A stretch of DNA of 64,000 nucleotides from Cokeromyces recurvatus. Taxonomy: Eukaryota; Mucoromycota; Mucoromycetes; Mucorales; Mucoraceae. Below are positions 1 through 64,000 of this stretch, piece after piece; positions within the stretch are counted from its first letter, which is position 1; every line of letters starts with the position of its first letter. Made by a program: the position numbers and the translations under genes. The stretch spans positions 215,001-279,000 of the forward strand of contig NW_026251403.1 of the NCBI RefSeq assembly GCF_025118155.1, written 5' to 3'. Under the pieces are notes generated by a model. It was not told the origin of the DNA. It searched no databases and saw nothing but the letters and a program-made list of their open reading frames with translations.

Positions 1-1
1 A

Positions 2-272
2 AAAAAATTTAGTAAAAGTAGATTAGATATACATGTCCTTCGTCTACTTGAACTCACTCAACGTGCATCTGATGTCATGAAAATTCAAGATATGCGAGAG
101 ACACAACGACAAGATCCTGTATTGAATGTGTTGAGAACATTTACAAGTTTAATTGGAATTGAATCGTTACACACTCGTCTTGACTTTAGATCATCTACTG
201 AATTCATAAATGCTGTATCAAGATATAGTGAATCCGTTTCAGCAGACTTGATTCTTCTACCTTGGATAGGTG

Positions 273-304
<32 letters not shown>

Positions 305-1063
305 ACAGATACAATCAATCCCTTTGAACAGTCTGCTTCTAGTTCCCATCATCCATTATTATTATCGGATGTTGACTTTGCTTCTAGTGCTTATTCAATT
401 AAACACTGTACAGTAGGTCTCTTCATTGATCGTGGGTTTGGGCATATTCAAGATGGGAATCCTAAAGACCAAACAAACTTTCAAATCATAGTACCTTTTA
501 GTCAGGGTGGTCCTGATGATCGTGCTGCCCTTCTCTTTGCTCTTCGTCTTCAACTCTATCGTCAAGCAGAGGTTTTGGTATTAAAGCCAATCAAATCCGA
601 TTCTTCAGTTTCTACTTTATATGCTACACCTGATTCCATTCATATGACCCTCGATAGTAATTCACACTATATGACAGATCAGGATCTTATCGAGACCCTC
701 TTTGTTTCAACGTCTACTGTATCCAATGTGGTTTTGAAATCTGTTGTTGTTCTTGAAAATGAATTATCCATGATGACGATGACGACAACGACTCTTTTAG
801 ATCATCTTGAAAGATCTTTAGGAAGACACGATTTAATTGTTTTAGGAAGATCGATAACTGTTGGAGAGATACCCCTAATGACCCCTGCCACTACTATGAC
901 TACTGCTACTGCTAGAGGTAGTGGTGAGATACCACATTACAGTAGAGGGTTTAAAGCTGCTTTAGGAAATATGGCCTATCAACTATTGTCTGTTGGTACT
1001 TTGGCTAGTCTTGTTGTTATTCAAGCACCTATAGATGATTCTAACAATACTGAAACAGTATAA
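2..1063 (+). CDS. KHA1: K+/H+ antiporter C-terminal part, KHA1/CHX type (5' end outside window)
   Basis: The frame is open from base 2, ahead of the first in-frame ATG at 77, and reads LRLLELTQRASDVMKIQDM, which is the start of the cytosolic C-terminal domain of fungal KHA1 and plant CHX cation/H+ exchangers. The membrane-spanning exchanger part must lie left of the window. Visible features are the segment ESVSADLILLPW, typical of the nucleotide-binding-like tail of this family, and a low-complexity run of nine threonines (ACA repeats near 270-300) not expected in the domain core. The family moves K+ against H+ across Golgi/endosome-type membranes. It ends 153 bp from the convergent WD40 gene. 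Family is fairly sure; substrate and location are inferred from homologues. Confidence 0.8.
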
Positions 1064-1215
1064 AAAGAAAAATCGAACTATTATTATTATTTATTTATTT
1101 ATATATTTTACATTGAAAATAAACCACAATTATTGATATCAATAGGAAGATGTAGTTCATTTTAATTCCTTATTAGAATAATATATACATATTCATTCAT
1201 TTATTTATTTATTTA

Positions 1216-3679
1216 TTACACATTAAAACTCATAACTAACTGTTGAACATGCAACTTTACACATTTATGCGATGTCCATTCAAATCGAACTTCTTTAATA
1301 ATTTCAGTTGGACTCAATGCATAGTCTGGCATAGCAAAAGAAAAGACTTTATAAGGCCTTTGTGATCCTGTCGTGGGTTGTTCTTGATGACGATGACCCA
1401 ATAACATACCAATTAAACTTTGATTTGTATACCAAACACGTACGGTTTGGTCCATTAACGAACAAGTAGCAATTAATTTAGCATCAGGAGAGAAGGAAAG
1501 GACAGAGACGGGGCCCACATGTCCTTCTAATACAAGGGATCGAGTCGCTGTCCTAACATCATAAATCACAGCAGCTCCCTCTAATGTACCTACTGCTAGT
1601 TTTTGTGCACTACTGCTAAAGTCAACAGAGGGATATGTCTTTACGAGTTCATGTAAGACGGTTGTTGCAGCAGAGAGCATGACTTGGCGCATATGTGCCA
1701 CATTAGGGTCAAGTGTTGCCAAGACGGCCTCTAAAACGTTATAGACATGAGGATATAATAAGATTGGTTCACGTCGAATAAAGATACCAATGATTTTTAA
1801 GCAACGTAAACGGTCTTCAAGCGTCTTGCCACGTATTGTATCGAATGTGAGTGTGTTGATAACGAGGGGCATATTACGTGTGGATATTTCAAATATAGCT
1901 GTCTTGGCTCCACGACTGACGAGTGCCATGAGTGGTTGTGTATCTGTAGCATATAAAAACAGGGTTCGTAATACTTCAGCTGTATTAATATAAGTTTCCC
2001 AAATTGAAAATCCCTGACTAAGTAACTCCATAGAAGATAATGTGCGTGCCATTGAGTTCGTATGACGTGCTTCATCTAATTCAGCATCTGATAAAAGGAT
2101 GGTAAGACTAAGAGCAGTAGATTTGCGAACGCGAGATGAAAGCATTTGGGGTTGATCGCAGCCCATTATACCAAGTACGATAGAAGCACGTGCCATCATC
2201 TGTGCACCGCTATTCTCAGGTGAACTAGATATAGGTACTAAACAAAAGGAAATAATTATTACATTGATCCCAATATACATAATTCCATGTACTTACAAAA
2301 GGCTTCCCAATAATCAACTAGAGCTTCAATATCACTTTTAGATAAACCAGTAACTGCACTTGAAAATAAAGATCTCGCTAATAATAATAATAATAATAAT
2401 AGTAATAAAAGGTATTTATTTACTTATTTATTGCCACTTTTTTTTTTTTTTTTTTTTTTAACTTTACCTGAAGGATCTTGCCAATATTTACTTAATAAAG
2501 ATAATGATGGAAAACAATAGGATGATCCAATCACTAATGGCAAAGCCATCGCATAACCTGAAATTAAATCTGAACTTTGGGTTTCTTTTTCAGCGATAAA
2601 AAGAATAGCTTTTGCCAAAAGTGCAATGGACAATAATCGATTTGCCGTCATTGAAGCAGAAATTGTCCAGGCCTCTTTTTCATTTTTGAGTGGTGCAAGG
2701 ATAGAGAGATTTCCATTAGCACTGTAGATAAAGAAAAAAAAAAGTTAGAATTACACATATACATATACATATAATAGTATAATTCATCTATTTACCCTTT
2801 TAGTCCAAAACTTATATTTGGATGTATAGTTTTGACTAATGATAACGTTTTTTCACAAATATCTTCTAAAGCTTCACTAATATTCCAAGAGGTCACAATG
2901 GACATAATGGCTGTTACTAATTCTATACGCTTATCTCTTATTTCTTCTATTTTTGTCGTATAGTAGAAGATGTTTGTGTAGCAGTATCAAGAGGATCATC
3001 TTTATCAGGTCTAAAAGTAAGGATATCAGGGACAACAGCATCAAACGATGAAGAAGACATGGAAGCCTTTAATACAGGATGAATATTGCTATTTTGTAGT
3101 TGCTGTTGATGCTGTTGCTGTCCTTCTTGACTCAATAAAGATGCTCTTGTATATATATCATGTACAAGTCGACGAATGTTAAAGGTAAATACTTGCGCTA
3201 CGCTTTTTGTTATTTGTAATCCTATTTATACTTGTATTGTTATTATTTATTTAATGCACCTATCATAGTGAATCATACCATAATCTTTAGATAGGATAGA
3301 ACGAATAGTAGCAGTTTGTTTCGTAGAAAGTTGATTACCACCTAATTTCTGAACATTTGAAGGTGTGATATAATTTATAGGCCATCGATTATCGCTTAAA
3401 ATATCGGAAGCTATTTTACCATGTAATACGCGATCTAAATGAGCTGTTTGCATCTGCATAGAATTGGTAAGTTATGTAATATATATACATATATATGTAT
3501 GTATGTTAGTTATTTGGTCTTATTTTACCTGCCAAACAAATGCGCTTTTATCAGCATAACCAAAAATAAGATAGTCCTCTGTTGTCCTCCATTGAATAGA
3601 TGTTAAAGGATAAGGATTCCCAGGAAACATAAAAAGACTTTGATAAAAGTAAATACAAAAATGGTGTCTAACATGTACT

Positions 3680-3718
<39 letters not shown>

Positions 3719-5915
3719 AACTCATGGATTCTACTGAAATCAAAGCAATTGAATTGTCCTGAGCAATAGATACAATACATCCTCTGACGCGTGTATCCTT
3801 TTGTTCAGAAGGTTCAATAAACATTTCTACAGAAGTTGAGTGCACAGAGCAAGAGGCAACATATTTACCGTCACTAGTTATAATTAATAAATTGAATAAA
3901 ATATTTTATACATATATACTATACATGAGATTCCAGATTTTGACAGAACCCTCTTTTCCTCCTGATAATAAATATTGCTGACTTGGACGCTCAGGCACAA
4001 TCATACATGTTACCGAATCTGAATGAGCATTTTCAAATACGCGAACATCCTCTCGATCCGATATGCAATCAGATAGCTCAGTTAAATGAAGTAAAGCTAT
4101 TGAAATAGGCACAACGCAAATTGTTCCTGAATCATAGCCTATAGCTAAATGATTTGTATTTACTGGTGCTGTAGCAGTAATATTTCCATATTTAGCATCA
4201 CATTTATCTACTATGGGCCAAATATCTCTAAATGTTGTATCTATCAATACAAATAAATATATATATTAATATACATAAATAATCTATATTTATAGTAATA
4301 ATATGTACTTGGGGAATAATACAAATGATCTTTTTGATTATCAAATGTTAAAGGTATAATTGAATAACTAGAAGATATGGGATGATTTAGAATAGTAATA
4401 GCTAAAAGATGGTTGGTGTCGTATAAAATAGATGTAATAGTATTCTCATTATGTAATAGATCTATAAATATGAAATGTTAGCTAAAAAAAAAAAAAAAAT
4501 AAATGTATTATATAAGCTATAAAATCTATACTTGTATTTTCAAAGGAATATGATTTAATTAGATTTGCACTATAAGAAGATTTATTCGATTCGTCAGTAG
4601 ATATATGTAGGCTATATTCATAGATTTGACCCTTCTAAAAATATAAGTAAAATAAAGAGATAAGTCTTGTTATATAACTTTATTTATTTATTTATTTATT
4701 TTTACCGAAGTCCATAATACAAATCGATCTTGTTCAAAAAACGATCCACCAGCCCAACTATTTCTTTTGTCTTCAATGGGTATTGAGAATTGAGGTACAA
4801 ATTCATAATCTTTTATCATAGCTAATATCTACATAATATAATTTAACATTTATAAAGTCGACATTATTTTAGTATTCCTTACAGTCACAGTTTTCTTTGT
4901 TAGCAGTATACATAAGTCTGGCATGGATTTATTGGCAATTAGATCAAATACAGATTGATCCATAGTAGAAATAGTATCCGTGATTGTCTTTTGTGTAATA
5001 GATTTGTCTTTATAAATGACATGCTTTATTGAATCAAAATCCCAAATGTCTAACTTTCCATCCATTGTGACGGTTACTAATCGTGAACGCTTTATGTCTT
5101 TATTGTATGTGTATAAGTGTCTGTTTATAATTTTAAACCTAACATGATTCTATACCTGGATCGTAGAAATCTATGCATGTTAACCAGTTTGAATGACCGC
5201 CCCATACTCTAACAACCTGTATGCACCATTAAATACCATGTAATTACATGAAATTATAAAGATTTAAAGATTTAAAATACCTCTAACGTAGTTGTATGCA
5301 AAATAGTAATTTCATTTGATTGTCCACAACAAAATATGTGTTTATCCGAAAACTATGGCAAAAAATAAAGATAAATGAGAGAGTTATTTTTTTTTTGTTA
5401 AGCATATATATATAGCTTATTACCTGAGTGAATACTTTTAATAAGCGTGGAATGCCATAAAAACCATTTGGATTGACAGCTTGACAACGTCCATCAGAAG
5501 CATTCCAACGTGCAATTTCACTTATATGTATACAGTATAAACAAAAGTTAATATATTTGATAAATATATACTTTTAGACTTTACCCATCTTCGGATGCAC
5601 TAATCAAAATATCTTCTGATTTTAAAGAATTCTCTGATTCTGACTTTATTACACATAATGCAACTATAGCTGATTTATGACCTACTAATAAAAGCTTATG
5701 CTATTGAATAAATTAGTTATGATGATGCAATGTGAAAAATAATAATAATAATAACACATTACTTGAAGTAAATTATCTTGAGATAAAGTATAAACCCAAA
5801 TATGGCCATCTTTTTGGCCAGCATAAATATGAGGAAAACTAGTTGTGATGCATGTTACATTTGGATTAGAAAAGTTATGCCAGAAAACAAGTGGTAAAGA
5901 TATAGAAGAAGCCAT
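1216..5915 (-). CDS. WDR7 / rabconnectin-3 beta-like WD40 protein (multi-exon)
   Basis: The N-terminal exon starts MASSISLPLVFW, as in WDR7/WDR72 proteins, and the last exon (2280-1216) ends with a second WD40 block containing KLAVGTLEGAAVIYDV and LVLEGHVGPVSVLSFSPDA. Exons that join in frame include 5915-5763, 5700-5585, 5520-5424, 5352-5281, 5216-5156, 5097-4883 and 4828-4706; further exons down to 2280 continue the protein, but I did not resolve every splice between 2280 and 3250. Order: N-terminal WD40 propeller, helical middle region, C-terminal WD40 repeats. WDR7 works with DMXL/Rav1-like proteins in assembly of the vacuolar H+-ATPase; that role is inferred from the family. One intron holds a long poly-T run (3681-3715). 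It is transcribed divergently from GSK3. Confidence 0.82.
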
Positions 5916-6259
5916 AACAAGAAAAGAAAAAAAAAAAAAAGAAAAAAGAAAAAATAAAATAAAATAAAATAAAATAAAGATGGAGTGTTCCTTTTTTTTT
6001 TTCTTTTTTTAGATGTCATAGAAACACTCTGGGATTGTTCTTTAGACGTTTCTGCATCTCTTATTGGACAAATATGACTAGTGTCCAAATTATCTTGGTT
6101 TTACAGACGAGCCAAATCTTTTACCTGTAAATAATACCTAAGATAATATACGAAAAAACTGGTTGAATTAAAAAATGCTTTAAGAGTTGGTCTTTGCTTT
6201 CTTCAGAAAAAAATGACATGCCATCTTGATTTTTATGTTAATATGGCAATGCCTATATA
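5916..6259. other. Intergenic, start-proximal region of the WD40 gene
   Basis: This AT-rich stretch lies directly upstream of the WD40 start and holds poly-A/T runs and a short AAAAT tandem repeat at 5950-5976. I see no gene. The part next to 6260 may belong to the Fanzor relic that follows. Confidence 0.5.
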
Positions 6260-6744
6260 TCACATTTTTTTAGCAACGTTAATGTCTTGCTGCAAAAGTT
6301 AGCATATGCTCTCAAACATGTGTCTCTAAATCTTTAGGTTCTACAATGAAAGGTCTGCACCCTTTCGTTTCAATGATTATCAAGGCAGACAAAGGTCGAA
6401 AAAAGAGATGATCAACATCTTACTTGATGGAGGAAAAAAGTACAATAAATCCAAGAGAATGAATATAAGAAAGAATAGAAAGTAAAGAAAAGAAAAGAAA
6501 GATATAGATAAGAAGAAACAAGAGGACAAAAGGAATCCACAAATTATATACGATAATAAATGTAAAACTACACCAGCAAAATGTAGAAAAAACCAAATTC
6601 AGACCTTCTCTCTATGTACTTCTCGTTGCGTTTGGTAATGGGATGAAGGATTCGGATACGGTTAGAATAAAAAACCAGATGTCAAGTGCCACAGCAATAC
6701 TTGAGAGAGAAACCAAGCTTAGATCAAGAGATACATTTCGATAG
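6260..6744 (+). pseudogene. Divergent Fanzor (TnpB-like nuclease) relic
   Basis: Three out-of-phase open stretches line up with the same region of the Fanzor genes at 11.7-12.9 kb. The first (from 6272) reads LLQKLAYALKHVSLNL. The second (6330-6485) reads FYNERSAPFRF and then LLDGGKKYNKSKR followed by basic residues, matching FYGFNTARYRW and LLNRGNKYNKNKR of the other copies. The third, ending at 6744, reads LVAFGNGMKDSDTVRIKN, matching LVIFGDGLQNKDHIKFKG. Frameshifts separate them, and no zinc ribbon or RuvC-I motif is visible. It is on the opposite strand from the two younger copies and much more diverged, so it is an old, separate insertion. I found no terminal repeats. Confidence 0.6.
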
Positions 6745-7281
6745 ATCTGCTGTCTTTCAGAGAGAAATCACCGTAGAGGAAACGGTTTTGCTAGTAATAG
6801 TGATTTAGATGTCTACAAATAATTTGTCTACATTGTCATACGCACTTGACCAAAAACTAACAGTAGTTCATCTCATTTTTTCTTTTGTTCCTTCTCGAAT
6901 TGAATTCTTATTCGTTTCCCAATTTCAAGTTAAATTACTATATCATGACATAATTCTCATAGTTTTTGATAAAATTTTTTGATCTACCGTTATTATGCAT
7001 TTTTTTTTTAAAAATAACAGTAGTAATGATGATGCCTTCAATCAATAAATAACGGGGGAGAAAAAAAAAAGGTTAATTCTATTTATTTAAATAATAAATA
7101 AGACCTATAAAAATCTAAATCCAAATAAAAAAGAGAAACTCGTGTTCTATAGGATGATAATAATTTTTTTATTTTTATTTTAGTAAGTCAAACATTTTTT
7201 TTTTTTTTTTGATAAAGTAGCTTCGGCTGTAAATTGAAGTAATACTTTGTCAAAAAGGTTGGTATACGTTTATATTACATG
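6745..7281. other. Intergenic, AT-rich
   Basis: No gene recognised. It holds poly-A/T runs. The first 100 bases may be decayed Fanzor 3' sequence, but no zinc ribbon can be read. Confidence 0.4.
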
Positions 7282-7428
7282 CTATAGCAGCGTTGTAATA
7301 GCCCATTTGAACTGAGATTGGCTACGTTCAGTACGGTAAAATCATTCCTCTTGTCCCACCCGTACATACACACCTAAACCACCAGGGCCTTTAATAAACT
7401 GATTACTTTTTCTTTTTACCGTTGTCAT
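7282..7428 (-). other. Short coding-like ORF with one in-frame TGA
   Basis: From ATG at 7428 the frame reads 28 codons, including NQFIKGPGGLGVYVRVGQEE, then TGA at 7342-7344, then 19 more open codons (FYRTERSQSQFKWAITTLL) to TAG at 7282. The stretch is visibly richer in G and C than its surroundings. It may be a relic of a gene or a chance frame; the opposite strand also reads open in places. No family recognised. Confidence 0.25.
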
Positions 7429-7950
7429 ATAAAATGGGTTTATTTCATTTTTTTTTCTCCTCGCCAAAGTATATACTCAAATCAATTGAGCCTGAACGTG
7501 GTAACCGCCTCATACACGCACAGGAACTAGTAAAAGAAAATGATAATAATTAATATGCATTTCACAGTGCTAAAAGATTTAAAATAGGTTTCTTGTTTCG
7601 TAAAAAAAAAAAAAAATGAAAATAAAAAAAGATAAACACAACATCTGGATTTCAATTTTTGGTTTGTCCCAAAAAGAACTTTCAATATTATCTTATTTCA
7701 AAGTGACAAAAAATACAGTATTATTATTATTATTATTATTATTTTCCCAGTTCAACCAACCTTTTTTTATTTTATTTTATTTAGTTTTATTTAACTTCTC
7801 TCTCTCTTTTTTTTTTCTTTATTTTTTACTTACTATTATTATTACTCCATAATATAGTCAATCTCGACCAATGACAGGTAATTGTATAAACAAGGTTAAT
7901 TTGATTATGTAAAAGAAAAGTAGTTTACAAGTTAATTTTGTTTACATGTA
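7429..7950. promoter_or_regulatory. 5' flank of the GSK3 gene
   Basis: No gene recognised. The stretch contains long A and T runs and a pyrimidine-rich tract (7790-7845) ahead of the GSK3 start, as is common upstream of fungal genes. No specific binding site can be supported. Confidence 0.35.
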
Positions 7951-9444
7951 ATGTCAAATATAGCTCATCATGAGAAAACGATCAAAGTAATTGCCAAAGA
8001 TGCAAAGACTGGTAAACAAATTAAACTTGCCTATGTTAATAAAAAGATTACTGGCAATGGTTCTTTTGGTGTTGTATATCAAACGCGACTTGTGGAAACC
8101 AATGAAGATGCTGCCATTAAAAAAGTATTACAGGACCGAAGGTTTAAGGTATACACATATACATGTTCATATAAATAAATATGTATATAAAATAAGACAG
8201 CTATTCTTTATATATATATATATATATACTCATGTTATATTATATGTACATGTATAGAATCGTGAACTACAAATTATGCGTCTAGTTCATCATCCTAATG
8301 TTTGTCAACTCAAGTCTTATTTTTATAATCAAGTTGAAAATAAAGAAGATGAAGTCTATTTAAATTTGGTTATGGAATATGTGCCAGATACATTATATAG
8401 AGCTACAAGACATTATGCTAAAGCAAAACAACATATGCCTATGATACTTGTTCAATTATATATGTATCAAGTGATTCGGTCTTTAGCTTATATTCATTCA
8501 CTTGGTATTTGTCATCGTGATATTAAACCTCAAAATGTATTACTTGATCCAGCCACTGGTATATGCAAAATGTGTGATTTTGGCAGGTAAAGTCTTTTTA
8601 TATATATGGTATATAAATAGAGTCAATGTGAATAATGTATATCTCTATTTATTGAATAGTGCAAAAATCCTTGTTCCTGGCGAACCCAATGTATCTTATA
8701 TTTGTTCTCGTTATTATCGTGCACCTGAATTAATTTTTGGAGCTACAAACTATACTCTCAGTATTGATGTTTGGTCAACAGGTTGTGTAATGGCTGAGTT
8801 GATCTTGGGACAACCCTTCTTTCCTGGTGAGAGTGGTATAGATCAATTAGTAGAAATCATCAAGATTCTGGGCACACCTTCAAAAGAACAAATTGCTGCA
8901 ATGAATGCAAGTTATGTTGAACATAGATTTCCTTTAATTAAGCCACACCCATTATCCAACGTAAAGAAGAGGAGAAAAGGGGGAGGGGAAAAGAAAAAGA
9001 AAAAAAAAAGAAAGAGAAATTAATTTATATTCATTATTATTACTTAGATCTTTACGAATGCTACTGTGGAAGCAATTGATTTATTATCACGTATGTTACA
9101 ATATCATCCTCAACAAAGAATTACTGCTATTGAAGCATTATCTCATCCATTCTTTGATCCTATCCGTGATCCAAACACAAGATTACCTGATGGTCAACCT
9201 TTACCACCTGTATTAAATTTCACGAAAGAAGGTGTGTGTGTGTGTGTGTGTGTGTATATTAGGGAAGATCATTTTTTATTTATTTAATTTATCTATTATT
9301 ATAGAATTATCTATTCGTCCTGATTTAATTAGAAGATTAGTTCCTTCACATTGTGAACAAGAACTTCTTTCTAGAGGTATTGATATTCATCATTTTGAAC
9401 CTATTCCTGTTGAACAAATGAAGATATCTCCAACAGCCATTTAG
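7951..9444 (+). CDS. GSK3: Glycogen synthase kinase-3 family Ser/Thr kinase
   Basis: Five exons join in frame (7951-8148, 8258-8586, 8660-8960, 9048-9231, 9305-9444) into 383 residues, the usual size of fungal GSK3. The start gives [17 protein letters not shown], typical of the fungal family. Visible motifs are the glycine loop [14 protein letters not shown]-equivalent [10 protein letters not shown], catalytic [19 protein letters not shown], and the activation loop [18 protein letters not shown] with the regulatory Tyr of the GSK3 class. The animal N-terminal inhibitory Ser segment is absent. GSK3 kinases act in the cytosol and nucleus in stress, cell-cycle and developmental signalling, often on primed substrates. 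Intron 4 starts with a (GT)n microsatellite that includes the donor site, so repeat slippage there could affect splicing. Confidence 0.95.
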
Positions 9445-10386
9445 ATTCGTTCTATTATACAATACATACATATATACATTTTGCTCTTATATGTATATAT
9501 ACATGTGTAATATGTATATACATGTGTGTGTATGTATATGTATATAAATCTATATATACATGTGTGTATATGTATATAAATCCATATATATACATTTATA
9601 AATATATATTAATTTATTATTAAAAAATGTCAAATTGAATCATCTTACTCTACCCCCCTGTCAAATAATAATACAAAAAAGAAAAAGGGCCACACTTATA
9701 TTTTCATGTGATAATGTACAATTACGTAATATATTAGAAATAATATTGTATTATATCTATATACACATATATGTATTGCATATGTATATTTATTTGTTTA
9801 TATACTACATCTTGTCTCTTTTATACTTGTCTTATTTTTTTCATTGAAGTGTGAATGAATAATAAATAGGTACAAGGGTGAGTGTATATATGGGTGTATA
9901 TATGGGTATATATAAATATAGAGAGAGAAAATAAGGAAAGTTAAAGTGGAGTTAAATTGATTGGTTCTCAATGCTAACATTTAAGATTACACACGTACAA
10001 AAATGAATTCTTTTTTCCTTATATTTATAATATTTTATGACAAGAAATATTTATTCTGCACTTATTCTTAATATCCTTTTCTTAGTTTTATTTTAGTTTT
10101 CATTCAAAAGAGTCACTTCTCACTAAATATTTCCAAATAAAGAAATTTATGAAACGTGCCATATAAGAATATTTTCTGGGTTTTAAAAATCAATCAATCA
10201 AAAAAATCATGCTTGTATATAAAACACAATGAATCAGAAAGAACACGTCGTTGTTGTTGTTGTCGTCGTCGTTGTTGTCGTTGTTCATCCTCCGTCACTT
10301 GTTTTAGTTGATATAAATCTATCGCCATCATTATTTTATTTCTTTATTTCTTTATTTCTTTCTTTCCCACTCCTACTTTTGTTAAT
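9445..10386. other. Intergenic between GSK3 and the Usp gene
   Basis: The stretch after the GSK3 stop is rich in TATATG/ACATGTGTG microsatellites (9470-9600 and 9760-9800). A trinucleotide tract (GTT/GTC) at 10247-10285 gives a spurious poly-valine frame just before the Usp start. No gene seen. Confidence 0.5.
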
Positions 10387-11078
10387 ATGCCAAACTCACA
10401 TATTGTTGATGAAGCAGTTCATCCTGACACTTATCATCGAGATTTGAAACGTGTCATTGCTATTAGTATTGATGAAGGGTCAGCTGATTATGTTTATCAT
10501 TGGGCTGTTAATAACGTTATTAATCCTGCTACTGATCTAGTAAGTCATATCAACTAAACTCAAGTCAAAAATCAAATCAAAATTAAACAAAAAAAAAAAA
10601 AGGTTGTGTTTTTGAATTGTAGACAAGCAGACTCTTTTAGTGATGCGCCTATTATTAATCCTGTTGGATTTATTGAAGAACTAGATAGTACAAGAAAGAT
10701 TAAAAGTCATCAATTACTTAAATCATATGCTGATAGATTAAAAGATTCCAACGTAAATAATAGATAAGAAGAGAGAGAGAGAGAGGGTATCATTGCTTAC
10801 TTATAAATAAATATATAAATATATAGATTGCTGTAAGGGCTATTGCACTTCTTGGTGAACCTAAAGTGGAAATTGTACGTAAAGTAAAGGAACTCAAGGC
10901 TGATATACTTATTATGGGTTCACGACGTTTGGGTACAGTCAAGCGGGCTCTTTTAGGTAGCGTAAGTGATTATTGTAGTCACCATTGTTCCTGTTCAGTC
11001 ATTATTGTGAAAGCACATCCTGATCATCCAGAGGGGAAACATGAAATGAAAAATTTATTTCAAAGAAAATCTCAATAA
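10387..11078 (+). CDS. Universal stress protein (UspA domain)
   Basis: Three exons join in frame (10387-10539, 10603-10752, 10827-11078) to about 184 residues. The start is chosen at MPNSHIVDEAVHPDTYHRDL, because the region upstream is a low-complexity valine tract. The domain begins KRVIAISIDEGSADYVYHWA and ends with the ATP-binding signature MGSRRLGTVKRALLGSVS, which fits G-x2-G-x9-G-S, followed by SCSVIIVKA. The protein is a single Usp domain with short tails and no signal peptide or membrane segment, so it is expected to be cytosolic. Usp proteins bind ATP and respond to stress; its exact role cannot be read from the sequence. Confidence 0.9.
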
Positions 11079-11199
11079 TTGAAAACATTTTATTTAATCT
11101 TTACAAGTTACACATTCACTTTTATCATTTGATTTTAACCTATTAGAAATTAAAAAAGTATTTGCATAAATTCAATATCTTTTTTTTTTCTTTTTTTAT

Positions 11200-11355
11200 T
11201 CATTTCCATGTATACTTTTTTTCTCGACATGCTTGTTGAAATTCTTGCCATTCTTTTAAACATTTAGATCTATCATTGTTATTCTTTTCAAGACATTCTT
11301 TTAAAGGCTTATAATCACACGATTCAACTGTTACGGATTTACTAGAATTGTTCAT
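11200..11355 (-). CDS. Small CHCH / twin-cysteine mitochondrial-type protein
   Basis: An intact 51-codon ORF encodes four cysteines at residues 13, 21, 32 and 43 in a predicted helix-turn-helix. The core CLEKNNNDRSKCLKEW resembles the CHCHD7/Cox23-type sequence C-x2-ENN-x-DR-x2-C. The spacings between cysteines are 7, 10 and 10 residues, not the textbook 9, so it is a variant of the CX9C class. Such proteins are imported by Mia40 into the mitochondrial intermembrane space and often help assemble cytochrome oxidase; this is inferred from the family. It is single-exon, convergent with the Usp gene (3' ends 121 bp apart), and lies just left of the Fanzor transposon. Confidence 0.7.
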   Translation of the reverse strand: MNNSSKSVTVESCDYKPLKECLEKNNNDRSKCLKEWQEFQQACREKKYTWK

Positions 11356-11474
11356 GTTGAAGAAGATTATAAATAATTAAACAAAAATACCCTTCACAAT
11401 GTCGTTTTTGTATGCCCTTGCTTTTTTGAATTATTGTTATATTAACTGAGTTTTTATTTTATTTTATTTACATA

Positions 11475-13687
11475 CAGTATCTCTACTTCAAACTCAGACA
11501 ATGTTCGTATTTTTTTTTTGGACGAATTAAAATTAATTTTCATATAGTTTGTTTACCTTTTTTGGATGAATGAAAAAAGGAAATTCAGATACAGATGCAA
11601 ACATGGGACAAAGGAGAAATTAAATGGAGACAGAACGTTAGATGAGCTTCGTAAAGACTTCTTACCTGTAAAATCTTTAAGCCAGCACCTCACCGGAGTT
11701 AGATGTGGCAATTACATTGGAGGTGGCGCTTTGTCGTGTGAAGACAGTAGGGCGATCGTTCCCATTCCAAATTGAAGAAGCAATCAGAAACATATTCTTG
11801 GATGCCATCACATCACGATTCCAAAAAATATTGCGTGTGTTGCACTTCAATGCTTGATGCATTCGTTTGACATCGTCATCTTCCCCACATTTCAGATTCT
11901 TGAGGTCTCGATTCAAGCAAGAGTTACAGATCTATAAGGATGCTGTTTAGAACATGTGATATATGGACATCGTTGTACTAACCTTGGAGGTTTTATACTC
12001 ATTAATATCTAAAAGTAACAACTCTCCAAATCTCTTTCTATGCTTTAATTGACTATACATCTTGCTTGAAATGCCGCGTCAAAGACCTTTGAATTTGATG
12101 TGATCCTTGTTTTGAAGGCCATCACCAAAGATTACAAGAGACATTTTCTTGCGATCGCCTTCTTCGAAACAGCTCTTGTTCTTCCTACACCTTTTCAATT
12201 GTGAATTGGCAGCTGCTCGTTCCTCTTGATTGTCTTCAACCCTTCTGGCTTTTCTTCTTCTTCTGTTTCTCTTCGTATTCTTTCGTTTATTCTTGTTGTA
12301 CTTATTACCTCTATTTAACAAAATATGGACGCTTGATTCTATAGCGATTTGAGAGCCAACATAGTTTTTTTTTCCATCGATATCTTGCAGTGTTAAAACC
12401 CATAAAATTCAAATAAGTGGCTCATATGCTCCATCATGTATAACACATGTTGAAGGTGATCTTCTGATGATGCTGTTTTTAGTGTTGGGATATCAGTTTC
12501 AATTTTAGTTAAACTTAATTCTTGCTTTCTTTTGTGTTCTTTTTTTGAGTCTATTCATATTTCCCATCCTATTGTAATACTATGCACTAGAAAGACTTTG
12601 AATATCATTGTTTCCATGATAAGATACACATACATTCTTTACGGCCGGGGTCTACGGTGCACGGTCTGAAATATTTATTAATCTCTTCTTGATTGAAATT
12701 ATCTAACTGAAGAGAAGCACTTTCAGAAGGTTCACTTGTCTTTCGACAAAATGAGACTCTGCAAGTGTATTCATCTGTGTATACAGAGTTCAGAAATAGC
12801 CTGTTCTTTTGCGGTAAATTTTCCAAAGCTTCGAAATGTTTTCTAGTTTTGCCAGCTTTTTTTTTGCTGCAATGAGTGTTTCGGCTTCAGGATATATGGG
12901 TGTACGTGCCATTAATAAAAGAAAGATAAAAAAAATAAAAGACAAACAGCAAAAGAGAGAGGAAGAAATAGTATAGCAAAAATGCAGTACATAATTATCG
13001 ATCTGGGATCCAATACAATAGGATTAAGATATGATGTATTGAAAATCACATCACAAGATTATCACTAAAGACGTCTTGCTTATTAGTTATATAGTCCAAG
13101 CGCAGACTATCTACTTATTTGTGTGTTTCTTAGACTGGCTGAATACAGATATGAACTTGTCAGTTTAAAGAGACAAAGAGATCTCGGATCTTTTTTTTTT
13201 TGGCTCCCAAGGTTTGATGTAGGTTATGAATAAAAAACGAGTTTTGAGCCCCACTCTTACATCGTGTAGTGCTATAATGGTACGAATGCTTGAGAAGCTG
13301 ACTGTTTTTAAGAATCCACCCCTAAATCGAAGAAAAAAAATCCTTAAATTTGTTCAGCGCAGTCGTAGATTGGTTTCCCATTGTACAATTAAATCAATAC
13401 CAAAAGATGGATCTTTTTTATTAATAATACGCTAGTTAAAGCTTCTTAAGGTTGTTCTCAAGTAGCATCCATGTATGCAGGAGGTAAAAATAAAATAAGT
13501 GACCTGTTAGCCTACAGTTGCATTTTAGTTCGTCTAACACTTTGTCTCAATTTAATTTCTCGAGTTCCTTTGTTTGATTTCCATTTTCGCTTCTTCCAAA
13601 AAAGGTAAGCTAAGTATCTGTAAATAAATTATGATTCGTCTAAAAAAAAAAATACTGACATCGTCTGAATTTGAAGTAGAAATACTA
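11475..13687. mobile_element. TIR DNA transposon carrying a Fanzor gene, copy 1
   Basis: The element is 2.2 kb long with imperfect terminal inverted repeats of about 110 bp (11475-11590 and 13575-13687). The left end reads CAGTATCTCTACTTCAAA; the reverse complement of the right end reads TAGTATTTCTACTTCAAA. Both sides are flanked by TA, which fits a Tc1/mariner-like target duplication. Inside is a broken Fanzor gene on the minus strand. No DDE transposase ORF is seen, so it is probably non-autonomous. A second copy lies at 44658-46861. Confidence 0.75.
11677..12912 (-). pseudogene. Fanzor / TnpB-like RNA-guided nuclease gene, broken (copy 1)
   Basis: Read on the minus strand, successive frames give an N-terminal basic segment from ATG at 12912; a RuvC-I motif RPCTVDPGRKE (catalytic Asp in DPG); a linker with many stops; a basic run KRNRRRRKARR; the segment LVIFGDGLQNKDHIKFKG; then DINEYKTSK, an intron (11982-11932, GT-AG), ICNSC, KCNTR and the RuvC-III motif WNRDVMASKNM. 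The zinc ribbon has lost one Cys (CNTR for CNTC). Lesions include a stop soon after RuvC-I, a frameshift at a 9-T run (12365-12373) and an in-frame TGA after FKGL. Fanzors are eukaryotic TnpB relatives carried by transposons that cut DNA with a guide RNA; this copy cannot make the full protein. Confidence 0.75.
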
Positions 13688-14372
13688 TATAGTACAATCC
13701 AGTCCTTACAAAGTAAAATAAAATGCTTGGTAATAAGTTAAAAGGACACTATATTTCCTATTAAACAACCTCATAATAGCCCAATCATCTTTATTATTCC
13801 ATCGGCCCTTTTAAGGATTTGCGTAGATAGTAGTTTCTTCATTGGACATTTTTCGTTATAATACAAGTAAAAGGCTCTTTATTGTTGACTCATATACAGC
13901 TCTTTTTAATTAATGGAATAATCCCAATCCATAGTTTTACTTACTATATCCCTTTTTTTTTTTTTGTTTAAGTTTCATATTTTTATTCTTTTTTTATGGA
14001 GAGCTTTTTTTTATTTTTTTTTAGTCAAAATATCGATTCAAGTCAAAAAAAAAGAAAAAAAAAAGGAGGGAGAAAGTTGTATGCTCATTCATATTTAAAG
14101 AAGATTTTAAACATCTCTTGTCGAGCGTTACTGTATATCCTTGCATATCTTTATATATAAAAATGTATATGGTGAAACTAGGTATATATAAATGCATATA
14201 GTGAAACTAGATATATAAAATGTATATATAAAGAAAGTCTTAATATGCAATAAAGAATTGTTGTATTAAATTCGGTAAAAACAAGGCCACAGTTTGAATT
14301 AAAAAAAAAAAAAATGGCATTTTAGATAATATTTATTTTGATTTGCCTTTTTTTTTTTTTTTTTGTTCTTGC

Positions 14373-14403
<31 letters not shown>

Positions 14404-14435
14404 GAAAAAATACATATATCTTTTTTATTCTAAAT
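13688..14435. other. Intergenic between transposon copy 1 and the coiled-coil gene
   Basis: AT-rich with long T and A runs. A short tandem duplication with the unit GTGAAACTAG-TATATAAA-TG-CATATA occurs at 14165-14235. A T-tract followed directly by an A-tract sits at 14380-14403, just before the next start. No gene seen. Confidence 0.45.
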
Positions 14436-17047
14436 ATGGTCTGTTTAGGACCAAGAAAAAAAGAAAAAAAGAACTCGGATGAAGTGAGTAGTAATAGTTT
14501 ATCACCGAGAAGTATGAACAATAAAAAGGCAGCCAATTCGAAATTAAAACCAAATAATGGTAGCCATAATCTGTTGGCACCACCACCGCCTTCTTCCATG
14601 AATGGAAAGAAATCACCTCGTTCATCTTTTGATTCCACAAAGAAATCGACATTACATAGACCTTCCTCTCGTAATGCACTCCTACCCACTGGTCAGACTC
14701 CTACTTCAGTTCGTCCTCAAACCACCCCTCAAAAGTCTCCTGTTACAAACTCAAGACCTAATAGTGCAATGTCGGTTAAGAGCCATCATTCAGTGGCTTC
14801 CTCAACAAGACCTAATAGTGCAATGTCAGTCAAGAGTAATCATTCAATGGCTTCCTCAACAAGACCTTCCTCTTCAAGATTTCCTAATACTAGACGATCT
14901 CCTATTACAGAAATGAAAGAAGAAGTGAAAGATTTAAAAGCCAAGGTAAACAATTTTTTTTTAGCTCTTCAAGTGGTTCGTTATTATGTTATATATTCAT
15001 GTTTTTTTTTCCCAGAATGAAGAAAACTTAAAATTGATTGCAGACCAAAAAGCGGAGCTTGAACGCTTGAAACAGCAATTAAGCAATCAAGCATCCCAAG
15101 CCCAAACACCTAGTGAAGAAGAAGAAGAAGAAAACAGGTTGTTAAAGACAAAGGAGGAACTTTTAGCTCAACGAGAAAAGGAAATAGAAGAACTTCGAGT
15201 TAAATTAGAAGAACAAGAAAAGTGTCGTCTTGCTACTGCTTCTCCTAGCATCATGATCCAGTCTGATGAAGAAAGCCTATTAGCAGAAAAAGAAAAGGAA
15301 TTGAAGGAAAGGGAAGCAGCATTGGAAGAACAAAAAAGGCGGTTAGAGTCTGAAGCACCGCAAATTGATGAAGTAGCTACACAATTAGAGGTGTTAAAAT
15401 TACAGGTTAGACGAATTATATAAAAAGGAGAGTGAGGGGGGGGAAAGGCATGAGATGTAATTTATTAATAAAAATAATATACATGAATATTTATTTATTT
15501 ATTTATTTATTTTTTTTTTTTTTAGAATCTGGAAGCTGTCAATCAACTTGCATTAAAAGAAAAAGAACTTGAAGAATTACGTTCATCTATTTTTAATAAT
15601 TCTGCTAAAGAACAAAAAGAGGAAGATAAAAAAGAAGCTCTAGAAAAGATTGAAGAATTAAATAGACAACTTGAGGTAATAAGAGAGAAAGAGAAAGAGA
15701 AAGTAATCAAATGTAATGACTCTACTATTTATTTCATAGGCACAAAAAATAGCACATGAACAAAGCCTTCGTCTTCATGAAGAAGCATTAGCAGAAAAAG
15801 ATGGTTTATTAAAGGAACAAAAGGAAGCCTTAGAAGCACTTCAAAACGATCATGAAGAAGAACTTCGTAAATTAAAGACAGCACAATCACAAAGTGTCAT
15901 TGCTCTCAAAAAAAAGCATAAACAAGATCGACTTGAAATAGAAAAACAATTAGAGACAGCCAAAAAGGAAGCTGAATCTAATCCAAATACATCTGTCAAT
16001 CTTGATGAACACCTTGAACGTCTTCTGCAAGAAGTTGAGCAGGCTGAACATACATATACTGTTCAAATTCAAGACCTAGAGCAATCCCATCAATCTGAAT
16101 TGGACAGTTTACAAAATGATCAAAAAGCTGAATTGAACAAGTTAAAACGTACTCAGGATTTGACTCGAGATAAATGGTCATCACGCTATATACCTACTGA
16201 GGCAGTCTCTTGGCCATTACCCAAAAGTGAGAATCTAAACAAGTTACGTTCAACGCCATCACTTGTTGAAAGTAAAAGTAAAACACTTTTAAGAGTTTTA
16301 GGAAGTATGCCTGCGAATCAAAAACCCGAGCCCGTCTTGACACCGCTCAATCCTAAAAAAGTACAAGTGTACTACTCCTCTGTTAGTGGAAACCCAGTGG
16401 TAAAAAAAAAAAATACATGCATGCATTTAATAATAAGACAGATAATTTATCTTTTTTATATATATACATGTATAGATTAAAAGGAATCAAGAGCATATAC
16501 AACAATTGCTTACTTCAAATAATATTAAATTTCATTTAGTAGATGTTGCAGCAAGTGAAGCAGCTAGACAGTATGCAAAGAAATGCAATAATAATGGTAA
16601 ATCTGAAGGCAGAATTAAAGAATTTCCTCAACTTTATGTGGGTGGTGAATACAGAGGTGTAAGTGTTTGAAATATATACATATATAATGTATGTATGTAT
16701 GTATATAATGGATTACTAAAAAAAAAAAAAAAATACAGCAATATGAAGATGTAGTTTATGCTATTGATAATAATCAACTTGAAGAGTTATTGCGTGCAGC
16801 AGCTGAACGAAACTTTACTCCTGAAGAAAGAGCAGCAATTCAAAAAGCTGAAATAAATGAAGAAATGGCAGCTGCTGTACCCACCATGCCAAGCTTACCA
16901 CCTATAGAAAATGGACCTAAATTAAGATCTACTCGATCTGTAGCCAAACCAATTAAGATAATAAAGGATTATGATGAAGATGAAGAACTTTTCAAGGAGC
17001 TTGAAAAAGAATTGAAAGAAGGAAAGATAAATCTTGATGATTTATAA
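14436..17047 (+). CDS. Long coiled-coil protein with C-terminal SH3BGR/thioredoxin-like domain
   Basis: Six exons join in frame (14436-14945, 15016-15405, 15526-15675, 15740-16399, 16476-16658, 16739-17047) to 733 residues. Residues 1-170 are basic, Ser/Pro-rich and disordered, with a near-perfect 19-residue duplication (SRPNSAMSVKSHHSVASS, then TRPNSAMSVKSNHSMASS). About 170-480 is strongly heptad-like coiled coil rich in Glu, Lys and Leu. About 525-620 begins VQVYYSSVSGNPVIKRNQ and contains EFPQLYVGGEYRGQYED, the fold of SH3BGR/glutaredoxin-like proteins, without a CxxC redox site. The tail is acidic. The start is placed at 14436 because the upstream in-frame ATG only adds a poly-Phe artefact. 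Likely a cytoskeletal or scaffold protein; function not known. Confidence 0.85.
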
Positions 17048-17228
17048 TACGACTACTCTTTCTCAACTTATATACACTACACTATGATGCCCCCTCCCCT
17101 CCCTCCACATTATGTACTTTAAAATAAATATGAAATAACACGGATTTTTTCTTTTTCATATTTTATTTTATTTTAATAACATATTAAATGATTATTACAA
17201 AGTGTAAATATATAAATATTTTCGTATA

Positions 17229-20124
17229 TCAAGATTGGGGTGTATGATAATTTCTAAAATCCCTAATGATGAGATCTGCCTCAGAACGATCACCAGGATC
17301 TACTCTGATATGATCTAATTCAACCAATTTTAGGCATTTCTGAATTAATAAGGCACGATAGACTCGTCTTCTTTCTTTCCAATGATCAGATAAAGTAAGC
17401 AAAAATTCATTGTCTTGTATCTCCCAACTATTGTCTAAAGTTGCTAGAACATAAGAGGATACCCTTTCTGGATCATTTATATCTTGTACTAAAGATAAAT
17501 CAATAGGAGGGTAGATATTGATACACATTGGATTCTGCCTATTGAAGTCTATATTAACTTTACTATTCTTTTCTTTCTCTCTCTTACTTTCTCTCTCTCT
17601 CTCTCTTTTTTTTTTTTTTTTTCTCTCTCTTTATTCTCCTTTCCTTCTCCTACTATTTTTTCTTTCCTTTACCTAACCTATTATATATATACATATATTC
17701 GTATATATATATATATATATTACCTTAAATCTAAATAATGCAATTGCTTTAAATGATGAACAACTTGAATGACTTCATTGATACTTGTTAAACAATTTTC
17801 AATTAATACAAGTCGTCTAAGATATTTTAATTTCCTTAAAGGTCTAATATCTTTGAGTCGATTTGCACTAAGATATAAAGTAGAAAGATTAGGCATGAAT
17901 TTACTAAAGTCGGATGGTAATTCTTCAATGTTAGCAGCACATATTTCGAGATATTCTAAAGAGTAAAAGTCATACATTTGGCATAGTCTTTCAAATGGGC
18001 TTCCTGATAAATATAATTTTCTTGCTCCACGTAAATATTGTATATTAAATTCACTAAAAGAGAGAGAGAGAGAGTATGAATGCGATAATATAATAATAAA
18101 AAGAAAGGGATAAGGGACTTACACTTTTTGTCGACCTTGATCTCTTAGTGAAAATGAATCTAGACGAGAGATAAAAGTAGCACCAATAATACGTTCAATT
18201 TGATTATCATCAAGATAAAGAATACGAATATCAGGGAATGGTGACATGTCAAATGATTTTAGACGATTAAAACTTAACCTTAACTTGCATAATCTTTCCA
18301 AAGGTTGATTCAAGTGAACATACTTTATATCATTATGGTCTAATTGTATACAAATAGGATTACTAACTCATCTTTCTCTTTCTCTCCTATTATTTTATTT
18401 ATTTATTTTCTTTTTTTTTTTCCTTGGGGAGGGGGACTGAATAAAGTATACCTGCATTTAATTCTCGAAGATTTGTTAAATTTTCAATTGAACTAAGGAT
18501 ATCAATTCGATTAAATGACACATCTAAGCTTTCAAGTTGACTATCTCTATTGAAAAAAATAAATAAATAAATAAATAAATAGATACATACAATTATATAA
18601 ATATTTATTTACTTTGATACTTCTTCAAAATGAGTCAAACGTCGAAGACAGTTAGCTTTTAAAGACAATGATATTAACTGAGGTAGTTTTTGAAATGCTT
18701 TACAAGAGGTAATCATATTATGACTTGCATCCAATATTCGTAAAGATTTAAGCTGTGACATATCTTGAAATGCGTTTATATGATTATGTGATATATCTAA
18801 ATGTTGTAATTTATCCAAATGATACATTTCTATATCATTTAATCTAGAAGAAAAGAAGAAGAGTGAATAAACGAATGTAAAAAAATAAAAGAAGTAATGA
18901 ATTCATTCTATTTACTTATTATCATAGGCATAAAGATGAATAAGTGATTTTGGAAGACCAGATATTGACTTTAATTCATTATGAGATCTATATAGACAAA
19001 ACATAAATCAAATGCATTCTATATATATATATACATATGTGTGTGTGTGTGTATATATACTTGTTTATATTTACACATTAAGCTCTTCTAGTATCGGAAA
19101 ACAATGATCTAATTTTTGTATACTGGTCAAGTTTTGTCTACTTAAATCCAACTTCTTTAATTGATGCCATTCTGTAATTGAACCATGTTGTTCCAACTCA
19201 TAAATAACACTTGCAAAATAATGCGGATCCTCTGATAAAGTAGTCTGTTTAAAAGTCAAGGAATCAAACAAATTCCTTTGAATGATATTTGGGTCATGAA
19301 CGTGTACTTTTGGATCTTCATGAGTAGGCGGAATATCTGCAATAATTTTAGTTTCTGTTACCAACGTTTGTTGCTTTGGTAAGATATCATAAGAGGCTAG
19401 TTCACAAATTGATAATTGAGGCTTCATCTTTCTCGGTTGTTTAATAGGTCTTGATGATTTAGTCTCATTTTCTCCTCCTCCTCCTTCCTCTTCTTCCAAG
19501 TTTATTTGCAAGTTCTTTAAATTCTTGGTTAACGTTTGATGATGAAAAGTAAATTGGGGCGGTCGAAATAAGATGGAATTATTTTCTAATAATAAAGGAA
19601 TCCCAAATCAGTATATGAACGCAGGCAGAGATGGATAATAAAATAAATAAGTAGTTACCATTTTTATTATTAGATGGTGAGTCTGAAGGCGGTAATAAAG
19701 TCGATGACATGAACGTACTTTTCTGATCTGCTTTTGTTTCTTTTAAATAGAATCTATCCTCCCTTGATGGCTTATGATTGTTCACAATAAGAGAAAGAAA
19801 AGATTGATTATTTTTTGAATATTGATTAATTGAATCCGATACTGGTTCTTTATTTATGATATCCATCGTCTCATTGTTATTCATCCTTTGATGTGAATCG
19901 TCGTGACTGTTCTTTTTTGCTACTATTTCATTATTATCCTTTATTTCATTATGTTCTGTAGTAGTTGAAAATAAAAGGGAAGAGGATGATGCATGATGAC
20001 TTTGTTGTTCCTCTATAGGTGATACCTTATCTACATCCAGTTCAGGCACAAAATTGAATTGATTGAAATCTAACGAAAGATGAGAGGATTTTTGTTGTTG
20101 CGAGGCATTCCAGCTTTTCTCCAT
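17229..20124 (-). CDS. Leucine-rich-repeat protein, Nud1/Cdc11 (SIN/MEN scaffold)-like
   Basis: Eight exons join in frame (20124-19659, 19585-19075, 18987-18916, 18843-18613, 18546-18452, 18339-18123, 18053-17724, 17538-17229) to 743 residues. The N-terminal 280 residues are disordered and Ser/Asn-rich. The remainder is a run of leucine-rich repeats such as LQHLDISHNHINAF, LRILDASHNMITSC and LSTLYLSANRLKDI, with an island SFSLRDQGRQ, and a capping end SDHWKERRRVYRALLIQ. This order (long unstructured head, LRR C-terminus with a SLR-x-Q island) matches Nud1/Cdc11/centriolin, which anchor the septation/mitotic-exit kinases at the spindle pole. The assignment to that group is moderate. Convergent with the coiled-coil gene, 182 bp between stops. 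Confidence 0.75.
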
Positions 20125-21685
20125 TGTTTTTTCCTTTTTTTAAAAAAAAAAAAGGTTTATAACAACAACAATGAAAAAAGAACTTATAATAGTTATAACA
20201 AATAGAATATGAATTGAAAAGATGAGTAAGAATAAAAGAAAGAAGGATAGTATTAAATGAAAGATGATCATAACAGGAACATGACTTTATTGGGAGTAAA
20301 ATTGTGACTTTGTCTTTTTGCTGCATGACAATTTCTTCCAAATGTGGTAAATTACAGTGTTGGAAGATGCATGTTGAATAGGTTCATTCTATAACATGCC
20401 AAATTGAAAGTGCTGGAGACACAAAATACTTTAAAGAACCCACTGGTGCTTGCCTTACTGATAATATGAAGTTGAATATTTACAAATTGTAAGCAAGCAT
20501 TATGGTTAATATGAGCTTTCCATTCATGTTTATATGTATATATCTGTACTCTAAAGATAATATATTTATGTATTTTGTACCCTAAACCTTTATATTTGAC
20601 ACCCATAATAAAAAGAGTCACATTTAGTTCCTGAGACTATTTGATCTCTTTATTACACCTTTTTTTTTTTTTGTTGTCTGAAGAATCAATTTATTGTATG
20701 TTATCGTAGTGATCTGTGTTATAAAATACTACGACCATCCTACTTTCACTAGTAACTTTTTTTTTTCTTAAGATTCAAATTATGACATCATTTATTTATT
20801 TTATTTTATTTTATTTTATTTATCCAAGAGATCTTCTAGTAGATCATAAAAACATGCAAAATGCTATGCTCTTTTTAAATAGTGGGTGGGGGTTAAATTA
20901 TTTAATTTTGACGTCTGTTATATATATAAAAAAAAATGGAACCAATAGAAGGAAGTTTAAGCTAGTCTTACGTAATATAGAACTATTTAATGCTGTAGGT
21001 TGTAAAAAGAAAATCTAACAAATTCACTATTAACTATTTAACTTGTGAAAGAGATGAGGATAATAGCAGAGAAAATTGAAAGTATTTTTTACTCCCCTTT
21101 GTACAAATTGAAAAGAAAATAGAGAAATAAAGAATGATTTTTGTCGTTATTATTGTGTATCAACAGCAAATTTCCCCACATTTTTTTTTGTGATGAGGCT
21201 ATTAAACGGAATCATCCGGATATAAATATAAAATTAAAAAAAAAAAGGAAATTCCGCTCTATGCAGTAAAGAATTCAACAAGGGTCCCGTTTATACCTTC
21301 TTTTTATTCTAGTTAAATTAGGTGTCCTTGTAAGAATTGATCAACTTGAAGAAGAAAAAGCTACAAGTTTTTTTTTATTTTTTTTATTTTTTTTTTAATA
21401 TATTTCCAAAATTATTCTAAAAAAGGAGGGAAAGAATAAATTGACATCACCTACTAATATAATGAAGGAAGAGAGAACGAGGGAGGGGGGGGCGTTGAGC
21501 GCGTTAAAATAATATCCCGAAAATTTTAGGATTTTGGGTTTCCGCTATTTTCTAACCCGGCATTGGCCCTCCAAATAAACAGTTTTCATTATTTATTTAT
21601 TTATTTTTTTCCCCCTCTCTATCCCCCACTATTATTTCTTTCAATTTTATAAATATTTATATACACACATATACATACATATATA
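20125..21685. other. Intergenic, shared 5' flanks of the LRR and E2 genes
   Basis: About 1.5 kb between divergent starts. It holds a T7/A12 junction at 20135-20153 near the LRR start and pyrimidine-rich runs before 21686. A GC-richer patch (21480-21575) contains CCCGGCATTGG and may be promoter sequence. Weak open frames in it look like chance. Confidence 0.45.
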
Positions 21686-23480
21686 ATGCAATACTCTCGT
21701 GTGTCGCCACTCGCTTTTAAACTAGCTCGCCTTTCAAATGTGTCTGCATTGCGTCATGTTTCTCAAGTTAGAAATTTACACATTCAGGTTCCTGCAGCTT
21801 TATATACTGATTCAAGGTAAAATAGAAGCACACCGAAAAAAAAAACAGAGGGAGAGAGGAAAAAGACAATGTGATCTTAAAAATAATAATAATTAGGAAA
21901 TCCAATATACTTCAAAAAGGTCTTTTCATGAATCAAATTAGAACTTATGGTATTCATTAGTGTATAGACAATGTATGTGGGGAAAGAATAATATTATTAA
22001 CTTATTTGGGCTTTTTTTTTTTTTCTTTTCCAGCTGATAAAGTCGTTAAAGTTCCTCAAATGGCGGAGTCTATCTCTGAAGGCACTCTTAAGCAATGGGT
22101 TAAGCGTAAGTATGAGAATAAATTATTAATATAAAAAAAAATTGCAAGTATTAAATGGAATTTTTTTATTTAGAGGTTGGTGATTTTGTTAAACAAGATG
22201 AAGAAGTAGCTACTATTGAAACTGATAAAATTGATGTTACTGTCAATTCTCCTGCATCAGGAACCATTGTTGAAGTATATGCACAAGAAGAAGACACTGT
22301 TGCTGTTGGTGCTGATTTCTTTAAATTAGAAATTGGTGAAGCACCTAAAGAAGGTTTGTAGAAATGATATTTCATGGAGGGGAGGAAAGAGTTCTTATAT
22401 ATATATATGAATGATTCAATAATATGGCATAAAATATAGGTGCTGCCCCTACCAAAAAGGAAAGAGTATCAAAACCTATAGAACAAGAATCCAAGAAGGA
22501 AGAACCCAAGATAGAAGAGCCAAAGAAGGAAGAGCCAAAGAAGGCAGAGCCAAAGAAACAAGAAGCACCTGCTACTCCTAAGCCTGCCGCCTCTTCCTCA
22601 TCTACCTCTGTCTCAAATGAAAAGATATATGGTAATCGTAACGAAACACGTGTCAAAATGAATCGTATGCGTCTTCGAATTGCAGAACGTTTAAAGCAAT
22701 CTCAAGATACCGCTGCTTCATTAACTACCTTTAACGAAATTGATATGACGAACTTGATGAATTTACGATCCGAGTATAAGGACGCAGTTATCAAGAAGCA
22801 TGGCGTAAAATTGGGTTTCATGTCTGCCTTTGTTAAAGCTGCCGCTGTTGCATTGGAAGAAATTCCTGCTGTGAATGCATCTATTGATGGCAATGAAATT
22901 GTATACCATGACTATGTTGATATGAGTGTTGCTGTCTCAACACCTAAGGGTCTTGTCACGCCTGTCTTGAGAAATGTGGAGGACATGGGATTTGTTGATA
23001 TTGAAAAGACAATTGCTGAACTTGGTAAAAAGGTAATAACAAGTAAAAGAAGATAGAGATATGATTTAAATATTTAATATTTAATATTGTTAAAAAAAAA
23101 AAAGGCCCGTGATAATAAAATTACTATTGAAGATATGGCGGGTGGCACATTCACGATTTCTAACGGTGGTGTCTTTGGATCACTAATGGGTACACCTATT
23201 ATTAACTTGCCTCAAACTGCAATCTTGGGTATGCATTCTATTAAAGAAAGACCTATTGCTATTAATGGAAAGGTAGATATTATTATTTTTTTTGAAGTGT
23301 AAAAGGACAACAATTTTTTAATATTCTATTTTTTTTTTTTTTTAGGTTGAAATCCGTCCTATGATGTATGTTGCCCTTACTTATGACCATAGACTTGTTG
23401 ATGGTCGTGAAGCTGTTACATTCTTGGTTAGAATCAAGGAACTTGTTGAAGATCCTAGAAGACTTCTTTTAGGTGTTTAA
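21686..23480 (+). CDS. KGD2: Dihydrolipoyllysine succinyltransferase, E2 of 2-oxoglutarate dehydrogenase
   Basis: Seven exons join in frame (21686-21816, 21897-21949, 22034-22105, 22174-22353, 22440-23032, 23105-23272, 23346-23480) to 443 residues. The small 53-nt second exon is needed to keep frame and supplies [17 protein letters not shown] before [17 protein letters not shown]. Residues 1-60 form a basic mitochondrial presequence. The lipoyl domain carries the attachment Lys in ETDKIDV. A Glu/Lys/Pro-rich hinge follows (KKEEPK repeats) and there is no recognisable E3-binding domain, as is usual for this E2 class. The catalytic core ends with the active-site [16 protein letters not shown]. 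It transfers succinyl groups to CoA in the TCA cycle in the mitochondrial matrix. Convergent with the chitinase gene. Confidence 0.95.
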
Positions 23481-23685
23481 AAAAAAATTGTATACATACA
23501 AAAAACAAAACAAAACAAAAATAAAAATTTATTTATAATACATTCCCATTTAAAAAAAAAAAAGAAAAAGGACGATAATAGATAAGATTTTATTTATAAA
23601 TAAATATGTGTATAATAATAAAAAAGAGAAAGAGAAAAAAAGTGAATCGAAAAAATAAAAAATACAAGTAAAAATTAGAGTATGT

Positions 23686-25370
23686 TTATGTGCAGGAACC
23701 AATTAGTTTCCAAACACCCCATGGATTATCAGTAGGACGTTCATTTTGAGTCCACCATTGAGCCTTATAGATCTTACCATTATAAGAGACAGTAGTGCCT
23801 CCGGTATAGACAAGACTAGGAGACCATGGAGGATTAGAACTACAATTGGTAGAAGAGGTAGAAGTAGGAGCATTAGAAGATGTAGTCCTTGATATTATTG
23901 TAGTAACAGAAGAAGAGGAGGAGGAAGAGGGAGAAGAAGAAAGGGTAGATGTGATGGGAGTAGGACTAGGATTATTAGAGAGTATAGGAGCAATGGCAGC
24001 AAGAAGTTCACCATTATCTTGTTCAATAGACCAAACGAAAAAACCAGCTAGACCTGTATTAAGTGCATATTGAGTCTTGATTTGAAGAGAGCTAGGATCA
24101 TCATAGGAGATAAAGACCTTTGTACTAGGGTTATATAACCAAGGTGTTTGAGTATGTTTATCAAAATTACGGATCCAAGGGGAAGCGGCAGTAGTAGGAG
24201 AGGAGAGAATACCCTCAGAACGCATGTTAGTCCATCTCCAGACACCAGAAAATGAGGATGATTCCTTTGAACAGTAAGGATTTGTCCAAGGGCCATCCAG
24301 AGAATCACCCTTTGGAGGATTAGAAGCGACTGCAGGATTGTATTGAGTTGTGGGTATATCAGAGACAAGCAAAGTTTGAGAACGACCATAAAAGGGTATA
24401 CCTGCAGCCATCTTGTTATAAGGGACACCAGCGGCTTTCCAACTTTCAATACCTTCTACGAGACCAGCGGGGTAACCCCAACCTGGGGTATTATGTAATG
24501 GAGCATTTGGACCACTTGTCGAGTTCCAGGCACCATTGACATCAAATGTCATGACATGAAAACGATCAACATAAGGGACAAAACCCGAGACATCCGTAAC
24601 TGGTGTAGCGCCACCAAAGGGGGTATTATGAACAGCCATTGTTATCTCCTTGTAGTCATTAGGGAAATTAGAATTCAAAGCCGTACGAAGTTCCTTGATA
24701 AGCGTTTGAAGATTAGCAACATCGTCATTACTGACAGCATTACAACCAGGACCCACCCCATTTGGGTATTCCCAATCAATATCAACACCATCTGTATTGT
24801 ATTTTGTGATAAAATCAATGTTCCATTTAATCCAAGCTGCACGTTTTGATTCAGATGCTGCCATAGGAGAAAATTGAGTCGAACCAGACCAACCACCAAC
24901 ACTAGCCATCACTTTAGTACCTGCAGCATGTGCCAATGAAATGAGTTTAGGAAATCCATATTGAACGTAATCTGTATTTATATAAAAAAAAAAAGAAAAA
25001 AAAAGACATTTAGTTTCTGTGTAAAAGAGACTACTATAGGATCCCTTCTACTTACCATCAAAAACACCACTGTCTTGCCAGGTTGGAGTAGTATCTGTGT
25101 TTTGAACAGCAAAAGCATAATAAACATGAGTATACTTGGAGAAATCAATCTTAGATGGAGTATATCGTCCATAAAGCCAATTCGGAAAGTAACTATATAT
25201 GTATATAATTAAGTTTATTTTTTTTCTTAATTGTGTAGGATAACTTACCCTACTAAAACCTTGTTAGAAGGAGCAGCCCGAGCAGCAAGACCGACAGGTT
25301 TAGCAGATGAAATATCCAACAAACAAAAAGCGGCAGCAGTAATTGAGACTAAGATAGTACTAAGCTTCAT
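23686..25370 (-). CDS. Secreted GH18 chitinase with C-terminal chitin-binding module
   Basis: Three exons join in frame (25370-25249, 25192-25056, 24971-23686) to 514 residues. Residues 1-23 are a signal peptide (MKLSTILVSITAAAFCLL). The GH18 barrel follows, with KVMASVGGWSGS and the catalytic DGVDIDWEYPNG, in which the final Glu is the acid/base. About residues 405-465 are a Ser/Thr-rich, probably O-glycosylated linker. The last 47 residues, WSPSLVYTGGTTVSYNGKIY then WWTQNERPTDNPWGVW, form a CBM5/12-type chitin-binding domain. The enzyme should be exported and hydrolyse chitin in the wall or in prey and substrate. All catalytic residues are present. 206 bp separate its stop from the E2 stop. 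Confidence 0.95.
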
Positions 25371-25725
25371 TGTCTTGAATTTAAAATGGAAATGTGTATA
25401 AATGTATATATTTGTTGTATAATGAAAAAAAAGAAGAAGATGAAATCGTGTTCTTGAAGTTCCTTTTTATATTAAATTGAATGTTGTTATCATGAGAATT
25501 TTGAATTCAGGGCCAAAAAAAAAGGTAACTTTTTTTTAGGGACCAATTACCATATTTTAATGCTACTTACTTCAGGGTCAAATTTTTGAAAATGTGTAAC
25601 TCGAAATAAACTTATTTTTTGCTATATTAGTATTCAACGGTATTACATGATTATTATAGTAACCATTTTATACTACATGATCATATAATCAAATGCATAA
25701 TCCTTAAGTAATAATAATAATAATA

Positions 25726-25788
<63 letters not shown>

Positions 25789-27982
25789 TCGTCTTCTATA
25801 CTCTTTAGGTCAGCTGAAATAAAAAAAAATATGCTATACAGTCTAGATAGCCTTTTGTTATCAATGTTTGTGTGAATAACAAACAAATTGATTCCGAGTA
25901 TCAAGTCAAACACTTGAACAAACTAGTTTGTCTCATTATTCATGATTTCATATGAAGCAAAGGAAAGTAAGAAAATAAAAAAAAAAAATAAACGATTGAT
26001 AAAGACATTGATTCTTATGGACTCTTTATTCATTTCTTTTCTTTTTTTTGTTGTTGTTGTTGTTTTATGAATATATTTGGGGATTTAAAGATATATAATT
26101 ACACTGTATAATAGCTATTAATCTATATCTAGACTTTACATATCACGAACGCTATATATTAATATCTTATAGCTTTTTTTTTAGAGACTAAGAAGGTAAG
26201 TATCATAATATAATAGGGTATTTTGAAAGTAAATTATGATAAAACAAATATTATATGTTTATGGGCTTGTGATTATTATATAAGAAGGCTTTTTTTTATA
26301 CACATGTCTATCTAAATGATAAGAACTAACACTTTTATTTTCTTGTTTCAAAAGTTAATATCTGATACTATTACCAAGTTTGAAATTATACTTATGCCAT
26401 GGAAGGCATGCATGTGTATTACCTTGATCGATCATTCCACGGAATCTTAATTTATGTTTCTTTTGTCTTTTATGTCATTGTATTAATATTTTTTTTTTTA
26501 TGTGTGCCTTTGGATATGATTCTAAATCTAGTTTTACGTCCTTTATTATTATAGTTTGAAAATATTTAAGCTATAATACAACATAATAAAGAGCCCTTTC
26601 ATTCATAAAAATATATGCTTTACATAAAAGAGTGTCATATCAAGACAAAAAAAAAATATTTATTTGCAAATGTCTTTTACATCACATTATTTTGTAAGCG
26701 TACTTTGCATAACGTCATTATTTGTTTTTTGTTTTTTTTTATCTTGTGGAATTCTATGTGTCCATGGAACATTTGCAAATATTTATTGCTATTGTTATTA
26801 TTATTTTAGCAGCGTACCTACTTGTAAGCTATTTCAACTTCGTATACACATTTACAATGCATTATTAAAAGACGAGACACAAAACAAGTGTATTATAAAG
26901 CAGAAAGGTAAGTATGACAATATGTAATATTGATTACATGAGTAGAGGTTTCATATATTCTAGTTTTTCTAAACAATTAAATAATAGAGGTCATCTTCTT
27001 GTCCAAATATTCTTGCATTTCCTATATTCATTTTCTTGACATACACAAAGAGTTTTAATGTGTCACTTGCTTTTAATTTTTTTTTTTTTTGATTGTGTCT
27101 TTCAAAAACAGAGCTATTCCAAGTCTATTAAATATAAAGTTAACTATTTGTATACATACAATAGAGTTAGAGCCAAGTCTGTGGAGGAATAACAGGACAG
27201 GACAGTAATTCTATTTTCTTGGCATATAAAGCAAATTTATAATCATATTGAGTAGTCAAGTAATATGTTTTAGACATTAAATATAAATAGTAAAATGATG
27301 AGTAAAAAAAAAAAAAAAAAAAATGTAATATGCATACACATCTGTATAAATTGCCGTTCTTAAGCAATTAAGCATATCTTGCTAAGAAGGTATGAAGAAT
27401 AAACCTCTATCATACGACTATTACCTTTGTTATTGCTGTAACTAGTATAATGAAGAAACGTACATGATGTGTTTAATATGCTCTATTTATAGTCGATTCA
27501 GGTCATTATACTTTTTTTTTCTTTAACGTTCAACCATGAAAGTTACTAGGAGAAAGAGTGATGCTGATATAAAAAAGATACTCAGAAAAATGATGTCAAA
27601 TAATAAGTGCATATTATATGCATTTAATTTATAATATTTTCTTATATGTACAATTTTAATAATTTTGAATCATTATTTTTCAATTTGCGACAGGTTAGTC
27701 AGATAAACTAGAACGCAGTAAGAGGCCCTATAACAAATGTGCATTGAAAAAAGAAAAAGACGATGATAGTTTATTGTATTTTATACTTGCAGAAAAGCAA
27801 GAAAAAAAAAAGATAGAGTATACATATTAAAAGAAAAAGGGGCAAAAATGTTTATTATTTATTATTATTATATTATGTAAAGAGTATTTTATTGCTATTA
27901 TGAATCATAAAAAGTTCCAGCTTTTTATTTAATTCTACATGCACATCTGTACAAGAAATTTTTTATTATTTCTTCCCTAGAT
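25371..27982. other. Long AT-rich intergenic region
   Basis: It contains a T run of more than 50 bases at 25731-25782 and other homopolymers. Apart from the short ORF at 26399-26554 I see nothing convincing. Open frames around 26615-26927 and 27167-27367 are low complexity. Confidence 0.45.
26399..26554 (+). CDS. Possible small membrane protein
   Basis: A 51-codon ORF starts MEGMHVYYLDRSFHGILIYV and continues as one hydrophobic segment (VFYVIVLIFFFLCV), ending VLRPLLL. Codons are more balanced than in neighbouring frames, but the region is AT-rich and a chance ORF is quite possible. No family recognised. Confidence 0.2.
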   Translation: MEGMHVYYLDRSFHGILIYVSFVFYVIVLIFFFLCVPLDMILNLVLRPLLL

Positions 27983-28480
27983 TTAAGCGGCAGTGCATGG
28001 AGTAAGACTTGTTTTAATCGTTCGCGATGGATATTGTTCTAATAAAGCTTCAAATTCTAACGATTTCTCAGAAAGTGTAGATTTTGGTGACAGAGAAGAG
28101 GATGATTTGTTATTAGATTTTAAAGGGAAAAAACTGATAAATTTGATTAGTGGTTTAGACTTTGCTTTACTTGAAGTCATAATGTCAGGAATTGATAGTT
28201 GAGAATGAGTTCTCGTAATAGAGGGCCTTCTTTGTCGTGTAAATAATGAAGTAATTGACCTTGATCTAGAATGAGTTGATGATGGTTTTTTCGCATTTTC
28301 GTTTGTTTCTACAAGTTCCTTTTCTGAGGCATAATTTTCTGTTTTTGTTACTGCCATCATAGATCGATCACTTTCGCTTGTTTTTTTGCGTAACAAGGGT
28401 GGGTATGACTCTAAACCCATAATTGGAAGTGATCTTGAAGAAGCTGATGATGATTTTAAGGGCTCACTTTCTACTAACAT
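27983..28480 (-). CDS. Serine-rich protein of unknown function
   Basis: An intact single-exon ORF of 165 codons. The protein is Ser/Lys-rich and largely disordered, with basic phosphorylation-type motifs (SRSRSITSLFTRQRRPSITR). A more structured C-terminus, SLEFEALLEQYPSRTIKTSL, ends in SLTPCTAA. I do not recognise the family; the C-terminal block could be a conserved short module. The coding sequence is clearly less AT-rich than its surroundings, and the frame has no stops over 500 bp, which supports it as a gene. An A-rich minisatellite lies directly upstream. Confidence 0.6.
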   Translation of the reverse strand: MLVESEPLKSSSASSRSLPIMGLESYPPLLRKKTSESDRSMMAVTKTENYASEKELVETNENAKKPSSTHSRSRSITSLFTRQRRPSITRTHSQLSIPDIMTSSKAKSKPLIKFISFFPLKSNNKSSSSLSPKSTLSEKSLEFEALLEQYPSRTIKTSLTPCTAA

Positions 28481-28500
28481 GATATTGGATATATTGAAAA

Positions 28501-28700
28501 TGAAGTAAAAATAAATAAAAAGATAAAAAAATAAAAATAAAAAAAATAAAAATAAAAAAAATAAAAATAAAAAAAATAAAAATAAAAAAATAAAAATAAA
28601 AAAAATAAAAATAAAAAAATAAAAAAAATAAAAATAAAAAAAATAAAAATAAATAAGAATAAAAATAAAAAAGAATAAAAATAAAAAAGAAAAAAGAAAT
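28501..28700. repeat. A-rich minisatellite
   Basis: Tandem repetition of AAAAATAAAAATAAAAAAAT-type units over about 200 bp directly upstream of the Ser-rich gene, with slight unit-length variation. It is probably a slippage product. Confidence 0.8.
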
Positions 28701-29897
28701 ATATTTATTTATTTATTTATTTTAAGAACTAAAGAGTAGTAGCAATAAGCTCTATTTTTATAATATTTATTTTCAGACAGGTTTTAATAATTCCCTTTAT
28801 TTTAAAACTAGCAACCCGCGTGCACTAATTTTTTTTTTTTTAACTTATTTTTCTTATAAAAGAAACCATAAGCTTTTATATTGAAATAAATAATTATAAA
28901 GAAGCATAGACCAGTAACGAAGTTAACTAAAAAGACATTATCAATTATTTTTTTTTCTTTAATAAAAAAAAAGTAAAGAAAAGAAAAGAAAAGCGTAGAA
29001 ACATCGTGTGTTATGACATTTGAGACATAATGAGCGATCGTGTAAATAAAAGGCTCCTAATTTTTTTTTTTTTGTACCTTTTATTTTATGGTAAAAGACT
29101 TGTTTTTTTTGAAATATGTGAGAATACAAACAATAAAAATGACTACCTTTGTAAAATACCTTGTGGGGGTGGTATGTATTTTTTTTTTTTTTTTTACATG
29201 TATATAGCAGGTATTTTTATTTCTTTTTTGGAGACACGTTGCTGAATATACCAGGATATAATATATAATTTATATTAAATTTTATACATTTTTGGAAATT
29301 TTGATTTAGATTTTTTAGTAAATAGCGTGTTGTTGTAATGCTTAATATCGTTGCCAATAAAAAACCGTTTACCGGAATCACCTTATTATATAATAATACC
29401 CTTTTTTTTTGTATATATATTAAACAGGTATAGCTAAACTCTACTATCCTATCCTAATGTCCTGAATTAGATCTATGTGTATTTATACTATATATGTATA
29501 TACCTTTACTTCTGTCCCTACTGTAATGTAATTTCTGGTTATATCTTGGACGATTTTTATTTTTTCGCTACAATAGTATTTGAAACACGACCATAGTTTG
29601 CTAATAGTAATTAAAGAGTTTAAAATAGAGGCCAAATTTTAATAATAAAGGCTTAAATAGAACGCTAATAATACTAATAAGAACTTTACCATCAAAAATG
29701 TCAAAGAAATCATAAGTCGAGCAGATTATTATATTGTGTGGTTTTTTTTTTCAAGAGTATGCAACAAGCTAAAAACTCTTTACAAATGAATAAAAATTCT
29801 TATATTCTTTCTAAATGTTGATGGTATATCTCCTAAAAGTATTGGATAAAAGATATACCTAATGTATTCTGAGACTTTATTCTCTTTCCATTTATCC

Positions 29898-29954
<57 letters not shown>

Positions 29955-30386
29955 CTCATCAAAGAAACAAGCATTCCAAGTATATCAAGTATTCATCTAT
30001 TAAGCAAATTCTATGGTTTATTCGACGTTATAAACTTAAAAAGTAGAAATTTTGCATCAGATAACAACAACTATACAAAGAAGGTCAAAATCAAGAAGCA
30101 ATAATGTATATCTTTAAATGCAATATTCATATAATATAGATTAGATATCAAGAAAAGAGCGGTCACCTTCCTTTAACATGATGATATATTAACCTTAAAC
30201 TAGAAAGGAAAATGTGGGGAGATGCAGATTTATAGGGGTAATATAAGCAAAATCATTGATTGCTGTCGTACATAATGTGGGAAATCAGAACTTAAAACTC
30301 ATTTTATAAATATTTGATAAGTCTATTTTCTTTTTTTTTTTCCTCTTTGAATACATACATACAAAATAAAATAAAATAAAAGAGAG
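28701..30386. other. Intergenic, AT-rich
   Basis: No gene recognised. A T run of about 50 bases lies at 29901-29952; shorter T runs occur elsewhere. The frames at 29030-29245 and 29862-30104 are poly-Phe low complexity. Confidence 0.45.
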
Positions 30387-31221
30387 ATGACTACACCAAG
30401 CAGAAGATTAGAAGTAATTAAACATCATCTTAATCCAAATGATAAGCCTCACTTTGAAACATGTAAAATCTTAAAAGCATGCTTTAACTAGCAAAAAGAA
30501 AAAGAAAGAAAAAAAAAAGTAACGTTATAATATAGTACACATGAATAGAAAATCAGACGAGGTACCATATGTATCAAAATTAGATCCTTTGAGTTTTCTT
30601 TTACGAAGTGCTATGGTGCATACTCATAAAACAGCCATTATTCATCGAGAACAATCATATAGTTATTTACAATTCTCTGAAAGAGTTAGAGCACTTGCAA
30701 ATGTACTCATTCATACTTTTAACGTTAAACCAGGTGATCGTGTTGGTATTCTTTGTCAGAATATTCCATCTTTTATAGAAGCACAATATGCTGTACCTGC
30801 TATTGGTGCCATAACAGTACCTATGAATACAAAGCTTGCTGCAAAGGAAATAGAGTATGTCAGTGAGCATTCAGGTGTATCGGTACTGATTGTACAGCAG
30901 GAGTTACTAAATAGAGTCACGGAAAAGATCAGATCATCTGTCAAGTTAATTCAGGTAGCTGATTCAAATGATCCTAATACAGATCCTTACGAAATATTAT
31001 TATCAAATACTGATAAACGTTTATCATGGAATGACTTACCAAGATCTCGCGATGAAAATGATCTTATTTCAATTAATTATACATCTGGTTCTACGGGTAA
31101 ACCAAAGGGCGTCATGGTATCCTTTCGTGGAGCCTATATGATGGCACTTGGGATGGCTGTTCATGTAAAACTCGCAGTAGATACTGTCTATTTATGGACT
31201 TTACCCATGTTTCATTGTAAC

Positions 31222-31268
<47 letters not shown>

Positions 31269-32652
31269 TCAATAAATTCATATTTATAATAAGGGGAGAA
31301 GGTTTTTATCCTAAATTTAACTCAACTCATCTATCTATTAATGCTTAAGGATGGGGATTTCCTTGGGCAATCGTAGCTGTAGGAGGAACTCAAGTTATGT
31401 TGAATAAAATAGATTATACACTTATTTGGAAATTATTAAAGAAGCATGGAATTACACATTACAATGGTGCTCCTACCGTTCAAAATGAAATTTGTAACCA
31501 TGAAGATGCTACTCGATTAAATCATCCTGTATATGCTTATAGTGGAGGTTAGAATAGATATATTTATTTATTTTTCAAGTGAAAAAAAACTAAACTAAAC
31601 TATACGGATAGGTTCGGCTTTACCGAGTGTATTAATTAAACGTATGGAAGCCTTGAATCTTATACCTACACAAGTCTATGGACTTACTGAAACTTATGGA
31701 CCTGCAGTCTTTACTTATGATCATCATACTTTATCTGATTACACAGAAGAAGAACAATATAAGCTTTTGGCTAGACCTGGATTTAATATTATTACTTCAG
31801 ATGAAGTTCGAGTTTTGAATGTCAATACTGCTCAAGATGTAAAGCCAAATGGTAAAGAGATTGGTGAGATTTGCTTTACTGGGAATCTTGTGATGAGAGG
31901 ATATTATAAAAATCCTGAAGAAACTAAAAAGGCCTTTAGAAATGGTGTTTACTGGACGGGGGACCTTGCTGTTAGACATCCTGATGGCTCTATTGAAATT
32001 GTAGATCGTAGTAAAGATGTTATTGTTTCTGGTGGTGAAAATATTAGTTCTATAGAAGTTGAAAGTGTAATCCTTGAACTAGATGAAATATCCGAATGGT
32101 AAATGCTCTTTATATATGTATATAAAGTTTTAAAATGATTAACAAAGAAGATAATGATAGCGCTATTGTTGCTGGTCCTGATGATAGATGGGGTGAAAGA
32201 CCAGTTGCCTATATTGTGCTTAAAAAGAATAGAATTTTAGATGCTCGATCAGTTATTAACCATTGTCGAAAGTGTTTAGCAGGTTATAAGGTATATAAAT
32301 AAAACTAAATATTTAATATTATAATCTTATTTAATAATAACAAAAAAAAAATGTAGTGTCCAGACAGAATCATTTTCATTCATGATATTCCCAAAACAAG
32401 GTAAGTAACCTACTATCGTCATTCAAAGATTACGTGTATTGATAGCTTTTATTATATAATACACGCATATATATATGTACATAATAGTACAGGTAAGGTT
32501 TTCTTTTTATTCTTGAGGAGAGGGGGGGGGAAACAAAACTGCCACTCATTCATAAATAAACTAACTAACTGTTTCCATTTTATATAGGAAAAGTACAAAA
32601 GTTCAAATTACGAGAAAGTTTGTGGGCCAATTACAAGAAGAGAGTAAACTAA
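30387..32652 (+). CDS. Acyl-CoA ligase (AMP-binding, ANL superfamily) with a 5-nt micro-exon
   Basis: Eight exons join in frame: 30387-30462, 30536-31222, 31350-31547, 31612-32098, 32161-32290, 32357-32400, 32488-32492 and 32588-32652, giving 563 residues. Motifs in order: P-loop YTSGSTGKPKGVM, FHCNGWGFPW, YGLTETYGP, YWTGDLAVRHPDGS, the hinge DRSKDVIVSGGENISSIEVE and the C-terminal catalytic PKTSTGKVQKFKLRE with its Lys. The 5-base exon TACAG is required to encode the S-T-G of that last motif. The first exon (MTTPSRRLEVIK) is less certain; the safe alternative start is ATG 30541. The family activates carboxylic acids to acyl-CoA via acyl-AMP; the sequence looks like the medium-chain/AAE type. 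There is no PTS1 peroxisomal tail (it ends RVN). Intron 2 begins GT followed by about 43 A. Confidence 0.88.
32488..32492 (+). other. 5-nt micro-exon of the acyl-CoA ligase gene
   Basis: The five bases TACAG are bordered by ATAATAG on the left and GTAAGG on the right. Joined as AG|TACAG|GA they restore S-T-G of the family motif PKTSTGK. Skipping them shifts the frame. Confidence 0.75.
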
Positions 32653-33259
32653 TAAAGTACATTTTATTCATCTTTATAAATAAATCTATAATGCATACGG
32701 GTTTTTTTTTCTTTCCTTTTTTTTTTAGAGTTATCTTTGCCTTAAAATTCTGACTATCATATCATTTCTTTTATGAGTAATAATAGAGAAGAAGACAACA
32801 TAAGATGTAGTTGAATTTATAGAAACTTCTTCTACAATGTGTATGTTCTTTTATAAATATTTCAAATAGCATCTATTGTACCCATTGTCTTTGGTTCAAT
32901 TGTTTCTTTAGCATTTACAAGTTCTTTGAAACTGTTGATATCCCATGGTATATTTCCAGTTTTTATATAGCGTAGCATCTATACAAGATAATATTAAGTT
33001 CAAGTAACTTGCTGATTTGTTTTAAAAGAATACAGCGATTATATTATTGTAATGAAGTTGCTTGAATAAGAGATGAATTACAAGTCAGATAAAGTTTCAG
33101 ATAAATTTTTTATTTTATTTTATTTTTGTATTTAAAATAAAAAAAAAAGGGTTCTTTATTATTTACCTAATTTCTTTTGTTTGTTATTTATTAAATACAT
33201 TTATTTATATTCATATATTTTATTTTTTCTTGATTAAAACAAAATAAAAATAAGTCAAT
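32653..33259. other. Intergenic with one short minus-strand ORF
   Basis: AT-rich flank between the ligase gene and the small membrane-protein gene. It contains the short ORF listed at 32862-32978; nothing else is seen. Confidence 0.4.
32862..32978 (-). CDS. Possible tiny gene or terminal exon
   Basis: 38 codons (MLRYIKTGNIPWDINSFKEL, ending TMGTIDAI) with coding-like composition, directly preceded by TTGTATAG, which looks like a 3' splice site. It could be the last exon of a minus-strand gene whose earlier exon I did not find, or a remnant. The family is not recognised. Confidence 0.3.
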   Translation of the reverse strand: MLRYIKTGNIPWDINSFKELVNAKETIEPKTMGTIDAI

Positions 33260-33312
33260 ATGAACGATTCCTTGCAGCAACAGCAAGCAGGTAATAATTG
33301 ATTATTGTTATT

Positions 33313-33362
<50 letters not shown>

Positions 33363-34026
33363 AAGAAAAAGTTTCTTACAAAAAGAAGTTCTATTATCAT
33401 AGTTCCACAGCAGCATTCAAATGCTACAGCACAACATAATAATGAAGCATCTAGGTCTCCACCTGCTCCACCTCCATCCTATTATGAAAATACAGCTTCA
33501 TCAAATAACATGCATAATCTACCAGGACAAATATATTATCAACCACCACCTCAGACTGCAACATACCCACCTCCTCCTATTCAGCAATTATCTGAACAAC
33601 CAGCTAGTAGAAGTCGTGTTATTGAATTTTATTCACCACAAGATAATCGAAAGCTTGCAATTACAAGACGTTTAACTTCCTGTTTTTGTTGTGTAATTAT
33701 TCTTGCTATTATTATTGGCTTAATAGCTGGATTAACTAGACAGCGTCGCAATAACAGATACTGTGAATGGTAAGCATTCTATTTTATCAAACAAGACAAG
33801 AAATCTTTAAACTAACATAGAGTTTTATTTTATATGTATATATATATATATAAAAAAAAAAGCCAAACAGACTCGGATTGCGTTAGTTTATATGGTATAA
33901 AAAAAAAAAAAAGAAAAAAAAAAAGATAAAAAGCTAAAGCTAAAAAAAATTGACTTCTCAACTTTATGATTAGGTCCGGGAGTTTATTGTTATCAAAATT
34001 GTGATTGCGCTACCAGATATCTTTAA
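33260..34026 (+). CDS. Small Pro-rich membrane protein with Cys-rich tail
   Basis: Four exons join in frame (33260-33290, 33403-33769, 33863-33894, 33974-34026) to 160 residues. The N-terminal half is Gln/Pro/Tyr-rich (PPAPPPSYYEN, PPPQTATYPPPPIQQL). One membrane segment (CFCCVIILAIIIGLIAGL) is followed by a basic stop-transfer RQRRNNR. The last two small exons add a tail with spaced cysteines (YCECQTDSDC, GVYCYQNCDC). Without them the frame stops right after CEW at 33773. The topology suggests a single-pass protein with a disulfide-rich outer tail. No family recognised; similar small proteins exist in Mucoromycota only as far as I can infer. The first intron holds a T run of more than 40 bases. 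Confidence 0.7.
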
Positions 34027-34194
34027 TGTACATAATAAATTTCAACTGACATAATTAAAAAAAAATGAATTTTTGACATTTTCATTTTATGGCTATTATG
34101 GAATGAACTATTTCATTCCAACATGCTAAATTCTATAACTGATGAACTCAAAATGAAGAAAGTTCATACTAATTTCACTCAAATTAATATCTAT

Positions 34195-34240
<46 letters not shown>

Positions 34241-34266
34241 TCTTTTCTATATATAATTTATTATTG

Positions 34267-36665
34267 TTATTTCTTAAGTGACTTGAGTTTACCCTCTATC
34301 AACATGTGTGCTGACTGAGGAGCAAACTTTTTAATAGCGGCAATCAATTCAGGGAATCTTAAGGGCTTGGTAACATATTCATCCTAGAATGGTATTTTAT
34401 AAATATAAAAGTTAGTACGTACATAGACATATATACTTCTTTATATTATTTACCATGCCAGCTTGTAGACATTTTTCTCTATCTCCAATCATAGCATGTG
34501 CTGTTAATGCAATAATAGGTATATGCGAATTGTTCAAATTCCTTTCAATTTCACGAATCTTTTGTGTCGCTTCAAAACCTCCCATAACAGGCATTTGTAC
34601 ATCCATCAAGATTAAATCAAAATTTTGCGATTCATACGCTTCTACAGCTAATTTACCATTAGCTACTACTTTAACATGATGTCCAAACTTTTCCAAAATT
34701 CGAACTGCAAGTTTTTGGTTAACATCATTATCTTCTGCTAATAAAATTTCTAAAGGTACTGATTTAGAGGCATCACTAGGAAGTGCTGCATGACTTTCTA
34801 AAGCAGGAAGAAGAACGGCAACTATGTCTGCAAGGTTAGCCGGTGTGTTAATATAACCTGTAATGCCCAAATCAATGCAAAGTTTCATATTTAAAAGATG
34901 AACTTCTGGAGCAATAAGAACAATAGGTGTATAACGAAGTGGGATAATTTCTCTAATTTTTTCTGCTAATGTCATTTTATCAATGATAACTGTATCAAAG
35001 AAAGGTGCATGTTTAATCTTGCTAGAATTGGCATTCGCAACTCTTGCTGCCTCTTCAATATTACTAACACGATAAGGCTTCAATCCAAGCGATGTTACTT
35101 TATTCAAGACCTCTGTCTGATCATTCATAGTATCTAAAAACAAAACTCTTCTATTACGGAATTGACGTATCTTATCAAAAACTTCTTTTTGCTGAAGATC
35201 ATATCTAAGAAGATTGACTGTGAAATAGAATTCAGATCCTTTTCCATATTTTGACTCAACCCATAAATCACCACCCATTAGCTGTACAAGGTGTCTAGAG
35301 ATAGATAAACCTAATCCAGTACCACCATATTCTCGACTACCATATCATATCATATTTAAAATAATAAATAAATAAATATAAAGTATATAGTATTTAACTA
35401 AACTTACGTAGTGCTTCCATCTGCTTGACAAAAAGTATCAAATATAACATTCAATTTATCCTCTTGGATGCCAATACCAGTATCACTTACACAAAACTCT
35501 AATGTAACAGTATTATCTTCCATACGAACAGCTCGTGTACGAAGAACAACCTCGCCTTGTGTAGTAAATTTCACTGCATTGCCAATCAAATTTGTAATGA
35601 CTTGTCGTAAACGAAGTGGATCACCGATTAATTGATCCGGAATAAGCTGATCAACATGGTATATGAGGTCAAGCTTTTTCTGATTCGCTTTTACTGCTAA
35701 TGTCTTCAGAACACTAAAGACAGCGGAGCGTAATGAGAAAGGAATGGATTCAATTGTCATTCGACCCGCTTCAATCTTTGAAATATCCAAAATATCATCT
35801 ATGATCGTTAGCAAACTATTTGCTAAACTAGAAACAATCATCAAATTCTCTCTTTGTTGTCTATTCAACTCAGTTTCAAGTGTAAGCGATGTCATACCAA
35901 TAATACCGTTCATAGGGGTTCGAATTTCATGACTCATATTAGCTAGAAATTCGCTCTTGGATCTATTCGCTAATTCAGCAGCTTCTCGAGCCAATCTATT
36001 CTTTTGAATAGCATCGCGAAGAGAGCCAACCATTTGATTAATTTTGGTTTTTAAAGAATCCATTTCACCAGAAGCTTCAACTGTGATGAGACGAGAAAAG
36101 TCATTTTCAGTAGCAGCAGCAGAAATTTGAGCAAACGCACGCACTTGGGTGGTTAAATTAGAAGCCATTGTATTGACATTACTTGTAATATCACGCCATA
36201 AGCCTTCAATATCCTTAACTTGAGCTTGGACTCCTAATTTACCTTCAGTACCTACTTCTTTAGCTACGCGTGTGACTTCAGAGGCAAATGAGCTTAATTG
36301 GTCTACCATCGTATTAATTGTATTTTTCAATTCAGCAATTTCACCGTGGACTTCAACTTCAATTTTTTTGCTAAGATCACCTTGTGCTACAGCTTTACAA
36401 ACTGCAGCAATAGCTCTAAGCTGATCAGTCAGGTTGCTTGCCATAAGATTTACATTATCTGTTAGATCTTTCCAAGTACCATCAACACCAACAATTGTCG
36501 CTTGACCACCAAGTATACCTTCAGTACCAACTTCTCGAGCAACTCGAGTAACCTCTGCAGCGAACACACGTAATTGATCCACCATATCATTTACAGTTTC
36601 CCTAATAGTAATAATAATAATAATAATGATTAGAAAAAATAAATAAACAGGAGATATACATAGAT

Positions 36666-36726
<61 letters not shown>

Positions 36727-39700
36727 AATTCTCGAATTTCACCGCGAGTTTCAACATCAATCTTCTTTGATAAATCACCACTCGCTACAGCCTTTGTAAC
36801 CACAGCAATTGAACGTACTTGGGTAGTAAGATTTGAAGCCATTGTGTTCACATTATCAGTTAAATCTTTCCAAGTACCTGCAACCCCTCGAACATGAGCT
36901 TGACCACCTAAGGCTCCCTCTGTGCCAACTTCACGAGCCACTCTTGTTACCTCAGATGAAAATTCACGAAGTTGATCTACCATTGAGTTCACTGTAATCT
37001 TCAAATCCAAAATCTCGCCCCGAGTTTCAACGTGAATCTTCTTTGATAAATCACCACTTGCTACAGCTTTAGTAACTTCAGCAATCGACCGTACTTGAGT
37101 TGTAAGATTTGCAGCCATTGTATTTACATTATCAGTAAGATCCATCCAAGTACCGGCAACATTAGGAACACGAGCTTGTCCACCTAATTTACCTTCTGTA
37201 CCGACTTCTTTCGAGACACGTGTAACTTCAGAAGCAAAAATGCGAAGTTGATCCACCATGTCATTTACAATATCCTTAAGTTCAAGAATTTCGCCTCCAG
37301 ACTCAACTTCAATTTTTTTCGATAAATCACCAAGAGCTACTGCTTTAGTCACTTCTGCAATGGAACGTACTTGTGTAGTTAAATTAGCAGCCATAATATT
37401 TACATTATCCGTTAAATCCATCCAAGTACCAGCGACGCCTTCCACTATGGCCTGACCACCTAATTTACCTTCTGTTCCTACTTCCTTAGCTACTCTTGTT
37501 ACTTCAGAAGCAAAAATACGAAGTTGATCCACCATAGAATTGACAATATTTTTAAGATCCAGTATCTCACCGCCTGACTCAACTTCGATCTTTTTAGATA
37601 GATCACCTAGAGCTACTGCTTTAGTAACTTCTGCAATGGAACGTACTTGGTTTGTTAAATTAGTAGCCATCGTGTTTACATTATCCGTCAAGTCCTTCCA
37701 GGTACCATCCACATTCGGAACGCGAGCTTGTCCTCCAAGTTTACCATCTGTACCTACTTCTCTAGCCACTCTGGTAACCTCAGAGGCAAATACCCTTAGT
37801 TGATCCACCATTGAATTTACAATATTCTTAAGATCTAATATTTCACCACGAGTTTCCACTTCAATTTTTTTAGATAGATCACCACTTGCGACTGCTTTAG
37901 TGACCTCGGCAATTGAACGTACTTGAGTTGTAAGGTTTGCAGCCATGATGTTTACATTATCAGTTAATTCATTCCAGGTTCCTGCTACGCCTTGGACTAC
38001 AGCCTGGCCACCCAACTTACCCTCTGTACCTACTTCTTTTGAGACGCGAGTTACCTCAGAGGCAAATATACGTAATTGGTCCACCATGTTATTCACTATA
38101 TTTTTAAGATCCAGTATCTCACCACCTGACTCGACTTCAATCTTTTTAGATAGATCACCTAGAGCTACGGCCTTTGTTACCTCTGCAATAGATCTTACTT
38201 GGTTTGTTAAATTGGCAGCCATGATATTGACATTATCGGTTAGTTCATACCACGTACCAGCGACATTAGGAACCATAGCCTGGCCACCTAGTTTGCCTTC
38301 TGTACCTACTTCCTTAGAGACACGAGTTACTTCAGCAGCAAAAATACGAAGTTGATCCACCATGCCATTAACTGTATCCTTTAAATCTAAAATTTCACCA
38401 CCAGATTCAACTTCAATTTTTTTCGATAAGTCACCAAGAGCTACTGCTTTAGTCACTTCTGCAATAGAACGCACTTGTGTAGTCAGATTAGCAGCCATAG
38501 TATTGACATTATCTGTTAGGTCCAGCCAAGTGCCTGCAACCCCCTCTACAGTAGCCTGTCCTCCTAATTTACCTTCTGTACCGACTTCTTTGGCGACTCG
38601 TGTGACTTCAGAGGCAAATACTCTCAGCTGATCCACCATTTCATTGACCGTATTTTTAAGATCTAGTATCTCACCACGAGTTTCCACTTCTATTTTTTTA
38701 GATAGGTCACCACTCGCGACTGCTTTAGTAACTTCAGCAATCGAACGTACTTGAGTTGTAAGATTAGCAGCCATTGTATTGACGTTATCTGTCAAATCCA
38801 TCCAAGTGCCTGCTACTCCTTGAACAATAGCTTGACCACCTAATTTTCCTTCAGTACCGACTTCACGAGCTACTCTTGTTACTTCAGAAGAAAATTCACG
38901 AAGTTGATCCACCATAGAATTGACAATATTTTTAAGATCCAGTATCTCACCGCCTGACTCAACTTCAATCTTTTTAGATAGATCACCTAGAGCTACAGCC
39001 TTTGTTACCTCTGCAATAGATCTTACTTGGTTTGTTAAATTAGTAGCCATCGTGTTTACATTATCCGTCAAGTCCTTCCAGGTACCATCCACATTCGGAA
39101 CGCGAGCTTGGCCACCTAGTTTACCATCTGTACCTACCTCTCTGGCCACTCTGGTGACCTCAGAGGCGAATACTCTTAGCTGATCCACCATGTCATTGAC
39201 AGTATTTTTAAGATCTAATATTTCACCACGAGTTTCCACTTCAATTTTTTTGGATAGATCACCACTTGCGACTGCTTTAGTGACCTCGGCAATTGAACGT
39301 ACTTGAGTTGTAAGGTTTGCAGCCATGATATTTACATTATCGGTCAATTCGTACCAAGTACCAGCTACATTAGGTACACTAGCTTGACCACCCAACTTAC
39401 CGTCTGTGCCAACTTCTTTTGAGACACGTGTAACTTCAGAAGCAAATATACGTAATTGGTCCACCATACCATTTACAATATCCTTAAGTTCAAGGATTTC
39501 ACCCCCTGACTCAACTTCAATCTTTTTAGATAGATCGCCTAGAGCTACGGCCTTTGTCACCTCCGCAATTGAGCGTACCTGAGATGTTAAATTGGCGGCC
39601 ATGATGTTGACATTATTTGTGAGTTCGTACCACGTACCAGCGACATTAGGAACCATGGCTTGACCACCCAGTTTACCTTCCGTACCTACCTCCTTAGAGA

Positions 39701-42700
39701 CACGAGTCACTTCAGAGGCGAATATACGTAACTGGTCCACCATGTTATTGACAATATTTTTAAGTTCGAGGATTTCGCCACCAGACTCAACCTCAATTTT
39801 CTTTGATAAATCACCTAGGGCTACAGATTTAGTGACTTCTGCTATTGATCTTACTTGGTTGGTGAGATTAGCAGCCATAATGTTTACATTATCTGTCAAG
39901 TGTTTCCAAGTACCTGCTACGCCTTGGACTACAGCTTGCCCACCTAATTTACCCTCTGTACCTACTTCTTTTGAGACGCGAGTTACCTCAGAGGCAAAGA
40001 CACGCAACTGATCCACCATGTTGTTCACTATATTTTTAAGATCTAGTATCTCACCACCTGACTCAACTTCAATCTTTTTAGATAGATCACCTAGAGCCAC
40101 GGCCTTTGTCACTTCTGCAATAGATCTTACTTGGTTTGTTAAATTAGTAGCCATATGATTGACGTTATCCGTCAGGTCCTTCCAGGTACCATCCACATTC
40201 GGAACTTGCGCTTGACCACCTAATTTACCGTCTGTACCGACTTCCTTGGCTACCCTAGTTACTTCTGCTGCGAAAACGTTTAGTTGATCCACCATGCTAT
40301 TGACTGTGTTTTTAAGATCTAAAATTTCGCCCTGTGTTTCGACGTCTATTTTCTTGGAGAGATCACCTTTGGCTACGGCCTTAGTCACTTCAGCAATCGA
40401 TCTTACTTGAGTAGTTAAATTAGCTGCCATCGTATTTACATTATCCGTCAAATCCTTCCAAGTACCACTCACACTTGGTACGATTGCTTCGCCACCTAAT
40501 TTGCCCTCTGTTCCGACTTCTCGAGCAACACGGGTGACTTCTGAAGCAAACACTCGCAATTGATCCACCATGTTATTTACTGTATCCTTTAGATCTGATA
40601 TTTCACCACTTACATCCACTTGAATCTTTTTAGAAAGATCACCGTTGGCAACAGCCTTAGTGACGACAGCAATGGAACGTACCTGAGTAGTCAAGTTTGT
40701 TGCCATCGTGTTTACATTATCTGTCAAGTCCTTCCAGGTACCATCCACATTGGGAACTTGCGCTTGTCCTCCAAGTTTACCATCTGTACCCACTTCTCTA
40801 GCCACCCTGGTGACCTCAGAGGCAAATACCCTTAGCTGATCCACCATGTCATTGACGGTATTCTTAAGATCTAATATTTCACCACGAGTTTCTACTTCAA
40901 TTTTCTTAGATAGATCACCTTTAGCAACTGCCTTTGTCACTTCAGCAATTGAACGTACTTGAGTTGTAAGATTAGCAGCCATAGTATTGACATTATCTGT
41001 AAGGTCTTTCCATGTCCCACCAACGTCCTTAACAACAGCTTGACCTCCTAGTTTTCCTTCTACACCTACTTCTAATGAAACACGCCGCACTTCTGCTGAG
41101 AAAAGAATCAACTGATCCACCTACAAAAAAAAAAAAATTAAGATATACAAGGGGATGGCTCTTTATATATTTTTATATATACATATTTATATATATGACT
41201 TACCATTTTGTTCATTGTATTTTTCAATTCCAAAACTTCGCCTTGAGCATTTGCTTTCACTTTTTTAGATAGATCACCACGAGCAACAGCTTTAGCAACA
41301 ACCGCAATATCTCTAACTTGATTTGTAATTTTTAAAGCCATCATGTTTACATTATCTGTTAAATCCTTCCAAGTACCACCCACATCTTTGACAACGGCTT
41401 GACCACCCAAGATACCTTCTGTACCTACCTCTAATGAAACTCTTGTGACCTCTGTAGCGAAGATAGATAATTGATCGACCATGGTATTAATCGTATTTTT
41501 TAAATCAAGCATTTCACCTTTTACCTCTACAGTGACTTTTTTAGTTAAATCACCACGAGCCACTGATTTTGAAACTTGAGCAATATCTCTGACTTGATTT
41601 GTTAAATTAGCAGCCATTGTATTGACATTATCCGTTAATTCTTTCCAAATTCCATCAGCACCTTGTACTTTAGCTTGAGCACCTAGTTTTCCCTCCGTAC
41701 CTACTTCGTGAGCCACTCTTGAAACTTCAGAAGCAAATAAATTCAATTGATTGACTTTATATAAGTATATGTATATGTATATACAAAAATAGATATAAGA
41801 TATATGTTTGTTATTATATTATAGATCTTTTTTTTTTTTGTTACCCATCGTATTAAATGTATTTTTAAGAACCAAAGTTTCACCTTTAACAGGTACAGTC
41901 ATAGCCTTACTGAGATCACCACGAGCAATAGCAGTAGAAACATCAGCGATATCTCTAACTTGTTCAAGATGATTCCTTGTCATACTATTCAGATTTACAA
42001 CAAAATCATGCCAAAGACCTTTCATTTCTTTAACACAACGAGCTTGAACACCTAACTTACCATTTACAGCTGTTTCATGAGCGACAAAATTAACTTCATC
42101 CGTTACAAGTTGAAGACGATCGGCCATTGCGTTAACAGCGTTCTTGAGGGTGTTGATAGGGGCATTAAGTTCAAGTTGTGAACCGGGTATGACACAACGC
42201 TCATGTTCGCAAGTAATACGACGACCGAGGTCTCCGTTAAAGACACCAGAAGCTACTTTAACAGCCTGAATAACACAATCAGGACAAACAATATTATCTG
42301 AACTTGTTGCATTTGTAAAATAAACAGGATAAGCTGTAGCTGTTGATGAAATATTGAAAGGTGGGGTAGAAAGAACAGAAGAGTTAGAACCTGCTACTGC
42401 AGCAGGAGTTGATGATGTTGAAGATGAATTGACGTTATCAGCTAACAATTAGAAAATAAATAAATAAATATATATATACATATATATATTTATATAAAAA
42501 GACGAAAAGATATATTTGTCAATAAATATATAGTTTATTAAAATAAAATGTACTTTGCAATTTACCAAAATAACCAGTTGGTGTTTCCGGTTGTAATTGA
42601 CGATAAGAATTTTCTAATTTTTCTAATAAAGAAGAGTCATGAATAGTAGTTAAATTATCTTCATCCGAAGTTATGGTATGATTAGAAGAATGACGATTAT

Positions 42701-43085
42701 TTGTATGAGATGTTTCCTCGTGATCATGTGCGGTTAATAATTGATGCTGTTGTTGGATCATAATTCGGCTTCTTAAATTTTCAGTCTCTAACTGTAGCTG
42801 ACGTTGTGCAATTTTTTTAAGCATCAGGTCTATTGAAGATAATTTTTCAGAGTCCTGTTTTGATAATTTGTCACCAAGTTTCGAAGTGTCTATAGAATTA
42901 GATAAACAGTGATCAATATCACCTTGTTCGAGATTATGTACAAGATCGTGAATATAAGAAAGTAAGCTCATGTTAGATTTAAGTTTAGCAGATGATTGAG
43001 TAATTGACGACGAAAATTCTTCTGAATTATCACGAATTTTCTTTTTTATAAGTGGTGAATTATCTCCTGCACAAGAACGTTTCAT
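34267..43085 (-). CDS. NIK1: Giant group III hybrid histidine kinase (Nik1/Os-1 type) with 22 HAMP-type units
   Basis: Seven exons join in frame (43085-42566, 42441-41845, 41754-41204, 41120-36724, 36601-35408, 35336-34454, 34383-34267) to about 2,752 residues; Nik1/Os-1 proteins normally have about 1,100-1,300. Residues 1-230 are polar with a possible coiled coil. From about 240 to 2,210 there are 22 units of about 92 residues carrying GDLSKKI-type cores: 2 in exon 2, 2 in exon 3, 16 in exon 4 and 2 in exon 5. HisKA follows with [12 protein letters not shown] (phospho-His about 2246), then the ATPase boxes [16 protein letters not shown] and [10 protein letters not shown]. The receiver domain has [19 protein letters not shown] (phospho-Asp) and EYVTKPL. 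No membrane segment. The family senses osmotic stress and phenylpyrrole/dicarboximide action upstream of the HOG pathway. Confidence 0.93.
36724..41754 (-). repeat. 276-bp tandem HAMP repeat array inside the kinase gene
   Basis: The long fourth exon is 16 tandem units of 276 bp (92 codons). Two unit classes alternate: [15 protein letters not shown] preceded by AVAL, and [15 protein letters not shown] preceded by AVAS. The DNA at 37501 and at 38881 is nearly identical, exactly 1,380 bp (5 units) apart, showing that blocks of five units were duplicated. Units near the exon ends are more diverged, and the exon 3 units (41204-41754) belong to an older set. Confidence 0.9.
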
Positions 43086-43451
43086 TAGCGCTCTGACCTT
43101 TATAGAATTTTTTTTTTTTTTTTAAAAAAAAAAATAAAATAAAATAAATAAATAAAGAAAAAAAAAAATTGAACAAAATATATTATAATATATTTTGTAA
43201 GAAAAATTTATATATGTAAATGTATAAAATAAATAATGTGTGTCTATATGTATGTCTGTATGTATGTGTGTATATATCTATTATGTATATATAAATGTAT
43301 ATGTATTTGTATATGTATATATTTACATAAATTCGTTATATTTTGTGTATATTATCTTGTAGATGTGAATTATATAATAAATATATAAAATTGAGAATAA
43401 AAATATAAAAAAAGATTAAAAAATAAAAATATATTTGTATTTATACAGATT

Positions 43452-43497
<46 letters not shown>

Positions 43498-43889
43498 CAC
43501 ATTTAAACTTTTTCTGTGTGAGAATAAAAAAAATAAAAAAAAAAAGGGGGCGTGTGCCAAAGAGGAGAAAACATAGAATAGGAGAAAATAGAAAAAAAGT
43601 ATAGTGACGTTTTTATTGTTTATTTGTGCATGAATGTATTTCATTTAAGATACATTTGAAATTATTCGCTTAAAAGTAATAGTATCTAATTTCATACAAA
43701 AAATGATAATAATAGAGATATAGTGAAATAATATCCTTCTGAGTTTACATGTATGAATATAATTTCTAATAAAAGAAATAGTTTCCTTTTTTTTTTATTT
43801 TCTTGTTACTGAAATATAAATGGCTAGTTAGTTGTATTGTATCATATTAAAAATATACACATATACATATATGCATATATATAAATATA
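43086..43889. other. 5' flank of the giant kinase gene
   Basis: Very AT-rich, with TATGTATATG microsatellites (43245-43325), a T-run/A-run junction at 43108-43134 near the start codon and a T9/A40 junction at 43450-43493. No gene seen. Confidence 0.45.
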
Positions 43890-44534
43890 GACACTACTCA
43901 AAGTATATCCCGAAAAGTCTAGTTATAGCTAAACAAATATCATTTCTGTATTCTTCTTTTGATATAAATTCTTCCTCTAAATGTCCCACATTTGTGGAAT
44001 GATGTAAGCGGGTAATAATAACCTTATTGATGGAGATGGGACTATCTCGATTCTATAAGTGATATATGTTATGTTATTTTATTTTACAGTTTTAATATGT
44101 ACATTCATTACAAATGAAAATAAACAATTGCGTTAGATAATCAATCTTCATCAACATTGAAGTAAATAAAAGGGTTAATAATGTTTTGCTATAAATGTAT
44201 GTGTCTGTCTTTTTTATATAGCCTAAGATTCATCATTTGTTTTCGAAATATAAACAACATTGGCTGAATTTGCATTCATCGAGTATTGAAATTGAGTACC
44301 TAAACTTCTTTTTTTTTATTTTCAACTTTACTTTTAGTAGGCTTTAATCGTTTATTGATTTTTGAATAAAAGTTGAAAGCTTTATATGCAGTAGTATATT
44401 TACAATAATGATATAAGAATCTAGCAACTGATAATTTATGTGAAGATATTTAAAAAAAAAAAAAAAAAAAAAACGGAGTTCAAAAATGGTTGCTTAGTAA
44501 AATGAATAGGACGGGCTACATATCTTGTTGAATT
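43890..44534 (-). pseudogene. Decayed minus-strand gene, family unknown
   Basis: Several coding-like segments lie in order on the minus strand: STRYVARPIHFTKQPFLNS (about 44530-44475), a T/A-run gap, then ARFLYHYCKYTTAYKAF on to a Lys run, and, after a one-base shift in that A-run, GTQFQYSMNANSANVVYISK ending at a stop near 44222. A further open piece, HHSTNVGHLEEEFISKEEY, ends near 43890. The shift and stops mean no continuous product. A LINE 3' tail abuts its upstream edge. I do not recognise the family. Confidence 0.4.
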
Positions 44535-44650
44535 TGAGTATACGATTAAAGAAGAATTTTATTTGAAAATTAAAAAATGACCAATGAGCACATAGCATTT
44601 ATATACTGTTTTGCCCTGGTCAGATCGCTAAAGAAAAATCCTTTTAATTT
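44535..44650 (-). mobile_element. LINE 3'-tail fragment
   Basis: The minus strand carries the same 3' tail as the LINE copy at 57217-57311: TGCCCTGGTCAGATCGC-like start reading GACCAGGGCAAAACAG on the minus strand, then TGTGCTCATTGGTCATTTT and an end TTCTTTAATCG. Only the tail is left, so this is a strongly 5'-truncated insertion, lying directly beside Fanzor transposon copy 2. Confidence 0.65.
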
Positions 44651-44657
44651 GCTTATA

Positions 44658-46861
44658 CAACAATATTTCTACTTCAAATTTAGACGATGTTTATTAGTAT
44701 TTTTTTGGACGAATTAAAATCAATTTTCAGATAGTTTGTTTACCTTTTTTGGATGAATGAAAAAAGGAAATTCAGATACAGACGCAAAAATGGGACAAAG
44801 GAGAAATTAAATGGAGACAGAACGTTAGATGAGCTTCGTAAAGACTTCTTACCTGTAAAATCTTTAAGCCAGCACCTCACCGGAGTTAGATGTGGCAATT
44901 ACATTGGAGGTGGCGCTTTGTTATATGAAGACAGTAGAGCGATCGTTCCCATTCCAAATTGAAGAAGCAATCAGAAACATATTCTTGGATGCCATCACAT
45001 CACGATTCCAAAAAATATTGCAAGTGTTGCACTTCAATACTTGATGGATTTGTTTGATATCGTCGCCTTCCCCACATTTCAGACTCTTGAGGTCTTGACT
45101 CAAGCGAGAGTTACAGATCTATAAGGATACTGTTTAGAACATGTGATATATGGACATCGTTGTACTAACCTTGGAGGTTTTATACTCATTAATATCTAAA
45201 AGTAACAACTCTCCAAATCTCTCTCTATGCTTTAATTGACTATACATCTTGCTTGAAATGCCGCGTCAAAGACCTTTGAATTTGATGTGATCCTTGTTTT
45301 GAAGGCCATCACCAAAGATTACAAGAGACATTTTCTTGCGATCGCCTTCTTCGAAACAGCTCTTGTTCTTCCTACACCTTTTCAATTGTGAATTGGCAGC
45401 TGCTCGTTCCTCTTGATTGTCTTCAACCCTTCTGGCTTTTCTTCTTCTTCTGTTTCTCTTCGTATTCTTTCGTTTATTCTTGTTGTACTTATTACCTCTA
45501 TTTAACAAAATATGGACACTTGATTCTATAGCGATTTGAGAGCCAACATAGTTTTTTTTTTCCATCGATATCTTGCAGTGTTAAAACCCATAAAATTCAA
45601 ATAAGTGGCTCATATGCTCCATCATGTATAACACATGTTGAAGGTGATCTTCTGATGATGCTGTTTTTAGTGTTGGGATATCAGTTTCAATTTTAGTTAA
45701 ACTTAATTCTTGCTTTCTTTTGTGTTCTTTTTTTGAGTCTATTCATATTTCCCATCCTATTGTAATACTATGCACTAGAAAGACTTTGAATATCATTGTT
45801 TCCATGATAAGATACACATACATTCTTTACGGCCGGGGTCTACGGTGCACGGTCTGAAATATTTATTAATCTCTTCTTGATTGAAATTATCTAACTGAAG
45901 AGAAGCACTTTCAGAAGGTTCACTTGTCTTTCGACAAAATGAGACTCTGCAAGTGTATTCATCTGTGTATACAGAGTTCAGAAATAGCCTGTTCTTTTGC
46001 GGTAAATTTTCCAAAGCTTCGAAATGTTTTCTAGTTTTGCCAGCTTTTTTTTTGCTGCAATGAGTGTTTCGGCTTCAGGATATATGGGTGTACGTGCCAT
46101 TAATAAAAGAAAGATAAAAAAAATAAAAGACAAACAGCAAAAGAGAGAGGAAGAAATAGTATAGCAAAAATGCAGTACATAATTATCGATCTGGGATCCA
46201 ATACAATAGGATTAAGATATGATGTATTGAAAATCACATCACAAGATTATCACTAAAGACGTCTTGCTTATTAGTTATATAGTCCAAGCGCAGACTATCT
46301 ACTTATTTGTGTGTTTCTTAGACTGGCTGAATACAGATATGAACTTGTCAGTTTAAAGAGACAAAGAGATCTCGGATCTTTTTTTTTTTGGCTCCCAAGG
46401 TTTGATGTAGGTTATGAATAAAAAACGAGTTTTGAGCCCCACTCTTACATCGTGTAGTGCTATAATGGTACGAATGCTTGAGAAGCTGACTGTTTTTAAG
46501 AATCCACCCCTAAATCGAAGAAAAAAAAAATCCTTAAATTTGCTCAGCGCAGTCGTAGATTGGTTTCCCATTGTACAATTAAATCAATACCAAAAGATGG
46601 ATCTTTTTTTATATAATACGCTAGTTAAACCTTCTTAAGGTTGTTCTCAAGTAGTATCCATGTATGCAGGAGGTAAAAAAAATAAAATAAGTGACCTGTT
46701 AGCCTACAGTTGCATTTTAGTTCGTCTAACATTTTGTCTCTCCTTTTATCTGATTTCCATTTTTCCTTTTTCCAAAAAAGGTACGCTAAACGTCTGAAAA
46801 TTAATTTTGATTCGTCCAAAAAAAAAAACTAACATCGCCTGAATTTGAAGTGTGAAAACTA
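44658..46861. mobile_element. TIR DNA transposon carrying a Fanzor gene, copy 2
   Basis: The second copy of the 2.2 kb element at 11475-13687, in the same orientation. Its terminal repeats are more degraded (left CAATATTTCTACTTCAAA; right, reverse complement, TAGTTTTCACACTTCAAA), flanked by TA. The central 1.27 kb (45247-46510) differs from copy 1 at only a few positions, whereas the left part (44670-45120) and the extreme right differ at roughly 5% or more by eye. Confidence 0.75.
44921..46100 (-). pseudogene. Fanzor / TnpB-like RNA-guided nuclease gene, broken (copy 2)
   Basis: Same layout as copy 1: ATG 46100, RuvC-I motif RPCTVDPGRKE (near 45835), basic run, LVIFGDGLQNKDHIKFKG, an intron, zinc-ribbon remnants and RuvC-III WNRDVMASKNM. 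It shares with copy 1 the stop after RuvC-I and the TGA after FKGL. It differs in having 10 T instead of 9 at 45552-45561, which keeps the middle frame open for 99 codons (MEKKNYVGSQIAIESSV on). Its zinc ribbon is broken at the first pair (CNSR) but keeps CNTC, the reverse of copy 1. The C-terminus is shorter, ending soon after NGNDRSTVFI. Confidence 0.75.
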
Positions 46862-47893
46862 TAATTTCAGGGTTGCTGTTTTTCAAATTTTATCCTGGTT
46901 TATTGGAATTAGTTCAAATAGAATTAAATAAAAGAATTTGCTATTCTTCTTAATAATAAAATACTTTTAATTACGGAGTTTTATTATTCGAGTTGATTGA
47001 CGCTATATTACCTTATCTTAAACACAGGGATATATTGATAAAGTATTTTACTATCAAATTATGCTTAGCAGAACATCCATAAATAATGTAAATAATTATT
47101 CTATTCTCTTCTTTTCGGCCAATATAAGACATCAAAGGTATTACAAAGTAATTCTATTATATAGGATGACAGAACTTGATATATAGTCAGAAGAATATGG
47201 GATAGAGTCCGCCTCCATAATGAAAGTGGAGACTATGATAGTAGATTACAATGGAATATAAAAATTAATATTTCTAAATTAAAGATGAGTAACATTAAAG
47301 ACTTCTCTGTTTAAGCTTTAATATATTATATAGATAATGGATTCAACTAGTATGTACATAGTTTATATTTCATTATTAATATAATTAAAAGAAGGAGTTA
47401 TTATACGTTTTGCATAATAACTTTAATTAGAGAACTGATTTTCCTTTTTATTATAATGCTTCAGATTAAAGTGTACTATTTATACTACTTTTGAACCGAA
47501 TTTTATTCCCCATGGTTACTATACGAGCACCTTATCAGTTATTTACTTGTGATCCCACTAGTCAGTATTAAATTGAACAACTTTTTATCATATATACGAT
47601 AAAAATAATTGTATATGCATATACTAAAATCATCATCTTTCACCACTTTTTTATATGCAGAATTATTAGGAAATTATCCTTGAACAGTATATATGGCAAT
47701 CAAATACTTATTATGAGAAGCTTAATGTACATGTACACAATAATATTGAGTTTTAACTTTGATGCCAACTTTCCCTAAATGTAATAATATAAATGTTTTT
47801 AAAAATATTAAATTTAATAATAATAATAATAATAAAAACTTTTTTTTCCCCTTTTTCTTTCTCTTTCCCTTTCTCTCTCTGCTTCTCTTTAAT
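46862..47893. other. Intergenic, 5' flank of the homeobox gene
   Basis: AT-rich with no convincing gene. A pyrimidine tract (47838-47890: T run, C run, CTTT repeats) lies directly before the homeobox start and is a common core-promoter-like feature in fungi. Confidence 0.45.
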
Positions 47894-48508
47894 ATGACAA
47901 CATTTAATACTACTTCCATAGTTATAAATGAACGCAATCATAATAGCAATAATAATAATAGTAAACGATCAAAAAGAAGATCACTTGTAGTAATAAAAGG
48001 TAAGTCAAGTAAATAAATAAATAAATAAGTGTAATTCATATTTATTATTAGAGGATATTATTAATAAACCAAAAAGGAAAAGAATTACACCTGAACAATT
48101 TTGTTTATTAACAGAATCATTTAAACAAACTGATACACCAAATCATGAATTAAGAGAAAAATTAGCTAAAAGTTTAAACATGACAAATAGAGAAGTTCAG
48201 GTATAATATGATTTTTTTTTTTTTTTTTTTTACATAATAGTATTATGCTTTTATTCATTTATATAAATTAGGTATGGTTTCAAAATCGTCGTGCTAAAAT
48301 AAATCGTGATCGTTTACAACAGGAAGAAAATATAAAGAAAATTAAAGTTAATTATTGGTCAACTCCTAGTACTCCTTTAACATCAATTGATATCTTATTA
48401 ACAGCTGCTGCTTATATTCAAAAGTGGGATGAAGATGAACAAAAGAGAAAGCAAGAAGAAGTAGAAGAAAAACCAAAGAAATATAAAAGTTGGAGGCCAT
48501 GGCTTTAA
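47894..48508 (+). CDS. Homeodomain transcription factor
   Basis: Three exons join in frame (47894-47999, 48052-48200, 48272-48508) to 163 residues. The homeodomain spans about residues 40-100: KPKRKRITPEQFCLLTESFK, LAKSLNMTNREVQ and the recognition helix VWFQNRRAKINRDR. The last intron falls inside helix 3, between REVQ and VWFQ. The N-terminus is Asn/Ser/Arg-rich; the C-terminus is acidic and Lys-rich and ends WRPWL. It should bind TAAT-type DNA in the nucleus. The start is set at 47894; an in-frame upstream ATG at 47759 would only add a low-complexity Asn/Phe stretch. It is unusually short for a fungal homeobox protein. Confidence 0.88.
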
Positions 48509-48570
48509 TCAAATATATATGTATTTATATATTATATACCCTTTATTATTAACTTGAAACTATAAAGTCT

Positions 48571-48602
<32 letters not shown>

Positions 48603-50938
48603 TTGTATAACAATAATATGTAATACAACTTTTTTTTTTTAATAAAAGCTCATCATATTCGGAACTGACTTGCATCCTCCATGCATAGCAAATCTTACTT
48701 TTTTTATTGAGTCCATCTCATTATCTACTTTAACGTATTTATGTATAGAATAAGAAGCTTGTAAATCTTTATTTTTTTTTTAAAAAAAAAGAAAAGAAAA
48801 AGAAAAGAGAAAAGTAATAGACCAACAACATAGTACAGAAGGTCAATATTAAATTAAAACGATTACACAAAACCTGACGGGAAAATGTATCTTATGCTGT
48901 GCAAGTATATCTTTATTATACTTGCATTTTTTACCAATATAAGATTAAACGCTTTAAATGATGGTTATAGACATTTAATTCTATTATAAGCATTCATAAT
49001 AACTCTATTTTTATTCTATTACAAACACATGTAATTTTTAGAATAATGTAGTTGAACCTATCTATGACATCTATTGTTCTACCTTCCTTGTATAACTTTT
49101 GAAATTGTTTACTACAAAATAATCAATTACAAGGAATAAAATACTATAAAAGGACGTAAATGAATTATCAACTACACAAGTCAGAACAGTCTTTCATATA
49201 TGTAAATGTCTTTTTCAAGAAAAGACTATTTTAATCATACTTTTCGATCTACTGCTATAAAAAGCATACCATAAAAGTTCTTTTAATAGAAGTTGAATAG
49301 TACTTGACATAAGTTCTTGATAGTATTTATGACAGGTCTAATAGACTATGTTTGTCATGCATATAAATGTAAAGCCTAGATATTATATATAATGACGATA
49401 GCTATAGTATATGACATCTAAATAACATCTAATAAATATTCTCTTTAATCCTTTACCTTTATTTAATTTCCAAGATATTAGTGGTAGGAACTAATTTATC
49501 TGCTATTCTATGTATTCTTAGTCTATCCATTTTTTTTTTATTTTGCTTTATTTTATTCTATTTTTTTTTCCTACTGTTTAGTAATATACTTACCACCTTG
49601 TAATAACTGTTGCTCTTCTTAATAGTTATTGAAAATAAGCTTTACATATTTTTTTTTAAAAAAAAAGTGAATAATATTCACATTATCTTTGTTCATATAT
49701 CATCTGACGAGAAGATATTCATTCCTATCTATTGCATATCTCTTATCTTTTGTTGCTCAATGTCTCCTTTATTCATAGTTTATCATCTACAAGGTCTATT
49801 ATACGCTATAAAGTGAAGGATATAAAATACGTTTATAAAGTTATCATAAATATACTATGTTAGGATAGGTATATTTGACAGTGAATCACATGTTCTTTAT
49901 TACTGAATAAATTTTGAATGGCAGAGGAAGACCCTTCATTATCACACGAGATTTTCAACAATAAACATGCTATTATTTTTTTTTCTTTACTTTAGTGAGT
50001 CAACTTATAGATGCTCATAAACGGACAAAAAGAAACCCCCTCCTCCCACCACTACTATATCCACCGTCAATGAAATACTATAAATATCTAAATATGTCTT
50101 TGGGTGTGTAATAGATCGATAAAAGAGTTACATAAACTGATTAATAGATACCAAAATAAAGATTGTTATAAGAAAGTTCATTAATGTATTAGAGAGAAAC
50201 TATTAACAGTTAGCTGGGCGCCATCAATAAAATATGAATACACATACAATATATGAAGGAAAGAAGAAGAAAGTAATAATTATGACTTTGTATGTCATAT
50301 AGGGATAGAAATGATTTTTCTTATTACTTTATGTAAATTATATCATTCATATATATTGTCATGGTATAATAAGTCATCATTTATGATACTAATTCATATA
50401 CAAACTATCATCTGAATAGAGAGTCGTAGTACATAATGCTTTAGAGAGAACAAGTCATCATACTATCAAATGGATGATCTTATACATATAAAACAACTGT
50501 AGTAAAGAAGTTGAATTTAATAATAATAATAATAAAAACTAAGGAGGAAATAAGGGGTAAGTAAATTATTATCTAATTTGACATTTTAGTTTACAAAGCA
50601 TAAGCATTCATTACATTTCTATATCCAATGACTCATTTATTACTACTAGGCTTTATAAATTAGGTTGTTTATAAAAAAAAAAAAAAGAAAAAAAAAACTT
50701 TAATTAGTGTTTTACAATGCGCGGATGACACACAAAAAAAAAAAAAAAAAAAAAGAGAGGATCTTTAAAATGATCTTACTTTTTTTATTTTTTTTATTTT
50801 CTACCTTTTTATTTTTTTTCCCCCCTTTTTTTATTTTTTTTTATTTTTATTAGTTAAGAAAAGGCAAGAAATTCTGCAAAATCAGTAGAAAAAACAAAAT
50901 CAACAGAAAAAAAAAAAACTTGTCTGTTTAAGTTTATT
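48509..50938. other. Long AT-rich intergenic region
   Basis: No gene recognised over 2.4 kb. It includes T-run/A-run junctions at 48570-48602, 48772-48790 and 49650-49668, and poly-A/T tracts before 50939. Confidence 0.45.
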
Positions 50939-51516
50939 ATGCGAATTCCATCAGGATGCTCTAAATTAGAAACGGCAACTATTGTTGATAAAGTGAAAGG
51001 ACTAATATTCGGTTTGTTTTCATCTTTGAAGCTTTCTTTTTATAACTACATTTTCCTAAAGCATTTCTTTTTCTTTGTCAGGCGCTATCTTGGGTGATAG
51101 TCTTGGGTTAGCTACTGAAGGATTAACTCGGTCAGAAATAAGTAATTTTTATGGTAAAGGTCCTATACGATTCGGTATGGATGAAGGTGGTATTCCTTTT
51201 TATCGTGACGAGTATAGATCTAAATTTGAAGAAAAGTAATATTTATATATGACAGACTTGGAGGAGGGGTTTTTTTCGTCTTAACTAATACATATATATA
51301 ATAGTGACTTTGGAGATGATGCTGAACAAGTGTTACTAGTCATGGAATCTTTATTGGAAAATGGAGGTCACTTTTTATCAAAAGATTTCGCTTTAAGACT
51401 TTTTAATTATCATTTACATGGTATTAAAAATTTGAATAAACTCCCAATGGGTATGAATGCAACAAATCAAGCTGTTTTAGCAAGTCCAATTTTTAAAACG
51501 AGTCCTGTAAATATAC

Positions 51517-51558
<42 letters not shown>

Positions 51559-52531
51559 AAATACACACACACACACACACACAATTATATGACTAATTCT
51601 CTAATTATAATGACAATAGCAACAAGCTGCTGCTGAAGTTTGGAAAACTAAAAATAACCTGAGAGGTGCTAATGGCGCATTAGTTAGGGCTCCTTTATTA
51701 GGTATCCTTAAATTTTGGGATGGTACTACTGTGATTGAAAATACGACAGAATGCTGTCGTGTTACCCATCCTGATCCACGTTGTATGATATCATGTGTTA
51801 TAGTTTCTACTTTAATAGCAAGGTATTTACAAGTAATATGAAGCAGTTATACATACATACATAATTCATTCAAAAAGCTTTTTTTTTATTTTATTTTATT
51901 TTATTTTTTTCTTTTATTTTATTTTATATTTTAAAAAATTGACAGATTATTAAGAGGACAAGATCTTGAATTAGAAATAAAAAATCAACCACCGACAGTG
52001 AGGAATAAAAATCACCAGCTTCTTATTGACAGCAATGACAAACAAAACGGTTGTTTTATAGATTCACTCTCAGTGAATGATCGACTTCAAGCACTAGTTA
52101 AAAATGTCATAGAGACTAATAAATCAATGCTTATTTCTCCTCATTCAGATCCTTTATTTATAACTCCAGAAACGAATTTAGATCAAATGCAAAACTATTA
52201 TTATCAACTTGTAGATTATTGCGTACCTCGTTCTTTAAGCGAATTAGACCTTGATAATAGCGAAAATGATCGGAATACATTTAAATGTCTAAGCGCCGCC
52301 TTATATTGTTTAACACGAGAGGTACCTCCTGAATCTGAAACGGAATATTTTAAAAGAATGTTAATGGATATCGTGATGCAAGGAGGTGAAGCTGATACAA
52401 ATGCTGCTACTGCAGGTGCTTTATTAGGTGCACGTTTTGGTTATAGTCAATTGCCTACTGAATGGGTAGTTGGTTTGAAACGATGGGAATGGCTTGAAGA
52501 TAGAGTAGATGAATTTTGCGCTTTACTTTAA
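50939..52531 (+). CDS. ADP-ribosylglycohydrolase-family protein (DraG/ARH-like)
   Basis: Five exons join in frame (50939-51011, 51082-51235, 51305-51506, 51620-51822, 51946-52531) to 405 residues. Family motifs are GLIFGAILGDSLGLATEG, then DFGDDAEQVLLV, CCRVTHPDPRCMIS and GGEADTNAATAGALLGARFG near the C-terminus, which is the usual order. Enzymes of this family remove ADP-ribose from proteins or small molecules using two Mg2+ ions. Two ligand motifs deviate: the usual T-D-D-T is G-D-D-A here, and the usual G-D-A-D-T-N is G-E-A-D-T-N. So activity may be altered. Intron 3 holds a T-run/A-run junction followed by a (CA)n repeat. It is cytosolic by default, with no targeting signal seen. Confidence 0.85.
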
Positions 52532-52671
52532 TTGTTTATTTTTTACTTTATAATCTTTGTTCTAATAACATTCATACACTTTATACTACATTAAAATCAA
52601 AAACAATATCATAGACTTATTTGATGTAAAACAGGTAGAAAAAAAAAGATATATGGTATGTATAAAAATTA

Positions 52672-52709
<38 letters not shown>

Positions 52710-52989
52710 GTTACTGTCCTCTAATTAAATCGCTGCTATCATAGAGAAAGATAATAGAGATAAGACTAATTCTACTTTTTTTATATATCTAAAAAAAAAA
52801 TAAAAAAAAATAACAAACAAACAAATCTTGTATATATCCTGCTTTTAAATTAAAATATGTCCAAGCTTTGCTACACTAGAATAACTAAAGATAACTATTA
52901 ATAAATGTTTTATATACTAAACTAAAAACTCGTATTACTGTGGATTCCTCGGGATAATTGTCTTATTAAATGCATAAAAAGTTCCTGAT
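52532..52989. other. Intergenic, AT-rich
   Basis: 3' flank of the glycohydrolase gene with a T run at 52675-52708. No gene seen. Confidence 0.4.
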
Positions 52990-53314
52990 ATGGATGATAT
53001 AAGTAAAACATGCATATTATGTTTCAGTAAAGATGATATACTACAAGGTTAGGGTACCTCTTTTTTTTTAAAAAAAAAATCATCATCATTGATTTTATTC
53101 ATATTTTGTTAACTTTTAGATAAGAAAGAAGAGTATAAAGGGTATATGTTCTGCCTATAAAAAAATAAAATCTTTACGAGGAGAAATAAATAAGCTGATA
53201 ATATTACAGAATACAACAATAAATGAAATGAAAAAGTACAAACATATAATAACAAACCATGACTTAACAATAAGTAATGCACATATTCATAAGCCTAATG
53301 GCATTATTAAGTAG
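52990..53314 (+). pseudogene. Possible zinc-finger/coiled-coil gene relic
   Basis: ATG at 52990 opens MDDISKTCILCFSKDDILQ to a GT donor at 53048. An acceptor at 53119 continues DKKEEYKGYMFC in frame, then a stop. One base over, the frame continues YKKIKSLRGEINKLIILQNT on to a stop at 53314. The pieces look like one ancestral C-x2-C protein followed by a helix, now split by a frameshift. The family is not identified. Confidence 0.35.
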
Positions 53315-54394
53315 CTCAGGTCTTGAGAGTGTTTATGTACATAATTTCTATTCTTATTGTCTAAATCCAATTTTATAAATTGACTTTGATCGGCTGTCAA
53401 GGGCAAAGTTAAGTGTAGCAAATTCTTTGATATTTTTTTTTTTTACTTCGTACTTGAAAGACTATAGCAACAAGCTAAAACCCTTATTTTGTTGAATTAT
53501 ATTATTATTTATTCAGAAAAGCTAGCCATACGTAAAAAAAAAAATCGATATGAAAAAAAGAAAAATTCCTTCAGAATGCAAAATCATTTGCTTACCATGA
53601 CTATCTAGTGGGATACCATACTCTGGCTCATGTCAACAGTACGAGCTTATTAAAACCTTTATCATATATTGCCTCAGTCGACATCCTTATTTACATGTTC
53701 TTATAATTATTGATGACACTATCTTCGTATATCCTAATGATGCTCTCTAGACTAGCAAGTTAGAAAACTTATTGGTAAACGCTACAATTTATTGATCTGA
53801 TAAAGGATTATATGGCTATTAAGTCATAAACATTGTATAACTATTCATTGTGCCTTTCATTCTATAGCAACAAATACTTTAAATATATTATATGTACTCT
53901 CCTCCCTTCACTTTACCTTTGTTCTTTCATATATTCTCTTGTACCTAAAAGGGAGGCTATGGATTTGTATATATTTTATTATATATATTGAACTAATCCA
54001 GACGAATTTGGTAAAATAAAATATCCACTCTCCATTTGGACATATAATAAATAAAGTTTATTATTATTATTATTATTATTTTAAAAAAAAAATCATTCAC
54101 AATTATTACATCTATTCACATAATTAATCAAAGGCTGATAGATGATACAAGCTTTCTTTTGCAATCATTTACAATTATACTATTGTACAGAATAGCTTCT
54201 CACTGTCTTTTGTATATTCATTTATTTATCACAAATTTAAGCTAATACTATTCAAGTTATCTTGTAGATATGATTTCTACTTGATGCTAATGCATAATTA
54301 TGTAATAATAATAATGACAGCAGTTATAGAATTATATCATAGGAATGACAATAGTTTATGAATTATACTTGCAGCTTTACATATATGGTTTAGC
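53315..54394. other. Intergenic, AT-rich
   Basis: No gene supported. One long frame with a single stop (53550-53748) could be chance. Confidence 0.4.
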
Positions 54395-55588
54395 GGTATA
54401 CACATACGATTAAGCAATAATTTTTATTTAAAAATACATGACCCCATTTGAGCACGAGATGTTATTAAATACATCAAATTTGCTCGGGCCGGATCAGTTT
54501 AAAGGGATAAGGAACGAAAAAAAAACCCTCTTTAGGAGCAAGAGGAAAAATATAAAGAAAAGGAAGGGTGTGATAGGTGTAATGTAAAAAATTATACAGG
54601 TAGTGTAGGAGTAGGAGGAAACCAATCTAAGAGACGTTGACCAGAATTGGGTGGGGGTAGGAAGAATCGGCTTATTATGTTGTAACTGGTCAAGTTTATG
54701 AAGGATAAAGCAGATAGAGGGCCATCAAATGTGCCAAGGGGTAACGGAATGAGATGAGGCAGGTTTCTTGGTGGGAAGTTGATTAAGAAGGAAGTACAGG
54801 GGATCTTCTATAGTTTCAGGCAACTGTAACCAACGGTGCATTTGGAGACATATGACTGCATGTTGTCGAGTGAGGCGTTGAGAGGGATGAGTGGGGCAGT
54901 ATGTGAAGTAACTGTTTGGGAACCATCCAAGCTGCCGACGTATGCATCGACTGCGTTCAACAAAGGACATCGGTAACCAAAGGATAGGATCTATAGATAT
55001 AGTAGGCCTGCAAAGAGAGAGGAGTGTAGAGTTATTTAGAGCACTACGACGTGTATTTAAGTTATCTTGTAAAAAATTGCTGTTGTAACTTTCTAAATCG
55101 TTTGTGATCTAAGGAGTGTAGTTTGGGGGTGACAGGCCTTCCACAGTGGAGTTTTAGATAGCGTATACCATTGTGATCTGCTTGACGAGGTTCGGATGTG
55201 GGGTAATAGTTTCGTAAGAAGAGCATCGTCAGGCAAGGAGAGGGAGCGTAGTAGGAATTTAGCTAGTAATATATGATACCTTTCTTTCATCGAAGGGAGA
55301 CGAGTTAAGTGAAACATAAGTTGGACAGAGGAGTGAGTGGAGCCACCGAAGAGTCTTCGAATGCATTGTTTTTGAGCATCTTTGAGTTTGTTGTATAAGA
55401 ATGAGGTGAACTTGTTGATGGCTAGACCGTATTCAAGTTGGGAGCGGACCATTTGGACATAGAAGCGAGAGGAAAGAAATTTGGTAAAGCCCGTGTGATT
55501 AACGCTTGTTGCTGATAGTTGATTCATAGTAGCTATAGATTTTGGTTGTGTTGACAGAAATCAATTCGCTTGAATGGTATACACATAC
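54395..55588 (-). mobile_element. 5'-truncated LINE (non-LTR retrotransposon) fragment 1
   Basis: On the minus strand, 55527-55093 encodes SRFYVQMVRSQLEYGLAINK and KDAQKQCIRRLFGGSTHSS, the region just after the reverse transcriptase in mucoralean LINEs. After a frameshift near 55090, 54970-54725 encodes RSRCIRRQLGWFPNS and a CPTH-x8-H-x4-C-x3-H zinc-knuckle-like motif. The 3' untranslated tail runs to 54407 and ends TTAATCG. A 12-bp GGTATACACATA lies on both sides (54395-54406 and 55577-55588), as expected for a target-site duplication. Confidence 0.7.
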
Positions 55589-56301
55589 GATTAAACATTT
55601 TTTATTTTTATTATTTTTATAAATTAAAATTTATAAAGCGACCTATGGGCGCATAATATCTTTGTTATATTGGATTGCCCAGGTTAGTTCAAATTATGTG
55701 AAAAAAGTATCTAAAAACCCTCTTATGGGACAAGAGGTAAAAAGGTAAAGAAAAGGAAGAAGAAGAGAAGGTGAGAAAGAAAGGGGGGAATATTGCTAAC
55801 AAGTTTAAAGGGACAACCTAGTTGAGTCATTTCCTGCCTGGGTCAAGAAGTGGAGATAGTAGTTTATCGTGCATTAAGTAATCCATTTCCTGTAGAATGG
55901 TACACATAACTGGCCAGCGATAGAACCAAGCAGAAACATCCTGAGAATTTCTGTGCTTATGCTGAGGGAGATGATTTAAAAGAAAGGAAAGGGGATCTGC
56001 AATTGATTGTGGCAAGAATAAACGAGTGTGCATGTACAAGCATTTAGTGGCGTGTGACCGACTAAAGTATACATGAGGATGATATGGGCAGGCTTTAGGT
56101 ATTCTTCCGGGTAACGGACCAAGACGCCATCGAATAGTTCGACTACGCTCACTGTGTGTCATGGGTAACCAGAGTATCGGATCAATAATCAGATTAGGGC
56201 GGCAAGTGGAAAGCAAAACAGAATGTGTCTCGTCACGTAGTTGGTGAAAACTCTCTTCAAGAAATTCTTGACGATGTTTTCGAAAGGAGGGTATACACAT
56301 A
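55589..56301 (-). mobile_element. 5'-truncated LINE fragment 2
   Basis: On the minus strand, 56290-55827 encodes RSRTIRWRLGPLPGRIP, then CPYHPHVYFSRSHATKCLYM (zinc-knuckle-like) and ADPLSFLLNHLP, homologous to fragment 1. The ORF ends LLDPGRK and is intact over the part that is present. The 3' tail (55589-55800) ends TTTAATCG. It is flanked by GGTATACACATA at 55577-55588 and 56290-56301. Confidence 0.7.
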
Positions 56302-56508
56302 CGATTAAACATTTTTTTTTTTTTTTATTATTTTTATAAATTTAAAAAGCGACCTATGGGCACATAATATCTTTATTATATTGGATTGCCCAGGTCAGTT
56401 CAAATTATGTGAAAAAAGTATCTAAAAACCCTCTTATGGGACAAGAGGTAAAAAGGTAAAGGAAAGGAAGAAGAGAAAGTGAGAAAGAAAGGGGAGGGTA
56501 TACACATA
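56302..56508 (-). mobile_element. LINE 3'-tail fragment 3
   Basis: Only the untranslated tail is present. It is nearly the same as the tail of fragment 2 (AAGCGACCTATGGGCACATA against AAGCGACCTATGGGCGCATA on the plus strand). It is bounded by GGTATACACATA at 56290-56301 and 56497-56508. Confidence 0.7.
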
Positions 56509-56702
56509 CACTTTTTACACTTTGAATTCAGATGACGTTAGTTTTTTTTTAGACGAATTAAAAAGGAAATTCAGATAAAAAAAAAAGTTAGTTTTAGACG
56601 AGTTCCGACAAGAAATGATTCATACCTTTAAAAATGTAAAGACTGTTGAAAAAAAAAAAAAAAAAAAATTAACGTCGTCTGAATTCAAAGTAAAAATATT
56701 TA
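56509..56702. mobile_element. MITE sharing the Fanzor-transposon terminal repeats
   Basis: An element of about 195 bp whose ends are inverted copies: left ACACTTTGAATTCAGATGAC, right (reverse complement) TACTTTGAATTCAGACGACG. Both resemble the TIR of the Fanzor transposons (CTACTTCAAATTCAGACGAT). Inside it keeps AGACGAATTAAAAAGGAAAT, like the subterminal sequence of the large elements. No coding capacity. Confidence 0.6.
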
Positions 56703-57311
56703 ATAATTATAAACTTCTATCCTATTGCCATGATAATCCGATTGTCATCCCTGTTCTCACGATATCAATGACAAGAGGTGAACGCTTTCGTTGCGTGCGA
56801 TGGCGACTTGGTTGGTTACCTTTTGGTAAAACCCCAAGCCTGGCCCCTTCCACCCAAATGAACTCTTCACACGCTCATATAGTTTTTCTTGTTTGCATAT
56901 GCATAACCGCCTTCAAATGCCCCAGATCTATTGAAGATTCACTCTCTTATTTCTTGAACCTATTACCATCAATATTCCATACTAAGAAAGTGAGAAAATC
57001 AATTGATGTCTGGCTCATACGTCGGCCTTCCATATGTGTAATTCTGCTTGGAGATGGACTATCTTGCTTCACTCCCAAATCCCTGAACCCTCTGACCATC
57101 ATCTTCTTTCAATACAACAACGATTTTCTGATAATTAATTATCATCATTTATACATACACTTCAACATTTTCCCTTTTATCCCAAAAAGGTTTTTCTTTC
57201 CTTTTTTTTTTCCATAGCGATCTGATCAGGGCAAAACAGCATATATAAATGCAATGTGCTCATTGGTCATTTTTAATTTTTAAATAAAATTCTTCTTTAA
57301 TCGTAATTATA
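56703..57311 (+). mobile_element. 5'-truncated LINE fragment 4 (opposite strand)
   Basis: On the plus strand the frame gives GERFRCVRWRLGWLPFGKT, RSIEDSLSYFLNLLPSI and WLIRRPSICVILLGDGLSC, homologous to fragments 1 and 2, but the zinc-knuckle cysteines are partly lost. The tail (57217-57311) is of the second type, with GATCAGGGCAAAACAGC and ATTGGTCATTTTTAATTTTT, and ends TTCTTTAATCG. The N-terminal part of this frame (56615-56690) is MITE sequence, not LINE. Confidence 0.65.
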
Positions 57312-57363
57312 AACTGAGTTAAAAAAAATTCGTGTTGTCATTGACACGCGCTTTCTTTTTGGC

Positions 57364-57407
<44 letters not shown>

Positions 57408-57424
57408 TTCATGAACCTTTAACA

Positions 57425-59442
57425 ATGGCCAAAAAAGTCAATCAAAAAGAGGTAGTTGTAAAGACAAAATATCATCAAACGAGGTATTCTATAAACAATA
57501 AATTACACTATAGATAAGGATGATTAACTGTTCAATAAAGACTTTGTTTTTCTTCAACGCCTGTTACCAAAATAAGCCATGATTATGCAAATAGTTTAGA
57601 GAAATCTATACAAAACATGGAGATTAGTGTTAAGAAAAAAGAGTCTGTACATTCAGATCCTTGCAAAAATTGCAATGTAAGCATGTGTATGAAGACGAAC
57701 TTATAACTATATTATTAATTTTTTTTTGCAATTTAGGAATCAATACCAAGAATACAATGCACAGCTTTAAGAGAGGACTCAGATAAGCCATGCAATATTA
57801 GTTTTTGTGAGAACTGCATTATGAAAAAAGCGAATGAGAATTTAGAATGGATAAAGAATAATAAAGCCAGTTACATTGCTAAAAATGGTAAAACAATTCA
57901 ACATCGATCTGATCTAACAGGACTAAAATGGGCTTGTCTAATTTGCAGAGGTCTATGTGATTGCGAGTAAGGTTTTTTTTTTTCTTTTTTTTTTAAAAAA
58001 AAATTAACAAAATATATTAATGTTTATATTGTATAGATCATGTTCTAAAGAGTAACTTGTTGAAAATAAATGAAATAATAATAATAATACTCAATTCAAA
58101 AGTTAATCGTTATTCTTTAAATAGACTCAATCTTCCAAGATTATCATTTAACAAAAGAAAAACAACACCATGTCCAGATCTAAATGGCATTCAGTTGTTA
58201 TACTCTGAAGAAGAAATATGGACTCGTTTGCAGATTCGGGAATTTATTTTTCGTTTTGGAAGTCTATATGATTTTGACAGTCGATTAGTCAACAGTTTAC
58301 AAAATGTACAAGGTGACTGGAAGATTAAAAGATTAGGAGCATATATTGTGTGGAAATTTTTAATCATTTTAAATGGAAGTGGACACTATGAATTACTTGG
58401 TTCAGTAGAAGAAGAAAGTGTTCCACAGCGGGCACGAAGGATACTTAATGATTGGATGATGGAAAAGAAAATCTATAGACTCTATTTGGATGTAGTATCT
58501 AGACAACAAGCATTACTTGATATTTTGTTTCTGGAAGGAATGACAGGCAAACGATGGCAAGATATAGCTGAATTACTTGCATTAGCAAATCTGGATGATA
58601 TTCCTGTCCCTACGTCACGTGATATCAATCAATTAAACCCACATAATAAGAATAACAATAATGATGATGATTCCATGGATATAGATGATGATACTGAAGA
58701 GTTACAAAAAAGAATCAGGCGTTTTCAAAAATCAAGTCGAAGCTCTTCGCTTTTATCCACTCAGGACGAATTGAAAATGATTCATATGTTACTGGAATTG
58801 CTTTTGTTTGAAACACTGTCACGACACTCTTTGAACATGCCAAAAACAAAAGAGAATAAAGATATGGAATTAAATTTCAAAAAATATACAAAGGATTATC
58901 ATGTAGAAGAATCCAAGAAAAAAAGCCAACGCAATAGTTTATTAACACGTATCAGTCAGTTAAGGATGCTCAAAGGAAAAGAAGAAGATTTAAAGATGGC
59001 ACAGAGTGAGCTTGATTTATTAGAGACAGTGCTTCGTGATGATCGGATGGAATTTGAAAAGAAGAAGCTTGAATTAGCCATACATAATGCTAAGATACAA
59101 AAACGAATGGAAGCGATTGGACATGATAAGTTTGGCAATGAGTATTGGGTGTTTAGTGATATTTTAGATCATACAGCAAGTGATTATAGAAATAGTGAAC
59201 CTTATTGGGCCTATGGTATTATTCTTATTGGACCAGGCTATGATACAGAAAAGGAGACTACGAGATGGTGGTATATATCGGGCAAGAAAAATTTGACTAT
59301 GCTTATAGATTGGATTAAGCAGAATCAAGATAAAGATCAACCAACGCTGGCGATAGAAAGCTTTATAAATAAAATAAATCAGCGGGTTGAATATCTTACC
59401 TCCTTAGAATGGGTTGTTTATGGTGATGGGTTTTTCTCTTAA
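57425..59442 (+). CDS. zf-4CXXC_R1 (CDCA7-like) zinc finger + DDT/WHIM chromatin protein
   Basis: Five exons join in frame (57425-57483, 57541-57676, 57737-57966, 58037-58051, 58125-59442) to 585 residues; exon 4 is only 15 nt and supplies SCSK. Residues 55-150 form a cysteine-rich finger: DPCKNCN, IQC, KPCNISFCENC and WACLICRGLCDCESC, the CDCA7/R1 pattern. A DDT domain follows (IWTRLQIREFIFRFGSLYDF to VWKFLIIL), then an acidic Asp stretch, a coiled coil, and a WHIM-type motif HDKFGNEYWVFSD. CDCA7 activates the HELLS/LSH remodeller and is linked to DNA methylation, while DDT/WHIM domains occur in ISWI-type partners. A nuclear chromatin role is inferred. A T run of about 41 bases lies just before the start. 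Confidence 0.82.
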
Positions 59443-60293
59443 GAGTTCCAAAGAAGTTATATACCTTACAATAATAGAATAATAAACGCTTACTTGCTTG
59501 CTTATTTATTTATATACTTTCTTCAACACATTGTTTCCCTTGATTCTTGATACTTTTAAATGATATGTATGATATAAAGGAGAAGCATAGTCTATTAAAT
59601 GTGTATTTTAATGTTTGTTATCATTTAGAACTTTTCTTGTGTTTTTCAGCCATAATGTATTATGTATTCGATTTTATTAGTTGTTATTATGTAACGTTTA
59701 TGATACAAAATATATAATCTTTACATTATATTCTTATGTGTATATGTATATGTATATGCATATATAGAGAGGCTGCTATTACTGCTACTACTTTTATAGT
59801 AAATCTACTGAAATGATAATGGATAATTTTATTATTATGAAAAATAACAGACTCTTTTTTATACTGCATGTAGACAAGAGAGACAGGTGCTCAAATAGAA
59901 GAAACTTCAACAAGTGCAATCAAAGAACAAGTTCAAGATGCTTTTGACGGAAAAAATAATAAGAATAAGTACTATGTCCGTGCTCTCAATTATTCGAAAA
60001 GATATCCCATCTAATATGTCTCAATACTTTTCAAGAATTTTAAACTTTTGTTTTCACCACTAACAAATGTTTATTCATCATAAACTTGTACCTTTTGAAA
60101 ACAAAGGACTTCATTATCTTTTCAAAACCCTAAACAAAGATGGGAAGGATAATAAATGGATACCTATCTTTATATTAATTCTGAATGTATTTCTATGAAA
60201 ACAGGGAGCTCCTATAGAGAAAACCCATTCGTTATCATATTTTTAAACTAGAATTTGTACATTAGCTACTCCTCTATTTGTCTCTATCTTTCC

Positions 60294-60326
<33 letters not shown>

Positions 60327-61118
60327 GTGCATGTTTTTTTTTTCTTTTTTTTTTTTTAAAAAAAAATAGAAACTAGACGTATTCAGTCTAATATTGGCTT
60401 TTTAACTACTGCTATTATCCCTTTCCTTACTTGAAACGGAAACCAGCCAATGAAGATAATATTCAGTGAAATAAAAATTTATTTATGAATAATGTTGATT
60501 TTTATTACTGTTAGTTTGAGGACTTATAAGTTCAATTACCCCCTCAGAATAGTGATAAATATAAGCGAATTAATATGCATTTTATCAAAATCTAACGAAT
60601 CTTACATATACAAATTATTGACAGTATTTGTTATGTTGTGTTATATAAATAAATATGTATATATTTTTAATTATATGTGATCTAAATTAATAAATTTGTA
60701 TGTTCGGTCAAAGGCACAGTAATAACAATTATCATCGTCAGAATTATAATTTTTTTTTATCAGATAGATTTTATTCTGTTATATGCCATAAAGTAAAATT
60801 TATGCTTATTACTGGCAGTTGACTGTAAGCTTATGCACACTATAATATTCTTTGTCAACTATTAACTCTTTACTTTCGTTGCTCTAAATTCCTTTCTCCT
60901 TTCTCTCTCTTCCTCTCTCTTCCTCTCTCCTTCTCCTCCTTTAACATCAATTTCCCCTTTTGTAATCTAATCCTCTTATATTCAATGAATTATATATATC
61001 TGATCATGCTATACAGTAGTCCTCCTCTTATTGTACATGTCTCCTGTTTTTTATATGTATTCATTATAATACTTGTTATTTCATAAAAAATAAAATAAAA
61101 TAAAATTGCTGTTTTTCT

Positions 61119-61155
<37 letters not shown>

Positions 61156-61228
61156 ATTGTACATAATAGTTTTTAACATTTCGTTTACATATTCGTTTTC
61201 TTCTCTCTCTCTTTTCTTTTAAAGTGCA
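59443..61228. other. Intergenic region
   Basis: Mostly AT-rich, with (TGTATG)n at 60298-60330, a T-run/A-run junction at 60333-60367, CTCTTTC tracts at 60895-60930 and a T run at 61121-61154 before the kinase start. A 46-codon open stretch after TGCATGTAG (59874-60014; TRETGAQIEETSTS to NYSKRYPI) is coding-like and may be a relic exon. An overlapping frame is also open, so it is not called as a gene. Confidence 0.4.

Positions 61229-64000
<2,772 letters not shown>

Follow-up and report, generated by a model that had tools for sequence, protein, structure and literature searches.

A tandem array of 22 HAMP-type repeats in a probable group III histidine kinase of Cokeromyces recurvatus

A long tandem array of HAMP-type repeats raises the questions of what kind of protein carries it, how the repeats multiplied and whether their number matters. 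Group III (Nik1/Os-1 type) hybrid histidine kinases are described as having 5-7 repeats, in a number that varies across species (PMC5159414), or five to six (PMC3418262, PMC3848655), and their occurrence in early-diverging fungi has been reported (PMC5285503). The initial annotation of the window (the whole stretch of 64,000 nucleotides that was analysed) put the present array at about four times the usual number, in agreement with these ranges. No report of a fungal HAMP array with more than seven repeats was found in the titles and abstract openings of the literature searched, which came mostly from outside subscription journals. The explanation favoured here, with a probability of about 0.8, is that the gene encodes a group III hybrid histidine kinase whose relay was lengthened by duplication of repeats within the gene, between conserved ends.

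The gene occupies positions 43085-34267 on the minus strand. Its rebuilt model joins seven exons into a coding sequence of 8,259 nt, which encodes 2,752 residues and contains no stop codon apart from the final one, and all six introns begin with GT and end with AG; the seven exons, the 2,752 codons and the uninterrupted array first proposed for this locus are thereby recovered. Exon 1 (43085-42566) encodes an N-terminal region with no known domain and no match to any Pfam family. Exon 2 (42441-41845) carries unit 2 and the diverged unit 1, whose interval is 13 residues longer, and exon 3 (41754-41204) carries units 3 and 4. The expanded core, units 5-20, lies entirely in exon 4 (41120-36724; 4,397 nt), where Tandem Repeats Finder (TRF) reports a period of 276 with 15.7 copies. 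Exon 5 (36601-35408) holds units 21 and 22, the HisKA domain (35961-35764) and the start of HATPase_c. The end of HATPase_c, an intervening stretch and then the C-terminal receiver domain follow in exon 6 (35336-34454), and exon 7 (34383-34267) supplies the end of the receiver with its VTKPL motif and the stop. The stretch between HATPase_c and the receiver is presumably the degenerate receiver that is usual in the group III family.

Counting by motif gives 22 units between residues 243 and 2188, arranged 2+2+16+2 over exons 2 to 5 as first read from the sequence; 20 of the 21 intervals are exactly 92 residues, and the first is 105. The whole array covers residues 221-2211, or 72% of the protein (42301-36034 on the minus strand, introns within the span). 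Pfam PF00672 independently finds 20 stretches (one in exon 2, two in exon 3, 16 in exon 4 and one in exon 5), missing the diverged unit 1 and one of the two units in exon 5. A profile HMM of the unit also counts 22, but this count is circular, because the profile was built from units of the same gene. HisKA, HATPase_c and Response_reg all score above their Pfam cut-offs, so that the suggested domain search recovers HAMP, kinase and receiver alike and bears out the Nik1-like hybrid kinase of the initial annotation. The H, N, G1, F and G2 boxes and the receiver motifs are also present by patterns of our own, which were written in part from the tested sequence itself, leaving the Pfam matches as the independent support. 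The ten-letter H-box at residue 2244, within a HisKA match over cut-off, is tentatively taken to be of the group III kind.

In its N-terminal tandem repeats of 92 residues, its HisKA and HATPase_c domains and its C-terminal receiver, the protein resembles the group III kinases of Dikarya (Nik1, Os-1, Bos1, TcsC, Hik1). It differs in repeat number, 22 here and 21 in a paralogue (see below) as opposed to the 5-7 of PMC5159414, a range that we do not take as defining the group. The description as 22 HAMP-type units stands as a count of repeats but not as a count of HAMP domains, because PMC3848655 describes each 92-residue repeat as a pair of HAMPs, with nine HAMPs in CaNik1p. By this pair rule, which rests on that report, the 22-repeat protein would have about 43 HAMPs and its paralogue about 41. 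Our own comparisons of the second half of the repeat with HAMP gave no significant signal: the profile score was 11.4 (column shuffles, mean 9.3 and maximum 19.7), and in half-repeat alignments 9 of 36 units exceeded the 95% null level, the consensus being matched in 1304 of 5000 shuffles. An AlphaFold monomer of the two repeats in exon 3, whose alignment combined 15 rows from the 64-kb window with 28 loci from the bacterial set of 80 described below, was poor (mean pLDDT 51), and Foldseek on this model was uninformative (best E 1.9). Such an outcome may be expected if a dimer is folded as a single chain.

Relatives of the array are found in bacteria, where extended poly-HAMP regions of kinases have been described (PMC7643160). 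Among the best 80 of 320 loci, a biased sample, identity over two repeats is 68-73% (about 70%); 49 of these 80 have 10 repeats, and the range is 4 to 17, with six loci cut at an end. An H-box is present in 56 of 60 bacterial ORFs among the matches listed. A phylum survey with a one-repeat query (E <= 1e-20), whose counts are lower bounds and refer to genomes rather than genes and whose phyla follow the contig titles of the centres, found matches in 14 of 199 genomes of Planctomycetota, 17 of 199 of Acidobacteriota and 14 of 188 of Myxococcota, with at least 16, 14 and 15 matches, respectively, in the top genome. Given these relatives, long arrays as such are not new. The poly-HAMP kinases of bacteria that are akin to group III, of which AskA, AskB and Amb07 of myxobacteria are described examples, share the 92-residue period; they differ in having mostly 10 and at most 17 repeats (best 80 of 320 loci), and the fungal core units form a clade of their own. 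In a tree with units of three bacterial arrays, all 31 fungal middle units together with A21 and B20 (A, the 22-repeat gene; B, its paralogue) form that clade with support 93/84.

Structures were compared by chain title and sequence alignment. By these, PDB 9trk ('histidine kinase,Gcn4p') appears to be an experimentally determined structure closely related to the array, matching the two repeats of exon 3 at E 9.7e-97 and exon 4 at E 9.1e-82; it and 9trj, of the same title, are short constructs. The concatenated soluble HAMPs of Aer2 of Pseudomonas aeruginosa give a weak match (3vol, E 6.8e-4), but Aer2 is a chemoreceptor, and its HAMPs number three plus two (PMC3570549).

The history of the array can be read in part from a second giant gene, which lies on another contig and encodes 21 repeats in 2,653 residues, with none of its 20 intervals changed in length. 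All 39 Pfam HAMP matches in the whole genome fall within these two loci, 20 of them in the 22-repeat gene. In the protein tree of units, one-to-one pairs between the genes are A2-B2, A3-B3, A4-B4, A5-B5, A19-B19, A21-B20 and A22-B21. Among the 31 middle units, 19 instead fall in single-gene groups (A8-A12-A17, A10-A11-A15, A13-A20, B6 to B11 and B12-B13-B15-B17-B18) and eight are unresolved in the tree. Many middle repeats were multiplied within one gene. Against this reading, over the whole tree the gene label needs 11 changes, the shuffled mean being 13.9 and a value as low being reached in 41 of 500 shuffles. The nucleotide tree differs in places: A11 joins A16 rather than A10 and A15, and A3 is not joined with B3. 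In the 22-repeat gene, repeat DNA identity peaks between units five places apart, a level reached in 1 of 2000 shuffles of unit order, which is what block duplication would give; in the paralogue this signal is not clear (129 of 2000). The length-variable tuner suggested in the initial annotation draws at most indirect support from the single-gene groups and from some recent copies, such as two repeats of the paralogue with 98% identical DNA.

Both genes are under strong purifying selection. Between middle units of the 22-repeat gene, median pN is 0.11 as opposed to a median pS of 0.70, and median dN/dS is 0.070 (94 of 120 pairs scorable); the paralogue gives 0.078 (70 of 105 pairs scorable), and no scored pair in either gene reaches 1. 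Synonymous sites between middle repeats approach saturation, which makes most of the copies old. Together with the intact frame and the Pfam domains, these ratios support the earlier impression that the gene looks functional.

Two rival explanations concern the function of the array's length, and both are compatible with the group III assignment. According to the first, the number of repeats is close to neutral: whole repeats are gained in frame by unequal exchange, selection purges just the broken ones, and a kinase with 22 repeats works like one with five. The five-unit spacing signal fits this account, as do recent copies in the paralogue (B13/B18 with 98% and B6/B9 with 95% identical DNA) and the wide spread of the bacterial arrays. 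The age of most copies speaks against it, and so do the similar large numbers of 22 and 21, although two genes do not suffice to test it. With similar counts and old copies, array length may be maintained and not simply drift; near-neutrality is a serious possibility that we nonetheless doubt.

According to the second, the array serves chiefly as a spacer or scaffold: a rod about 0.1 micrometre long would determine the position or binding of the kinase, with only the conserved end repeats signalling. Across the 31 middle units of both genes 56 of 92 columns are invariant, a pattern that a uniform rod would show, and the low-confidence exon 3 model predicts helices of 29-33 residues alternating with short connectors. 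In addition, the supported one-to-one pairs are the end units plus A5-B5 and A19-B19, and the other units look interchangeable. However, repeat pairs of the 22-repeat gene remain 65-69% identical to exon 3, and with the bacterial identities given above this argues that the repeats have not decayed to plain coiled coil. A spacer is on present evidence rather unlikely.

Under the favoured explanation, whole 92-residue repeats would have been duplicated in frame inside the gene, between the conserved end repeats. From known HAMP structures, two chains would pair in parallel to give a continuous HAMP rod ending on the kinase helices. By analogy with studied Nik1 proteins, stress would alter how the rod is packed, switching the kinase between phosphorylating and dephosphorylating a downstream phosphotransfer protein, which would in turn feed the HOG MAP-kinase path, the pathway described downstream of Nik1 proteins (PMC3848655, PMC5159414, PMC6433957). 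Profile matches in the genome include eight HisKA and one Hpt; the Hpt match spans three stops and so probably crosses introns. A Mucorales-like source fits structure matches of other coding sequences: an FKBP exon is closest to 6vct, a Mucor protein, and for a GH18 chitinase the Rhizomucor miehei enzyme 5xwf ranks third and is the first match with a fungal label. The array is perhaps a rod of 0.1 micrometre, at about 2.5 nm per HAMP, a value taken from predicted helices of 33 residues. A much more speculative and improbable extension is that the rods of about 43 and about 41 HAMPs, roughly 100 nm long, act as a long-range relay or as a mechanical gauge, for example of crowding or cell shrinkage, their length having been raised in each gene and held by selection; if so, this would be the longest HAMP relay among those compared, and nature would have put the reach of HAMP signals to the test. 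The repeat number is more than twice that of the commonest bacterial form (10, in the best 80 of 320 loci) and three to four times that of studied fungi, and the array, selected in two paralogues, provides a natural length series for asking how HAMP chains signal and why more than one HAMP is needed in group III kinases. Models that give HAMP4 and HAMP5 fixed roles, as described for the five-repeat DhNik1 (PMC5159414), should not be transferred to it unit by unit.

Exon 4 might also be read as a DNA-binding array, since it matches 17 Pfam families at E <= 0.001, with HTH_6 and SpoIIID over their cut-offs, and in AskA and AskB domains of such kinds are reported to overlie the HAMPs (PMC7643160). 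Besides HAMP and HAMP_2, however, no family has a single stretch that passes alone, and the other matches are taken as probable sums of weak matches across 16 similar repeats. Tandem arrays are prone to mis-assembly, but an artefact is very improbable given longest exact repeats of 87 bp in the coding sequence of the 22-repeat gene and 158 bp in the paralogue, DNA identities of 67-92% between its middle units and the second locus on another contig, and decay to a pseudogene is rejected on the open frame, free of stops and frameshifts, with dN/dS near 0.07.

Splicing variants were considered by computation. A short isoform made by skipping exon 4 is rejected, because 4,397 nt is not a multiple of three and the shifted frame stops at residue 561; skipping of exon 2 alone, or of the HisKA-bearing exon 5 alone, would preserve the frame. 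Intron 4 (36723-36602, minus strand; 122 nt), in which GT is followed by a run of 51 A, is absent from the paralogue; if it were retained, the frame would end at residue 2023 and leave a protein of 2,022 residues with the array but no kinase. Finally, KKIR at residues 15-18 in exon 1 is a weak match to the monopartite nuclear-localisation consensus that PMC11253588 considers in connection with the nuclear targeting of TcsC, and this basic motif near the N-terminus gives the 22-repeat protein a slight likeness to TcsC.

The minus-strand Nik1-type (group III) hybrid histidine kinase gene of the window is a real, intact and extreme variant of a known kinase family. In the rebuilt gene model, seven exons (43085-42566, 42441-41845, 41754-41204, 41120-36724, 36601-35408, 35336-34454 and 34383-34267) are joined across GT-AG introns into a coding sequence of 8,259 nt (2,752 residues) that contains no internal stop. 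The initial annotation had counted 22 HAMP-type repeats here, and it counted correctly: a motif count gives 22 (residues 243 to 2188), and a Pfam domain search recovers 20 HAMP stretches (1, 2, 16 and 1 in exons 2, 3, 4 and 5), missing the diverged unit 1 and one of the two exon-5 units. Spacing is 92 residues in 20 of the 21 intervals, the first being 105, and the array (residues 221-2211) occupies 72% of the protein. The claim of an intact frame with complete domains also holds, as HisKA, HATPase_c and Response_reg each exceed the Pfam cut-off; the kinase boxes and receiver motifs were found with patterns of our own, drawn up in part from this very gene. In addition, several helical Pfam families, HTH_6 and SpoIIID among them, match the exon-4 stretch (window 36726-41120, minus) above cut-off, with no single stretch passing alone, and passages of PMC7643160 describe HTH_6-like and SpoIIID-like matches over the HAMPs of myxobacterial kinases.

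Of the 39 matches to Pfam HAMP in the genome (28.05 Mb in 64 contigs), the window gene has 20 and a single locus on contig C3 the other 19, these whole-genome counts being lower bounds. The C3 locus is a paralogue (C3:486076 to 477569; six exons, 2,653 residues) with 21 repeats, spaced at 92 residues in all 20 intervals, and with the same kinase and receiver motifs by our own patterns. Its exon 1 (C3:486076-485482) encodes a long stretch of polyglutamine with no counterpart in the window gene. The array is very unlikely to be an assembly artefact, because the coding sequence of the window gene has no exact repeat longer than 87 bp and that of the paralogue none longer than 158 bp, lengths that ordinary reads can span. 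Among 16 middle units of the window gene, median synonymous and nonsynonymous differences are 0.70 and 0.11 (proportions), and median dN/dS is 0.070 in the 94 of 120 pairs scored, the other 26 being saturated or too close; the paralogue median is 0.078 (70 of 105 pairs scored), and no scored pair in either gene reaches 1. Repeats that are old and diverged, constant in length and low in dN/dS mean that selection keeps the middle of the array.

The comparison of repeat number with studied fungi was likewise sound, with 22 repeats against five to seven in Dikarya. When two exon-3 repeats were used to scan genome_contigs (84,980 species genomes per its description), 320 related stretches were found, and the best 80 of the 320 (68-73% identity) were kept. 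Under one HMM, 49 of these 80 bacterial loci have 10 units (range 4 to 17), and 74 of the 80 are complete ORFs; the same HMM, itself built on fungal units, counts 22 and 21 in the fungal genes. Scans by phylum found matches in 14 of 199 Planctomycetota genomes (at most 16 in one genome), 17 of 199 Acidobacteriota (at most 14) and 14 of 188 Myxococcota (at most 15). Long arrays are therefore common among the sampled bacterial relatives, those of Dikarya are short, and 21-22 repeats exceed every array compared (80 bacterial loci, three phylum scans and the Dikarya figures). On a contig titled Deltaproteobacteria bacterium RBG_13_43_22, a 1,759-residue ORF (L083) with about 14 repeats gave no match to our H-box pattern; it may be an array coupled to a different output, or its frame may be broken. 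In a Myxococcales bin, a poly-HAMP array (G004:C147:8502-11534) has its open frame split by one TAG within a repeat.

The protein tree covers 41 units (A from the window gene, B from the paralogue, the first unit of each excluded), and in it the end units form one-to-one pairs between the two genes. Of the middle units, 19 of 31 fall in single-gene groups (A8-A12-A17; A10-A11-A15; A13-A20; B6 to B11; B12-B13-B15-B17-B18), 4 are paired across genes (A5-B5, A19-B19) and 8 are in no supported grouping. Two results count against multiplication within each gene: the gene label changes 11 times on the whole tree (shuffled mean 13.9; equally low in 41 of 500 shuffles), and the nucleotide tree departs from the protein tree in places, joining A11 with A16 and leaving A3 and B3 unjoined. 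An enlarged tree with units of three bacterial arrays (3 of the 80 loci; first two fungal units excluded), its bootstrap not yet settled, has one clade of the 31 fungal middle units with A21 and B20 (support 93/84) and places A3-B3 with a bacterial unit. In the window gene, DNA identity by spacing peaks at five units, a height reached in 1 of 2000 shuffles of unit order; the paralogue has no clear five-unit peak (129 of 2000). The simplest history would start from a fungal ancestor in which conserved ends flanked some core units, with further duplication in each gene afterwards.

Group III kinase repeats are treated in passages of PMC3848655 as concatenated HAMP pairs, with nine HAMPs in the five repeats of CaNik1p; by that pair rule the window protein would hold about 43 in its 22 repeats, and the paralogue about 41. 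Our own half-repeat comparison, which looked for a HAMP in the second half of the repeat, stayed below significance. Within the array, exon 3 (E 9.7e-97) and exon 4 (E 9.1e-82) both match PDB chain 9trk ('histidine kinase,Gcn4p'). A monomer structure model is poor, its helices alternating as expected. From established HAMP biology, the array would form a parallel dimer rod, roughly 100 nm long at about 2.5 nm for each HAMP, whose end meets the kinase helices, and stress would switch kinase output toward the phosphotransfer (Hpt) protein. The genome has one Hpt match, which spans three stops.

Intron 4 (window 36602-36723, minus), which has no counterpart in the paralogue, consists of GT, a run of 51 A and about 70 further bases. 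Its retention would bring a stop at residue 2023, directly after the unit-20 motif and upstream of the kinase, and could give a hypothetical array-only chain without a kinase. The exon-4-skipped form could not be a short working kinase, because skipping brings a stop at residue 561 (frame computed on the window gene model). The window has several uninterrupted runs of A or T, each 30-54 bases long (e.g. 25729-25782, 29902-29952 and 31225-31266).

Both kinases have a basic, putative N-terminal nuclear-localisation motif, KKIR at residue 15 in the window protein and KKSK at residue 10 in the paralogue, which fit the consensus discussed for TcsC in passages of PMC11253588. This evidence is weak, because the pattern also turns up elsewhere, at one further place in the window protein and at three in the paralogue.

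The window also contains a GH18 chitinase with a CBM_5_12 module (23689-25047, minus), whose first fungal-labelled PDB match is from Rhizomucor miehei; an AMP-binding enzyme (30523-32099, plus) spread over at least two open frames; and the C-terminal part of an ADP-ribosylglycohydrolase family protein (51935-52528, plus).
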